Of a stretch of DNA of 64,000 nucleotides, positions 1 to 64,000 are shown piece after piece. Every line of letters starts with the position of its first letter. Position 1 is the first letter of the stretch. A model generated the notes under the pieces. The model worked only from the letters and a program-made list of their open reading frames with translations, was not told the DNA's origin and did no database searches. The stretch lies in assembly GCF_947495205.1 (NCBI RefSeq), contig NZ_CANLXV010000007.1:124001-188000 (forward strand), given 5' to 3'. The position numbers and the translations under genes are program-made. The DNA is from an uncultured Polaribacter sp. GTDB lineage: Bacteria; Bacteroidota; Bacteroidia; Flavobacteriales; Flavobacteriaceae.

Positions 1-1514
1 TCACTAAAAGTATGCTTAAGCTCCTTTCCAGATGCTAATCGCATTAGGATATCATAGGTTATATCAAATCCTTTGATAGCATAATAACTTGGTAAAACTC
101 CGTTTTTAGACAAGTATTTAGAGTTAAAATCAATTACCTCAGCAGCTTCACTTTTACTATATGCATCACTAACAAAAGTAAAATTTAACTTAGCCAATTT
201 TAAATTATCAATTTTATTTAAGGCACTATTTTTATCAAAAGTAAAAACCCTTGCAGTTACGTCTTCCTCTAAACTAATTAAACTATTTATAGCACTCGCT
301 ACAATTATTGGGTCTTCTGTTGTTAAGATTACTCTATTTTGTTCATTTGCTTTAAGTACATCTGTAAATTTCTCTCTTTTTATGTAACCCTTTTCAGCTG
401 TAATAAGGTTTACACCTTTTATAGAATCTTTTTCTTCTAAGCCAGTTTTTAAAGCTAGAGCATGCCTTTGAGACAAAGCACTACCATCTCCAACAATTAT
501 TACATTACCGTCCTTAAAGTTTTCAGTTGCATAGCTTGTTAACTTATCTCTATATAACTTTTTTTCTGGCGCTGTTTTAATAATATATTTTGATTTAAAA
601 TTGGTTTGTTTTCTAGAATAAACGGGAAATACAATAGGTACCTTAACCTGATTTGCTAACATTTGTACTTCTTCTGAATAAAGTGGCCCAATAATTAAAT
701 TGTTCTTATTTAAATCATTAGCTGCAATAATATTCTTTATACTAGTACTATTTCTACCTGTATCAAAAACATTTACATCTATTGTTGCGCCTTGTTTTCT
801 TAGTGAATCTACCGCTAATTCTAAACCTAAGTACAAATCTGAAACAATATTTGCCAACTTGCTGTTCTCAAAAATTTGTTTTTTAGATAATGTATCTAAC
901 TCTTGTGCTCTAAAAGGTAGCATAACTGCAACTTTTAAAGAAACATCTTTCTTGATATTATCTACAAAATATTTCGATAAATTTACATTCTCCTTTACGT
1001 TGACTTTGGGTAAGCGTTTAATTTTTATGGTTTGCCCTAATTTTAAACCCAATTCTAGTTCTGGATTTAATTGAATAAGCGAAGCCCTAGACACCTTATA
1101 AAAACGGGTTAGGCTATAAAACGTATCTCCTTTAATTACGGAATGCAATTGAAATTCGTTTTCTAAATTGTTAGATAAAAGCCCATTTTCAATTTCTTTC
1201 CCTGAAGGCAAACTTCCATTATTTACGGAATCTAAAGCTTTATTTGGTATTGCTCCATTTTTAGTACCTGAGGCTACAGATGTTGCAGTTTTGGTTTTTA
1301 AATTCGGGATAATAATAACCGTGTTCGCTTTGGGTTTACGCGCTATATCTGGATTTAAACGAAGTAAATCTTTTGTTTTTATGTCTAATTTCTTAGCAAT
1401 AGAACGTAAACTTTCTCCTTCTTTAACTTTGTACTCTATATACTTTTTTTGTTGACCGCAAGAAACGGTAAACGTAAGAATACATAAAAAAACAAAAAAC
1501 TTTAAATGTTTCAT
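1..1514 (-). CDS. LysM-domain lipoprotein / periplasmic ABC-transporter substrate-binding-like protein, 3' end truncated by window edge
   Basis: Open reading frame on - strand from ATG at 1514 (MKHLKFFVFLCILTFTVSCGQQKKYIEYKVKEGESLRSIAKKLDIKTKDLLRLNPDIARKPKANTVIIIP...) with lipobox-like TVSC, two LysM-like motifs and a receptor-like ligand-binding region. Not in the ORF track because it has no stop inside the window. Confidence 0.8.
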   Translation of the reverse strand, partial: MKHLKFFVFLCILTFTVSCGQQKKYIEYKVKEGESLRSIAKKLDIKTKDLLRLNPDIARKPKANTVIIIPNLKTKTATSVASGTKNGAIPNKALDSVNNGSLPSGKEIENGLLSNNLENEFQLHSVIKGDTFYSLTRFYKVSRASLIQLNPELELGLKLGQTIKIKRLPKVNVKENVNLSKYFVDNIKKDVSLKVAVMLPFRAQELDTLSKKQIFENSKLANIVSDLYLGLELAVDSLRKQGATIDVNVFDTGRNSTSIKNIIAANDLNKNNLIIGPLYSEEVQMLANQVKVPIVFPVYSRKQTNFKSKYIIKTAPEKKLYRDKLTSYATENFKDGNVIIVGDGSALSQRHALALKTGLEEKDSIKGVNLITAEKGYIKREKFTDVLKANEQNRVILTTEDPIIVASAINSLISLEEDVTARVFTFDKNSALNKIDNLKLAKLNFTFVSDAYSKSEAAEVIDFNSKYLSKNGVLPSYYAIKGFDITYDILMRLASGKELKHTFS

Positions 1515-1519
1515 ATATT

Positions 1520-3061
1520 TTATTCCCATTCTATTGTAGCTGGTGGTTTAGAACTAATGTCATACACTACTCTATTAACGCCTTTTACTTGGTTTATTAT
1601 TTTATTTGATGTTTTTTGTAGAAATTCATAAGGTAAATTTACCCAATCTGCTGTCATACCATCTGTACTTTCTACAGCTCTTAAAGCGACTACTTTTTCA
1701 TAAGTACGCTCATCTCCCATTACACCAACAGAATTTACAGGCAATAGCATTGCTCCTGCTTGCCAAACACTATTGTATAAACCGTCTTCTTTTAATCCGT
1801 TTATAAATACAGCGTCTACTTCTTGTAATATTCTAACTTTTTCTGCGGTTATGTCTCCCAATATACGAATTCCTAAACCAGGGCCAGGAAAAGGATGACG
1901 ACCTAACAATTCTGGATCAATTCCCATAGAGGCACCTACTCTTCTTACCTCATCTTTAAAAATCATTCTTAATGGCTCTACAATCTTTAACTTCATATAA
2001 TCTGGTAAACCACCAACATTATGATGACTTTTAATAGTTGCTGATGGACCTCCGTTTACAGAAACAGATTCTATAACATCTGGATAAATGGTTCCTTGTG
2101 CCAACCAAGTTACGTCTTTTATTTGGTGCGCTTCATCATCAAAAACTTCAATAAAAGCATTACCAATAGCTTTTCTCTTTTTCTCTGGATCTGTAATGCC
2201 TGCTAAAGCATCTAAAAAACGTTTGGAAGCATCTACTCCTTTTACATTTAAGCCCATGCCTTTATATTGCTCTAGAACACTTTCAAACTCATTTTTACGT
2301 AACAAACCGTTGTTTACAAAAATGCAGTACAAGTTTTTACCAATAGCTTTATTTAATAAAACAGCGGCTACTGTAGAATCTACACCTCCAGAAAGCCCCA
2401 AAACTACTTTATCTTTACCAACTTTATCTTGCAAAGCTTTTACGGTACTTTCTACAAAAGAATCTGGTGTCCAAGTTTGTGCAACCTTTGCTATTTTTAC
2501 TAAAAAATTTTCTAATAATTGTTTACCGTCTGTTGAATGGTAAACTTCTGGGTGAAATTGAATTCCGTATGTTTCTTCTCCTTCTATTTTGTAAGCTGCA
2601 TTGGTAACGTCTGCTGTACTTGCTAATAAAACCCCATTTTCTGGCAATTGTTTTATGGTATCTGAATGACTCATCCAAACTTGGCTACCTTCTGCTATTT
2701 TGGAAAAGAATATTTCGTTTGATTTTATAAAGGATAAATTGGCTCTACCATATTCTCTTGTATTGGATGGTGCAACTTGCCCGCCCGAAAAATGTGCTAA
2801 ATATTGCGCACCATAACACACCGTTAAAAGTGGTTTTTTACCTCTAATTTCTGATAAATCTGGGTGTAAAACGTTTTCTCCTCTTACAGAGTTTGGACTA
2901 CCAGAAAGCAAAACTGCTTTAAAATCTTCTTGATTTTTAGGTGGATTGTTATATGGGTGAATTTCACAATAAATGTTTAATTCTCTAACTCTTCTTGCAA
3001 TTAACTGGGTGTATTGCGAACCGAAATCTAAAATAAGTACTTTGTCTTGTTGCATGCGCAA
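1520..3061 (-). CDS. guaA: GMP synthase (glutamine-hydrolysing)
   Basis: 513 aa; class I amidotransferase ([23 protein letters not shown]) plus [13 protein letters not shown]-PPase motif and GMP synthase C-terminus (KPPATIEWE). Confidence 0.98.
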
Positions 3062-3159
3062 AAATAATATTTTGATTTGGAATTGAAAGCAAAGTTATGC
3101 CAGAAAATTTTAGAAATATTTTTAGCATTTCTAATTTACTTAAATGCATTAAAAATTAC

Positions 3160-4224
3160 CTAAAATTTATAGACAATGGCATTAATATTCATTCCTGCAC
3201 CAACAGAAGCTAAAATTGCAACATCACCTTTTGTTATGCTTTGTTTGTCTATTTTACCTTTTAAAACCAAGTCTAATAAAGTTGGTACAGTTGCTACAGA
3301 ACTATTACCAAGCTTATGAATGCTCATTGGCATAACACCTTCTGGTGCTTTTATTTTAAACAACCTATAAAAACGTTTAATAATGGCTTCGTCCATTTTT
3401 TCATTGGCTTGATGTATAAATATTTTTTTTACATCTGTTATGGCAACGCCACTTTTGTCTAAAGCAACTTTCATGGCAGCAGGAACATTTGTAATGGCGA
3501 ATTCATAAATCTTTCTACCATTCATTTTTATGTAACGTACATTTTTATCTTCTGTAGTATTATAAGAATTGCCAAAGTGTAAAAAATAAGCTTCGTCTTT
3601 TGCAAAAGTTTGTGAGGCATGACTTAAAATACCTACATTTTGCTCGGTTGTTTTTTCTACAATACAAGCGCCTGCACCATCACTATAAATCATGGCATCT
3701 CTATCGTGCTTATCTACAACTCTAGATAATGTTTCTGCACCAATAACCAAGCATTTTTTTGCCATATCTGCTTTAATAAATGCTTGCGCTTGTATAACAC
3801 CTTCTACAAAACCTGGGCAACCAAAAAGTAAATCATATGCTACACAATTGGGGTTTGCAATACCTAACCTATATTTTACTCTTGTTGCTAAACTGGGCAA
3901 AGTATCTCCTTGAATTGCGCCTTGTTTTACATCTCCAAAATTGTGTGCAACAATTATATAATCTAAATCTTCTGCATTAATCGCTGCATCTTTTATTGCT
4001 TTTTGGGCGGCAAAAAATGCCAAATCAGATGTTTTGAAGTCTTCTTTTGCATAACGCCTTTCTTCTATACCCGTAATATCTTTAAACTTACTAATTATAG
4101 TTGTGTTTTCTGATGCAAATTCTGAACCGTCTTCATTTAAAAAATGGGTGTTTAAAAAAGCACTATTTTCCTTTTTTACTGAAGGAATAAATGTTCCTGT
4201 TCCTGTAATTTTTGAAGAAATCAT
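3160..4224 (-). CDS. 3-oxoacyl-ACP synthase III family protein (FabH-like)
   Basis: 354 aa thiolase fold; Cys motif LLFGCPGFVEGV, C-terminal GNSSVATVPTLL and IHQAN motifs. Confidence 0.85.
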   Translation of the reverse strand: MISSKITGTGTFIPSVKKENSAFLNTHFLNEDGSEFASENTTIISKFKDITGIEERRYAKEDFKTSDLAFFAAQKAIKDAAINAEDLDYIIVAHNFGDVKQGAIQGDTLPSLATRVKYRLGIANPNCVAYDLLFGCPGFVEGVIQAQAFIKADMAKKCLVIGAETLSRVVDKHDRDAMIYSDGAGACIVEKTTEQNVGILSHASQTFAKDEAYFLHFGNSYNTTEDKNVRYIKMNGRKIYEFAITNVPAAMKVALDKSGVAITDVKKIFIHQANEKMDEAIIKRFYRLFKIKAPEGVMPMSIHKLGNSSVATVPTLLDLVLKGKIDKQSITKGDVAILASVGAGMNINAIVYKF

Positions 4225-4344
4225 ATTGTTGGGTTTTATATTTCAAATATAGAAAAAGTTATTTTTGATATTTATTATGCGCGCATAGCATTGTTACATT
4301 CAACTTCTTAAAAAAATGGAATTTGTTAAAGTTTACTGAAAATG

Positions 4345-4728
4345 CTAATCTTTATATAAATTCATTTTTAATTGCATTACTGTAGCAATAGAAAGCGCTC
4401 TATTCTTCATACGTTCTGCAATTACACCATTAAAATCTTTATTTATGGTTTGAAATAAATACGATGTCCAAATGCTGAAATGTTCTTTTGTAAAGGCTAT
4501 AAATGTATTTTTGTCTAAATGCTTTTGCATTGTATTGTTTTGATAACTAGTAGTATCAAACAAAATATCGTTCCAAAAATCTGAAATAATTTCTAAGTGT
4601 GTTTGTAATTGGTTTGCTTGCACAATATCTTTAAAAAAGGGAAACATTTGTTTGTCTGCGAGCAATAAGTTATAAAAATTGGTGATGATGGTTAAAATAT
4701 CTTTTTGATTTGCAATGTCTGGTTTCAT
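4345..4728 (-). CDS. group III truncated haemoglobin
   Basis: 127 aa; NFYNLLLADKQMFPFFKDI ... FWNDILFDTTSYQNNTMQKHL resembles group III truncated globins. Confidence 0.75.
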   Translation of the reverse strand: MKPDIANQKDILTIITNFYNLLLADKQMFPFFKDIVQANQLQTHLEIISDFWNDILFDTTSYQNNTMQKHLDKNTFIAFTKEHFSIWTSYLFQTINKDFNGVIAERMKNRALSIATVMQLKMNLYKD

Positions 4729-4792
4729 ATTTTTAACTTAGATCTTAAAAAATGTTTTTGTGTTTTAACAAGTGCTTTTAAAATGGCAATAT

Positions 4793-4865
4793 GCGTTAAG
4801 GATTGCAACGGCATCCTTTTTGCTTTTTCGCAAAAAGATATAGTGGAAAGCCTGTTAAAACGCCC
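4793..4865 (-). repeat. dispersed ~75-90 bp structured repeat, copy A (3' of cdd)
   Basis: - strand reads gggcgttttaacaggctttccactatatctttttgcgaaaaagcaaaaaggatgccgttgcaatccttaacgc; ends and internal blocks match copies at 45050-45131 and 51591-51676; central hairpin ctttttgc/gcaaaaag. Confidence 0.8.
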
Positions 4866-4876
4866 AAATAATAATA

Positions 4877-5374
4877 TTACAAATAGCTACTATCAAAAGA
4901 AAAGGGCAATAATGCGCTTAAGGAATCTGTTTTGATGATTTGCCCAATTTCTCCCATAAAAATAATAGGAAAAGGTTGTTTTTGAGTAATTTCATACTCT
5001 GCTAATGCTTGTCTGCAGGCACCACAAGGACCTACTGGTTTGTTTACTTTGGTAATATTTGAGCTTGCTGAAACGGCTAATTTTAGGATTTTTATTCCTG
5101 GAAATTGTGCTCCTGCATAATAAACTGCTACTCTTTCTGCGCATAAACCAGAAGGATATGCTGCATTTTCTTGGTTGTTTCCTAAAATAATTTCGCCATT
5201 TTCTAACAAAATTGCTGCACCTACATTAAATTTAGAATAAGGTGCGTATGCTTTTTTTCTTGCACTTATAGCACTAAGCATTAGATTTTTATCTTCTAAT
5301 AACATTTCTTCTAAAGTATCAAATACTTTTACGGTTGTTGCTATTTTTATTTCTTTCATACTTTTGGGCGTCAA
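4877..5374 (-). CDS. cdd: cytidine deaminase
   Basis: 165 aa; zinc motifs CAERVAVYYA and PCGACRQALAEY. Confidence 0.95.
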   Translation of the reverse strand: MTPKSMKEIKIATTVKVFDTLEEMLLEDKNLMLSAISARKKAYAPYSKFNVGAAILLENGEIILGNNQENAAYPSGLCAERVAVYYAGAQFPGIKILKLAVSASSNITKVNKPVGPCGACRQALAEYEITQKQPFPIIFMGEIGQIIKTDSLSALLPFSFDSSYL

Positions 5375-5437
5375 AAAAAAGCAGCCTATGTATAGAACTG
5401 CTTTTGTGTGGGTAATTTACGAAAAATAGTTTTGCAA

Positions 5438-6556
5438 TTAATAGTCTTCGTACAACTCTCCTAAATCAAACGATAACGAGAAACGTAAAGAATTTTCTAA
5501 TGGATTATTTACATCTGAAGCGTTGATTAAATACGATAAATCTATGTTTAATGCATTGGTTTTAAAACCACCACCTAAAGTAAAGTATTGTCTATTTCCT
5601 TTGTTTTCGCTTTCATGAAAATAACCACCTCTTAATGCAAATGCGTTGTTGTATAGGTATTCTGCACCTAATGCATAGGTTGTTTCTTGCAACTCTTCAC
5701 TAAAACCACCTGGAGCATCTCCAAAAGAACTAAAAATACCGCTTAAAAAACCTTGGTCCTGGTCTGATTGATCTGGTTGTGGTGATGGCACTAATAATTT
5801 GGTAAATTCTACTGTTGTGGTAATGGTATTATAATCATCTAAAATAAAATCGAAACCACCACCAAGTTTTAAATTGGTTGGTATAAAATCTTCATTATTA
5901 GCGTCTGTTGTATAATTTACTTTTGGCCCAATATTGGTAATATTAAAACCTAATCTGTAACGCCCGTTAAAATTACCATAATTTTCTTCGAAAGATTGGT
6001 AATATCCAGAAACATCTACTGCAAAAGAATTAATAGGTTGCAACGCATTACCTGCTGTACCATTAAATGCAAGGTTAGAGCGAATGTATTTTAAGGAAAC
6101 TCCCATTGAAAAGGTTTCGCTTAATTTTAAAGAATAACTACCTGTTGCTACAAATTCATTAGGATTTATAGAGCCATTTGACATACCTTGGTTGTCTGTT
6201 AAATCTATTTGACCTAAAGAGAAATATTTAAAATCTGCACCCCACGCGGCGTTATCACTAAATCTATTTATGTAAGAACCACTACCTACAAAAATATCAT
6301 CTGTTAAATTACGTAGCCAAGGTGAATAGGTAATACCTGTTTTAATTTGTCTGTTGCTAAAAGCTATTTTTGCTGGGTTATGAAATAAAGACCACGCGTC
6401 TGACGATGTAGCTACACCAATATCTCCCATACCTCCTGCTCTTGCATCTGGCACTATTAATAGAAAAGGTGTTGCTGTAGTTATTCCCCCGTTTTGTGCG
6501 GAAACCTTAAACACTGCTAAAACACCTAAAAGTAAACCGATTGCTAATTTTTTCAT
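5438..6556 (-). CDS. porV: type IX secretion system outer membrane channel protein PorV
   Basis: 372 aa, signal peptide, PorV-like N-terminus (TATPFLLIVPDARAGGMGDIGVATSSDAWSLFHNPAKIAF), directly downstream of porU. Confidence 0.92.
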   Translation of the reverse strand: MKKLAIGLLLGVLAVFKVSAQNGGITTATPFLLIVPDARAGGMGDIGVATSSDAWSLFHNPAKIAFSNRQIKTGITYSPWLRNLTDDIFVGSGSYINRFSDNAAWGADFKYFSLGQIDLTDNQGMSNGSINPNEFVATGSYSLKLSETFSMGVSLKYIRSNLAFNGTAGNALQPINSFAVDVSGYYQSFEENYGNFNGRYRLGFNITNIGPKVNYTTDANNEDFIPTNLKLGGGFDFILDDYNTITTTVEFTKLLVPSPQPDQSDQDQGFLSGIFSSFGDAPGGFSEELQETTYALGAEYLYNNAFALRGGYFHESENKGNRQYFTLGGGFKTNALNIDLSYLINASDVNNPLENSLRFSLSFDLGELYEDY

Positions 6557-6598
6557 TTTATATTTTTCTTATTTTATTTTTTTACAAATATCTAATTT

Positions 6599-9500
6599 TT
6601 ATTGAAGTATTACTAATTTTTCGTACTTCTCTGAAACTAAATTGCTTGTAGTTGCTTTTACACGTATTTTATAAACATAAACACCTTTACCAATTTTGTT
6701 GCCAAAATCATCTAAACCATTCCAACTGATACTTCTAGATAAGTTACCTGCAGTTTGCACGTTTCTGTTTATTGTTTTTATAATTTTACCTGCAACTGTA
6801 AATATTTGTACTTGCACTTCTAAGTTTTCGTTTGGTTTGTTGTGATTAAACCAAAACTCTGTATAGTTTACAAACGGATTTGGATAGTTTAATACGTTTT
6901 CTAAATTTAAAACAGTATCACTAACTACTACAAAATTTAACGTTGTTTCTGACGAATTATTATAAGTGTCCCAAGCTTTAATTTTTAGGGTGTGTGGGCC
7001 TACTTCTAAATCTCTTAATCTATAAGTTACTTTTCCTCTGGTGAAATCGTTTACTTCGGTTTGATAAAAATCATTTAAAATAATGGGGTTTCCTGTATCG
7101 CCATCTAAAATACCCACAATATCATGATCTACTGCTGTTATAGATGTATTTATGCCACTGCTGTCTGATAAAACGGCTATTAAATTTGGGGATGAATTTG
7201 TATTGCCACCGTCTGTAAAAGATTCATCATTCATAAACAGGTTTAGTTCTGGACCTTGATTGTCTTCTGGTGCGTTTTCATCTATTCCTCCTACAACAAC
7301 ATCAAAATTTGCGCCTGCTTTTTCTGTGCTGCCATTTTCTGCGTAAAAACTTAATTTTGCTTTACCAAATGCTATTTTTATATCTTTTGGCACCACAAAA
7401 TCAAACTTAAAACTCCCATTTTCTACGGTAGATTGCCCTCTAAACAGCTTACTATCTTGAGTGTCAAAAGGTAAAATTACGCCAAAACCATCGTTATCTA
7501 AGGTGGTTTTGTCTATGGGTTTATCAAAAATTGTGGTAGATAGCGAACCGTTAAAATTGTTTAAAACAGCGTCTGTATTATCTACAATTACGCCTTCAAA
7601 ACTTACTTTAGATAATGCTTTTAAGGTATCTAATGTTTGGGTAATATCTTTACCATTCATCTTTGTAATTTTTACATTTGGCTCTGGTACTGCCAATTTC
7701 ATAGCAGGATCTCCAAAAGAGTAAATAAAGAATTTTTGCGGGTTAGAGAATCGATTTTTAGCCACCATCAAAGATTCTGCTATGGTAAAATCTTCATTAT
7801 TAAACTCTAACAACAATCTTATTAAACGTTCGTTAAAACTTTGACCAACACTTATAAACACTTCTCTTGTAGTAGTAATCATGCTTGCTGAACCTCCATT
7901 TTTATTCCAAAATGTTAATTCTCCTGCAGTAATTCTGTTGGGATTATCAAATCTAGAAAAATCACAAGTAACAGTAATTAGTAAAGGTAAAGTTGTGGCG
8001 TTATTAAAAGCTTGTATTTGTGGCTTTTCTAGTATTCTTTCAGAAGCAAAACCATCTTCACCACCATGACCAAAATAATCAAAAACCAAAGTACCTTTTT
8101 CTATGGCATTATTTATAGCATTATTTACGTCTGGATAACGCTCACCACCAGAAGAATTTTGTTGTACAAATGCGTCTACATATATTTTATTAACATTAAA
8201 AACAGGTTTACTTTGTTTAATTTCATCTGCAATAGATTCTACACCTCCTTGTATTACGTCTTCTCCACTAACATCTATATCATCTGCTAATAATGTTATG
8301 GTATTTCGCCAATCTCCAATGGCTTCTGTGCTATAATAACTTAAAATTTTATCTACTACATCTTTTGCTTGCGTTATGCCTGTAACTGGTATTCTACTAG
8401 ACACAACATCTATAGTATGTGTTCTTAACATGGTACCTTCATCATCATCTAACATCACAAAAAAGTCATCTGTTACAAAAGAGTTTGCTAAATTAAAACT
8501 GAGTGTTGATAGTTTTACGGGTACAATATTATTGTTGCTTGGAATTCTATCTTTATAATCATAAGAAGCATCACCAAAAAAAGCAACAAACTTTAATTTT
8601 GTTTGTTCTGTAGTATTGGTGTCATATAAATGTTTAATAAAGTCTCTAATTCCTGTAATATCTTTAGAACCTGAGGCAAACTCGTTGTAAATTTCATCTA
8701 CATCTACAACTTTAGTGGTTAAATTTGAATTTGTTTGATGGTAATCTGCCAACCTTTGAGCCTGTGGTATAAGATCTGAACTTGTAATTACTAAGTAATT
8801 GATATCTCTTAAAGCCCGTAAGTTTTGATTTTTAATTTTTACATTATTAATTACCTCTGGTATAAAATAATCTGAATCATTTAAAACAATATACTCTTTT
8901 AATTCGCCACCATTATCTGTAAAAGAAAAAGTATTTGCAGTACTTTCATTAGTAATTACTTGAGGTGATAAAAAGTTAGTTACATCCCAAACTTGAGCGA
9001 TAGCATTTACATTTGAAATTTGAAAATTTACTGCTGCAGTATTATTTAATTGGTTGTATGCTCTAAATGAAAATTGTTTACCTGTAGCATTTAAATTTTT
9101 TTGCCCAATTACCTCTATATAATCTAAATATGCATTTGCAGACGGATTTCCATTATTGTTGTAGGTTAATTCTAATACAATTGCCTCTTTTGTATTGACA
9201 ACACTTGCGTCTCGCTCAGAAACATTGGCTTTAGTTAATCCACCAGGACTTAAATTAAAAAAACTAAGTGTGTACAAATCTTGATTATCTACTTTTACAG
9301 CTATAGATGATGCTGTTATAGAAGTACTAACTGCTCTTGTTTTTATTGCCACACTTTGATTAGATACAGCGTTTTCAAACGGAATTACAAAAGACTGAAC
9401 GTCTTCTACACTAAAATTATCATTAAAAAACCACTGTGTTCCTGCCCCAAACAAATTCAATTCTTCTTTTTCATAAAAAACGAAATCATCAAAAGTGGTT

Positions 9501-9994
9501 ATTGTTAAAGTAGCTTCTTCTTGAATTACAGGTTTTGCTTGTATTCTTTTACCCGGAGAATCTCCCACAGTGATAAAATAATATGCCTTATCTGAATAAA
9601 TATTCTGCCTGTGATTTGCATTCTCAGGAGCACTACTATACTCCCAATCATGAGGACCTTTAGCGTAAAAAAGAATAAAATCATTGGCATCAAAAGAATT
9701 ATCTTGCTCACCTTCTATAAAAATAGCATTTTCCTGCAAATCTTTATATCTAAAATCTCCATTTACCACAGGTAAAAGGCTACCACCGTTACCAAATATT
9801 TTAATATTTCTTGGATTTAAATTATTAGTGGAAATTCCTATTCTTTGTAATAAATTTCTATCAATTTTAAAAACACCTGTTGTATCTACCGCAAACTTAT
9901 ACCAGTCTCCTGTAGATAAAACAGAGTTTTCTGTTTGCGCGTAATTTGTTTGCAGCAGAAAAAAAACAGAAAAAATGTAAAAAAAATGTTTCAT
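6599..9994 (-). CDS. porU: type IX secretion system sortase PorU (C25-family peptidase)
   Basis: ~1131 aa from Met at 9994 (MKHFFYIFSVFFLLQTNYAQ signal peptide). The track ORF starts at 10096 but the signal peptide supports the downstream start. C25-like region VFDYFGHGGEDGFASERIL...LPLLITVTCDFSRFDNP; C-terminal FlgD-Ig-like end. Confidence 0.92.
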   Translation of the reverse strand: MKHFFYIFSVFFLLQTNYAQTENSVLSTGDWYKFAVDTTGVFKIDRNLLQRIGISTNNLNPRNIKIFGNGGSLLPVVNGDFRYKDLQENAIFIEGEQDNSFDANDFILFYAKGPHDWEYSSAPENANHRQNIYSDKAYYFITVGDSPGKRIQAKPVIQEEATLTITTFDDFVFYEKEELNLFGAGTQWFFNDNFSVEDVQSFVIPFENAVSNQSVAIKTRAVSTSITASSIAVKVDNQDLYTLSFFNLSPGGLTKANVSERDASVVNTKEAIVLELTYNNNGNPSANAYLDYIEVIGQKNLNATGKQFSFRAYNQLNNTAAVNFQISNVNAIAQVWDVTNFLSPQVITNESTANTFSFTDNGGELKEYIVLNDSDYFIPEVINNVKIKNQNLRALRDINYLVITSSDLIPQAQRLADYHQTNSNLTTKVVDVDEIYNEFASGSKDITGIRDFIKHLYDTNTTEQTKLKFVAFFGDASYDYKDRIPSNNNIVPVKLSTLSFNLANSFVTDDFFVMLDDDEGTMLRTHTIDVVSSRIPVTGITQAKDVVDKILSYYSTEAIGDWRNTITLLADDIDVSGEDVIQGGVESIADEIKQSKPVFNVNKIYVDAFVQQNSSGGERYPDVNNAINNAIEKGTLVFDYFGHGGEDGFASERILEKPQIQAFNNATTLPLLITVTCDFSRFDNPNRITAGELTFWNKNGGSASMITTTREVFISVGQSFNERLIRLLLEFNNEDFTIAESLMVAKNRFSNPQKFFIYSFGDPAMKLAVPEPNVKITKMNGKDITQTLDTLKALSKVSFEGVIVDNTDAVLNNFNGSLSTTIFDKPIDKTTLDNDGFGVILPFDTQDSKLFRGQSTVENGSFKFDFVVPKDIKIAFGKAKLSFYAENGSTEKAGANFDVVVGGIDENAPEDNQGPELNLFMNDESFTDGGNTNSSPNLIAVLSDSSGINTSITAVDHDIVGILDGDTGNPIILNDFYQTEVNDFTRGKVTYRLRDLEVGPHTLKIKAWDTYNNSSETTLNFVVVSDTVLNLENVLNYPNPFVNYTEFWFNHNKPNENLEVQVQIFTVAGKIIKTINRNVQTAGNLSRSISWNGLDDFGNKIGKGVYVYKIRVKATTSNLVSEKYEKLVILQ

Positions 9995-10195
9995 AGAATT
10001 AATAATTAATGAACGAAAAATAAGAAAAGATATTTTATAAATGCAAATATAAATTATACTAAACTTAAATTGATACCGTTTTAAATGTTGTGACAAAAAA
10101 AAGGATGCGTTAAATTTAATTTTTTACTTGTCTAAAATTATATTTATCGTAAATTGCAATACTAATAAAAACCCTAAATAATTTTCTATTAGAAA

Positions 10196-11875
10196 ATGAA
10201 AAATATTTTTAAAATTACTTTAGTTGCACTAATAACAGTGCTTTTGGCAAACTGTAACAGATCTACCACAGGTAAATCTAGATTAACAGGTTTATCTTTT
10301 AACAACCCAAAAGATGGCAATTATATTGGCAATAGTTCTTTTGATGGCCAAGAATCGCCTTTAGGTATGGTATCTATAGAAGGTGGAACCTTTACAATGG
10401 GCCAAGTACAAGATGATGTAATGTTTGATTGGAATACAACTCCAAAGAAAATTCATGTGAGATCTTTCTTTATGGATGAAACGGAAGTAACCAATGCAGA
10501 ATATTTCTTATATGTACAATACATGAAAGATGTTTTTCCCCCTTCTCAAGAGGAATACAAACATATTTACAACGCTGTTTTGCCAGACACTTTAGTTTGG
10601 AGAAAAAGTTTAGGAAATACAGACATTCTTAGTGAAAACTACTTTAGACATCCTGCTTATGCAAATTACCCTGTAGTTGGTGTAACTTGGACGCAAGCAA
10701 ACCAATACTGTAAATGGAGAACAAATGCTGTGAACTTAAAAAAATTAATAGATAGAGGATTCATTAAAAATATTTTTGAATCAGATTCTATTCGAAACTT
10801 TTTTGATACTGATAGATTTTTATCTGATTCTGATGGATTATTCGAAGGAGATTCTACTATCTATAAAAGAGGTGTTAAAACAAGAGTTGCGCGGTCTAAA
10901 GGAGATCCTAAACCAGATAGAAATGCTTTTCAAGGTAGAAAAATTACACAAGCAGATGGTATTTTACAACAAAAATTTAGATTACCTACTGAAGCTGAAT
11001 GGGAATATGCAGCAAAAGCTATAATTGAAAATAGAGAATACAACAACATCCGAGGAAGAAAAAAATATGCTTGGGATGGCAAGTATACCAGAGAGTCCCA
11101 AAAAAGACATAGAGGTAACCAATTGGCAAACTTTAAACAAGGCAGAGGAGATTATAGTGGTTTAGCAGGTTGGAGCTCAGATGGTTCGGATATTCCAATT
11201 CGTATTAAAGCATATCCACCAAATGCTTTTGGTTTATATGATATGTCTGGAAACGTTGCAGAATGGGTTGCTGATGTTTACAGACCAATTATTGACAATG
11301 AAGCTAACGATTTTAATTACTTTAGAGGAAACTTATTTACTAAAAAATTAATTGACCAAGAAGGTAAAGTTGTTATTGTAGGTAATGATGTTGCTGTAGA
11401 ATATGATACTTTACCAAATGGTAGTGTTGTGCCTAAACAACTACCTGGTTCTATTAAATATGTACCAATTACAAAAAGTGATGCAGCATTTAGAACCAAC
11501 TTTTCTAAATCAGAAAATGCAGATATTGGTGATGGAGATTTAAATTCAAGTAGATTTTTTGAAGATGATTCTGATAGGTTTGCCTCTAGACCTAGCATGT
11601 ATAACTCTCCTAAACAACCAAGAATTAAAAGAGACTCTATAACTGGTAGAGATATTTTAAATATTGATGCTAAAAAACGAAGAACTTTAATTAGTAACCA
11701 AACTAGAGTTTATAAAGGAGGTTCTTGGGCAGATAGAGAATACTGGCTAGATCCTGCACAAAGAAGGTATTTACCAGAATACATGGCCACCAATTATATT
11801 GGCTTTAGATGTGTTACAGACCAATTGGGTCCTATGACATATAAGAAAAGAAAAGCGAGAGGTACTCGAAGATAA
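10196..11875 (+). CDS. gldJ: gliding motility lipoprotein GldJ
   Basis: 559 aa lipoprotein (LLANCNRS) with FGE/SUMF1-like domain (GGTFTMGQ, RLPTEAEWEYAA, GLYDMSGNVAEWVADVY, GFRCV), divergent from porU/porV. Confidence 0.92.
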   Translation: MKNIFKITLVALITVLLANCNRSTTGKSRLTGLSFNNPKDGNYIGNSSFDGQESPLGMVSIEGGTFTMGQVQDDVMFDWNTTPKKIHVRSFFMDETEVTNAEYFLYVQYMKDVFPPSQEEYKHIYNAVLPDTLVWRKSLGNTDILSENYFRHPAYANYPVVGVTWTQANQYCKWRTNAVNLKKLIDRGFIKNIFESDSIRNFFDTDRFLSDSDGLFEGDSTIYKRGVKTRVARSKGDPKPDRNAFQGRKITQADGILQQKFRLPTEAEWEYAAKAIIENREYNNIRGRKKYAWDGKYTRESQKRHRGNQLANFKQGRGDYSGLAGWSSDGSDIPIRIKAYPPNAFGLYDMSGNVAEWVADVYRPIIDNEANDFNYFRGNLFTKKLIDQEGKVVIVGNDVAVEYDTLPNGSVVPKQLPGSIKYVPITKSDAAFRTNFSKSENADIGDGDLNSSRFFEDDSDRFASRPSMYNSPKQPRIKRDSITGRDILNIDAKKRRTLISNQTRVYKGGSWADREYWLDPAQRRYLPEYMATNYIGFRCVTDQLGPMTYKKRKARGTRR

Positions 11876-11896
11876 TTTTAATTTCAAAACAATTCA

Positions 11897-11934
11897 CCCT
11901 CATTATATCAATTTTATAATGAGGGCTTTTTTTT
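11897..11934 (+). terminator. Rho-independent terminator after gldJ
   Basis: Perfect 11-bp stem ccctcattata / tataatgaggg followed by ctttttttt. Confidence 0.85.
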
Positions 11935-11946
11935 ACCCGTAATATT

Positions 11947-13203
11947 ATGACAGTTGAAGAGCTATATAAATTATACATCGTAAATTATTTAGTAGATACA
12001 GATACTAGAACAATAAGAAAAAACTGTTTGTTTTTTGCATTAAAAGGGGATAATTTTAATGGCAATAAGTTTGCTACAGAAGCTATAGCAAAAGGTGCTA
12101 AATTTTGTATTATCGATGAAAAGGAATTCGAAATAAAAGGCAAAACAATTCTTGTAAATAATGTTTTAAAAACCCTTCAAGATTTAGCAAAATATCATAG
12201 AAAACAACTTAACATACCTGTTATAGCTTTAACTGGTAGTAATGGTAAAACTACTACAAAAGAGTTGATAAAAAAAGTACTGCAACAAAAGTATAAAACA
12301 GCGGCAACAAAAGGTAATTTAAATAACCATATTGGTGTTCCTTTAACTTTATTATCAATTACTCCAAAAGAAGAAATTGCTATTATAGAAATGGGTGCAA
12401 ATCATCAAAAAGAAATTGCTTTTTTGTCTAACATTATAAATCCAGATTATGGCTATATTACCAACTTTGGAAAAGCACATTTAGAAGGATTTGGAGGTGT
12501 AGAAGGTGTTATAAAAGGAAAGAGTGAACTATATACACACCTAAAACAAAATAACAAAACGGCTTTTATAAATCCTAATGATGCTATTCAATTAGAAAAA
12601 ACAAAAGATTCTAAAACAATTTTATTGAAAGAAAACATAAAATTTATAGGTGCCAATCCTTTTGTTGAGCTGTCTTATCATAAAACTATCATTAAAAGTA
12701 ATTTAATTGGTGAATACAACTATAACAATATAGCTATTGCCATTACTATAGGAGATTTTTTTAAAGTAGAAAATAATAAAATTAAGGAAGCTATTGAAAG
12801 TTATGTTCCCAAAAACAATCGATCTCAAATTATACAAAAAGGGAATAATCATATCATTTTAGACGCTTACAATGCTAATCCTTCTAGTATGACAGCTGCG
12901 ATTCACAACTTTGCGCAATTAGCAGAAAAATCTAAAACTATTATTTTAGGCGATATGTTTGAGCTAGGAGAGGATAGTGCTAAAGAACATCAAGAAATAG
13001 CTAATCTAACCGATTCACGAGCCTTTAATGCTACCTATTATGTTGGCGAACATTTTTCTAAAACAAATACAAAAAATTTAAAATTTACAGATTTTGAAGC
13101 TTTAAAGGTGTATTTAACTAAAGCACCTTTAAATAACCAATCTATTTTAATTAAAGGCTCTAGAGGTATGCAACTAGAAAGGGTTTTAGAACTTATAAAT
13201 TAA
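11947..13203 (+). CDS. murF: UDP-N-acetylmuramoyl-tripeptide--D-alanyl-D-alanine ligase
   Basis: 418 aa Mur ligase; ALTGSNGKTTTKELI, EMGANHQKEIAFL, DAYNANPSSM, GDMFELG. Confidence 0.96.
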   Translation: MTVEELYKLYIVNYLVDTDTRTIRKNCLFFALKGDNFNGNKFATEAIAKGAKFCIIDEKEFEIKGKTILVNNVLKTLQDLAKYHRKQLNIPVIALTGSNGKTTTKELIKKVLQQKYKTAATKGNLNNHIGVPLTLLSITPKEEIAIIEMGANHQKEIAFLSNIINPDYGYITNFGKAHLEGFGGVEGVIKGKSELYTHLKQNNKTAFINPNDAIQLEKTKDSKTILLKENIKFIGANPFVELSYHKTIIKSNLIGEYNYNNIAIAITIGDFFKVENNKIKEAIESYVPKNNRSQIIQKGNNHIILDAYNANPSSMTAAIHNFAQLAEKSKTIILGDMFELGEDSAKEHQEIANLTDSRAFNATYYVGEHFSKTNTKNLKFTDFEALKVYLTKAPLNNQSILIKGSRGMQLERVLELIN

Positions 13204-14047
13204 AATTTTTCTTGTGGTATATTACCAACCTATCTATTGGTCTTTGTATTACATCTGTAATTTGTAGGTTATTCTTTTTAGCAACTTCTTCTAAAATATC
13301 TCTAAAATAATGTGCAATAGAACCAACAAAATAAATAGCCGTATCTTTAGTTGCATCAAAGGGTAAAACGCGGTACTTAAAAAATTTCTCAAAGCCTTTT
13401 TTGATTAATTTCTTAACGTATTTATCATCTTTAAAATCTAACATGAACTTCGCAAAAGAAGCTAAATACATATTTGGATTTGCTTCTTTATAGATTTGCT
13501 TTTTAATGTGATCTGCGTCTAAATTAAATTCTTTATCGAATTTTAAGGCTATATTTTGTGGCATTTCCTTATAGTAATAGTCAATAATTAATTTTTTGCC
13601 AAAATAATTACCACTTGCCTCATCCATTAATAGATAACCTAAAGATGGCACCAATGATTGCATATTTTTTCCATCATAATAACAACTGTTAGAACCTGTA
13701 CCTAAAATACAAACAACAGCAGGCTTTTTACCAGTAGCTGCATAAACAGCGCCTAACATGTCTTCTGCAATAAAAACATTTGCATTAATAAAAATAGTTT
13801 CTAAAGTATTTTTTAAAATAGTCGTAGGTTTAGGAGTACCACAACCAGCACCATAAAAATGAATTTCTTTTACCTGATCTTTTATATGAATTAGCTGCAA
13901 CATATTCATAATCCTATGATGTAGTTCTTCTTCTGCAACAACTGCAGGGTTTAAACCTAAAGTTCTCACTCTAAATTCTTCTTCTTTATGTTCATTTATG
14001 GCAATCCAATCTACTTTTGTAGAGCCACCATCTGCAATTAAAATCAT
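13193..14047 (-). CDS. BadF/BadG/BcrA/BcrD-type ATPase, N-acetylglucosamine kinase-like
   Basis: MILIADGGSTKVDWIAI ... CILGTGSNSCYYDG ... DEASGNYFGKKLI. Start set at internal Met 14047 (track ORF begins 14089). Confidence 0.85.
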   Translation of the reverse strand: MILIADGGSTKVDWIAINEHKEEEFRVRTLGLNPAVVAEEELHHRIMNMLQLIHIKDQVKEIHFYGAGCGTPKPTTILKNTLETIFINANVFIAEDMLGAVYAATGKKPAVVCILGTGSNSCYYDGKNMQSLVPSLGYLLMDEASGNYFGKKLIIDYYYKEMPQNIALKFDKEFNLDADHIKKQIYKEANPNMYLASFAKFMLDFKDDKYVKKLIKKGFEKFFKYRVLPFDATKDTAIYFVGSIAHYFRDILEEVAKKNNLQITDVIQRPIDRLVIYHKKNFNL

Positions 14048-14392
14048 ATTAAATATTGTTTTTATCAAAGATAGAATAACTAAATGCAATAGGCAGCAGG
14101 TGTGGAAACTTCAATCGTTTTCGCTTAAAATTATTTTAAAATGCAATTACTAAAAGCAATCTGTTGTGCATTGTAATAAGATTCTGTAAATTCGAGGTAA
14201 AATTTACGATTGAAATGAGTAAAACTTGTATGAAGAATGAGAATTTTAGCAATAAAAGTTTCGATACATTTTTTTAGTTTCGTTAGCTACATTCAATCAA
14301 AATATATTTAAATTTCGCTAATCTCAAAATCACTCGAACTTACATTTTTTAGTGAAATAAATTCTTAATACAAAACAGTTTAAAAGTAATTG

Positions 14393-15505
14393 TTATGCAC
14401 TATGCCATTTCTTTTTAAAATCTTTGTACCATTCCTTTCCCTTAACGTACCCCAAACTTAGTATAAAACCTAAAAAAACAAATGCTATTATTATTAATAA
14501 TCTTTTTGGTGCTGACTTAATTTTTGGAATCGTAACAGGTTTTAGTATGGTAAAAATTGGAGTGTCTTTTTTAACCTGCAAACGTTCAGATTCTAGTTGT
14601 TTTGCCAATTCTGAATAAATAGTAAAAGATAAATTATAATCAGACTGTAATTCCAATAATTTTGTTCTGGCTAAAGCAGTATTTATAGCATTATTTTGAT
14701 CTTGAAATAGCGCTAATTTTATTTTTTTAGCATTAAACTCTTTTTCTTTTTCTAAAAATCTAGATTTCGTAAACTCCAATTGCTCAATAGATTTTTGAGT
14801 TTTAAATGCTATGGCATATTCCTGTAGAAGTTCTTGAGCTCTCAAAGTCATTTGTGCACTAGCTACTGGGTCTGACATGGTAACATCAATAGAAATAAAA
14901 CCTTCCTTAGCATTTACTAATAAATTAATTTGACTTTCTAAAATTTTTATCAAATCATAATCCTTCTTGCTAATTTCTATGATTTGATTTTTATCATCAG
15001 TTTGAATCGCAACTTTTTCGGTATCAGATTTTAATGCTGAAATAACTAATCCAGGTAAACCAATAGTATATTTCCTTATGCTAGCTAACACCCCAGGATT
15101 ATGAATTTCTAAATAATAATCCCTGTATGCAATTAATGTATCTAATTCTTTAAGTTTTAATTTTGTATTAAGCAACTCTAATTGAAAAGGAATACTGTTT
15201 ACAATTTGGGGATACAACTCTGGAGAAATCTCTGTTCGAACATCATTACCCCCAAGATTGATTCCTGCGAGCGAAGCCAAGCCACCTAAATTACCACCTG
15301 CTGACTTACCTTGTCCAACTGGGACAATCGTAGTACTAGCAGTATACTGATTTACAGAAAAAATAGCTACAAATAGTCCTATAAGAAAAAAGCATAAAGT
15401 AATCATTACAATGGTTTTACGTGCAAACCAAAACTCTTTTAGTAATGCAATTACATCTATAGAATCTTCATTTAATGACTGATCAATGGTATTTTCCGAA
15501 TTCAT
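14393..15505 (-). CDS. Wzz/chain-length determinant family protein
   Basis: 370 aa, two TM segments flanking a coiled periplasmic region; SIDVIALLKEFWFARKTIVMITLCFFLIG and PKIKSAPKRLLIIIAFVFLGFILSLGYV. Confidence 0.88.
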   Translation of the reverse strand: MNSENTIDQSLNEDSIDVIALLKEFWFARKTIVMITLCFFLIGLFVAIFSVNQYTASTTIVPVGQGKSAGGNLGGLASLAGINLGGNDVRTEISPELYPQIVNSIPFQLELLNTKLKLKELDTLIAYRDYYLEIHNPGVLASIRKYTIGLPGLVISALKSDTEKVAIQTDDKNQIIEISKKDYDLIKILESQINLLVNAKEGFISIDVTMSDPVASAQMTLRAQELLQEYAIAFKTQKSIEQLEFTKSRFLEKEKEFNAKKIKLALFQDQNNAINTALARTKLLELQSDYNLSFTIYSELAKQLESERLQVKKDTPIFTILKPVTIPKIKSAPKRLLIIIAFVFLGFILSLGYVKGKEWYKDFKKKWHSA

Positions 15506-15550
15506 TTTAGTGGTGTGATTTGATAAATTATTACTATAGTTATTTTCTGA

Positions 15551-17965
15551 TTAATTAGTTAAAGCCTGAATAAGCAAGCCTAAGGTAGCTAGTGAAGTAG
15601 TAATTCCAAGAATTTCTTGGGTAGATAACTTATTTTTATTTTCTACCTTGGTAGGTACAAAAATGCCTGCACCTGGTTCTAATTTTGGATAAAATTTAAA
15701 AAACAAGAACTTTTTTACCGTTTTTATTTCTCCATTACTATACCTTACAAATACTTTCGATTTTTTGGCTGCATTTGTAAAACCTCCAGAATTATTTACG
15801 TAATGTTTTAGTTTACTATTCTTAGTAAACTGCACTAAGGAGGGTACTAATACCTCTCCTGAAACTTGCACGGTTGGTTTAATTTCTGGAATCAACAACC
15901 TGTCTCCCTCTTCTAAAACTAAATCTATATCAGAACCTGGTTTTTTTAAAATTGCTTCTAAATCAATACCAATAGAAGTAGTTTTACTATTAGAAAATTG
16001 TTTCAATTTATCAATAGAAACATCTTCATCATCTACATTATATATAAGATCTTGTATCGCAGTTCTGCCAACAAGTCTAAATAAAGTAGCACCTTTAACA
16101 TATGCATAATCTGTGAGTCCTCCTGCCCTATTAACTAAATCAGATATTCGTTCATTCTTGTCTTTTAAGACATAGCCTCCACTATAATTTACCTGTCCAG
16201 AAACGGTTACTTTTTTTTGTTTAGTGTATCCTTTTAAATACCTTACGTTTATTTGATCGTAAGGCTCTAAATAAAAAGGTTCTCCATTATTAATTGCCAA
16301 ATTGGTATCTGATGAAATTGTAAAAACATCACTTAAAGTAGAAAAACTGCCATCTTTTAACCTTCTAGATATGCTGATAACATTAGGATCTGCTCCCTCT
16401 TTTAAACCACCAGATAATGCGATTACATCTTCAATCTCTAATTTATCAACATACTCTAAATTTCCTGGCTTATTTACAGCCCCAGAGATACTAATTTGTC
16501 TTTTTTCTCTTAACTCTTTTTTATTAAAAATTTTTATTTGGTCATTAGGTTTCAGTAAAATGGTGGTCTTTCCCGTTAAAATATTCTCTATAGAAAAAGA
16601 GATATTCTCTTTAGCTGTATTATCTATAGTTCTCACTAGTAAACCTCTTGGTAAAAATGCCTCTGGAGTTACACCCTCTGATTTTGAAAGTAGCTGTTTA
16701 AGCGTCATATTTTCCAAAAGTTCAAAATTACCCGGTCTATATACTTCTCCTTCTATAGTAATCTTGTTTTTAAAAATATCTAAAGATTCTTGTACAATTA
16801 ATTTATCTCCCGCCTTGACTAAAAAGTTATTCAAGTTATCAAAAGCTACCTCTTTAATTTCTTTTTGACTGCCGTTTAAACGTTCTAAAACTAGCAAATC
16901 CGTATAAGCCTTTGGCGTAAATCCACCAAAATAAAGCACCAAATCACTTAAGGTTTGATTGTCTTTTAGTTCATAAATTCCAGGTCTTTTCACAGCTCCT
17001 TCTACAGAAATTAAATTATTATAAGGTTCTACCAATAAAACATCTTGATCTTGGAGTTTTAAATTGTTCTTTTGCGTTCCGTAAAGTAAATAATTATAAA
17101 TATCTAAAACAGCTACCACCTTGTCTTTTCTAATTAACTTTATGTTTCTAAAGGTTCCCAATTTTGTTGGACCTCCTGATTTATAAAGTGCATTTAAAAC
17201 TGTAGAAAGTGAGTTTAAGGAATATGTACCAGGCACTTTAACCTCACCAATAATGTTTACTTGAACCGTTCTAATTTTAGACACGGTTACATTGGTATAA
17301 ATTTTATTATAATTATTTCTAGAGACACCAATACCTGCATGCTTCTTTTTTAATTTAGACACTATTTTTTTACTGGCATCGTCCAAACTAAATCCATTAA
17401 TGTAGATAAAACCAATACCTGCTATTTTAATGCTCCCTCTTTTATTTACCGTTGCCCTGTATGTTACTTCTGATGCGCCCCATAAATCCACCATTATTTC
17501 ATCTCCTGGACCAATTTGGTAATTTTGTGGAACTGCTATATTAACACTAGGTTCAAAACTAATTTTTGAATTATTAAAAAAATCGTAGCCAAAAATATTA
17601 GAACCAGTACTGTTTTTTTTTATAACTTGACCATCTTTTAATCCATAAGGTTCTGTAGCTGCATCCTTAACGGATTGTTGTTTTAAAACCTTATTCTCAA
17701 CAGACTTAATTGTACTTAAATTTTTTACACGTTGTTTAAATTGGCTAATTTTATCACTAGGTATACCTTGTAATTTACCCACTGCCTCTAGCTGATTTAA
17801 AGAGTACCCATTTTTCTGCATACTTGACCAATAGGACGCTATTTGATCATCTGATAAAGCATTTACATCTACGTTTTTAATAGAACTTAAATCTTGTGCG
17901 AGGACTAGTGATGTTAAAAAAGTAAAAAAAAAGAATATTTTTACTTTTTTATTCGTTTTGAACAT
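15551..17965 (-). CDS. SLBB-domain polysaccharide export protein (Wza-like)
   Basis: 804 aa; YQIGPGDEIMVDLWG poly_export motif followed by several SLBB repeats (V.VSGxVxxPGxYxL). Confidence 0.9.
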   Translation of the reverse strand: MFKTNKKVKIFFFFTFLTSLVLAQDLSSIKNVDVNALSDDQIASYWSSMQKNGYSLNQLEAVGKLQGIPSDKISQFKQRVKNLSTIKSVENKVLKQQSVKDAATEPYGLKDGQVIKKNSTGSNIFGYDFFNNSKISFEPSVNIAVPQNYQIGPGDEIMVDLWGASEVTYRATVNKRGSIKIAGIGFIYINGFSLDDASKKIVSKLKKKHAGIGVSRNNYNKIYTNVTVSKIRTVQVNIIGEVKVPGTYSLNSLSTVLNALYKSGGPTKLGTFRNIKLIRKDKVVAVLDIYNYLLYGTQKNNLKLQDQDVLLVEPYNNLISVEGAVKRPGIYELKDNQTLSDLVLYFGGFTPKAYTDLLVLERLNGSQKEIKEVAFDNLNNFLVKAGDKLIVQESLDIFKNKITIEGEVYRPGNFELLENMTLKQLLSKSEGVTPEAFLPRGLLVRTIDNTAKENISFSIENILTGKTTILLKPNDQIKIFNKKELREKRQISISGAVNKPGNLEYVDKLEIEDVIALSGGLKEGADPNVISISRRLKDGSFSTLSDVFTISSDTNLAINNGEPFYLEPYDQINVRYLKGYTKQKKVTVSGQVNYSGGYVLKDKNERISDLVNRAGGLTDYAYVKGATLFRLVGRTAIQDLIYNVDDEDVSIDKLKQFSNSKTTSIGIDLEAILKKPGSDIDLVLEEGDRLLIPEIKPTVQVSGEVLVPSLVQFTKNSKLKHYVNNSGGFTNAAKKSKVFVRYSNGEIKTVKKFLFFKFYPKLEPGAGIFVPTKVENKNKLSTQEILGITTSLATLGLLIQALTN

Positions 17966-18085
17966 AATTTAATTTTTTGGGCAAAAGTAATAATTTTATT
18001 AGTAAAGTACTCTATATAGTAACCAGGAATATAACTATTTCTTTATTTTTTTTCTCACAAAAAAGAAACTAGAAATTAACTATAA

Positions 18086-19996
18086 TTATGAAGAGAGTAT
18101 CTTTTTCTTGTTATCTAATTTTTCGAACTTGGAATTATTTGAAATAAACTCAGGAACAAGTAGTTTTAAATTTAATACAATATCATTATTGGTTAAAATA
18201 TGATTATTATTTGTAACATAATCTATTTGTTGTTTTGCCTGCAAATAATCAAATTCTGTTGTTTTGGCAATCATAATTTTCTTATGATATGTTTTCATTG
18301 TATTTTCTTTGTTAGACAAAAGTTCTTCGTACAACTTTTCTCCCGGTCTTAAGCCTGTGATTTCTATATCAATATCGTCAGGATATTTTAAACCAGAAAG
18401 AGAAATCATTCGCTTTGCCATATCAAAAATCTTTACAGATTTCCCCATATCAAATATATAGATTTCCCCTCCTTCACCCATGGTTCCTGCTTCTAAAACT
18501 AGCCTACAAGCCTCTGGTATTGTCATAAAAAATCTTGTAATATCCTTATGCGTTACTGTTAATGGTCCTCCATTTTCAATTTGCTTTTTAAATAGCGGTA
18601 TTACAGAGCCATTAGATCCTAAAACATTACCAAAACGGGTAATTGTAAATTTTGTTTTACTGCTTTCTTTACTTAAGCAAGTGATGTATTTCTCTGCAAC
18701 ACGTTTTGTAGCCCCCATAACATTTGTAGGGTTTACTGCTTTATCTGTGGAAACCATTACAAACCGATCTACACCATACGCTACAGATAAATCTGCAATA
18801 TGCTTTGTACCAATAACATTTACTTTTACCGCTTCGTAAGGACTTTGTTCCATTAGAGGTACGTGTTTATATGCCGCTGCATGAAATACTTTCTCTGGCC
18901 TATACTGCTCAAAAATTTCTTTCATTCTCTTTACATCTCTAACATCTGCAACAATAGGGGTAAAATTCTTTTTAGAATTATTAATTAATTCTTGCTGTAA
19001 ATCATATAATGAAGATTCTGCTTGATCTATTAACACTAGTAATTTTAAATCGCAATTCGCAAGTTGTCTGGAAATTTCGCTACCAATAGAACCTGCTGCA
19101 CCAGTCACAAATATCACATTATTGTTTACTTGCCTTTTTACTATGGGATTGTCTATAAAGATTTGTTGCCTCCCTAATAAGTCATCAATATTTATTTGTT
19201 TTATTTGATTCGCTTTTAAATCTCCATCAATCCATTGTGTTAAAGGTGGTACTATTTTTACTTTTAGATTTAGTTTTAATAAATCATCAGTGATTTGTAA
19301 AAGTCTACTTGGCTTAATATTTTGTATGGAAATAATAATTTCAGAAATGTTATACTTTTCTATAAAGGCTTTATTTACTTTAGCAGAATTGTAAATTTTA
19401 ATTCTATCAATTTTCTTATTAATTTTATTCAAATCATCATCTATAAAACCTAAGATATCGTAACTATTCCCTCTTTCTCTATTTAATGCCCCATAAGTTA
19501 CGATTCCAGAATCACCGGCTCCATAAATTAATACATTTGTTATTGTTTTTAAGTCTGTAGAAATAACCTCATAAAATGCTTTAAAAATATACCTACTTAT
19601 AATAAGTGTAAATACTGAAACTAAATAATGAATTAGTATAATTGATTTAGGAATGGTAAAGCCTTTATAAACGCCTAAAAATTGGTTTACAACAACCAAA
19701 AAACTAACAAAGAAACTATAGATAGTAACTCCAAAAAAAACATTAAAGGCATCTTTAGTACCTGTGTGTCTTATAACTCCTTTATAAGAACCAACTATTA
19801 AGAAACTAATTAAAGATAAAACAATAATTACAGGTAATTGATATTTAAGATTAGAAGTATCAAAATTTAAACTAACATTAAAACGAACAGCGTACGCCAC
19901 TAAAAAAGAAAAACAAACCAGTAAAATATCTACAAGTAGTACTAACCATTTTGAGGCGTATTTGTTTAATGCTTTTAAAAATAATGTTCTTATCAT
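18086..19996 (-). CDS. membrane-anchored nucleoside-diphosphate sugar 4,6-dehydratase (CapD/WbpM/PglF family)
   Basis: 636 aa; N-terminal TM segments, VFVTGAAGSIGSEISRQL, VSTDKAVNPTNVMGATKRVAE, LRPGEKLYEELL. Confidence 0.93.
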   Translation of the reverse strand: MIRTLFLKALNKYASKWLVLLVDILLVCFSFLVAYAVRFNVSLNFDTSNLKYQLPVIIVLSLISFLIVGSYKGVIRHTGTKDAFNVFFGVTIYSFFVSFLVVVNQFLGVYKGFTIPKSIILIHYLVSVFTLIISRYIFKAFYEVISTDLKTITNVLIYGAGDSGIVTYGALNRERGNSYDILGFIDDDLNKINKKIDRIKIYNSAKVNKAFIEKYNISEIIISIQNIKPSRLLQITDDLLKLNLKVKIVPPLTQWIDGDLKANQIKQINIDDLLGRQQIFIDNPIVKRQVNNNVIFVTGAAGSIGSEISRQLANCDLKLLVLIDQAESSLYDLQQELINNSKKNFTPIVADVRDVKRMKEIFEQYRPEKVFHAAAYKHVPLMEQSPYEAVKVNVIGTKHIADLSVAYGVDRFVMVSTDKAVNPTNVMGATKRVAEKYITCLSKESSKTKFTITRFGNVLGSNGSVIPLFKKQIENGGPLTVTHKDITRFFMTIPEACRLVLEAGTMGEGGEIYIFDMGKSVKIFDMAKRMISLSGLKYPDDIDIEITGLRPGEKLYEELLSNKENTMKTYHKKIMIAKTTEFDYLQAKQQIDYVTNNNHILTNNDIVLNLKLLVPEFISNNSKFEKLDNKKKILSS

Positions 19997-20467
19997 TACG
20001 TTTGCTCTTTATGGTCAAATCTACAAAAATTTCTTAATTCTAGCCGTTTTTTTTTTAATCTTCTGTTTTTATTGTAATAATCTGCTGATGACCTAAGACC
20101 AATATTCTAAATATATTCACTAATTATTTCTGCGTTAAAAGTAGAGTTAACAAAATTAGCTACAAGTACTATTGGCTTGTAATAAAAATAAGCTTTGCTC
20201 ACTTATAAAGAATATGGTTTAAAGCAGCAACCAAAGTGAATTTCCGGCAGAAAATCGCATCATCTGTTTTAGGCTAAAACCTATAAAAAAACTCAGTACA
20301 CTGCAATTTGATTGAATTTTCTCTTCCTATATGTTTATTATCATTTAAAAACTTAACTAGAGTTTCTTCAAATTAAAGCATAATATTTTCATTCATATTT
20401 ATATCGGTAAAACAAATATTAAAAACGGATTTTGTAAATATAATTGTCCTTTCCATTCGTTTAAATA

Positions 20468-21418
20468 TTAAGCTCTTAACTTTTTGAATCCGTAAATATA
20501 CAAAAACATAAAAACTGCTACCAACACTAAAAATACATAAATTTGTATTGTTAGCTCTAACCTATATGTCTTGTAAACAATAAAATTCACAATTAATTGC
20601 AACAACGTATAAATCAAAGACACTTGTAAGTGGGGTACCTTTTTTTTGTCTACTAATTTTTGATAAATATGATGTCTATGCGGTTCTAAAACACTTTCTT
20701 TTGTATAAAACTTTCTATATAATAATGTATTCCCTGCATCTGCGCCATATACAATAACTAATAGTAAAATTAATGGTGAGTTTAATTTTACAGTGAAATA
20801 CAAACCCACAAAGAATATTAACATACCAATAGAAATGCTACCAATATCACCCGCAAAAAAAAGGGCTTTTTTTCTAAAATTATAAAAACCAAAAATTATA
20901 ATGGATAAAACGGTGTAAATTACTATTTCTGAATTTATGATTTGTTCATTTACATTTATAAAATAAAAACCAGAAATTGTAGCCAAACTATATAATCCAG
21001 TAATTCCATTAATGCCGTCCATAAAATTAAACATATTAATGATACCTACACCCATAACAAAGTAAAGCACAAATAAATATATTGGAAAAAAAGGAATATT
21101 TATTTGATACATGATTAGTGCAATGGCTAAAATTTGAAAAGGAAATCGAACCTTAGAACTTAATGTATATATATCATCTAAAAAACTTACAATAGCGATA
21201 GATAAAACTCCAATAAAAAAATAAGGGTATTCAAAATTATTGAAAAAGAAAAACAATATTATAGCTATAGTAAAAAGAATACCACCACCTCTAATTGTAG
21301 ATTTTGTATGTGAACTCCGTTGATTAGGCTTGTCTATAATTTTAAATTTAATGGCTAGTTTTAAATATAAATAAGATATAATTGCTAAAACTGCAAAAAT
21401 GACGAAGTATTTTAACAT
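20468..21418 (-). CDS. undecaprenyl-phosphate sugar-1-phosphate transferase (MraY/WecA family)
   Basis: 316 aa polytopic; DKPNQRSSHTKSTIRGGGILF, FLDDIYTLSSKVRF, NMFNFMDGINGITGLYS, HRHHIYQKL. Confidence 0.92.
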   Translation of the reverse strand: MLKYFVIFAVLAIISYLYLKLAIKFKIIDKPNQRSSHTKSTIRGGGILFTIAIILFFFFNNFEYPYFFIGVLSIAIVSFLDDIYTLSSKVRFPFQILAIALIMYQINIPFFPIYLFVLYFVMGVGIINMFNFMDGINGITGLYSLATISGFYFINVNEQIINSEIVIYTVLSIIIFGFYNFRKKALFFAGDIGSISIGMLIFFVGLYFTVKLNSPLILLLVIVYGADAGNTLLYRKFYTKESVLEPHRHHIYQKLVDKKKVPHLQVSLIYTLLQLIVNFIVYKTYRLELTIQIYVFLVLVAVFMFLYIYGFKKLRA

Positions 21419-21434
21419 GATTATAAGTTATATA

Positions 21435-22481
21435 TTATTTATACATTTCTTTGTAATATGATTGATAAGCACCGCTTGTTACGTTATGTAACCAATCTTG
21501 GTTTTCTAAATACCATTTTATTGTTTTTTCGATGCCCTCTTCAAATTGAAGTGATGGCTCCCAACCTAATTCTTCTTTTAATTTGGTTGAATCTATTGCA
21601 TATCTTAAATCATGGCCAGCTCTATCTGTAACATACGTAATTAATTTATCTGATGTACCTGGAGCTCTACCGAGTAATCTATCCGCAGTTTTAATCATCA
21701 CTTTTATTAGGTCTATATTCTTCCACTCATTAAAACCACCAATATTATACGTTTCTCCTAGTTTTCCTTTATGAAAAATAACATCAATAGCTCTTGCATG
21801 ATCGTTTACAAACAACCAATCTCTTACATTTTCTCCTTTACCATACACAGGTAATGGTTTGTTATTACAAATATTATTGATAAATAACGGAATTAATTTT
21901 TCTGGAAATTGATAAGAACCATAATTATTAGAACAATTTGAAATTACTGTAGGGAATTGATACGTGTCTTGAAAAGCTCTTACAAAATGATCTGAAGATG
22001 CTTTTGAAGCTGAATAAGGCGAATGAGGATCGTAGGCTGTAGTTTCTAAAAAGAAACCTTCTTCACCTAAAGAACCATAAACTTCGTCTGTAGAAACATG
22101 ATAAAATAATTTTCCTTCAAAATTATCTTGCCAATAATTTTTTGCTGCTTGTAACAAACTTAAAGTACCCATTACATTGGTTTGTGCAAAAGAAAATGGA
22201 TCTTTAATAGACCTGTCTACATGAGATTCTGCTGCCAAATGTATTACATTGTCAATTTCATATTCTTCAAAAACTTTTTTTACTTTTTCAAAATCACAAA
22301 TGTCACATTTTACAAATTTGTAATTCTCTTTATCTTCAATATCCTTTAAATTCTCTAAATTACCCGCATAAGTTAAAACATCCATATTAATTATGTTGTA
22401 ATTTGGATATTTGTTTACCAAAAGCCTTACCAAATGTGAGCCAATAAAGCCTGCTCCTCCTGTTACTAAAATATTTTTCAT
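21435..22481 (-). CDS. rfbB: dTDP-glucose 4,6-dehydratase
   Basis: 348 aa SDR; GGAGFIGSHLVRL, HLAAESHVDRSI, VSTDEVYGSLGE, YSASKASSDHFVRA. Confidence 0.96.
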   Translation of the reverse strand: MKNILVTGGAGFIGSHLVRLLVNKYPNYNIINMDVLTYAGNLENLKDIEDKENYKFVKCDICDFEKVKKVFEEYEIDNVIHLAAESHVDRSIKDPFSFAQTNVMGTLSLLQAAKNYWQDNFEGKLFYHVSTDEVYGSLGEEGFFLETTAYDPHSPYSASKASSDHFVRAFQDTYQFPTVISNCSNNYGSYQFPEKLIPLFINNICNNKPLPVYGKGENVRDWLFVNDHARAIDVIFHKGKLGETYNIGGFNEWKNIDLIKVMIKTADRLLGRAPGTSDKLITYVTDRAGHDLRYAIDSTKLKEELGWEPSLQFEEGIEKTIKWYLENQDWLHNVTSGAYQSYYKEMYK

Positions 22482-22490
22482 TGCTTTTTT

Positions 22491-23363
22491 TTAATTTTTT
22501 AATTTAAAGATACATGCTTCTAAAGAGTCTTTCCAAAATGGAATACTTATGTTAAAATCATTTTTAATTTTAGATTTATTCAAAACAGAAAAATGAGGTC
22601 TTTTTGCTAAAGTAGGATAGTCTTTTGTTTCAATAGGTTTTACCTTGCAATCTAAATTCCCTAGCGCCATAATGGCAATTGCAAAATCGTACCAAGAAGC
22701 CACACCTTCATTTGAGAAATGATACACTTTACCGTTTGAATTGATGTTATTTTCTTTGCAACAAGATAGAATTTCCAAACAAGTACTCGCCAAATCTTTG
22801 GCATAAGTTGGTGTACCTACTTGATCAAAAATAACACCTAACTCTTCTTTTGTTTCTCCAAGACGCAACATGGTTTTAACAAAATTATTACCATAAGAAG
22901 AATACAACCAAGATGTTCTAATTACAATAGCATCAATACTACTATTTAATACTGCAAGTTCGCCTTCTCTTTTAGTTTGCCCATAAACCCCAATTGGGCT
23001 CACAATATCAGACTCTTGATAAGGTAAAAAACTATTTCCGTTAAAAACATAATCCGTAGAAATATGAATTAGCTTTCCATTTACCTTTTCTAGCGCTTTT
23101 ACCAAATTTAAAACACCTGTTGCATTTACTTTTTGAGAAATCTCTTTGTCCTCTTCAGCTTTATCTACTGCTGTGTATGCTGCACAATTAATAATTGTAT
23201 TAATTTTACCCTCTGTAATAAAACGTTCTAATTCGTTATAATTACAGATATCTAAATCAGGTAAATCTTTAAAAATAAAATTAAAATCTGTGTAATTATT
23301 TGCTATGTCTTTAATCTCAGAACCTAATTGACCATTAGATCCAGTAATTAATATATTCATCAT
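22491..23363 (-). CDS. rfbD: dTDP-4-dehydrorhamnose reductase
   Basis: 290 aa; GSNGQLGSEI, STDYVFNG, YGQTKREGE, RTSWLYSSYGNNFVKTML. Confidence 0.95.
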   Translation of the reverse strand: MMNILITGSNGQLGSEIKDIANNYTDFNFIFKDLPDLDICNYNELERFITEGKINTIINCAAYTAVDKAEEDKEISQKVNATGVLNLVKALEKVNGKLIHISTDYVFNGNSFLPYQESDIVSPIGVYGQTKREGELAVLNSSIDAIVIRTSWLYSSYGNNFVKTMLRLGETKEELGVIFDQVGTPTYAKDLASTCLEILSCCKENNINSNGKVYHFSNEGVASWYDFAIAIMALGNLDCKVKPIETKDYPTLAKRPHFSVLNKSKIKNDFNISIPFWKDSLEACIFKLKN

Positions 23364-23918
23364 TTAATATTCAAAAGGTGAGTCTAAGTCCGAAAATGCG
23401 ATAAGATTTTTGTCTTTCTCAGACAACTTAACTTCTAATTCTGATAAACCCCAATTTATGGCTAAATCTTTATCGTTCCACTTTATTCCAAAATCGAAAT
23501 CTGGAGCATAAGTATTGTCTACTTTATAAGCAAAAACTGCGGTTTCACTTAATACAGAAAAACCATGTGCAAAGCCTCTTGGCACAAACAACTGTCTTTT
23601 ATTTTCTCCCGTTAACTCTACTGCGACGTGTTTACCATAAGTTGGCGATCCTTTTCTCACATCTACAGCTACATCCATAACTCGCCCCTCGACACAACGC
23701 ACTAATTTAGCTTGGTTAAAAGGTGGCTTTTGAAAATGCAATCCTCTTAAAACACCTTTTGAAGATTTAGACTCATTATCTTGAACAAACTTTATTTTAC
23801 AAACGTTTTCTTCAAACTTTTCTAAATTAAACGATTCTAAAAAATAACCTCGACTATCTCCAAATACAGAGGGCTCTATAATATAAACTTCGGGAATTTC
23901 TGTTTTAATAAATTTCAT
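23364..23918 (-). CDS. rfbC: dTDP-4-dehydrorhamnose 3,5-epimerase
   Basis: 184 aa; FVQDNESKSSKGVLRGLHFQ, VRCVEGRVMDVAVDVRKGSPTYG, VPRGFAHGF. Confidence 0.97.
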   Translation of the reverse strand: MKFIKTEIPEVYIIEPSVFGDSRGYFLESFNLEKFEENVCKIKFVQDNESKSSKGVLRGLHFQKPPFNQAKLVRCVEGRVMDVAVDVRKGSPTYGKHVAVELTGENKRQLFVPRGFAHGFSVLSETAVFAYKVDNTYAPDFDFGIKWNDKDLAINWGLSELEVKLSEKDKNLIAFSDLDSPFEY

Positions 23919-23922
23919 TCTT

Positions 23923-24795
23923 CTATTTAGCTAAATTTAATAAATATTGACCATAACCATTCTTTTTTAATGGTTCTGCTAGTTTTCTTAATTGAGTTTT
24001 ATCTATATAATTCATAAAAAATGCAATTTCTTCTAAACAAGCAACCTTTAAACCTTGTCTTTTTTCAATCGTTTCTATAAATTGTCCAGCTTCCATAAGA
24101 GAATCATGTGTACCTGTATCTAACCAAGCAAAACCTCTACCCATTAATTGTACTTTTAAACTTTTTTTGTTAAGATATTCTTGATTTACAGTAGTTATTT
24201 CTAGTTCCCCTCTATGGGAAGGTTTAATTTTTTTGGCGATTTGAACTACATCATTCGTATAAAAATACAAACCTACCACTGCATAATTAGATTTTGGCTC
24301 TTTAGGTTTTTCTTCAATAGAAGTAACATTTCCTTCTTTATCAAACTCTGCTACTCCATACCTTTCAGGGTCATTAACATAATAGCCAAAAACAGTAGAT
24401 TTATTTTCTTCTTCTACATTTTTTCTTGCAGATTGTAACATTTCTGTTAAACCATGACCATAAAAAATATTATCTCCTAATACCAAACATACATTATCAT
24501 TACCAATAAAATCTTCACCAATAATAAAAGCTTGAGCTAAACCATCTGGACTAGGTTGTATTTTGTAACTCAGCTTAATCCCTAAATCTTCTCCTGAACC
24601 TAATAATTTCTCAAAATTAGGCAAGTCTTCTGGTGTAGAAATAATTAATATTTCCTTAATCCCTGCTAACATTAGCACCGATAATGGGTAATATATCATA
24701 GGTTTATCATAAACCGGTAACAATTGTTTTGAAACTCCTTTTGTTATTGGATACAAACGTGTTCCACTTCCTCCTGCTAATATAATTCCTTTCAT
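23923..24795 (-). CDS. rfbA: glucose-1-phosphate thymidylyltransferase
   Basis: 290 aa; [62 protein letters not shown]. Confidence 0.97.
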
Positions 24796-24820
24796 AATTA
24801 TTTATTTGAATAAAATTGAT

Positions 24821-25732
24821 TTACCAATCTTCAAAACTAAGAATATTTTGGGGATTCCAACCAATACCTTTTGCTTTTGAATCGTCAAATGTAAGATTTT
24901 TTGTCATTTTTGAATACTTCCTTAAATTTATCGGAAATTCTTTGCCTAACATTTTTTCAATTAATTCACCAAAAATAGCTACAGATATCGCTAAAGGTTT
25001 AATTAAATTTAATACTTTAACATTAGCGTGTTTTTTTGAAATTGTTATTGATAATTCTTTAAAACTAGGATGATTACCATCCGTAAGATTATAAATTCCT
25101 GAATTTTCAAATAATACAGGACTAAATTCCGCAATATCTTTTGCTAAAACCATTGATTTTCTGGCTTTACCACCACATAAATTAGCATACTTACCAGATT
25201 TAATTCCATGTATCATAGCCTGTAAATTACCCAAAGGTTTTTTACCAACAATAAGGGGTAATCTAATAACAGTTGCCTTTATATCTTTATTTTTAATCCA
25301 ATTAAGAAAATATTCCTCAGCCAAAATTTTACTTTTACCATATGGGTCTTGTGCTAATAAAGGTGAATTTTCCTTGATTAATTCACCATTTTCCAAGCCA
25401 TAAACTGAAACTGAACTAACTAAAATTATAGCTTTAGGTAACTCTTTTAATAAATCCAAACCTTTTAAGAAGTTCTTAGTTCCAATATAATTTACTTTAT
25501 TAAATAAATCTATTTCATTCTGTGTTTTTGGAACAACATGAGCTTTACCAGAGCAATGAATAGCATACTTATATTTGTCTTTTAAATTAGGCACATTATC
25601 TGCTAGATTACAAACAACACTATTACTCTTATCTCTACCTAATGAATGCGTATTGAAGCCTTTTTTGTTCCAAAAAGAAACAAAATACTTACCTAAAAAA
25701 CCATTCCCTCCAGAAATTAAAATTTTATCCAT
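24821..25732 (-). CDS. NAD-dependent epimerase/dehydratase (nucleotide sugar SDR)
   Basis: 303 aa; GGNGFLGKYFV, VSSVSVYG, YGKSKILAEEY. Confidence 0.85.
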   Translation of the reverse strand: MDKILISGGNGFLGKYFVSFWNKKGFNTHSLGRDKSNSVVCNLADNVPNLKDKYKYAIHCSGKAHVVPKTQNEIDLFNKVNYIGTKNFLKGLDLLKELPKAIILVSSVSVYGLENGELIKENSPLLAQDPYGKSKILAEEYFLNWIKNKDIKATVIRLPLIVGKKPLGNLQAMIHGIKSGKYANLCGGKARKSMVLAKDIAEFSPVLFENSGIYNLTDGNHPSFKELSITISKKHANVKVLNLIKPLAISVAIFGELIEKMLGKEFPINLRKYSKMTKNLTFDDSKAKGIGWNPQNILSFEDW

Positions 25733-26521
25733 TTATACAATATGTTTAAACCAGCCCCATTTTTTAAAATATATAAAAGCACTTTCTACTGTTATCCATT
25801 TAAATTTAAGCTTTTTGTGAGTAAGTTTAGCAAAATGATGATAAATTCTCTCTTTAGGATAATATACTGTTCTTGAAACCTCTAAAATTCTTCTTGTTAA
25901 ATCTGCATCTTCTAAATACATAAAAATTTTATCATCAAAGAAACCCACTTTCTTAAAAACAGAAGTTCTTATTAACATAAAACAACCTGATAAATACGGA
26001 ATATCATACATAATTTCGTCATAATCATGGTCTTTGTACTCATATTTATCTAACCTTTTTTTAAATCTTTCTTTTAGAAAATTAGGCATAAACCCCCTTG
26101 CAAATAAATCAAAAAAAGTTGGATTTCTTTTACATAAAAATTGAAGTTCACCTGTCGGATAAGTAACCTTAGGTAATAATTGACCAAACTCTTTATTCTT
26201 ATCCATAAAACCAATCATTCCTTCGATTGCCCCTTTCCCAAAATAAATATCTGGATTTAGCACAATATGGTATTCAGATTTGCATGCTAATGCTTCTTTA
26301 ATTGCGATATTATGAGCAGCTCCAAAACCAGGGTTAGAAGGATTGTGTATATATTTTATACGTTTATCTGTAGCGAGTATTTTTAAATAATCTGTTGGAG
26401 AGTTGTCTATTAAAAATAATTTAACACTGTAATCCGTATTTAAAAATGAGTCTATGCACTTCTGAAGCATATCCACATTATTCTCATACATAACAATACA
26501 ACTTGTAATTTTATATTTCAT
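25733..26521 (-). CDS. family 2 glycosyltransferase
   Basis: 262 aa; NNVDMLQKCIDSFLNTDY, NPGFGAAHNIAI, LNPDIYF; rhamnosyltransferase-like GT2 fold. Confidence 0.85.
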   Translation of the reverse strand: MKYKITSCIVMYENNVDMLQKCIDSFLNTDYSVKLFLIDNSPTDYLKILATDKRIKYIHNPSNPGFGAAHNIAIKEALACKSEYHIVLNPDIYFGKGAIEGMIGFMDKNKEFGQLLPKVTYPTGELQFLCKRNPTFFDLFARGFMPNFLKERFKKRLDKYEYKDHDYDEIMYDIPYLSGCFMLIRTSVFKKVGFFDDKIFMYLEDADLTRRILEVSRTVYYPKERIYHHFAKLTHKKLKFKWITVESAFIYFKKWGWFKHIV

Positions 26522-26575
26522 TTGGATAAATAATGGTAATTGAGTCGTTTATTATTGATTTTAAACTTTAGGAAA

Positions 26576-27340
26576 TTAACGATACATTTTAATGATATAT
26601 TTTAAAAAAGAAAAAAAAATTCCAAAAGGTAGCAAAAATCTTAATTTTCTTATTTTAAATGCAGATCTATAAGCTTTTATTTCTCCTTTACGCATTTTTA
26701 ATTTATTTCCACTTAAGCCCCCTTCTGTTAATTGGGGCCGCCCTAAATCTGTTAATTGTTCTTTGTAGTAATAAATTTTTTGTTTTTTTGCTGCCATCCT
26801 AAGAAAAAGCTCGTAATCCTCTGAATGACTTATAGTCTCATTAAAACGTTCTTTGATTTTAGAGTTGATTAACACGCAAGAAGTTTGAAATCGATTTCTA
26901 AGAAGTAATTTATAAAACCCAATTTCGTTTAAATATTTTCCATTAAAATTAGGAGAAATATTTATTTTTTCTTTTTTTTCATTATAAGCATGGCCTATTA
27001 AATCTGGATAATTAAGTTCTATAGCTTTAACCATTATACTTAATTTATTCAAGTTCCAAATATCATCCGAATCTAAAAAAGCAACATAATCTCCACTACT
27101 CTTATTCCAACCCAAATTCCTACAAAAAGAGACACCAGAATTAACCTTCAAGTCAATAAAAAAAATATTACTACTTCCTAATGTAAATTTTTCAATTATC
27201 TCATTAGACCCATCTGTACTGCAATCATTTATAATTATAATTTCATAGGGTTGGTAACTTTGATTTACAATTGAATTTAATGCGTCTTTTATAGACTTAG
27301 AAGCATTAAAAACGGGAATTACTACACTAATTTTTAACAT
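26576..27340 (-). CDS. family 2 glycosyltransferase
   Basis: 254 aa; VVIPVFNASKSIKDALNSIVNQSYQPYEIIIINDCSTDGS, AFLDSDDIW. Confidence 0.9.
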   Translation of the reverse strand: MLKISVVIPVFNASKSIKDALNSIVNQSYQPYEIIIINDCSTDGSNEIIEKFTLGSSNIFFIDLKVNSGVSFCRNLGWNKSSGDYVAFLDSDDIWNLNKLSIMVKAIELNYPDLIGHAYNEKKEKINISPNFNGKYLNEIGFYKLLLRNRFQTSCVLINSKIKERFNETISHSEDYELFLRMAAKKQKIYYYKEQLTDLGRPQLTEGGLSGNKLKMRKGEIKAYRSAFKIRKLRFLLPFGIFFSFLKYIIKMYR

Positions 27341-28514
27341 ATGTTTTTTTTTTAGGTGATTTGGCTATATATAAGTGTAAAAACATTTGAAAAAGAAATA
27401 CTAAATTGAAGAAAAAATCAACAAAAACTGATAATATTATGTTGTGAAATATAATCACTAAAATAAATAACCATTTTATACTTGTATTTTTAGATTTAAA
27501 TTTAAAATAAACGAAACTAATAAAAAGACCTAAAAAAAAATAAAATAACAATGAGCCAAAATATCCAAACGAATCTAAATACTTAGGAAACATAGAAGAA
27601 ACATTTAAATTCTCATTGACTAATTGAAAATTAAATTGATTTGAACTTGGAAAAATTTCTTTTCTTAAAAATGAAGGAAAAAAACTTGAAATTAGTGGAG
27701 AAGGGTCAAAATGTAAATTAGGAAATATATCAATATTAAAATTTAAATTATTTAATGGTGATACCATATATACATATACCCATAAAAAGCCAGATGGTAG
27801 CCAAGTAGGATAATCCGAAGATGGTTGGACAAGATTTATAAATGCTATCGAACTTCCAGATCTTAAATCTCCAGCCCAACCAAATACATAAATAACCAAA
27901 CAAAGACAAAAAACAACTTTTAACATAGCAGCTAATTTTATTTTATTTGTTAAAATATAAATAATAGTAGCCATTATAATCATACTCATAAACATTTGTC
28001 TTGTCATCAATAAAATTGGCCAAAGAATACAAACTAAAAAACCATATAGGTATTTTTTATCTTTCTTTTTAAGATAAAAATAAAATAGATAATTAGAAAA
28101 TGTTATTACCATTGCATTTAAAAAGCCATGTAAACTAGGAATACCCCACTCTGTATACCGTCCTGAGCCGATACCAATGAGAGATAGTAACGGTAAACCC
28201 TTAAAATAAATGACTTCTATTAATGTGAAAAACAACCATATTTTAAATATTTTTTTTAATCTAAAATTTGTTACACCAAAATTCACATCATAAACTTTTT
28301 TTTTTTCAAAAAATTTATGCGTGAAAAGCATTCTTACAAAACAGTATGAAATTAATAAAGATAAGCCTGTTAAAAGGATATATATAATTGTTAAATTATT
28401 TAAATCCGTCAAAAGAAGGCTGTATTGTTTAGAATATAAATACAATACAAACAACCAAAGAACAAAAAAAAACACGATCGGATTTTTTATTTTTAACATA
28501 TTAACTTTGTTCAA
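27327..28514 (-). CDS. O-antigen/surface polysaccharide polymerase (Wzy-like)
   Basis: 395 aa, many TM segments, located among GTs and a flippase; overlaps downstream GT by 14 bp. Confidence 0.7.
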   Translation of the reverse strand: MNKVNMLKIKNPIVFFFVLWLFVLYLYSKQYSLLLTDLNNLTIIYILLTGLSLLISYCFVRMLFTHKFFEKKKVYDVNFGVTNFRLKKIFKIWLFFTLIEVIYFKGLPLLSLIGIGSGRYTEWGIPSLHGFLNAMVITFSNYLFYFYLKKKDKKYLYGFLVCILWPILLMTRQMFMSMIIMATIIYILTNKIKLAAMLKVVFCLCLVIYVFGWAGDLRSGSSIAFINLVQPSSDYPTWLPSGFLWVYVYMVSPLNNLNFNIDIFPNLHFDPSPLISSFFPSFLRKEIFPSSNQFNFQLVNENLNVSSMFPKYLDSFGYFGSLLFYFFLGLFISFVYFKFKSKNTSIKWLFILVIIFHNIILSVFVDFFFNLVFLFQMFLHLYIAKSPKKKTYVKN

Positions 28515-29298
28515 TTTTATTTTTAAAACCTCGTAAAAAATAAAAGAAATTAATTGGAAGAAACTTAAGAATAATTTTTTTAGAATAATCTTTAATCATC
28601 CCGTACAAATAAAGAAAAAAAGATAACAATATATCTATATGATTACCATTATTTAAAGTTATTTTAAATTTTTCTTTTCTCGTATCTTTTAAGTTCGAGC
28701 TTACCCCACCTATTAATATCTTTGATATAAAAATATTTAAATACTTCACTTTTTTATTTTTTATAAAACCGTAAATAATTTGATGATCTGCAGATAATTT
28801 ATAATTTAAAGAAAAAGCTGGGTGCATTTTTGTTTTAATAAAAACAGATTGATGACAAATAGCATTTAAGTTAATTTTAATCTTATTTGTTTTACTTTTT
28901 ACAAAATATGAGTCTTTATCATCAAAAAGGTTTACATCACCATATATCATATCGAAATCGTTATAATCAAAACAGAAAACGCTTTTTAAAACATTAAAAT
29001 CATAAAACATATCACCGGAATTCATAAAATTAACCCATTCTCCATTTGCTTTTTGCAACCCTTTATTCATAGCATCAAAGATTCCTTTATCAGGTTCGGA
29101 TATGAAATAAGAAATTTTGTTTTCATATTTTTTAATTATATTTAAGGTATTATCAGTTGAACCTCCATCAATAACAATAAACTCAAAATTAGTATAAGTT
29201 TGATTTATTATACTTTGTATTGTTTTTTCTATATATTCTTCACCATTATAAACAACAGTAATTATTGTTATTAGTGGTAATTTTTTTTTTAGATACAT
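28501..29298 (-). CDS. family 2 glycosyltransferase
   Basis: 265 aa; ITIITVVYNGEEYIEKTIQSIINQTYTNFEFIVIDGGSTDNTLNII, MNKGLQKANGEWVNFMNSGD. Confidence 0.9.
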   Translation of the reverse strand: MYLKKKLPLITIITVVYNGEEYIEKTIQSIINQTYTNFEFIVIDGGSTDNTLNIIKKYENKISYFISEPDKGIFDAMNKGLQKANGEWVNFMNSGDMFYDFNVLKSVFCFDYNDFDMIYGDVNLFDDKDSYFVKSKTNKIKINLNAICHQSVFIKTKMHPAFSLNYKLSADHQIIYGFIKNKKVKYLNIFISKILIGGVSSNLKDTRKEKFKITLNNGNHIDILLSFFLYLYGMIKDYSKKIILKFLPINFFYFLRGFKNKIEQS

Positions 29299-29304
29299 AA
29301 TTAT

Positions 29305-30540
29305 TTATTTAATAATATCTTCATAAAGTTTAATATATTTTTTTCCAACAACATCATTACTAAATTCATTTAAAACTTTCTTTCTCGAATTACACCTAAT
29401 TTCTTCATAATTTGAAGAATTTAACACCCAAGAAATACCATTTGCTAAATCTTGTTTATTAAAAGGTTTTGCAAGATAACCATTAACCTTATGTAATATC
29501 ATATCCTTATTACCACCAATATCAAAACCAACAACAGGAGTTCCGCAACTAAGGGACTCCATTATGGCATTTGATAAATTTTCTTGTAAACTTGGAACGA
29601 CCATTACATCTACAGCATTGTAAAGGGTTACTAAACTCATATCATCCTTTAAAACACCAGCATAATGGGTTTTTATGTCAAATACATCATCATACTCTGG
29701 TTTACTACTTCCAAATATAACGAACTCTATGTTTTTGTCGGGTAAAACTTTTAAAGCTTCCGAAAGCTGTTTAAAGCCTTTTCTAGAATCGCTCATAGCA
29801 CCAACAGCTCCAAATAAAACAAGTTTTTTATCTTTAGGCAAACTCCATAAATTTCTGGAATGTTCTCTTCCCAAAGGGCGATAAAGATTAGTATTTATTG
29901 GGTTTGGTAGGTTGACAACTGTACTATCCTTTAATAAGCTACTTTTTTCGGCACAATCTTTAAGCCAATTACTTAAACCAACAATAGTTAAGTTAGTTAC
30001 TTTAGATAAAATTCTTTTTTTATGTTTAAATATTTTACTACTTAAATCATTTTCAGTGTTACTTCCTAAAATTGGACAATAACCGCACTCTTTAAGGTAA
30101 TTACCACAATTTTTATCATAATGACACCCACCTGTAAAACTCCACATATCGTGTAAACTCCATACAATTGGAGCTTTAATTTTTAAAAGTTCACTAAAAT
30201 TAAGCATACCTCCTGAAATCCAATGAAGGTGAACAATATCTGGATCTAATCGATTTATTACTGAAGAAAAATTAGAAAAAGGAATCCATGAAGAACTGAA
30301 AAGGGATTTACTTCTTTTTTTATATCTGTTTATAAGAATGTTTGTTAATAATAGCTGAATCTGATTAAATACCTTTCCTAATCTACTGAACTGTTGAATT
30401 ACTCTAAAATTGTCTCCTTCTTTATGGGTTACTAACATTGTGCTATTAACACCTTGAGAAAGTAATGCTTCATGTAATCTAAATGCTGCTCTCGCAGCAC
30501 CTCCATTAGTATCAAAAGTATTTACAATTAGTATTTTCAT
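29305..30540 (-). CDS. family 4 glycosyltransferase
   Basis: 411 aa; NTFDTNGGAARAAFRLHEAL, HLHWISGGML, VPSLQENLSNAIMESLSCGTPVVGFDIGGN. Confidence 0.92.
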   Translation of the reverse strand: MKILIVNTFDTNGGAARAAFRLHEALLSQGVNSTMLVTHKEGDNFRVIQQFSRLGKVFNQIQLLLTNILINRYKKRSKSLFSSSWIPFSNFSSVINRLDPDIVHLHWISGGMLNFSELLKIKAPIVWSLHDMWSFTGGCHYDKNCGNYLKECGYCPILGSNTENDLSSKIFKHKKRILSKVTNLTIVGLSNWLKDCAEKSSLLKDSTVVNLPNPINTNLYRPLGREHSRNLWSLPKDKKLVLFGAVGAMSDSRKGFKQLSEALKVLPDKNIEFVIFGSSKPEYDDVFDIKTHYAGVLKDDMSLVTLYNAVDVMVVPSLQENLSNAIMESLSCGTPVVGFDIGGNKDMILHKVNGYLAKPFNKQDLANGISWVLNSSNYEEIRCNSRKKVLNEFSNDVVGKKYIKLYEDIIK

Positions 30541-31688
30541 TAGCTTATTTTCTTTAAGTTATTAATATAAATATCTAATTTCATTTTAACATCTTGTGTG
30601 TTAAAGAGAAATTCATCATCGATATCCCTTATAATATCTATATTAATGTCGTCTTCTTGTAATGAAATATATCTTTTATCATAATAATTAATAGTATCAA
30701 TATCTCTTATAAAACCATATATTTTTCCTCTTTTAGGTTCAGTATAATCAAGAACATAATTTTTACCACTAACAATAGTTTGTAAAACTACAGAGTGAAA
30801 CCTCATACCTACATTGAAATAGGAATTACTAAAAACAGAAATAGTTTCTTTTAAAGTTAAGTTACTATTCTGAACTATAACATTTTCTTTTTCTATATCT
30901 AATAAAATTTTATTTAAAAAAACCCGGTCATCACCACCAATATGAAAATAATGCATTGGAATGAGTCGAATTTCTCTATCAGAAAATTTTACAGCTAAAT
31001 CCTTAATAAATATTTTAAGGTCTTCATTTATACTATTTATATTGTTACTTGTATTATATTCTAAAGGAAACTCTCTTAAATTAACAGCAATATAATCTTC
31101 ATTATTTTTTTTGTGAATTTTATTGAACTCTAAAGTACATTCGACAGCTGGATCAAAACTCGTTAAAATATTATTAGGATCAAAGTCAACCTTAAACTCT
31201 TTAAATATTTCGGAAAGATTATCTTTAGACTTAGAGTCTCTTAGGATAACTAAATCACTGTTATTTACAATATTTAAGACTGATTTTCTAAAACCTTTAT
31301 TAAAGAGAGGACCAATACCACAACCAAGTATTGCCGTTTTTATTTTATTTTTTTTTGCTATTTTAAAGGAATACTCTAACATGTAAAGTTCATTTAAATC
31401 CATTAAAGGTCCACCTCCAATAACAACTAAATCGGATTCCTTTATATTCTCTATGAGTTCTTTTGAATTTTGAGTATTAAATATATTAATACTCAAATCT
31501 TTTTTAATAATTTCTTTTAAAAAACTATAATCTTCATTTACTGTTCTTTCACTAAAAAAGGGATACAAGCTACCTAACTGTATTTCAAACTTATTAAACG
31601 CTTTATTAAAAAAAGAAATTAAACCTGCTAATATAGCTCTATCTCCTATAGTTTCAGTTCCATACCATCCTATAATTACTATTTTCAT
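30540..31688 (-). CDS. polysaccharide pyruvyl transferase family protein
   Basis: 382 aa; GWYGTETIGDRAILAGLISFF, VIGGGPLMDL, GCGIGPL, MRFHSVV. Confidence 0.85.
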   Translation of the reverse strand: MKIVIIGWYGTETIGDRAILAGLISFFNKAFNKFEIQLGSLYPFFSERTVNEDYSFLKEIIKKDLSINIFNTQNSKELIENIKESDLVVIGGGPLMDLNELYMLEYSFKIAKKNKIKTAILGCGIGPLFNKGFRKSVLNIVNNSDLVILRDSKSKDNLSEIFKEFKVDFDPNNILTSFDPAVECTLEFNKIHKKNNEDYIAVNLREFPLEYNTSNNINSINEDLKIFIKDLAVKFSDREIRLIPMHYFHIGGDDRVFLNKILLDIEKENVIVQNSNLTLKETISVFSNSYFNVGMRFHSVVLQTIVSGKNYVLDYTEPKRGKIYGFIRDIDTINYYDKRYISLQEDDINIDIIRDIDDEFLFNTQDVKMKLDIYINNLKKIS

Positions 31689-32839
31689 TATATAAATTTT
31701 AATTTAATTTTATACATTTTCATTGTATACTTTGCCTTTATTGTGTCAACAATATATTTAAAAGAATCTTTAATTTCTGGTTGTCCAGAATAGTCATGTA
31801 TACAACCATCACAACTATTATTTATAATTGATTTTCTGTAATTAATATTTTTATCATCAAAAAATATTTTTGTGCCTTTATCTTTTCTTAACGAACCAAT
31901 ACTATCACTTGCTACTGCACAATAATATAACTCACCTCTTGAATCCAATGTTACTCCTTCATCTTTCCAAAGACAACCGAGAAGTCTTTTAGGTTTACTA
32001 GCGTTTAACCAATAAAAAATTGCAAAATATTTAAACTTACTTGATAAATCTTTTGATTTAGATAATTGATAATGAAAGAACTCTTTAGCACTTTGCCTAA
32101 GAGGACTGTATAATACAGAGTATTGATCCCTTAATTGATCACTCTCTATTCTTTTATTATCAATACCTAATCTAAATTTTATATCATATTTTTTCCTGTC
32201 AGCAAAAGTATCTAATTCTACCAAATTATCAACATTTCTATTAATTACTGTACAACCTATATTGTAAGTATCACAGTATTTGTGTTGATTCTTAATAATT
32301 TCATCAATAGTTGAAGTAGTTTTATGAAAAACTTTTTTACCCCTTACTGTATTATGAATTTTCCCAACACCATCTAAAGATATTGAAATATGAAATGAAA
32401 TATTCTTTTCTTTACACAATTTATATATTTTTTCTACACTTTTAAATAAAGGTATAGGACTAAATCCATGGGATATTATATTTAAGTGTTTCAAAGATGG
32501 AAGTTTTAATATTTCCGCAGCATATTCGTCTAAATTAGGAACTAAAGAAGGCTCACCCCCATTTATACCTACAGATTCTACTTTACTAAAAACATCATCT
32601 TGCATAAAACCTGCAAATTCTTCTACAGTTGCTTCTCCACTATGATCCATTTGCCAAACATTACACATTACACACTTAGAGTTACAATTATAAGTAATTG
32701 GCAATTGTATAACTTTTGGATACTTCTTTTTACCCCCTGTTACTTTAGACAGAGATGATGTTTGCAATAATCTTGCTCCTTTAAAAAGCTGAAATAACTG
32801 ATTATTTTTTTGTAATACATTTTTTATTTTATTCTTCAT
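31688..32839 (-). CDS. radical SAM/SPASM-like protein
   Basis: 383 aa; CNSKCVMC (CxxxCxxC) radical SAM motif, SVGINGGEPSL, C-terminal Cys cluster (CLWKDEGVTLDSRGELYYCAVASDSIG ... CDGCIHD). Confidence 0.88.
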   Translation of the reverse strand: MKNKIKNVLQKNNQLFQLFKGARLLQTSSLSKVTGGKKKYPKVIQLPITYNCNSKCVMCNVWQMDHSGEATVEEFAGFMQDDVFSKVESVGINGGEPSLVPNLDEYAAEILKLPSLKHLNIISHGFSPIPLFKSVEKIYKLCKEKNISFHISISLDGVGKIHNTVRGKKVFHKTTSTIDEIIKNQHKYCDTYNIGCTVINRNVDNLVELDTFADRKKYDIKFRLGIDNKRIESDQLRDQYSVLYSPLRQSAKEFFHYQLSKSKDLSSKFKYFAIFYWLNASKPKRLLGCLWKDEGVTLDSRGELYYCAVASDSIGSLRKDKGTKIFFDDKNINYRKSIINNSCDGCIHDYSGQPEIKDSFKYIVDTIKAKYTMKMYKIKLKFI

Positions 32840-32846
32840 TTTTTAG

Positions 32847-34172
32847 TCATTTTTTGTCATCCGTAATTAATAATTGCAGTTTTAAGAGTAACAGCGCCTT
32901 ACTTTTTAATATAAAAATTTTTCTTGTATCTTTAAGGAATAAATCAAATACATAAAAAGCCAATATATAAGCAGTTAAAGAAGCATAAGCAGCACCTATA
33001 ATACCATAATCTTTTATAAGTATAAAGTTTAAAGTTATATTAACAATTAAGCCGGCTATATTTCTACTTAAATTCAAAAAAGCTTTATTTTCACTAATTA
33101 GCCATCTTCCACTAGAAACACCTAAATACACAAAAATTGCTGAAAAAATATGAATTGAAAGCACATTAGATGTTTTATAAAAATCTTCACCATAAAGACT
33201 TAGTACTATGTAGTCTGAAAAGACATAAACAAAAACACTTAACAAATACGATATAACGATTAAAAAAACAAACAGCTTTTGTATTCGTTTGTAATAAAAA
33301 TCTGTTGAAATTTTTTTTGAATTAAGAATAGCTGGAAAGAGTGAATTACATATAATAACACCAACACCAAACCAAGCTTCACTTAATTTAACCGCTGCTG
33401 AATAATAACCTACATCAATGTCATTTAAAATATCTTTAATCATTACTTGATCTATTTTCATATATACAGAATTAATAACACCTGCTATGATTAAAGGATA
33501 TGAATCTCTGAGCATATTTTTAGCAATAAGCGAATCAAACTTCCAATCATTAAAATACAAGTTATTTTTACTATACATATATATATATCCTGTAGCTAAA
33601 ACAATACTATCAAATAAAACAACCCAAACAAAAGAAATTAATGATGCACTACTTAATATCAGATAAACTTTAATTATTGAAGACACTAGAAGAGAAAATA
33701 TATTTGCAAAAACAACATAACGACTAAGAACTTTTGACTGAAAGTAAAAATCTATTACATTGAAACTTTGAAATATAGTTGCAGATGCTATAATAAAAAT
33801 AAAAAGGTTTGTGGATTTACTGTTTTCTGTAAAAATAATGGCAATCCCTAATAATAATAGGGTGGTAATTGCTCCAATTAATTTTAATACAAAAGCAGTA
33901 CCAATTATTTTACCTGGAGCAATTTTATTTGCCACCAATTCTCTAACCACTATACTATTTAAACCTAGTGTTGCAATAACTGCAAAAAGAGCTACAAAAC
34001 TTTGCGCGTAAGAAAACAAGCCAAAGCTGCTAGGTCCTAGATACCTAGCAACCCATACTCCAATAAATAAAGTAACTATAGTTCTTAACAGAATCTCTGT
34101 AAATAACCAAGAAGTATTTTTAAAATATTTATAAAAACCATTACTAAAAATGAAGGGATTATTTTTAATCAT
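32847..34172 (-). CDS. oligosaccharide flippase (Wzx-like, MATE/MOP family)
   Basis: 441 aa, 12-TM-like; GVWVARYLGPSSFGLFSYAQSFVALFAVIATLGLNSIVVRELV. Confidence 0.9.
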   Translation of the reverse strand: MIKNNPFIFSNGFYKYFKNTSWLFTEILLRTIVTLFIGVWVARYLGPSSFGLFSYAQSFVALFAVIATLGLNSIVVRELVANKIAPGKIIGTAFVLKLIGAITTLLLLGIAIIFTENSKSTNLFIFIIASATIFQSFNVIDFYFQSKVLSRYVVFANIFSLLVSSIIKVYLILSSASLISFVWVVLFDSIVLATGYIYMYSKNNLYFNDWKFDSLIAKNMLRDSYPLIIAGVINSVYMKIDQVMIKDILNDIDVGYYSAAVKLSEAWFGVGVIICNSLFPAILNSKKISTDFYYKRIQKLFVFLIVISYLLSVFVYVFSDYIVLSLYGEDFYKTSNVLSIHIFSAIFVYLGVSSGRWLISENKAFLNLSRNIAGLIVNITLNFILIKDYGIIGAAYASLTAYILAFYVFDLFLKDTRKIFILKSKALLLLKLQLLITDDKK

Positions 34173-34237
34173 TATAAATTTATAACTTATTAAAAAACAT
34201 ATAGAAAATTAATTTCCAGTTAATTTCAAGTAACAAC

Positions 34238-35428
34238 TTACTCAAAGTAGTTTAAAATAGTATAATCTCCTTCTTTTAGATATTTATCTTTTTTCATTAA
34301 ATTAACATCACTTGCCATCATATCTTTCACTAATGAGGCCAGGTCGTGTTCTGGAACCCAGCCTAATTTTTCTTTTGCTTTTGTTGGATCACCAATTAAC
34401 AAATCTACCTCTGTAGGTCTAAAATATGTAGGGTCTACAGATAAAACTTCTTGGCCTTCTTTTGGTTGTTGGTTGTTGGTTGTTGGTTGTTGGCCAGGAC
34501 TGAAACCAGTCGTTCGCTGATATATTACTTCATCAATATTCTTAATATAGCCTTTTTCATCTACTCCTTTGCCTTTAAACTCAACTTCTATACCAACTTC
34601 ATTAAAGGCCATTCTTACAAAATCCCTTACCGTTGTTGTTTCCCCTGTTGCAATTACCCAATCCTCTGGTTGTTCCGCTTGCAAAATCATCCACATCATG
34701 CGCACATAATCTTTCGCATGCCCCCAATCACGTTTAGCCTCTAAATTACCTAAATACACTTTTTCTTGCAGGCCTAAAGCTATTTTAGCTACTGCGCGCG
34801 TAATTTTCCTGGTCACAAAAGTTTCTCCTCTTCTTGGAGATTCATGATTAAATAACAATCCATTACAAGCAAACATGTTGTAAGCTTCACGATAATTCTT
34901 TGTAATCCAAAAACCGTATATTTTTGCTACACCATAGGGTGAACGCGGATATAATGGTGAGTTTTCATCGTAAAAACCTCTTTCATTTTTATTCTCTGGC
35001 ATACCACCAAACAATTCTGAAGTTGATGCTTGATAAATTCTAGTTTTTTTTTCTAAACCAAGAATCCTTACAGCTTCAAGAATTCTTAATGTCCCTAACC
35101 CATCAACATTACCAACGTATTCTGGCATATCAAATGATACTTTTACATGAGACATGGCTCCTAAGTTATAAATTTCATCTGGTTGGCATTCTTGGATAAT
35201 TCTAGTTAGATTCATAGAATCTGTTAAATCTCCATAATGCAATTTTAATCTTTGGTTAGGATCGTGTGGATCTTGGTATAAATGATCTATTCTATCGGTA
35301 TTAAAAAGAGATGCCCTTCTTTTAATACCATGAACCATATATCCTTTTTCCAAAAGTAGTTCTGCTAAATAAGACCCGTCTTGTCCGGTTATTCCAGTAA
35401 TTAATGCGACTTTAGGTTTGTTTTCCAT
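34238..35428 (-). CDS. gmd: GDP-mannose 4,6-dehydratase (with low-complexity insertion)
   Basis: 396 aa; [56 protein letters not shown]. Carries [23 protein letters not shown] segment before [14 protein letters not shown]. Confidence 0.95.
34463..34493. repeat. heptanucleotide tandem repeat (tggttgt)x4 + tgg inside gmd
   Basis: Direct reading of + strand: tggttgt tggttgt tggttgt tggttgt tgg; encodes [10 protein letters not shown] on - strand. Confidence 0.95.
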
Positions 35429-35479
35429 TTTAAATTATTTTTAACAGATTGCTTCATTCTTCGCAATGACAGTTATATA

Positions 35480-36430
35480 CTATATTTTTACTTCTTTAAT
35501 ATTCTCTATATTCTTCAGAAACCAATTATAAGTTTTTTGAATTCCTTCTTCTAGTTCTGTTGAATATTGCCAACCTAATTCTTTTAACTTAGATACATCC
35601 ATTAACTTTCTTGGAGTACCATCTGGTTTTTCAGCATCCCAAATTATTTCTCCTTTATGACCGGTAACTTTTTGAATGGTTTCTGCAAGTTCCTTAATTG
35701 TAATATCTTTTCCAGAACCAACATTGTATAAATATTCTGGCAACTTATTCTCTAAAGCATACACTGTTGCTTCCGCCATATCATCTACAAATAAAAACTC
35801 TCTCATTGGAGTTCCACTTCCCCATAAAATAACAGCTGCATGATCATTAACTTTTGCTTCATGAAATTTACGCAACATAGCAGGTAATACGTGTGATGTT
35901 TCTAAATCGAAATTATCAAAATAACCATATAAATTAGTCGGCATAAGATTTACATAATCTTTATTAAACTGCTTTCTAATTGCCTGACAGGCTTTTACAC
36001 CAGTTATTTTAGCTACTGCATACCATTCATTTGTTGACTCCAATGAATCTGTTAGCAAATATTCTTCTTTTAAAGGTTGTGGGGCCAATTTAGGATAAAT
36101 ACAAGAACTGCCTAAAAAAATAAACTTATCTATTCCTGATTTTAATGCTCCATCAATTAAATTATTTTGAATTTGCATATTCTCCATTAAAAACTGATAC
36201 GGAAAGTCGTTATTTGCTAAAATACCTCCAACTCTAGCTGCAGCGTCTATAATGGCCTCTGGCTTTTCTATTTTCAAGAAATCTAAAACTTCTTTTTGAT
36301 TTTTTAAATCTAGCTCTTTACTAGTTTTACCCACCAAATTCGTATATCCCTTTGTTTCTAGAGCTCTCCAAACAGCAGACCCCACCATACCTCGATGGCC
36401 TGCAATGTATATTTTAGAATCTTTTTTCAT
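35480..36430 (-). CDS. fcl: GDP-L-fucose synthase
   Basis: 316 aa; KIYIAGHRGMVGSAVWRAL, FLGSSCIYPKLAPQPLKEEYLLT, WYAVAKITGVKACQAIRKQ. Confidence 0.95.
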   Translation of the reverse strand: MKKDSKIYIAGHRGMVGSAVWRALETKGYTNLVGKTSKELDLKNQKEVLDFLKIEKPEAIIDAAARVGGILANNDFPYQFLMENMQIQNNLIDGALKSGIDKFIFLGSSCIYPKLAPQPLKEEYLLTDSLESTNEWYAVAKITGVKACQAIRKQFNKDYVNLMPTNLYGYFDNFDLETSHVLPAMLRKFHEAKVNDHAAVILWGSGTPMREFLFVDDMAEATVYALENKLPEYLYNVGSGKDITIKELAETIQKVTGHKGEIIWDAEKPDGTPRKLMDVSKLKELGWQYSTELEEGIQKTYNWFLKNIENIKEVKI

Positions 36431-36974
36431 TATTTTTAATCAAAAATTGGCATTTCAAGAAAAAACTAGCCAAATAAATGACAATTAAAATCTTTATTAG
36501 ATTTCGTAATTCTGGTATAACTTTTCCTTATCAATTTCGCTTGCAAATATATATTTATTTTTCCGTTTAAAAAAAGGGGTTTTTCCTTATCTCTAAAAAT
36601 TCCTTGCATACGATTTTAACAAAAAAACTCCCCTCTTTTTCTGAAGCAAAATATTTCTAAGATTCCTTGAAACAAAACGTGTTTTTGTTGTTGTATTAAA
36701 AAAAACCTATTTGTAAAAATATAGGTACTCTTTAATAGATTTGTAAAAGAAAAAACAAACGCTACTTTTAGGCATTAAGTATTTATATGCTAAAAAATGT
36801 CCTTTCTAGCGATGTAGAGGTACTCGATATCAAATGATACATTAATTGAACCGAGTTAGCCAAATTAAGAAAACCGAAAACAACCAACTGATTTCAAGCT
36901 AATAAAAAACAAACTTTTCAGAAAATAAACTTACGAAAGCCCTTTATAAAAGCATGATTTATAAAAAAAAGCAC

Positions 36975-37148
36975 TTATGGCAAAAAGATAAAAACATGAA
37001 TCAAAATTCCATTTACAATTGAAACCATTATTAAAAAAATAAAAATATAGTTAAAGACAACATAACTAAATTTTTGAAGAGCATAGTAGACCAAATAGCC
37101 GACTATTATCAAATAAAAACTATTGGTTATAACAGAAATAGGAATTGT
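36975..37148 (-). pseudogene. possible remnant of a hydrophobic membrane protein (no upstream ATG)
   Basis: 57 sense codons open on - strand: TIPISVITNSFYLIIVGYLVYYALQKFSYVVFNYIFIFLIMVSIVNGILIHVFIFLP*; preceded by in-frame stop, no plausible 5' start. Confidence 0.3.
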
Positions 37149-37191
37149 TTAGCACAAATAAAAAATGAAAAACCTGTTAATTATTAGATTT

Positions 37192-38511
37192 TTATTTTCC
37201 TATTTGAAAGTATTCGAATCCTTTTGATTCTAGATTAAATGCGTTGTATTGATTTCTACCGTCAAAAATAACTGGATGTTGCAATTGAGATTGAATTTCA
37301 TCAAAATCTGGAGATCTAAATTCTTTCCACTCCGTTAACAAAATTAATGCGTCTGAACCTTTTAAGACTTCATATTTAGATTCAAAATATTGTACATCGA
37401 TATCTTTTAAGTAAAATTCTTTAGCCTCATCAATTGCTTTTGGATCGTATGCTTTTATTTTAGCACCTCTTTTTACCAACTCTTTTATTACGTAAATTGC
37501 TGGTGCCTCACGCATATCATCTGTACCTGGTTTAAAGGCTAAACCCCATAAACCAAAAGTTAAACCTGTTAAATCTTCACCAAAGCGTTTTACAATTTTC
37601 TTTGCGATCACTAATTTTTGAGCGTCATTAACGTTTTCTACAGATTCAATTAAGTCTGCTTTGTAACCGTGTTCTTCTGCAATTTTCTTTAATGCTTTTA
37701 CGTCTTTAGGAAAACAAGAACCTCCATAACCAGCACCTGGATAAATAAAACTATAACCTATTCTTTTATCTGAACCAATACCAATTCTTACTTTGTTAGC
37801 ATCTGCACCAACTTTTTCACAAATATTGGCAATTTCATTCATAAATGAAATTTTTGTAGCTAACATTGCGTTTGCAGCATACTTTGTCATTTCTGCAGAA
37901 CGAATATCCATACTTATGAAACGGTCATGCGTTCTAAAAAATGGAGAATACAGTTGTTTCATTAACTCAAATGCATAGTCAGAATCAGCTCCAATAACCA
38001 CTCTATCTGGTTTCATAAAATCGTCTATTGCAGCTCCTTCTTTTAAAAATTCTGGATTAGAGACTACATGGAAATCAATGTCTTTTCCTCTTTTATCTAA
38101 CTCATTTTGAATCGTGGCCTTTACTTTATCTGCTGTTCCAATAGGCACTGTAGATTTATCTACCACAATTAGCCTTTTGTTCATGGTCTCTCCAATAGAT
38201 TTAGCTACTGCTAAAACATACTGTAAATCTGCAGAACCGTCATCACCCATTGGTGTCCCTACAGCAATAAATACAATTTGAGCATCGCTAATAGCTTCTT
38301 CTAAATTCGTGGTGAAAAATAAATTGTTTTTTTTAACATTTTTCAAAACCATTTGCTCTAGCCCAGGTTCAAAAATAGGAATTACACCTTGTTCTAATTT
38401 TTGGATTTTATTTGGATCAATATCCACACAGGTTACTTTATTTCCCATTTCTGCAAAACAAGTTCCTGACACTAAACCTACATAACCAGAGCCTATAACT
38501 GCTATGTTCAT
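37192..38511 (-). CDS. ugd: UDP-glucose 6-dehydrogenase
   Basis: 439 aa; MNIAVIGSGYVGLVSGTCFAEMGNKVTCVDID, PGAGYGGSCFPKDVKAL. Confidence 0.95.
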   Translation of the reverse strand: MNIAVIGSGYVGLVSGTCFAEMGNKVTCVDIDPNKIQKLEQGVIPIFEPGLEQMVLKNVKKNNLFFTTNLEEAISDAQIVFIAVGTPMGDDGSADLQYVLAVAKSIGETMNKRLIVVDKSTVPIGTADKVKATIQNELDKRGKDIDFHVVSNPEFLKEGAAIDDFMKPDRVVIGADSDYAFELMKQLYSPFFRTHDRFISMDIRSAEMTKYAANAMLATKISFMNEIANICEKVGADANKVRIGIGSDKRIGYSFIYPGAGYGGSCFPKDVKALKKIAEEHGYKADLIESVENVNDAQKLVIAKKIVKRFGEDLTGLTFGLWGLAFKPGTDDMREAPAIYVIKELVKRGAKIKAYDPKAIDEAKEFYLKDIDVQYFESKYEVLKGSDALILLTEWKEFRSPDFDEIQSQLQHPVIFDGRNQYNAFNLESKGFEYFQIGK

Positions 38512-38516
38512 AAAAA

Positions 38517-38954
38517 CTACTTATCTTTAGCTTTTAGATTTTCTTTTTCTTGCACTTCTTTTCTTAAGCCACTGCTAGAAAAGCGGTGTTCTCTTTTGTT
38601 ATAATACAAATCAATGCCTTTCTCCTCACAATACTGCCTTCCTGTAAATTGCTTACTGGCATATTCATCTCCAATAACTCTAACATCAATTTTAAAAGAG
38701 CGTAAAACATCTTCTAAATCTTGCTCTGTTGCATAAGGAACTATCTCATCTACATATTTACATCCTTTTAGTTGAATGTAACGTTCTACTACAGATTGTA
38801 CGGGTCTATTTTTATCTGGCCTATCTAAGGTTGGATCTGTTTGTAAGCCACAAATTAAGTAATCACACTGACGTTTTGCATCTTCCAACATTTTAATATG
38901 ACCTGCGTGTAGCAAATCAAATGCACTAAAAGTTATTCCTATTTTCATGGACAC
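38517..38954 (-). CDS. adenylyl/cytidylyltransferase family protein (TagD-like fold)
   Basis: 145 aa; ITFSAFDLLHAGHIKML (HxGH-type), RFSSSGLRKEV. Confidence 0.85.
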   Translation of the reverse strand: MSMKIGITFSAFDLLHAGHIKMLEDAKRQCDYLICGLQTDPTLDRPDKNRPVQSVVERYIQLKGCKYVDEIVPYATEQDLEDVLRSFKIDVRVIGDEYASKQFTGRQYCEEKGIDLYYNKREHRFSSSGLRKEVQEKENLKAKDK

Positions 38955-38999
38955 AAATATAGTTTTTTTATTAAAATGTAAAAGAGGTATTTTCCTGTT

Positions 39000-39425
39000 T
39001 TATTTTTTTGCCAGTAGCCAAGAAGAAGATTGCACCTTATCGCCCAAACCATCTATCAAATCTATATTTAATTCTTTACAAATTGGCGCTTCCGGAATAG
39101 AATCATTATTTTGATCTCCTCCATTGGCGAAAGCTAAATCGTAATCTTTAGTGTATGTTTTATGCAAATGTGCTATACTCTGACGAACAGTTCTATCTTT
39201 GTCGATAGAAATTATTGCTTTATCAACCGCCTTAATATTTTGCACAATAAACAGACGTTCATCTTCTTTTTGAAACTCTTTAGAACCTTTTAAGGCTCTT
39301 TGCATATCGCTATTAACAATAACAATAAGTTCATCTGCCATGGCTTTAGCATTATTGAAGTATTCTAAATGTCCTTTATGTATTGGATTAAAATAACCCG
39401 ATACAATAATCGCTTTTTTCTTCAT
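39000..39425 (-). CDS. adenylyl/cytidylyltransferase family protein
   Basis: 141 aa; IIVSGYFNPIHKGHLEYFNNAKAMADELIVIVNSD; HxGH motif. Confidence 0.85.
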   Translation of the reverse strand: MKKKAIIVSGYFNPIHKGHLEYFNNAKAMADELIVIVNSDMQRALKGSKEFQKEDERLFIVQNIKAVDKAIISIDKDRTVRQSIAHLHKTYTKDYDLAFANGGDQNNDSIPEAPICKELNIDLIDGLGDKVQSSSWLLAKK

Positions 39426-39428
39426 AAT

Positions 39429-40364
39429 TTATTTTATAAACATATGTTTTTCTCCTAAATGCACTAATTCAGCATTTCTAATTTGATGCACAATTTCAAT
39501 AGAAGTTCTTACCTCTTGTAAACCAAACCCCTCTCCTACTAGGATTTTCTTATAACTATCTGTATGCAACTCTGTAAAACCTTTACTAAACTCTAACTCT
39601 TCTCCATTAATATCTATAGACCTAAAGGTTCGTTGACCTTTTTCTTTGATATTGTTAGGTAAATCATTTTCATCAATAGATAAAAACCAACGCACTCTCG
39701 CATTCTCAAATTCTAAATAACCAGAAGCTTTATTTCGTTCTCTTAAATGAACAATATTTTCTTGTACATTTCCAAATACCCAAGACAACATATCATAAAA
39801 ATGCACACCTATATTTGTGGCTATTCCTCCTGATTTAGATTCATCTCCCTTCCAAGAAATATCATACCATTTTCCTCTAGAGGTAATGTATGTTAAATCA
39901 ACATCATATTTACCTTCTTTTTTTTCTTTTGACACTTTATTTTTTAATGCAATTATAGATTCATGCAACCTTAATTGCAAAATCGTATTTATTTTTGCAT
40001 TAGACTCTTTTTCTATTGCCTCTAAAGCATCTATATTCCATGGATTTAACACAATTGGTTTTTCACAGATGGCATCTGCACCTCTTCTTAACGCCATTCT
40101 TATATGAGAATCATGCAAGTAATTGGGTGTACAAATGCTAACAAAATCTAGATTTATATTTTTATTTCTCTTTAACTTTTCTACATGCCTATCAAAACGT
40201 TCAAATTCTACAAAAAAATCTGCATCTGGAAAATAACTATCCATTACGCCTACAGAATCAAACTTATCTAATGCTGCAATTAAATTATTATTAGTATCCT
40301 TAATTGCTTTTAAATGTCTAGGCGCAATATAACCAGCTGCACCCATTAATGCGAAGTTTTTCAT
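39429..40364 (-). CDS. Gfo/Idh/MocA family oxidoreductase (WlbA-like)
   Basis: 311 aa; MGAAGYIAPRHLKAIKDTNNNLIAALD, CEKPIVLNPWNID, GIATNIGVHFYDML. Confidence 0.85.
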   Translation of the reverse strand: MKNFALMGAAGYIAPRHLKAIKDTNNNLIAALDKFDSVGVMDSYFPDADFFVEFERFDRHVEKLKRNKNINLDFVSICTPNYLHDSHIRMALRRGADAICEKPIVLNPWNIDALEAIEKESNAKINTILQLRLHESIIALKNKVSKEKKEGKYDVDLTYITSRGKWYDISWKGDESKSGGIATNIGVHFYDMLSWVFGNVQENIVHLRERNKASGYLEFENARVRWFLSIDENDLPNNIKEKGQRTFRSIDINGEELEFSKGFTELHTDSYKKILVGEGFGLQEVRTSIEIVHQIRNAELVHLGEKHMFIK

Positions 40365-41647
40365 TACAATGCTTTATCTATTAATTGAGCAGGTAAAAAG
40401 TTTTTAACATCATATACAACTGCCTTTTCTTTCTTTAATTTGTTTAAATCTAAACTTACAAATTCTTTGTGAGCGACTGCTAAAACAATGGCATCAAATT
40501 TTTGAACAGGAACCTTATTTTGCGAGTCTAAACCGTATTCTCTCTTTACCTCTTCTGGATTTGCACAAGGGTCAAAAACAGTTACATTAGTTCCAAAATC
40601 TAACAATTCATTTACAACATCTACTGCTTTTGTATTTCTTACATCTGGGCAATTTTCTTTGAAAGTAATTCCCAATACTAAAACATTTGCATCTTTAACC
40701 TCAATACTTTCTTTAATCATAAGTTTAGCAACTTCTGATGCTACATATTTCCCCATTCCGTCGTTTACCCTTCTTCCTGCTAAAATTATTTCAGGATGGT
40801 AACCATATTCTTGTGCTTTTTGTGCTAAATAATAAGGATCTACGCCAATACAATGCCCACCCACTAAACCAGGTTTAAAGGGTAAAAAATTCCATTTTGT
40901 ACCTGCAGCCTCTAACACATCTTGGGTATTAATATCCATTAAATTAAAAATCTTTGCCAACTCGTTTACAAAAGCAATATTAATATCTCGTTGAGAGTTT
41001 TCAATTACTTTTGCAGCTTCTGCAACTTTTATTGTAGGCGCTAAATGTGTGCCTGCAGTTATTACAGATTTGTAAAGTTCATCTACCTTTTTACCTACTT
41101 CTTTTGTAGAGCCAGAAGTAACTTTTAATATTTTTTCTACGGTATGTTTTTTGTCGCCTGGATTTATTCTTTCTGGAGAATATCCTGCAAAAAAATCTAC
41201 ATTATACTTTAATCCAGAAATTTTTTCGAGAATAGGAATACAATCATCTTCTGTTGCTCCAGGATATACTGTAGATTCGTAAATTACGATATCTTCTTTT
41301 TTAAGAACTTTCCCTACCGTTTCACTTGCTTTAATTAAAGGAGTTAAAACAGGTCTATTATTTTTATCTACAGGAGTAGGAACTGTTATTATGTAGTAAT
41401 TACAATTAGCTATTTCTTCTAAACTATCAGTGCAAAACAAACCATTTTCTATAGAATTAACAACTTTTAGCGAAGATTTTAAAATATGATTTTCTACTTC
41501 TAAAGTAACATCGTTACCCTGTTTTAATTCATTTACTCTTTTTGCATTAATATCAAAACCAACTACAGGATATTTTGTTGAAAAAAGTCTTGCCAAAGGC
41601 AAACCAACATAACCTAAACCAATTACTGCTATTTTAATTTTATTCAT
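40364..41647 (-). CDS. UDP-HexNAc 6-dehydrogenase family nucleotide sugar dehydrogenase (TviB/WbpO-like)
   Basis: 427 aa; IAVIGLGYVGLPLARLFSTKYPVVGFDIN, SPERINPGDKKHTVEKILKVTSG, GGHCIGVDPYYLAQKAQEYGYHPE. Confidence 0.92.
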   Translation of the reverse strand: MNKIKIAVIGLGYVGLPLARLFSTKYPVVGFDINAKRVNELKQGNDVTLEVENHILKSSLKVVNSIENGLFCTDSLEEIANCNYYIITVPTPVDKNNRPVLTPLIKASETVGKVLKKEDIVIYESTVYPGATEDDCIPILEKISGLKYNVDFFAGYSPERINPGDKKHTVEKILKVTSGSTKEVGKKVDELYKSVITAGTHLAPTIKVAEAAKVIENSQRDINIAFVNELAKIFNLMDINTQDVLEAAGTKWNFLPFKPGLVGGHCIGVDPYYLAQKAQEYGYHPEIILAGRRVNDGMGKYVASEVAKLMIKESIEVKDANVLVLGITFKENCPDVRNTKAVDVVNELLDFGTNVTVFDPCANPEEVKREYGLDSQNKVPVQKFDAIVLAVAHKEFVSLDLNKLKKEKAVVYDVKNFLPAQLIDKAL

Positions 41648-42629
41648 ATTTTAAATTTTCCCAATACCACTTTATAGACTTTTGCAGCCCTTCTCTTAAA
41701 GAGAATTGAGGATTATAATTTAACAACTCTTTTGCTTTATTGATGCTTGCATGTGAATGTGGAATATCTCCCAACCTATTTTCGCCAAACAAAACAGCAA
41801 CCTCTTTTATTTTTGGGTTATAATTAGACAACTCTTGTTTTAATATTGCCATTAAATCGTTTAATGTATTTCTATCGCCATATGCTGCATTGTACACTTT
41901 ATTTACGGCATGTTTACCTGCTAATAAGCTTAACAAGTTTATTTGAATTATATTATCTATAAATGTAAAATCTCTAGAATTTGTTCCATCTCCATTAATT
42001 GTTGGAGATTCTAATTTCATTAAAGAATTGATAAACTTTGGTATTACTGCTGCATAAGCTCCATTAGCGTCTTGACGCTTGCCAAATACATTAAAATAAC
42101 GCAAACCAATAACTTCTAAACTATAGGTCTTAGAAAAAATATTTGCATAAAGTTCATTTACATATTTTGTAATAGCGTAAGGAGATAAAGGCGCTCCTAT
42201 ATTTTCTTCGGTTTTTGGAAGTGCTACAGAGTCTCCATAAGTAGACGAACTGGCAGCATACACAAATCGTTTTACTTTATTTTCTCTGGAAGCAACTAAC
42301 ATGTTTAAAAAACCAGAAATATTTACTTCGTTTGTAGTTATTGGATCTGAAATAGATCTTGGAACAGAACCTAGCGCTGCTTGATGTAAAACAAAATCGA
42401 TATTTTTTGTTGCCTTTAAGCAATCTTTTAGATTTCTAATATCACCTTCAATTAGCGTAAAATTTACATTTGAAAGAAAAGGAGTTATATTTTCTCTTTT
42501 TCCTGTTGAAAAATTATCTAAACAAATTACTTGATTGTCTCTCTGCAATAAAGCTTCACAAAGATTAGAGCCAATAAAACCAGCTCCTCCAGTAATCAAT
42601 ATTTTCTTTTTAGATAAATGTATTTTCAT
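41640..42629 (-). CDS. UDP-GlcNAc(A) 4-epimerase-like SDR (WbpP/TviC-like)
   Basis: 329 aa; ILITGGAGFIGSNLCEALL, HQAALGSVPRSISDP, YAASSSTYGDS, GLRYFNVFGKRQDANGAYAAVIPKFI. Confidence 0.9.
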   Translation of the reverse strand: MKIHLSKKKILITGGAGFIGSNLCEALLQRDNQVICLDNFSTGKRENITPFLSNVNFTLIEGDIRNLKDCLKATKNIDFVLHQAALGSVPRSISDPITTNEVNISGFLNMLVASRENKVKRFVYAASSSTYGDSVALPKTEENIGAPLSPYAITKYVNELYANIFSKTYSLEVIGLRYFNVFGKRQDANGAYAAVIPKFINSLMKLESPTINGDGTNSRDFTFIDNIIQINLLSLLAGKHAVNKVYNAAYGDRNTLNDLMAILKQELSNYNPKIKEVAVLFGENRLGDIPHSHASINKAKELLNYNPQFSLREGLQKSIKWYWENLKYE

Positions 42630-42747
42630 ACGTTATTTAGCAAATTTATATTTAAGAAATCAAAAGTACAAAAAATAGCTTGTATCTCTAAAAATAACAG
42701 TTATCAAAACAAAAAAATCCTCCACACAACGTGAAGGATTTTAAACT

Positions 42748-42825
42748 TGGTGGGCAATGAGGGATTCGAACCCCCGACCCCCTCGGTGTAAACGAGGTGC
42801 TCTGAACCAACTGAGCTAATTGCCC
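42748..42825 (-). tRNA. tRNA-Val (anticodon TAC), CCA encoded
   Basis: - strand GGGCAATTAGCTCAGTTGGTTCAGAGCACCTCGTTTACACCGAGGGGGTCGGGGGTTCGAATCCCTCATTGCCCACCA; full cloverleaf, TTTACAC anticodon loop. Confidence 0.95.
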
Positions 42826-42884
42826 TAAGCGGTTGCAAATATAACATGCTTTTTGAATCTACCAAACAAAAAATTGATTTTTAT

Positions 42885-44093
42885 TTAAATAATTTCTGCA
42901 ACCACAAAAGTACTGCCTCCAACATAAATTATATCTTGTTGATTTGCATTAAGTAACGCATTTTTTAAAGCAATTTTTACTGATGAATAATTTTCTCCAA
43001 TTAAACCAAATTCTTTTGCTTTTTCTTGTAAAATGGTTTCTGACAGCCCTCTTGGTATATTTGGTTTACAAAAATAATAATTCGCATTTTTTGGAAACAT
43101 TGGCAAAATAGCTTCTATTTTTTTGTCTGATACCATACCTAATACAATATGTACTTTTTTAAGAGTTTCTTTTTTTAGTTGATTTAAAACAATTTCTAAA
43201 CCTTCTTTATTATGTGCGGTATCGCAAATTACCTTTGGTTTTTCTTGCAAAATTTGCCACCTACCTTTTAAATTAGTGTTTTTTACAACATTTAGCAAAC
43301 CGTTTTTTATATGTTTTTCAGAAACTTTAAAACCATGTAAATGCTCTATGGCTACAACAGCTGTTTTTACATTTTTTTGTTGATAATCTCCCAATAAATC
43401 TGTTTTAAAGTCTATAAAAGAATCTGAGGCATAAAATAATTCTGAGAATGTTTCTTGTGCTTTTTCTGCAAAGACTTTAATGGTTTCTACTTGCCTTTCT
43501 CCAACAACTACGGGAACATTTTTTTTAATAATTCCAGCTTTTTCAAAAGCAATTTCTGGCAGTGTTTCTCCTAAAAACTGAGTGTGGTCTAAACCTATAT
43601 TGGTAATTACAGATAATTCTGGTGTAATTATATTGGTAGAATCTAACCTACCTCCTAAACCTACTTCTATAATAGCAACATCTACTTTTTTTGCTGCAAA
43701 ATAATCAAAGGCCAAACCAACCGTCATCTCAAAGAAAGATAATTTTTGTTTTTCTAAAAAAGCTTTATGCTTTGCTATAAAGGAAGATACTTTTCTTTTA
43801 GGTATTTCTTCTCCGTTTACACGTATTCTTTCTGTGAAACTTTTTAAGTGAGGTGAAGTGTATAAACCAACTTTATAACCTGCTTCTTGTAAAATTGAAG
43901 CTAACATATGGCTGGTAGATCCTTTACCATTTGTACCACCTACATGAACCGATTTAAATTGCTTTTCTGGAAACTTTAATTCTTTAGAGAAAGCTAAAAT
44001 GTTGGTTAAATCTTTTTTGAATGCTGTTTTACCTTCTTTTTGGTACATAGGTAATTGGGCAAACATCCACTGCGTAGTTTCTTTGTAAGTCAT
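42885..44093 (-). CDS. folC: bifunctional folylpolyglutamate/dihydrofolate synthase
   Basis: 402 aa; VHVGGTNGKGSTSHMLASILQEAGYKVGLYTSPHLKSFTERIRVNG. Confidence 0.95.
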   Translation of the reverse strand: MTYKETTQWMFAQLPMYQKEGKTAFKKDLTNILAFSKELKFPEKQFKSVHVGGTNGKGSTSHMLASILQEAGYKVGLYTSPHLKSFTERIRVNGEEIPKRKVSSFIAKHKAFLEKQKLSFFEMTVGLAFDYFAAKKVDVAIIEVGLGGRLDSTNIITPELSVITNIGLDHTQFLGETLPEIAFEKAGIIKKNVPVVVGERQVETIKVFAEKAQETFSELFYASDSFIDFKTDLLGDYQQKNVKTAVVAIEHLHGFKVSEKHIKNGLLNVVKNTNLKGRWQILQEKPKVICDTAHNKEGLEIVLNQLKKETLKKVHIVLGMVSDKKIEAILPMFPKNANYYFCKPNIPRGLSETILQEKAKEFGLIGENYSSVKIALKNALLNANQQDIIYVGGSTFVVAEII

Positions 44094-44153
44094 GATACTA
44101 AAAAATAGATGCTATTTTAATAGCAATTGGGTTAAAAAGACAAATGTAAATGA

Positions 44154-44987
44154 TTATTTGGTTAAAGAGAATTTATAAATAATGGTGCCTGTTTGTGTTT
44201 TTGGTGCTTCTAAATCTACATTCCATTTTGTACTTAAAGCAGCTAATTTAGCTGGCTTTAACAAACAAGGTGCTGTATTTGTAGATCCTTTTACACCAGG
44301 AATTGCTTTAACAACCTCGCCTTTATTATTTACTGTTATTTGAACCACAACAATGCCTTCTTCTTGACAATCTGGTTGTTGTTTTGGTTTAGACAAAGCC
44401 TTTCTACCTGCTAAATTATAATTTCCACCAGAGCCTGTACCTGTGTTTCCATAATATTTAGAAGATTTTGAATCTCCGTTAACCTTGCCCTTTACACCTT
44501 TAATAGCATCATCTCCTTCTCCTTTTGATGCGCCTGAATCTGCATTATTGCTTAATAATTTATTTAAAGCGTCTTGTGCTTCTTTAGATGGTTTTGGTTT
44601 GGTTTTCTTTATTGGCTTTATAGTTTCTTTAACTACTTTTTTAACTGATGCTTTTTTGGGTTCTTTTACTTTTTCTACAATTGGCACATCTTTGGCAACA
44701 TTATTCGTAATTAATTTTTCTACAGGTTTTTCTATTGGAGTTTCTTTAACTACTTCTTCTAAAACTTCTTTCTTTTTTACAACCTCTTTTGGCGTTGTTT
44801 TTTTTGAAGTATCTACAGGTTTGCCTGAACCTTTGTTTGAGTTTCCAAAATTTATAGCTACTCCATATTCTTCTGGCGGATCTAAATATTGCATGCCATA
44901 GTTTAGTATTCCAAAAATTAATAATAACAATATAATTGCTGTTATTATTGCAGATTTTTGTTGATGTTTCGTATTAAATATTTTCAC
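44154..44987 (-). CDS. TonB-family energy transducer-like protein
   Basis: 277 aa; N-terminal TM, Lys/Pro-rich linker, C-terminal TonB-like domain (EGIVVVQITVNNKGEVVKAIPGVKGS); next to exbD/exbB. Confidence 0.8.
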   Translation of the reverse strand: MKIFNTKHQQKSAIITAIILLLLIFGILNYGMQYLDPPEEYGVAINFGNSNKGSGKPVDTSKKTTPKEVVKKKEVLEEVVKETPIEKPVEKLITNNVAKDVPIVEKVKEPKKASVKKVVKETIKPIKKTKPKPSKEAQDALNKLLSNNADSGASKGEGDDAIKGVKGKVNGDSKSSKYYGNTGTGSGGNYNLAGRKALSKPKQQPDCQEEGIVVVQITVNNKGEVVKAIPGVKGSTNTAPCLLKPAKLAALSTKWNVDLEAPKTQTGTIIYKFSLTK

Positions 44988-45049
44988 TTTTAGTTTTTAA
45001 ATAGGTCTTATAAAAATAAGTTAACTACTACTTCTTTAAACTTGCCATT

Positions 45050-45131
45050 GCGTTAGGGATTGTAGCATTTGTTTGAGCTCTTTTTTGTTTTTCACAAAAA
45101 AAGCGAGTGCGTAAAGCCCGTTAAAACGCCC
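45050..45131 (-). repeat. dispersed ~75-90 bp structured repeat, copy B (3' of exbD)
   Basis: - strand gggcgttttaacgggctttacgcactcgctttttttgtgaaaaacaaaaaagagctcaaacaaatgctacaatccctaacgc; see copies A and C. Confidence 0.85.
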
Positions 45132-45137
45132 AAAATA

Positions 45138-45530
45138 TTAATTTCCTTTTACAGCTAAAATCATTTTTAGTTTATTTTTATTGGCAATATCTATTACTTG
45201 CATTACATTTTTATAAGGTACGTCTTTATCGCCACGAATTACTATGGTTTTTTGTTTGTCGGTGCCTATTTTTCTTAAAATTTCGCTTTCTAAATTAGCT
45301 GCACTTACTTTTGTTTTGTCTATGTAAAAAATAGATTTATTTGTAATTGAAACTGCTACAGATTTGCTGTTTTCTGTTTTTCCGCCCGCTTTTGGCAATA
45401 AAACATCTATTGCGCTAACTGTAACTAGGGTTGATGTTAGCATGAAAAATATGAGCAATAAAAACACAATATCTGTCATGGATGACATATTGAATGTTGG
45501 ATCTACTTTATTTCTTCCTCTTAAATTCAT
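45138..45530 (-). CDS. exbD: biopolymer transporter ExbD/TolR
   Basis: 130 aa; MNLRGRNKVDPTFNMSSMTDIVFLLLIFFMLTSTLV ... VVIRGDKDVPYKNVMQVIDIA. Confidence 0.92.
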   Translation of the reverse strand: MNLRGRNKVDPTFNMSSMTDIVFLLLIFFMLTSTLVTVSAIDVLLPKAGGKTENSKSVAVSITNKSIFYIDKTKVSAANLESEILRKIGTDKQKTIVIRGDKDVPYKNVMQVIDIANKNKLKMILAVKGN

Positions 45531-45579
45531 GGTTACATATTGTATTATGCAAGGGGCTTAAACCCCTTGTTATGCCTTG

Positions 45580-46269
45580 TTATACTGGTTCGTTTAATAA
45601 GTCTAAAAACTCTACAGATTTTGCTTCCATTTGATACACTACTTTGTCTGTTTTAACCACCAAATGATTGTATGTTATATACGCTATAATACCAACTATT
45701 AAACCTGCCACAGTAGTTGTCATGGCCGTATATAAACCGTCTGAAAGCATTTTTATATCTATTTGCCCGCCAGCGTTTGCTATTTCATGTATGGCAACGA
45801 TCATACCAATTACGGTTCCTAAAAAACCAATCATTGGTGCTGCACCTGCAATAGTTGCCAAAACGCTTACATTTTTTTCTAGTTGATAAATTTCTAGTTT
45901 ACCAGCAGTTTCTATAGCTGTATTTATGTCTTCTAACGGCTTGCCAATTCTTGTTATTCCCTTACCTATTAAACGTGCTGTTGGTGTTTTTGTACTTTCG
46001 CATAATGCTTTGGCGGCCTCTAATTTACCATTAGAAATTTGGTCTTTTATTTGATTCATAAAATTATCATCTATTTTAGATGCTGCTTTTATTGTAAAAT
46101 ATCTTTCAAAATAAATATACAAACCAACGGCAAGTAGCACAAAAAGAATGGCTATTATAATTTGTCCGCCTAAGCCACCATCCATTATTAGCTTGTAAAT
46201 GGAAAGTGTTTTTTCTTCGGAAACGGCTTCTTCTAGCAATTGTTTATTTTCTTGAAAAAATGAAATCAT
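45580..46269 (-). CDS. exbB: MotA/TolQ/ExbB proton channel family protein
   Basis: 229 aa; ATIAGAAPMIGFLGTVIGMIVAIHEI, GLYTAMTTTVAGLIVGIIAYI. Confidence 0.93.
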   Translation of the reverse strand: MISFFQENKQLLEEAVSEEKTLSIYKLIMDGGLGGQIIIAILFVLLAVGLYIYFERYFTIKAASKIDDNFMNQIKDQISNGKLEAAKALCESTKTPTARLIGKGITRIGKPLEDINTAIETAGKLEIYQLEKNVSVLATIAGAAPMIGFLGTVIGMIVAIHEIANAGGQIDIKMLSDGLYTAMTTTVAGLIVGIIAYITYNHLVVKTDKVVYQMEAKSVEFLDLLNEPV

Positions 46270-46414
46270 TTATTACTTATTTTAATTATGTATGTATAAC
46301 GCTTATTCTTTTTTTAAATTGTAGCGTTAAAAAGAGTATGGTTTCTGAAAACCAAAAAAAATGTCATTTCAAATTACGTATTGAAATGACATTTATATTT
46401 TTTATTTTTTTGAT

Positions 46415-47818
46415 TTAAAACAGTGTTCTTGTAACCATAAATGCTGCAGAACCTACTACAAAACCAATTAAAGCTAGCCAAGATATTTTCTTTAAATACC
46501 AAAAGAAATCTATCTTTTCCATTCCCATTGCAACAACACCTGCTGCAGAACCAATAATTAACATAGAACCTCCTGTACCTGCAGAAAATGCAATAAAATG
46601 CCAAAGTTCATGATCTAATGCTTCTGAAAACATACCTAAACTAGCAGCAACTAATGGTACATTATCTATAACTGCAGAACCAAGTCCTAATAACATTACT
46701 ACCAAATCAGAAACGCCACCTTCATGCATTTCTGTACCTAATTGTGGTACAGATTCTTTTAAAGTTGATGCAAAATTGAATAAAATACCTAAAGATTCTA
46801 AAGCAGCAACTGCCATTAAAATTCCTAAGAAAAATAAGATACTTGGCATTTCTATTTTAGATAAAGAAGTATGCACAGGGCTATGGTGTGCTTCTTCTGT
46901 ATGTTCTTGCGCCTCTTCTCCTTGTACACTAGAAATAGAAAATTTAGAATTACTAAATATTTCTGCAAAAGTAGCCACAACACCTAAAGACAACATCATG
47001 CCCACATAAGGTGGTAAATGCGTTATGGTTTTAAAGAAAGGTACAAATAAAATGGCTCCTAAACCTAAATACAACATTTTAGCACTGTATTTGCTTTTTG
47101 GCTTTTCTACTTCATTTTCATCAAAATCTATATCACCTTTAAAAGCGGGTAAAAAAGAAGCTATAAAAGATGGTACTACCATACATAATAAAGATGGGAT
47201 AAATAAATATTCTATCAGTTTTAATGTAGTAACTTTATTACCAATCCAAAGCATGGTTGTAGTAACATCTCCAATAGGAGACCAAGCACCACCTGCATTT
47301 GCAGCAACAATAATTAAACCTGCAAACCAAATTCTTTCGTCTCTATTTTTAACAATTTTCTGTAGTATTGAAATCAATACAATTGTAGCTGTTAAATTAT
47401 CTATAATTGCAGATAAGATAAAAGCTAGGATAGAAAACATCCATAAAAGTTTCTTTTTGCTTTTAAAGTTTACGTAACCTTTAATAGTAGAAAAACCATC
47501 AAAATAATCGATTATTTCTACAATTGTCATGGCTCCTAAAAGAAAAACCAAAATTTCTGCAGTTTTTCCTAAATGATGCAATAATGTTTCTTCTACCAAA
47601 TGTAATTTATCTTCATGTACCATAGACGCAAAACCATCTACCAAACCATGATTTGCAGAATCAAACCAATTTGTAAAACCATCTACACCTAAAGCTACAA
47701 TAGCCCAACAAACGGCCATCATTATTAAGGCGGGTATTAATTTATCTAACTTTAAATTGTGTTCTAATGTAATGGCTAAATACCCCAATACAAATACTAT
47801 AATAATTACTGATTCCAT
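46415..47818 (-). CDS. nhaD: sodium:proton antiporter NhaD
   Basis: 467 aa polytopic; IIDNLTATIVLISIL, VVAANAGGAWSPIGDVTTTMLWI. Confidence 0.9.
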   Translation of the reverse strand: MESVIIIVFVLGYLAITLEHNLKLDKLIPALIMMAVCWAIVALGVDGFTNWFDSANHGLVDGFASMVHEDKLHLVEETLLHHLGKTAEILVFLLGAMTIVEIIDYFDGFSTIKGYVNFKSKKKLLWMFSILAFILSAIIDNLTATIVLISILQKIVKNRDERIWFAGLIIVAANAGGAWSPIGDVTTTMLWIGNKVTTLKLIEYLFIPSLLCMVVPSFIASFLPAFKGDIDFDENEVEKPKSKYSAKMLYLGLGAILFVPFFKTITHLPPYVGMMLSLGVVATFAEIFSNSKFSISSVQGEEAQEHTEEAHHSPVHTSLSKIEMPSILFFLGILMAVAALESLGILFNFASTLKESVPQLGTEMHEGGVSDLVVMLLGLGSAVIDNVPLVAASLGMFSEALDHELWHFIAFSAGTGGSMLIIGSAAGVVAMGMEKIDFFWYLKKISWLALIGFVVGSAAFMVTRTLF

Positions 47819-47832
47819 ATATTAAATTTAAA

Positions 47833-49065
47833 TTATATCAATTGTTTTAGCGCTATTTCAAACGCTGTTGAACATATTTTTGTTTTTGAGGCGCTTTTTT
47901 TAAACGTCTTTTGTAATGCTTTTTTAATCACGTTAGAAGTGTCATCAAAAATAGCCTTGTCTTGCATTGGCAGTTTTACTCTAGCTTCCATTAAATATGC
48001 AAAAACTCTTGCAATACCACAATTAGAAATAAAATCTGGCAACAAACTTAAATGATTATCTGTATATTCCATAATAGGACCAAAGAAAATTTCTTTGTCT
48101 GCAAAAGGAACGTTTGCTCCTGGAGATATTACTTCTAAACCTGTATCTATCATTTGTTGCACTTGGTCTTTAGAAACTAATCTTGATGCCGCCGCTGGAA
48201 TAAATATTTCTGCAGGTAAGCTCCATATTTTCTGATTTATCTCATCAAAAGGCATCATGTTTTTAGACACCAGTTTATTACCGTCTTTGTTTAAAAATAG
48301 CGCGGTTATTTCTTCCATAGAAAAACCTTTGTTATTTATTAAACCACCATCTCTATCTATAATTCCAACAACTTTGGCGCCTAATTGCGTTAAGTAATAG
48401 GCAGCTGCACTACCAACATTACCAAAACCTTGTACAATTGCTCTTTTACCAGCTATATTACCACCATAAATAGCATAATAATGCTTTACGGCTTCTGAAA
48501 CACCATAACCTGTTAACATATCTGCTATGGTATATTTTCTAGCAATATCTGGCGAAAAATATTTATTTTCAATGACCTTAATTACGCCTAAACGCAATTG
48601 CCCAATTCTATTAATTTTATCTGCCTCTGTGGGTTTAAAATGCCCGTTAAAAATACCTTCTTGTGGATGCCAAACACCACAATCTTCTGTTATAGGAATT
48701 ACATCTTTATCTGCATCTACATTTAAATCTCCTCCTGTGCCGTAATAATGTTTTAAAAGTGGCGTTACAGCTTTGTACCAACGTTCTAAAACTTGTCTTT
48801 TTCTTGGGTCATTGGGGTCAAAATTAATACCTGATTTTGCACCACCAATTGCGGGTCCAGAAACGGTAAACTTTACCTCCATAGTTTTGGCTAAAGATAA
48901 AACTTCATTTTTATCTAATCCTTTACGCATTCTTGTACCTCCACCAGCAGCACCTCCTCTTAATGAGTTAATTACCACCCAACCTTCTGCATCTGTCTCT
49001 TTATCTTTCCAATGAAAAACAATTTCTGGCTGTTTTTCTTCGTATTTTTTTAATAATTCTTTCAT
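47833..49065 (-). CDS. Glu/Leu/Phe/Val dehydrogenase family protein
   Basis: 410 aa; GGAAGGGTRMRKGLDKNEVLSLAKTMEVKFTVSGPAIGGAKSGI, VQGFGNVGSAAAYYLTQLGAKVVGI. Confidence 0.92.
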   Translation of the reverse strand: MKELLKKYEEKQPEIVFHWKDKETDAEGWVVINSLRGGAAGGGTRMRKGLDKNEVLSLAKTMEVKFTVSGPAIGGAKSGINFDPNDPRKRQVLERWYKAVTPLLKHYYGTGGDLNVDADKDVIPITEDCGVWHPQEGIFNGHFKPTEADKINRIGQLRLGVIKVIENKYFSPDIARKYTIADMLTGYGVSEAVKHYYAIYGGNIAGKRAIVQGFGNVGSAAAYYLTQLGAKVVGIIDRDGGLINNKGFSMEEITALFLNKDGNKLVSKNMMPFDEINQKIWSLPAEIFIPAAASRLVSKDQVQQMIDTGLEVISPGANVPFADKEIFFGPIMEYTDNHLSLLPDFISNCGIARVFAYLMEARVKLPMQDKAIFDDTSNVIKKALQKTFKKSASKTKICSTAFEIALKQLI

Positions 49066-49228
49066 ATTATGTTTTTATGACCTTAAACTATTGTTTATTT
49101 TTTTTACATTTTTTCAAAAAAAATCGTCCAAAAAAAGTTAAAGCTGTGTCATAATATTTTTATGAATTAAAATTATTGCTAACAAATTTAAATTAAAAAA
49201 ATGAGTAGCCAAATAATTAAATTAAAAA

Positions 49229-50287
49229 CTATGTATAAAAAATAACTCCAGAAGAATGATCTTTTCTTGCACCTGTTACAGATTTTAAACAATTCACCTG
49301 ATTATCAATCTTTAACAATCCTAAAAAAGCAAAAATTAGCGCCTCTTTAAATTCAATAATTTCTTTTGAAGTTAATGTTATGGTAATATTTGAATGTTGT
49401 GCAATCCTCTCCATTAAAAAAGCATTAAAAACACCTCCACCAGTTATTAAAATTGAGTTTGAGTTTTTTATAACTTTAGCAATCTGAATAGCAATATGCT
49501 CCACAAAAGTTTTTAAAATAATTGAAACATCACTTTCTAAACGGTCTATAATGGGCAAAACTTCTTTTTGCACCCACTCTAAACCTAAAGATTTTGGTGG
49601 TTCTTTTTCATAAAAAGGCAAAGCATTTAGGGCTTTTAAAAGTGTTTGATTAATTTTTCCTTCAGATGCAATTTTACCTGAAGCATCATAAGCAAAACCT
49701 AACTTATTTACATAATAATTTAAGACAATATTTACGGGACAAATATCAAAAGCTATCCTTAAGTTATTCTTATGAAAAGAAATATTAGAAAAACCACCTA
49801 AGTTTAAACAAAATTGATAATTAGAAAATAACAATTCATCACCAATGGGTACTAAAGGCGCTCCTTGCCCTCCAAATTTAACATCTTGTGTTCTAAAATC
49901 ACAAACAACTTTTTGTTTTGTAATTTTTGCAATTTCTTTTCCATTACCAATTTGTAATGTAATTCCGTTTTCAGGTTCATGCAAAATAGTATGGCCGTGA
50001 GAAGCTATAAAATCTATTTTTTCTATTTTATGATTATTTATAAAATTTTGAATTACTAAGGCCAAGTGTTTCCCGTAAGAAACATCTAATTTCTTTAATT
50101 CCGCAGAAGAAAAATGAATGGCATTTTGCAATAACTTTTTCCACTCCTTATTATAAGGTATTGTTTTAGCACAAACTATTGTAAACTTTGTGTAATTATT
50201 TTTTTCAAAATGTACATACACCAAATCAATCCCGTCTAAAGAAGTTCCAGACATTACACCAATAGCAAAAATTGTATTTGTATTCAT
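49229..50287 (-). CDS. anmK: anhydro-N-acetylmuramic acid kinase
   Basis: 352 aa; IGVMSGTSLDGIDLVYV, SHGHTILHEPENGITLQIGNG, NLGGFSNISF, ITGGGVFNAFLMERI. Confidence 0.93.
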   Translation of the reverse strand: MNTNTIFAIGVMSGTSLDGIDLVYVHFEKNNYTKFTIVCAKTIPYNKEWKKLLQNAIHFSSAELKKLDVSYGKHLALVIQNFINNHKIEKIDFIASHGHTILHEPENGITLQIGNGKEIAKITKQKVVCDFRTQDVKFGGQGAPLVPIGDELLFSNYQFCLNLGGFSNISFHKNNLRIAFDICPVNIVLNYYVNKLGFAYDASGKIASEGKINQTLLKALNALPFYEKEPPKSLGLEWVQKEVLPIIDRLESDVSIILKTFVEHIAIQIAKVIKNSNSILITGGGVFNAFLMERIAQHSNITITLTSKEIIEFKEALIFAFLGLLKIDNQVNCLKSVTGARKDHSSGVIFYT

Positions 50288-50384
50288 ATAGACAAAATTA
50301 ACACTTGAATATAGATAATATATTACGAAATCAATATATTTGAGATATAATATTTCGAATACAACAAAAAAAAACTAAAAATAA

Positions 50385-51527
50385 ATGAATTTCACACTAA
50401 CAGAAGAGCACATCATGATTCGAGATGCCGCTAGAGATTTTGCGCAAACAGAATTACTACCTGGTGTTATAGAAAGAGATAATAAACAAGAGTTTCCCCA
50501 AGAACTCGTAAAAAAAATGGGCGATTTAGGTTTTATGGGCATTATGGTAGACCCAAAATATGGAGGAAGCGGTATGGACACAATTTCTTACGTTTTAGTA
50601 ATGGAAGAATTATCTAAAATAGACGCCTCTGCATCTGTTATGGTTTCTGTAAACAACTCACTGGTTTGTTATGGTTTAGAAGCTTATGGCTCAGAAGCTC
50701 AAAAAGAAAAATATTTAACAAAACTAGCCACAGGAGAACAAATTGGTGCATTTTGTTTATCTGAACCAGAGGCAGGATCTGATGCTACTTCACAAGCCAC
50801 CACAGCAGAAGATAAAGGAGATCATTATATGATTAATGGCACAAAAAACTGGATCACAAACGGCGGTAGAGCTAATATCTATTTAGTAATTGCACAAACC
50901 GATAGAGATAAAGGACATAAAGGAATTAATGCCTTTATTATAGAAAAAGGTATGGAAGGTTTCCATATAGGTCCCAAAGAAGACAAATTAGGAATTCGCG
51001 GTTCAGATACGCACACTTTGCAGTTTAATGATGTAAAAGTACCCAAAGAAAACAGAATTGGAGCAGATGGTTTTGGCTTTAAATTTGCCATGAAAACCCT
51101 TTCTGGTGGCAGAATTGGTATTGCTGCACAAGCTTTAGGCATTGCCTCTGGAGCTTATGAACTCGCTTTAAAATACAGTAAAGAGCGTAAAGCTTTTGGC
51201 ACAGAAATTTGCAACCATCAAGCAATTGCTTTTAAATTAGCAGATATGCACACAGAAATAGAAGCTGCCAGATTATTAGTTATGAAATCTGCATGGGACA
51301 AAGATCAAGGCAATAATTACGACATGTCTTCTGCAATGGCAAAATTATACGCAAGTAAAGTTGCAATGGAACAAACGGTAGAAGCCGTTCAAATTCATGG
51401 TGGCAATGGTTTTGTAAAAGAATATCATGTAGAACGTTTAATGCGTGATGCAAAAATTACACAAATTTACGAAGGCACCTCAGAGATTCAAAAAATAGTT
51501 ATTTCTCGTGGTATAATTAAAGGGTAA
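50385..51527 (+). CDS. acyl-CoA dehydrogenase
   Basis: 380 aa; GAFCLSEPEAGSDATSQATTA, YEGTSEIQKIVISRGI, QIHGGNGFVKEYHVERLMRDAKI. Confidence 0.96.
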   Translation: MNFTLTEEHIMIRDAARDFAQTELLPGVIERDNKQEFPQELVKKMGDLGFMGIMVDPKYGGSGMDTISYVLVMEELSKIDASASVMVSVNNSLVCYGLEAYGSEAQKEKYLTKLATGEQIGAFCLSEPEAGSDATSQATTAEDKGDHYMINGTKNWITNGGRANIYLVIAQTDRDKGHKGINAFIIEKGMEGFHIGPKEDKLGIRGSDTHTLQFNDVKVPKENRIGADGFGFKFAMKTLSGGRIGIAAQALGIASGAYELALKYSKERKAFGTEICNHQAIAFKLADMHTEIEAARLLVMKSAWDKDQGNNYDMSSAMAKLYASKVAMEQTVEAVQIHGGNGFVKEYHVERLMRDAKITQIYEGTSEIQKIVISRGIIKG

Positions 51528-51552
51528 AACTTAGACCTATATATTAAGGTAT

Positions 51553-51583
51553 AAAATCCATCTTATTTCAGGTGGATTTTTTT
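51553..51583 (+). terminator. terminator-like hairpin after acyl-CoA dehydrogenase
   Basis: aaaatcca ... tggatttt followed by T-rich tract. Confidence 0.6.
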
Positions 51584-51590
51584 ATTTCTT

Positions 51591-51676
51591 GGGCGCAACC
51601 TTTCAGGTCAGGCTTTCAGTACTCGCTTTACGCTAAAAAGCGTAAGAGCTCAAACAAATACTTCAATCCTTTGCGC
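51591..51676 (+). repeat. dispersed ~75-90 bp structured repeat, copy C (3' of acyl-CoA dehydrogenase)
   Basis: + strand gggcgcaacctttcaggtcaggctttcagtactcgctttacgctaaaaagcgtaagagctcaaacaaatacttcaatcctttgcgc; shares ggctttc, actcgctt, hairpin, gagctcaaacaaat and caatcc with copy B. Confidence 0.85.
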
Positions 51677-51754
51677 GGGCTTATTTAAAAACCTATAGCA
51701 AAACCAAGAAACAGTATTTTTTTTTGACAATTCTATCATTAAATAATTTAAAAA

Positions 51755-52543
51755 TCATTCAGTTTCTAGCAATTCAATATGAAACAACTGCAAACCAGAA
51801 GAAGGCGCATTGTTTCTTAGAAATTTTCTATCATTATCTTCTTTTAGAGATGCTACAATATAATCTAACGTTAAATTCCCCTTTCCTAACTCAAACAAAG
51901 TAGCCATCATTAACCTTATTTGATACCTTAAAAAACCTTTACCTTTCACCTTTAATATATAGGAGTATTCTGGAAAAAAATTAGCGATTAAAATTTCATT
52001 CCTTACAATTTCACAAGAAGTAATAGTTCTTTTAAAAATTGCATTTTCAGAGGGTTTGGTACAATACTTATGAAAATAATGCACTCCTTCAAACAATTTT
52101 GCACCAGCTTGCATCAATTCCAAATCTAAATTTTTTGAAATATTCACTAAAAAAGGTGCTGCAAAAGGATGATTTTTCTCTCCAAAAGAAAAATAATAAT
52201 GATATTCTTTAATTTTAGGAGCATTAATAATGTTAAATGAAGTTGACACCTCCTTAACTTCTAAAGCTCTAAAATCTGGAGAAAGATTGGCATTCAATTG
52301 ATTTGAAAAAGTGTTACAATTCAATTTTTCATTTCTAAATAATTGCAAATAATAAAACCTTGCAGACACCTTTGCATCTGTTCTCCCAACTCCAACTGTC
52401 TTAAATTCAACATCTTCAAACACATAAGACAAAGATTTATCTACCATTTCATGCAATGTTTTTGCATTTTTCTGTTTTTGCCAACCTGAAAAGCGAAACC
52501 CTAAGAATTCTAAGGAAATCACGTAAGAAAATTGATATTTCAT
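51755..52543 (-). CDS. TruA-family tRNA pseudouridine synthase-like protein (divergent)
   Basis: 262 aa; FLGFRFSGWQKQKNAKTLHEMVDKSL, catalytic-Asp region GVGRTDAKVSARFYYLQLF (canonical GRTDAGVHA). Confidence 0.8.
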   Translation of the reverse strand: MKYQFSYVISLEFLGFRFSGWQKQKNAKTLHEMVDKSLSYVFEDVEFKTVGVGRTDAKVSARFYYLQLFRNEKLNCNTFSNQLNANLSPDFRALEVKEVSTSFNIINAPKIKEYHYYFSFGEKNHPFAAPFLVNISKNLDLELMQAGAKLFEGVHYFHKYCTKPSENAIFKRTITSCEIVRNEILIANFFPEYSYILKVKGKGFLRYQIRLMMATLFELGKGNLTLDYIVASLKEDNDRKFLRNNAPSSGLQLFHIELLETE

Positions 52544-52738
52544 AAGATCAATAATATAATAATTACATTTTTTTTTACAAAACCTTCATTTTTATGAATA
52601 TCTCAAAATTTGAGTTCACTTTTTTATGAAGTCTACATTTTATACCTTTTACAAATGCTAAAATACACTTATCTCAATATAAACCCTATTTTTTTGAGGG
52701 GTTCACCTCCAAAAACAGTAGTTTAAAAAGCACAACCC

Positions 52739-52768
52739 TTGTCAGTTAAAAAAAATAATATACTTTTG
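52739..52768 (+). promoter_or_regulatory. Bacteroidetes-type promoter upstream of porin/amt block
   Basis: TTG (52739-52741), 19-bp spacer, TACTTTTG (52761-52768) matching the TAnnTTTG -7 element; 52 bp before the ATG. Confidence 0.6.
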
Positions 52769-52820
52769 ACCCGAGTTCATTAACAAACAATTAACAAATA
52801 AAAATTAAAAGACTCTTATT

Positions 52821-53810
52821 ATGAAAAAATTAATTCTATCATTATTATGCGTTTCAAGTTTAGTACTTAATGCACAAGAAGAAGAAAAAGGTGAATTTAC
52901 ACTTAGCGGAACTGTAGACGTATATGGTACTACTAATTTTACTGAAGGTTCTGGAACACCAGGAATTTTAATTGCAAGCCCAGAAAATGCAAATGCATTT
53001 GGTTTAGGTTCTGCAAATACTGTATTTGCTTATGAAAAAGGAAAAGCAGGAGTTGTTGCAGATTTAGCATTTGGTCCAAAAGCAGACGATGCTAACTTAG
53101 CAGGAGCTATCAATCAATTATACGCTTACTATAATGTAAACGATAAATTAACAGTTACAGCTGGTCAATTCAATACCTTTTTAGGATATGAAGTTATTAA
53201 TCCTTCTGCTAACTTTAACTATACAGTATCTTACTTATTTAATGCAGGTCCTTTTTCTCATACAGGTCTTAAATTAGATTATGCTGTGTCAGAAGATTTA
53301 TCTTTAATGCTTGCAGTAACTAATGGTCATGCAGTAACAAGTGCAGATGGTAACTTTACAGATGCTACACAATTTGGTGCGCAAGTTGGTTATAAAGGTC
53401 AGTATTTAAACATTATTGCTGGTGCAATTGAGGCTGGTGGGCCACGTGATTGGTTCTTTATAGACTACACTGGTGGTTTTGATTTAACAGAAAGTTTTTA
53501 TGTTGGTATTAATGCAGCATATGCAAACTCTGGTGAAGCAGATTCTGGATACCAAGGTGTAGCTTTATATTTACAAAACACATTCTCAGATAAGTTTGCT
53601 TTAGGTTTAAGACCAGAATTATTTTCATTAAATGGTGCATCAGAAGAAAGTGTTACAGCTGTAACTTTAACAGCTAACACTAACTTAACAAGTAACTTAA
53701 AGCTAATTACAGACTTAAGATTTGATTCTTCAGATGATATGATTATAGAAGCTTTCCCTAACAAGACAAGTACTTCTACTTTTACAATGGCAGCAGTATA
53801 CTCTTTCTAA
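52821..53810 (+). CDS. outer-membrane beta-barrel porin-like protein
   Basis: 329 aa, signal peptide (MKKLILSLLCVSSLVLNAQ), alternating beta strands, C-terminal Phe (AAVYSF); resembles porins encoded next to amt genes. Confidence 0.8.
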   Translation: MKKLILSLLCVSSLVLNAQEEEKGEFTLSGTVDVYGTTNFTEGSGTPGILIASPENANAFGLGSANTVFAYEKGKAGVVADLAFGPKADDANLAGAINQLYAYYNVNDKLTVTAGQFNTFLGYEVINPSANFNYTVSYLFNAGPFSHTGLKLDYAVSEDLSLMLAVTNGHAVTSADGNFTDATQFGAQVGYKGQYLNIIAGAIEAGGPRDWFFIDYTGGFDLTESFYVGINAAYANSGEADSGYQGVALYLQNTFSDKFALGLRPELFSLNGASEESVTAVTLTANTNLTSNLKLITDLRFDSSDDMIIEAFPNKTSTSTFTMAAVYSF

Positions 53811-53849
53811 GAGAAAAACAAGAAAATTACTAACTAAAATTAATAAAAA

Positions 53850-55157
53850 ATGAGTTTATTATTAACATTATTTCAAGATGCTCCTGCTACTGAAGCTGCA
53901 AAAGTTTTAGAGCAAGTAAATGGAGATATGGGAATGCTTTGGATGCTTATTGCAGGTATCTTAGTATTCTTAATGCAAGCAGGATTTACATTAGTAGAAT
54001 CTGGTATGACTAGAGCTAAAAACGCGGTTAACATCGCAATGAAAAACTTACTAGACATTTGTGTAGGATCTATTACATTTTGGTTAGTAGGATATTCTTT
54101 AATGTATGGAGATACTTCTAACGGTTGGTTCTTCTGGAGTGGTTTATTCCAAGGTGAAGGAGCAGATTTATTTTTCCAAACAATGTTTGCTGCAACAACT
54201 GCAACTATTGTTTCTGGAGCAATTGCTGGTAGAACAAAATATACAACATACATTATCTTTTCTTTAGTAATGACAGCTGTTATTTACCCAATCTCTGGTG
54301 GATGGGAATGGAACGGTGGTTGGTTAAATAATACAGATGGTATTATGCCAGCTGAATTTATTGACTTTGCAGGTTCTTCAATTGTACACTCTGTAGGTGG
54401 TTGGGCTGCGTTAGTAGCTGCATTTATGGTAGGTCCTAGAATTGGAAAATATGTAGACGGTAAAGTAATGCCTATTCCTGGTCACAATCAAATTTTAGCA
54501 ACTTTAGGTGTTTTTATCCTTTGGTTTGGTTGGTTTGGTTTTAACGGTGGTTCTCAATTAGCTTGGGGTGGTGCTGACGCAATAGGTGCTTCTAATGTAG
54601 TACTTATTACAAACTTAGCAGCAGCAGCTGGTGGTTTAGGTGCATTAGTTACAACATGGATCTGGTATGGTAAACCTAATTTAGGACAAACGTTAAACGG
54701 TTCTTTAGCTGGTTTGGTAAGTATTACTGCTGGTTGTGGAAACATGACTGCTGGTGGTGCTGTATTAGCAGGTTTAATTGGTGGTATCTTAGTAGTATTT
54801 TCTATAGAATTTGTAGAGAAAAAATTAAAAATAGATGATGCCATTGGTGCTTTTTCTGTTCACGGAATAGCAGGTGTTTGGGGAACTTTAGTTATTGGAC
54901 TTTGGGGTGTAGATGGTGATACTGGTATTGGTTTATTCAATGGCGGTGGAGCTGCACAACTTGGTGCACAAGCAATTGGAGTTTTAGCTTACGCTGTTTG
55001 GGCAGTAGCATTATCTTACATTGTTCTTAAAGTTTTAAAAGTAACAATGGGATTAAGAGTTACTAAAGAAGTAGAAATTGAAGGTTTAGATATCTCTGAA
55101 CATGGCTCTATTGCTTATCCAGGTAAAAGAGTTAGAGAATTTGAGGAAGATAAATAA
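53850..55157 (+). CDS. amtB: ammonium transporter (first copy)
   Basis: 435 aa; GFTLVESGMTRAKNAVNIAMKNLLD, GSSIVHSVGGWAALVAAFMVGPRIGKY, FGWFGFNGGS. Confidence 0.95.
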   Translation: MSLLLTLFQDAPATEAAKVLEQVNGDMGMLWMLIAGILVFLMQAGFTLVESGMTRAKNAVNIAMKNLLDICVGSITFWLVGYSLMYGDTSNGWFFWSGLFQGEGADLFFQTMFAATTATIVSGAIAGRTKYTTYIIFSLVMTAVIYPISGGWEWNGGWLNNTDGIMPAEFIDFAGSSIVHSVGGWAALVAAFMVGPRIGKYVDGKVMPIPGHNQILATLGVFILWFGWFGFNGGSQLAWGGADAIGASNVVLITNLAAAAGGLGALVTTWIWYGKPNLGQTLNGSLAGLVSITAGCGNMTAGGAVLAGLIGGILVVFSIEFVEKKLKIDDAIGAFSVHGIAGVWGTLVIGLWGVDGDTGIGLFNGGGAAQLGAQAIGVLAYAVWAVALSYIVLKVLKVTMGLRVTKEVEIEGLDISEHGSIAYPGKRVREFEEDK

Positions 55158-55182
55158 TCAAATTTTATCTAAAAAATTATAT

Positions 55183-55215
55183 AAATCACACAACCTAATA
55201 CGTTGTGTGATTTTT
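55183..55215 (+). terminator. hairpin terminator after first amt
   Basis: aaatcacacaac / gttgtgtgattt 12-bp stem followed by TTT. Confidence 0.75.
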
Positions 55216-55267
55216 CGGTAATTAAAATTATTCTTAAAAAAACAAAGAATTAACCAAATATCTTACA

Positions 55268-55618
55268 ATGAAAAAAATAGAAGCAATTATTAGGAAGTCT
55301 AAATTTAGTGCAGTAAAGGAAGCCTTACATGGGGTGGATGTGAACTTTTTCTCTTATTGGGATGTTACTGGTTTAGGAAATGAAAAAGAAGCTCATGTTT
55401 ATAGAGGTATTAGTTACAGTACAACCGATATAAAAAGAAGATATTTATCTATAGTAGTAAATGATGATTTTGAACAAATTACTGTAGATGCTCTATTAAA
55501 TTCTGCTGCCACAGGAGAAGTAGGTGACGGTAAAATTTTTGTATCAGACATTACAGAGGCATATAGAATTAGAACAGGAGAAAAAGGCGGAGAAACTTTA
55601 AAGAAAATATCAAAATAA
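55268..55618 (+). CDS. glnK: P-II family nitrogen regulator
   Basis: 116 aa; MKKIEAIIRKSKFSAVKEAL, VYRG, GDGKIFVSDITEAYRIRTGEKG. Confidence 0.92.
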   Translation: MKKIEAIIRKSKFSAVKEALHGVDVNFFSYWDVTGLGNEKEAHVYRGISYSTTDIKRRYLSIVVNDDFEQITVDALLNSAATGEVGDGKIFVSDITEAYRIRTGEKGGETLKKISK

Positions 55619-55624
55619 AATATT

Positions 55625-56851
55625 ATGGAATTACTTACAACAAACAATGTATGGATGATGATCTGTACAGCACTTGTTTTCTTTATGCATACTGGCTTTG
55701 CATTCCTAGAAATTGGTTTAACAAGACAAAAAAACACAATCAATATTTTATTCAAAAATATTTTCATTATTACAGTTGGCTTATTACTCTATTATATTGG
55801 AGGTTTTAATTTAATGTATCCTGGCTTTGCAGAAGGTTCTGCAGGTATAATAGATTTTCCAGGTTTTGGTATTGCCGCGCCAGAAAATGGAATGACTCCA
55901 GAATATGCAAATGGTGGTTACACTTGGTGGACAGACTTCTTGTTTCAAGGAATGTTTGCAGCAACTGCAGCAACAATTGTATCTGGTGCAGTAGCAGAAC
56001 GTATGAAAATAGGACCATTTATGCTTTTTACAGTAATCTACGTTGGCTTAATATACCCAATTGCAGGTTCTTGGAAATGGGGTGGTGGTTTCTTAGACCA
56101 AATGGGATTCTATGATTTTGCAGGTTCTACCTTAGTACATTCTGTTGGTGGTTGGGCGGCATTAGTAGCTGTTTGGTTATTAGGTGCAAGAATTGGAAAA
56201 TTTAAAAATGGTAAACCGCAAGCAATTCCTGGACATAACATACCATTAGCAACTGCTGGTGTTTTAATACTTTGGTTAGGTTGGTTTGGTTTTAATGGAG
56301 GTTCAGTCTTATCTGCAGACCCAGAATTAACTTCTTTAACATTAGTTACAACATGTTTAGCTGCTGCTGCAGGTGGTGTTGTTGCTGCTTTTGTATCATT
56401 CATCAAATACAAAAACCTAGACTTAACAATGTTTCTTAACGGAATCTTAGGTGGTTTAGTAGGAATTACTGCTGGTGCAGATGTTATGACGCCAGAAAGC
56501 GCAATTATTATTGGTGCCATAGCTGGTGCTTTAATTGTATTTGCTGTTGCTTTTGTAGATGCTATAAAGTTAGATGATCCAGTTGGTGCTATTGCAGTGC
56601 ATTTAATTTGTGGTATTTGGGGAACATTAGCAGTTGGGATTTTCTCTACAAATCCAGAACATACATTCTTAATTCAATTAACAGGTGTAGGTTGTTACGC
56701 AGCTTTCTGTATCGTTTCTTCATTCTTAATAATCTTTACATTAAAGAAAACTGTAGGAATTAGAGTTAGTGAAAAAGAAGAATTAGAAGGTCTAGATGCC
56801 CATGAACATGGTATGGATGCTTATTCAGACTTTCGTTTAAACGAGGACTAA
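55625..56851 (+). CDS. ammonium transporter (second copy)
   Basis: 408 aa; GFAFLEIGLTRQKNTINILFKN, GSTLVHSVGGWAALVAVWLLGARIGK, LGWFGFNGGS. Confidence 0.95.
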   Translation: MELLTTNNVWMMICTALVFFMHTGFAFLEIGLTRQKNTINILFKNIFIITVGLLLYYIGGFNLMYPGFAEGSAGIIDFPGFGIAAPENGMTPEYANGGYTWWTDFLFQGMFAATAATIVSGAVAERMKIGPFMLFTVIYVGLIYPIAGSWKWGGGFLDQMGFYDFAGSTLVHSVGGWAALVAVWLLGARIGKFKNGKPQAIPGHNIPLATAGVLILWLGWFGFNGGSVLSADPELTSLTLVTTCLAAAAGGVVAAFVSFIKYKNLDLTMFLNGILGGLVGITAGADVMTPESAIIIGAIAGALIVFAVAFVDAIKLDDPVGAIAVHLICGIWGTLAVGIFSTNPEHTFLIQLTGVGCYAAFCIVSSFLIIFTLKKTVGIRVSEKEELEGLDAHEHGMDAYSDFRLNED

Positions 56852-56875
56852 ACCTTAAAAAAAATCAAATATTTT

Positions 56876-56905
56876 ACCTGCAAATTTTAAAAATTTGCAG
56901 GTTTT
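56876..56905 (+). terminator. hairpin terminator after second amt
   Basis: acctgcaaattt / aaatttgcaggt 12-bp stem then ttt. Confidence 0.75.
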
Positions 56906-56930
56906 CCTGTTAATTATCATTTTCACAAAA

Positions 56931-56966
56931 AAAAAAGCTTTAATTATAATAATTAAAGCTTTTTTA
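56931..56966. terminator. second, symmetric (possibly bidirectional) hairpin terminator
   Basis: aaaaaagctttaatta taa taattaaagctttttt perfect inverted repeat with A-tract and T-tract flanks. Confidence 0.65.
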
Positions 56967-57066
56967 CTAAATTTTTGTTTTCATCGTAAAAATTATATTA
57001 AAAACACTCAAGCGTTAATTTTTTCACAATAAAACTTATAAATTAGCAGATATAATTGAATAGAAT

Positions 57067-60000
57067 ATGGAGAAACAAGGATTATACTTACCAGAGTTTG
57101 AACATGAAAATTGCGGCGCAGGATTTATCTGTAATTTAAATGGAGAAAAAACAAATCAAATTATACACGATGCCCTAGAAATACTAGTTAAACTAGAACA
57201 TAGAGGTGGTGTTAGTTCCGACGGAAAAACTGGAGATGGAGCTGGTTTATTAATAGATATTCCACACGAATATTTTACAAGGGTTTGCGATTTTGAATTA
57301 CCAAAACAGAGAGAATATGCTGTTGGTATGGCTTTTTTACCCAAAGTTTCTAATCAATATAATTTTTGTAAAACTACTTTTGAAGAGGAAGTTAAAAAAC
57401 AAGATTTATCTATTTTAGGATGGAGAAAAGTACCTGTAGACTCTACCCAATTAGGTGCAATTGCCTTAGCATCAGAGCCTAATATAGAGCAACTTTTTGT
57501 TGCTAAAAATAGTGATATTGACGAGGCAACTTTTAAAGCGAAGTTATATGCTGCACGTAAAATAACAGAACATAAAATAGAAAACTCTAAAATTTCTGAA
57601 AATAAATATTTTTATGTTTCAAGTTTATCTATAACAACCATTATCTATAAAGGTATTATTATGCCAGAAGATATTGGTCCTTATTATAAAGACTTACAAG
57701 AAATAGATTTGGTTACACGTTTAGCACTTGTACACCAACGTTTTTCTACGAATACAATGCCAACTTGGGAACTTGCACAACCGTTTAGACATATGTGTCA
57801 AAATGGAGAAATAAACACGTTACGTGGTAATGTGAGTAGAATGCGTGTGAGAGAAGAAATCATGAAAAGTGATGTTTTTGGACCTCAAATAGACGAATTA
57901 TTCCCTATTATTCTTCCAGGTAAATCAGATTCTGCATCTATGGATATGGTTGTAGAATTATTAACACACACAGGTCGTTCATTACCAGAAATTATGATGA
58001 TGATGATTCCTGAAGCTTGGGAAAAGCATGCTACAATGTCTCCAGAACGTAAAGCATTTTACGAATATAATGGTTGTATAATGGAACCTTGGGATGGACC
58101 AGCTTCTGTACCTTTTACAGATGGTGATTATATTGGTGCACTTTTAGATAGAAACGGGTTAAGACCTTCAAGATATACTGTTACCAAAAGTGGTAAACTA
58201 ATTATGTCATCAGAAATTGGTGTGGTAGATGTAGCTCCTTCAGATGTTGAAAAACACGGTAGATTAGAACCAGGAAAAATGTTCTTGGTAGATATGAATG
58301 AAGGTAGGATTATTGAAGATGAAGAAATTAAAAATAAAATTGTTTCAGAAAGACCATATCAAGAATGGTTAAACCAGTCTCGCCTACATTTAAAAGATGT
58401 GCCTTATACTGGTGAAACTTGCCCTATAGAAACTATTGATATTAAAACACGCCAACGTTTATTCAATTACACTTTTGAAGATATTCAAGAAGTAATTACA
58501 CCAATGGCGCAAGTTGGTAAAGAGGCTTTAGGTTCTATGGGAATAGATACACCTTTGGCCGTATTATCAGACAGACCTCAATTAATTTCTAATTATTTTA
58601 AGCAATTATTTGCGCAAGTAACTAACCCTCCTTTAGATGGTATTCGTGAAGAAATTGTAACAGATATAAGTTTAAACTTAGGAAAAGATAGAAATATCTT
58701 TAGCATTACAGAAAGACAATGTAGAAAACTAAGAATACAAAATCCGGTAATTTCTAATGCAGATTTAGAGAAAATTAGAAATATAAACATAGAAAGTTTT
58801 AAAGCAGAAACCATTCAGATTCTTTATCCTAAAGCACAAGGTTTAAATGGTTTAGAAGACGCTTTAGATAATATTGTATTACAAGTAGAAAAAGCAATAG
58901 AAAATAAAAGTAACATCATTATTTTGTCAGATAGAGGTGTAAACCAAGAATTTGCCCCAATACCTGCTTTATTAGCTTGTTCTTTTGTAAACCATCAATT
59001 AAATAGATTAAGAAAACGTTCTTACTTTGATATTATTATTGAATCAGCAGAACCAAGAGAACCACATCATTTTGCTACCTTATTTGGTTATGGCGCCAGC
59101 GCGATAAACCCATATATGGTAAATGAAATTATTAGAATGCAGGTTAAGGAGGGCTTCATTACAGACATGGATGAACAGAAGGCTGTAGATAATTTCAACA
59201 AAGCTATTGGTAAAGGTTTATTAAAAGTAATGAATAAAATAGGAATCTCTACTTTACATTCTTACAGAGGTTCTCAAATCTTCGAAATTGTTGGTTTCAA
59301 TTCACAATTCGTAGAAAAATATTTCCCTTATACTGCTTCTAGAATAGAAGGTATTGGTTTATATGAAATTGAAAAAGAAATTTCAAATAGATACAAGCAG
59401 GCATATCCAGACAATCAAATCGATAAAAATTTAGGTTTAAATATTGGTGGTGATTATAGATGGAGAAGAAACGGAGAACGTCATTTATTTAACCCAACTA
59501 CTGTTTCTAAATTACAACAAGCTGTGCGTTTAAGCGATCAGGCAAGTTATGACATTTATGCAAAAACAATAAATGAACAGTCAGAGAACTTAATGACGAT
59601 TCGTGGTTTATTCCAGTTTGATAATTTAGACCCTATTCCTTTAGAAGAGGTAGAACCTTGGACAGAAATTGTAAAACGTTTTAAAACAGGTGCAATGTCT
59701 TATGGATCTATTTCAAGAGAAGCCCATGAAAATTTAGCAATTGCCATGAATAGAATTGGTGGTAAATCTAATTCTGGTGAAGGTGGTGAAGATAGAAAAC
59801 GTTTTCAAAAAGATATTAATGGAGATAGCAGAAATTCGGCAATTAAACAGGTGGCATCTGGTAGATTTGGTGTAACATCTCACTATCTAACAAACGCAAG
59901 AGAAATACAAATTAAAATGGCACAAGGTGCTAAACCTGGTGAAGGTGGACAGTTACCTGGTTATAAAGTTTTACCTTGGATTGCAGATGCAAGAAATTCG

Positions 60001-61578
60001 ACACCTTTTGTAGGTTTAATTTCTCCGCCTCCTCATCACGATATTTATTCAATTGAAGATTTAGCACAACTAATCTACGATTTAAAAAATGCAAACCGTG
60101 AAGCAAGAATAAATGTAAAATTAGTATCAGAAGTTGGTGTAGGTACAATTGCAGCAGGTGTTGCAAAAGCAAAAGCAGATGTGGTATTAATATCTGGTTA
60201 TGATGGTGGTACAGGTGCTTCTCCCCTAACCTCCTTAAAACATGCAGGTTTACCTTGGGAACTTGGTTTATCTGAAGCACAACAAACACTTGTTTTAAAT
60301 AATTTAAGAAGTAGAATTGTTGTAGAGTGTGATGGCCAATTAAAAACAGGTAGAGATGTTGCTATTGCTGCGTTATTAGGTGCAGAAGAATTTGGCTTTG
60401 CTACAGCTCCTTTAGTTGCATCTGGCTGTATAATGATGCGTAAATGTCATTTAAATACATGTCCAGTAGGTATAGCAACTCAAGATAAAGAATTACGTAA
60501 AAACTTTAAAGGAACACCAGAACACGTAATTAATTTCTTCTATTACATTGCAGAGGAATTAAGAAAAATTATGGCACAACTTGGGTTTAGAACTTTATCA
60601 GAAATGGTTGGGCAAACGCATAAAATCAATGCAAATAAAGCAATAAAGCACTATAAAGCAAAAGGTTTAGATTTAAGTAGTATTTTACATAGACCAGCCG
60701 CTTACAGTGAAATGCCAGTAAAAAACACAGAAAAACAAGATCATAATATAGATGAAGTATTAGATTTTACAATACTTAAAGATTCACATAGAGCTTTATA
60801 TCGAAAAGAAAAAATGACTTTAAATTACCCAATTAAAAATACAGACAGAACTGTAGGTGCAATTGTTAGTAATGAAATTTCAAAAATATATGGTCATTTA
60901 GGTTTACCAGAAGATACTTTAAATATTAACTTCACAGGTTCTGCAGGACAAAGTTTTGGTGCATTTGCTGCGTACGGATTAACATTTATATTAGAAGGAA
61001 ACACAAACGATTATTTAGGTAAAGGTTTATCTGGAGCAAAACTAATTGTAAAAAAGCCAAAAAGTGCAGACTTTTTAGCAGAAAACAACATCATAGTTGG
61101 TAACGTATGTATGTTTGGTGCTGTAAACGGTCAAGCCTTTATTAACGGGATTGCAGGGGAACGTTTTGCAGTAAGAAACTCAGGTGCAACAGCAGTTGTA
61201 GAAGGAGTTGGAGATCACTGTTGCGAATATATGACAGGTGGTAAAGTTATTGTTCTAGGTAAAACAGGACGTAATTTTGCTGCAGGTATGAGTGGTGGAA
61301 TTGCTTACGTATATGATCCAGAAAATAAATTTGTAAATGGTCTTTGTAATACAGAAACTATAGAATTCGAAGAAATCTCTAACTTAGATGCCTTAGATTT
61401 AAAAACAACTTTAGAAAAACATGTGTTGTACACAGATAGTAAAAAAGGTACAGATTTATTAGCAGACTGGGATAATAGTTTACAAAACTTTGTAAAAGTT
61501 ATGCCAACAGAGTACAAAAAAGCCTTAGAGCGCTTAGAAACAGAAGAACCAATGGTAGAAGAATTAACAACAGCATAA
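57067..61578 (+). CDS. gltB: glutamate synthase large subunit
   Basis: 1503 aa; N-terminal [59 protein letters not shown]. Confidence 0.98.
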
Positions 61579-61582
61579 TGTC

Positions 61583-63046
61583 ATGGGAAAAGTAACAGGA
61601 TTTAAAGAATTTGAAAGACAAGATGAAACCTACACTTCTGTAAAAGATCGTGTAAAAAATTATAAGGAATTTACGGTTCCACTTTCTGAAAAAGAAATAA
61701 AAAAACAAGGATCTAGATGTATGGATTGTGGTATTCCTTTCTGTCATAGTGGTTGTCCATTAGGAAACCTTATTCCAGATTTCAACCATATGGTACATCA
61801 AGGTGAATGGAAAAAAGCTTCGTGGATCTTGCATTCTACGAATAATTTTCCAGAATTTACAGGACGTCTGTGTCCTGCTCCTTGTGAACAAGCCTGCGTA
61901 TTGGGTATAATTGAAGATCCAGTTTCTATTGAAAATATAGAAAAAAACATAGTAGAACGTGCTTTTAAAGAAGGATGGATTAAACCACAATTACCAAAAT
62001 CTAGAACAGGAAAATCAGTAGCTGTAATTGGTTCTGGTCCTGCTGGTTTAGCTGCTGCCCAGCAACTAAACAGAGCCGGCCACTTGGTAACTGTTTTTGA
62101 AAGAGATGATGAAGTTGGTGGTTTATTAAGATATGGTATTCCTAATTTTAAAATGGAAAAAGGAATTATAGATAGACGTGTAGCTATATTAGAAGCAGAA
62201 GGTATTGTATTTAAAACCAATGTAAATGTTGGTGTTAATTATGATGTTGCAGACTTAAAAGCATTCGATGCCATAGTTTTATGTGGTGGAGCAACTGAAA
62301 GACGTAGTCTTCCAACCCCTGGCATAGATGCTGATGGTGTTGTGCAAGCTATGGATTTTTTAACACAACAAACCAAAGCACTTTTTGGGAAAGAAGTTAA
62401 AGATCAAATTATGGCTACAGATAAAAATGTAATTGTAATTGGTGGTGGAGATACAGGTTCTGATTGTATTGGTACTTCAAATAGACACGGAGCGACCTCT
62501 GTAGTTAATTTTGAAATCATGCCAAAACCTCCAGGAGAACGTTCACCAACAACTCCATGGCCTTTTTGGCCATTAAAATTAAAAACTTCATCTTCTCATA
62601 AAGAAGGTGCACAACGTAATTGGCTAATTAATACGAAAGAATTTGTTAAAGATGATAACAATAAACTAATCGCACTAAAAACGGTAAATGTAGAATGGAA
62701 AATGGTTCCTGGTCAAAGACCAGAGTTAATTGAAGTACCAGGAACAGAAAAAACTTGGCCATGTGATTTAGCATTATTGGCACTAGGTTTTACCGGTCCA
62801 GAGAGCACCTTAGCAGAAAAATTAGGTATTAAAACAGATGCACGATCTAATTATAAGGCAGACTATGGAAAGTATCAAACCAATGTAAATAACATTTTTA
62901 CGGCGGGAGATATGCGTAGAGGACAATCATTAATCGTTTGGGCTATTTCAGAAGGAAGAGAAGCTGCAAGACAGGTTGATCTTTTCCTAATGGGAAAATC
63001 TGAATTACCATCTAAAGATGTAACTGGAGATTTAGTAGCAATGTAG
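61583..63046 (+). CDS. gltD: glutamate synthase small subunit
   Basis: 487 aa; CMDCGIPFCHSGCPLGNLIPDFN, GSGPAGLAAAQQLNRAGH, GGGDTGSDCIGTSNRHGA. Confidence 0.97.
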   Translation: MGKVTGFKEFERQDETYTSVKDRVKNYKEFTVPLSEKEIKKQGSRCMDCGIPFCHSGCPLGNLIPDFNHMVHQGEWKKASWILHSTNNFPEFTGRLCPAPCEQACVLGIIEDPVSIENIEKNIVERAFKEGWIKPQLPKSRTGKSVAVIGSGPAGLAAAQQLNRAGHLVTVFERDDEVGGLLRYGIPNFKMEKGIIDRRVAILEAEGIVFKTNVNVGVNYDVADLKAFDAIVLCGGATERRSLPTPGIDADGVVQAMDFLTQQTKALFGKEVKDQIMATDKNVIVIGGGDTGSDCIGTSNRHGATSVVNFEIMPKPPGERSPTTPWPFWPLKLKTSSSHKEGAQRNWLINTKEFVKDDNNKLIALKTVNVEWKMVPGQRPELIEVPGTEKTWPCDLALLALGFTGPESTLAEKLGIKTDARSNYKADYGKYQTNVNNIFTAGDMRRGQSLIVWAISEGREAARQVDLFLMGKSELPSKDVTGDLVAM

Positions 63047-63096
63047 ATATACTCCTAAATCAAATAAGTTTAATTTTAAAAAAATTTAACTCAAAT

Positions 63097-63130
63097 AAAA
63101 CTCATCTTCTTTTATGTCGATGAGTTTTTT
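63097..63130 (+). terminator. hairpin terminator after gltD
   Basis: aaaactcatc ... gatgagtttttttt stem plus T-tract. Confidence 0.7.
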
Positions 63131-63290
63131 TTATTTATCAAAAAAACAATCTTATTTTTTTTAAATTTATTTATAAACTTGCTATCATTTTAATAAAAAT
63201 AATACTTACAACTGCGTCATATAAAACATAGCTCGTTGTACTTTCCCGAAATAGGTTGACTAAAAATTAAACACTTAATTGTAGTCACTT

Positions 63291-63764
63291 ATGAAAACAC
63301 AAAAAGAACCCTGGCGAAAAAAAAGCTACCAAAAAGCAACTTTAGATTTAAAATTATTCGTCGTTGACCAAATTCAAAATGGTCAGATTTCTGTAAACTT
63401 CGCATTCAAAAAATATGATGTTCCTAGAACAACAATTAATTATTGGATTAAAAAATATAGTACTTTAGTACAACAAAATACTGGTATGAGTAAAAACGAT
63501 GAGATTAAAAAGCTTAAGGAAAAAATAGAAGAACTTGAGTTTCAAAAAGACTTTCAGCAAGACATTATTGCTGATATGGAAATCATTACAGGAGTGGATA
63601 TGTCAAAAAAGTCATTGCCCAAAACATTAGCAAAAGAGATAGAGCTAAAGAAGAAAAACCGTTTAAAACAAAGTGGTTCTATGGATGTTTTGGGATTAGT
63701 AAACAAGCCTTTTACAAAAGACTTAAAAGCCAACAAAAACAACAAATCAATCAACAAAAAATAG
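63291..63764 (+). CDS. IS3-family transposase OrfA (HTH protein)
   Basis: 157 aa with HTH (NFAFKKYDVPRTTINYWIKKY) and leucine-zipper-like helix (KLKEKIEELEFQKDFQQDIIADMEIITG). Confidence 0.85.
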   Translation: MKTQKEPWRKKSYQKATLDLKLFVVDQIQNGQISVNFAFKKYDVPRTTINYWIKKYSTLVQQNTGMSKNDEIKKLKEKIEELEFQKDFQQDIIADMEIITGVDMSKKSLPKTLAKEIELKKKNRLKQSGSMDVLGLVNKPFTKDLKANKNNKSINKK

Positions 63765-64000
63765 TTGCTTTGGTTTTAAATTATAGAAAGTCTGTGGGAA
63801 TGAGAACTGGTGGAATAAAGCTGTACAGCGAACTAAAACAAGACTTTATAGCCAATGATATTAAAATTGGTAGAGACAAGTTTTACAGCGTTTTAAGAAT
63901 GCATAATCTTCTTGTTCCAAAATTAAAAAACTATATAACAACAACCGATTCTAAACATCAGTTTAGAAAATATAAAAACCTAATTAAAGATAAAATTCCC
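63605..64000 (+). CDS. IS3-family transposase OrfB, -1 frame, 3' truncated by window
   Basis: Open frame from the A_AAA_AAG slip site to the window end: KKVIAQNISKRDRAKEEKPFKTKWFYGCFGISKQAFYKRLKSQQKQQINQQKIVALVLNYRKSVGMRTGGIKLYSELKQDF... Confidence 0.85.

Follow-up and report, generated by a model that had tools for sequence, protein, structure and literature searches.

Three repeat copies and their neighbors

The window, a 64,000-nucleotide stretch of a contig from an uncultured Polaribacter sp., contains three copies of a folded repeat, A, B, and C, each located beyond the stop codon of a gene (Table 1). Reading of the sequence confirmed that all three copies lie where the original prediction had placed them, with the layout it described, and that they begin 11 (A), 6 (B), and 63 nt (C) after the stop codon of the preceding gene. 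We describe the element on the strand on which these copies follow their genes in sense, called here the reading strand, and left and right refer to this direction. Copy A does not have the ACTCGC and gagctcaaacaaat blocks, as had also been predicted, because it carries a different module type (TATATC/GGATGCC, that of the Rfam family Flavo-1). The terminator-like hairpin to the left of copy C is kept in congeners whether an element follows or not, based on a comparison of congener loci. The 127-amino-acid gene to the right of copy A presumably resembles a group III truncated hemoglobin, a likeness judged by eye only.

Table 1. Positions of the repeat copies, their parts, and the neighboring genes in the window
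Feature	Position	Strand	Details
Copy A, type 1 (Flavo-1) element	4787..4867	-	core 4799-4853; Rfam strand +
Copy A, T-rich left edge	4866-4876	-	abuts the cdd stop directly
Copy A, outer stem P1, 5' arm GCGTT	4859..4863	-	from sequence and P1 covariation; partner AACGC
Copy A, outer stem P1, 3' arm AACGC	4793..4797	-	from sequence and motif position
127-aa gene, right of copy A	4345..4728	-	no Pfam match
cdd, cytidine deaminase, left of copy A	4877..5374	-	PF00383, E 1.1e-16
Copy B, type 2 element (ACTCGC/GAGCTCAAACAA module)	45050..45131	-	core 45056-45119
Copy B, T-tract	45132-45137	-	after the exbD stop
277-aa gene, right of copy B	44154..44987	-	no Pfam match; TonB-like by composition/context only
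exbD, left of copy B	45138..45530	-	PF02472, E 1.1e-28
Acyl-CoA dehydrogenase, left of copy C	50385..51527	+	PF00441/PF02771/PF02770
Intrinsic-terminator-like hairpin (AATCCA/TGGATT) and T-tract of the acyl-CoA dehydrogenase gene	51556..51583	+	directly left of copy C
Copy C, type 2 element	51591..51676	+	core 51610-51670
Copy C, outer stem P1 arms	GCGCAA 51593-51598, TTGCGC 51671-51676	+	
Copy C, small hairpin H1, CCTTTCAGG	51599-51607	+	
Copy C, P3 hairpin	about 51627-51645	+	
tRNA pseudouridine synthase, convergent, right of copy C	51755..52543	-	PF01416, E 2.8e-22

Family membership and copy number

An Rfam scan, a check the original prediction had proposed, identified copy A as Flavo-1 (RF01705; window positions 4787-4861, plus strand; 53.5 bits against a gathering score of 42). 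The match lies opposite to the reading strand, and we refer to this opposite strand as the Rfam strand. Copy B scored 26.7 bits with the Flavo-1 model, under the 42-bit threshold, and copy C gave no match with it. With copy C as the query, BLAST found 40 places in the genome, and the Flavo-1 covariance model gave 59 matches, 41 of them above the gathering score. The union of BLAST and model matches, with the weakest matches dropped, comes to about 84 copies in this genome; the sequence basis for these counts was the stretches around matches.

Copies B and C were filed as a Flavo-1 variant because they share its outer parts and because modules are swapped at orthologous sites (described below). 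We assign copies A, B, and C to one genome-wide folded-repeat family, Flavo-1 in a wider sense than the Rfam model. The likeness to RF01705 lies in the above-threshold score of copy A, the common P2-P3 core, the Bacteroidetes taxon, and the scattered intergenic occurrence. In contrast to the elements described here, the Rfam model pairs only P2-P3 of type 1 and leaves outside the outer stem P1, H1, the T-tract, and the entire type 2 module of copies B and C. The family is a known one; new are the type 2 variant, P1, H1, and a changed reading of the element.

Congeners hold between 0 and 66 copies, with 59, 53, and 54 in the genomes G001, G021, and G029 and none in several nearly complete genomes (G002, G003, G025, and G035). 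G008, G018, and G034 are likewise rich in copies. The type 2 module is widespread, occurring in Tenacibaculum, Lutibacter, Wenyingzhuangia, Chryseobacterium, Weeksella, and others, in agreement with the earlier impression that similar repeats are common in flavobacteria.

Anatomy and covariation of the element

Placed side by side, the copies show a common order on the reading strand: a T-tract, the outer stem P1, an optional small hairpin H1, the stem P2, an inner module, and a terminal hairpin P3. P1 occurs in two classes, one of GCGTT/AACGC-like, covarying forms (class a) and one of AGC/GCT with a conserved right end, GGCTAAACTTGTTTGCCAAC (class b). P2 sets CTTTC opposite CAATC and, on the Rfam strand, contains a conserved purine-mismatch motif of GATTGAA opposite GAAAGC. 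The inner module is either type 1 (TATATC/GGATGCC) or type 2 (ACTCGC/GAGCTCAAACAA); copy A is of type 1, the Rfam form, and copies B and C are of type 2. T makes up 0.68-0.71 of the 10 nt that lead into the element and 0.33 of the sequence farther out.

P3 is highly variable in length and falls into length classes. One class of about 90 nt (88-92 nt; about 27 long copies) occurs in several species with unrelated inner sequence and heterogeneous inserts, some of which are other repeats. A small open reading frame within this class is unsupported, given the heterogeneity of the inserts and the presence of other repeats in several of them. Separately, we observed other flavobacterial repeats (GTCATTGCGA..., GCTGAATTTATTTCAGC, and TTGAGCGTAGTCGAAA) within the loops of Flavo-1 elements as nested repeat insertions (loci L150, L169, L256, L191, L207, L222, L224, L253, and G000:C3:114473-114642).

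The stems covary extensively. P1 is fully paired in 81 of 85 copies (mean of 44 and maximum of 52 when arms are swapped between copies). Among 192 copies from this genome and its relatives, 177 have only Watson-Crick pairs in P2a and 175 in P2b, with 36 and 49 expected after partners are swapped between copies. In 24 aligned type 1 copies, 98.3% of cells are paired, and 51 double changes are found versus 15.7 in shuffles, none of 500 shuffles reaching 51 and slid controls giving values near zero; since copies share ancestry, all of these counts overstate the number of events, and the swap and slide controls answer this only partly. The type 2 module covaries as well, from CTC[G]C/GAG[C]TC to CTC[A]C/GAG[T]TC (4 of 4). 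The P2-P3 fold that defines Flavo-1 is thus conserved with compensatory changes. The claim that the hairpin arms change in sequence and stay complementary is strongly borne out, and the covariation supports selection on structure.

Orientation and position relative to genes

In this genome, 63 of 84 copies have a sense gene on the left. Tandem gaps hold 44 sense and 13 antisense copies here, 39 and 9 in the relatives alone, and 84 and 20 when the two sets are combined (p 1.6e-10), with orthologous copies counted separately and genes called by a simple ORF rule. Orientation is thus nonrandom, as had been predicted, and neither a random orientation nor a lack of compensatory changes was seen. 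The stronger form of the prediction, that the element always follows a gene in sense orientation, is true of the three copies in the window. It fails genome-wide, given the antisense copies in tandem gaps, and what is seen there is a strong bias.

Of 134 copies, 67 have their left edge no more than 15 nt from a sense stop codon; of 64, 7 have their right edge equally close to an opposing stop. In convergent gaps we count 38 copies and in divergent gaps, which contain promoters, only 12, the two kinds of gap being about equally common. In six complete genomes, the strand on which copies lie is not biased with respect to the replication arms.

Filled and empty sites

Sites A and B are empty in many congeners. 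Only 0-7 nt separate cdd from the next gene in 11 of them, and at most 5 nt separate exbD from the next gene in 9. Site A is filled in this genome and in G034, G060, and G063 and decayed in G061; site B is filled in 7 genomes including this one, with 142-155 nt and an intact element. Filled sites are about 140-150 nt longer than empty ones, T-tract included. Because short spacers are the majority state at both sites, the element is a gain. The T-tract is absent at the empty sites, so it came with the element there. Of the readings originally offered, a miniature mobile element is the one that the empty sites support.

Filled sites A and B (L254-L256 and L284-L290) also contain about 60 nt beyond the core on the right side. 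This extra has no sequence common to the two sites or to other copies. The idea that the unit includes a common right flank of 60 nt was rejected, as matches of this flank join orthologous sites and rarely different ones. By eye, no clear target-site duplication is found between filled and empty sites A and B, where flanks have diverged and a duplication of 2-4 nt could escape.

At site C, the acyl-CoA dehydrogenase terminator is the same throughout, and what comes after it differs among genomes. Some have a type 2 copy with P1 of GCGCAA/TTGCGC or GCACAA/TTGTGC, some a type 1 copy with a different P1, and some a decayed copy; one site is cleanly empty.

Comparison of flanks gave 36 groups of orthologous copies (one is a within-locus pair, so about 35). 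Within groups, position, orientation, and usually the P1 class are kept; the letters of P2 change, as do P3 and sometimes the module itself, and both module types occur in about 14 of the 36. At site B, the species pairs L285/L286 (type 1) and L287/L288 (type 2) have homologous right flanks, so a single insertion took place there and its inner part was later replaced. Copies of B scattered through other species are 85-96% identical, often above the 77-83% of orthologous stretches. Judged from these sequences, the module swaps and the near-identical dispersed copies would result from gene conversion between copies.

That copies remain at orthologous sites for long times and keep their folds intact could also reflect a host function. 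The element could be a chromosomal DNA site of benefit to the host, bound by gyrase or a nucleoid protein like the BIMEs of E. coli and selected at gene ends, with mobility only in the past; the scarcity of copies in divergent relative to convergent gaps is consistent with this as well. However, several nearly complete congeners have no copies, and many sites are empty or decayed in relatives, which makes such a role improbable.

The strand that carries the constrained fold

Imperfect pairs in P2 on the reading strand are A.C in 25 cases and G.T in none, and all stems together give 35 A.C versus 5 G.T, with many of the A.C cases in one type 1 subvariant and perhaps ten independent changes. An A.C mismatch corresponds to a G.U or G.T pair in the complementary strand, so it is the Rfam strand, complementary to the mRNA of the upstream gene, whose fold is constrained. 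As the Rfam model could favor such copies in detection, we repeated the count on other sets; A.C to G.T was 3 to 0 at orthologues found by their flanks, 3 to 0 in type 2 copies found by BLAST, and 5 to 0 in 69 copies from other genomes of many genera found with a plain DNA pattern. The conserved mismatches are purine-purine on the Rfam strand.

Predicted folding agrees for type 2, as 51 of 57 copies fold better on the Rfam strand; type 1 copies show no difference between strands. Copy C reaches -28.9 kcal/mol (z -2.5) on the Rfam strand and -20.2 kcal/mol (z -0.4) on the reading strand. As proof of strand, type 2 folding strength is tempered by the CTC[G]C/GAG[C]TC covariation, which supports a pairing other than that of minimum energy.

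The original prediction had offered, as one of two readings, a 3'-untranslated-region RNA element, acting in sense on processing, stability, or termination of the upstream mRNA. The tandem bias, the left edge beside stop codons, and the structure kept at orthologous loci all fit such an element. However, stems on the mRNA strand show A.C rather than G.T, copy C and most type 2 copies have the more stable fold on the opposite strand (type 1 being indifferent), the T-tract comes before the structure and not after it, about 20% of tandem copies are antisense, and some complete congeners have no copy at all. The prediction was not borne out on this point, and we consider a sense RNA element unlikely.

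The Rfam type implies a small or structured RNA made from the Rfam strand, and such an RNA would account for the annotation and for the asymmetry in folding and wobble pairs. Flavo-1 was listed as probably RNA and not cis-regulatory (Weinberg et al. 2010, PMC2864571). Most copies are, however, antisense to both neighbors, and flavobacterial promoter boxes are in no excess upstream on the Rfam strand: 177 copies yield 17 -7 boxes and 1 full promoter there, and the opposite strand of that stretch yields 33 and 6. In Flavobacterium psychrophilum, Flavo-1 matches occur without distinction in either orientation to transcribed regions, and transcription is lacking at many of them (Guerin et al., PMC9723704). 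Position, promoters, and empty sites do not support the listed type, sRNA, and a small RNA as the basis of the family is unlikely. An intrinsic terminator, a GC hairpin followed by a U-tract on the mRNA strand, is dismissed, since the T-tract precedes the structure.

Candidate enzymes

The Y1 transposase of REP elements (RAYT, PF01797) is absent from G001, G021, and G029, which have 53-59 copies each. At 31 Y1 loci, an element occurs within 1.5 kb at only 2, neither at the gene border, and the short RAYT-like Y1 gene of this genome is flanked by a different repeat (AGACCTCATAGGTTT...). Gene content and Y1 gene flanks thus rule out a RAYT as the mover. Reverse transcriptase was considered because the Rfam strand carries an A-tract at its 3' end and is ruled out as a present requirement by its absence from the copy-rich genomes G021, G029, G013, and G009. 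Copy B had no match in phage or plasmid collections. The absence of both enzymes from copy-rich genomes suggests a mover that is perhaps extinct there or belongs to another enzyme class.

Some Y1 loci have features of their own. The short Y1 gene (194 aa from its ATG; L040 1257-1915, G000:C1 about 248785-249445) has a palindromic repeat, AGACCTCATAGGTTTTAAAAACCTGTGAGGTC, on both sides, which is probably its own REP. Y1 matches with identical scores occur at G013:C1:2213251, 2220563, 2227875, and 2260911; three of them are exactly 7,312 bp apart, which suggests tandem copies of a 7.3-kb unit. At L039 (G000:C18:16626-16964), the Y1 domain match lies in an unusual context within a 1198-aa open frame.

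Flavo-1 as a probable REP-like DNA repeat

We favor, at a probability of roughly 0.6, the reading that Flavo-1 is a REP-like, non-autonomous DNA repeat, inserted beside stop codons and homogenized by gene conversion. It is probably mobile DNA rather than a regulator of adjoining genes. Counting against this reading are the lack of an enzyme, with RAYT and reverse transcriptase missing from copy-rich complete genomes; the insert at sites A and B, which exceeds the core by about 60 nt; the lack of a target-site duplication clear by eye; and the lack of a replication-strand bias, which an IS608-like single-strand transposase would predict.

As a REP-like repeat, the whole unit with its T-tract would enter intergenic DNA, most often with its left edge no more than 15 nt from a stop codon. 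Copies would then persist long at orthologous positions, where gene conversion from sister copies would probably rewrite them, with both hairpin arms moving together. The structure would likely be read by a protein that binds the complement of the upstream message as a single-stranded hairpin. The folded molecule would thus be single-stranded DNA, and we infer that a recombinase or processing enzyme for Flavo-1 exists.

REP repeats are similarly sited and show GT pairing (PMC3733652). REPs and BIMEs with their RAYTs (PMC3733652) are likewise dispersed, folded intergenic repeats, mostly in co-directional or convergent gaps, modular mosaics, and likely non-autonomous. Flavo-1 differs in its nested and much longer structure and in having no adjoining RAYT, with none at all in several copy-rich genomes; the RAYT-like gene of this genome carries another repeat. 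MITEs are also short and non-coding, with inverted ends and filled and empty sites, but no parent transposon and no clear target-site duplication was found for Flavo-1.

The attC sites of integrons lie after stop codons in a fixed top-strand orientation and are folded as the bottom strand. Their terminal hairpin varies widely in length, and structure is conserved rather than sequence. Flavo-1 shares the position and orientation after stops, the bottom strand as the folded one, the variable P3, and the keeping of structure over sequence. Unlike attC sites, it has ends that do not resemble RYYYAAC/GTTRRRY (P1 is of GCGTT/AACGC forms or AGC/GCT) and occurs as single dispersed copies beside housekeeping genes, without cassette arrays. 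By analogy, Flavo-1 may be the substrate of a single-strand recombination system in Flavobacteriia, its folded bottom strand being read by an enzyme and inserted beside stops. Such a system would apply attC logic to solitary dispersed units, without a RAYT, reverse transcriptase, or integron ends. We hold this proposal to be doubtful; should a dedicated enzyme exist, a major bacterial group would have a new single-strand recombination system.

Flavo-1 has been listed as a probable RNA since 2010, and the transcriptome study did not arrive at an explanation for it. With the empty sites, the strand that tolerates wobble pairs, and module swapping at fixed sites, its reading shifts from an orphan small RNA toward folded mobile DNA. 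The addition of P1, H1, and the type 2 module should improve the search model.

Elsewhere in the window, positions 56779-56908 (plus strand) weakly match the Rfam manA-II motif (36.6 bits, threshold 100), probably by chance; this segment ends in a terminator-like hairpin.
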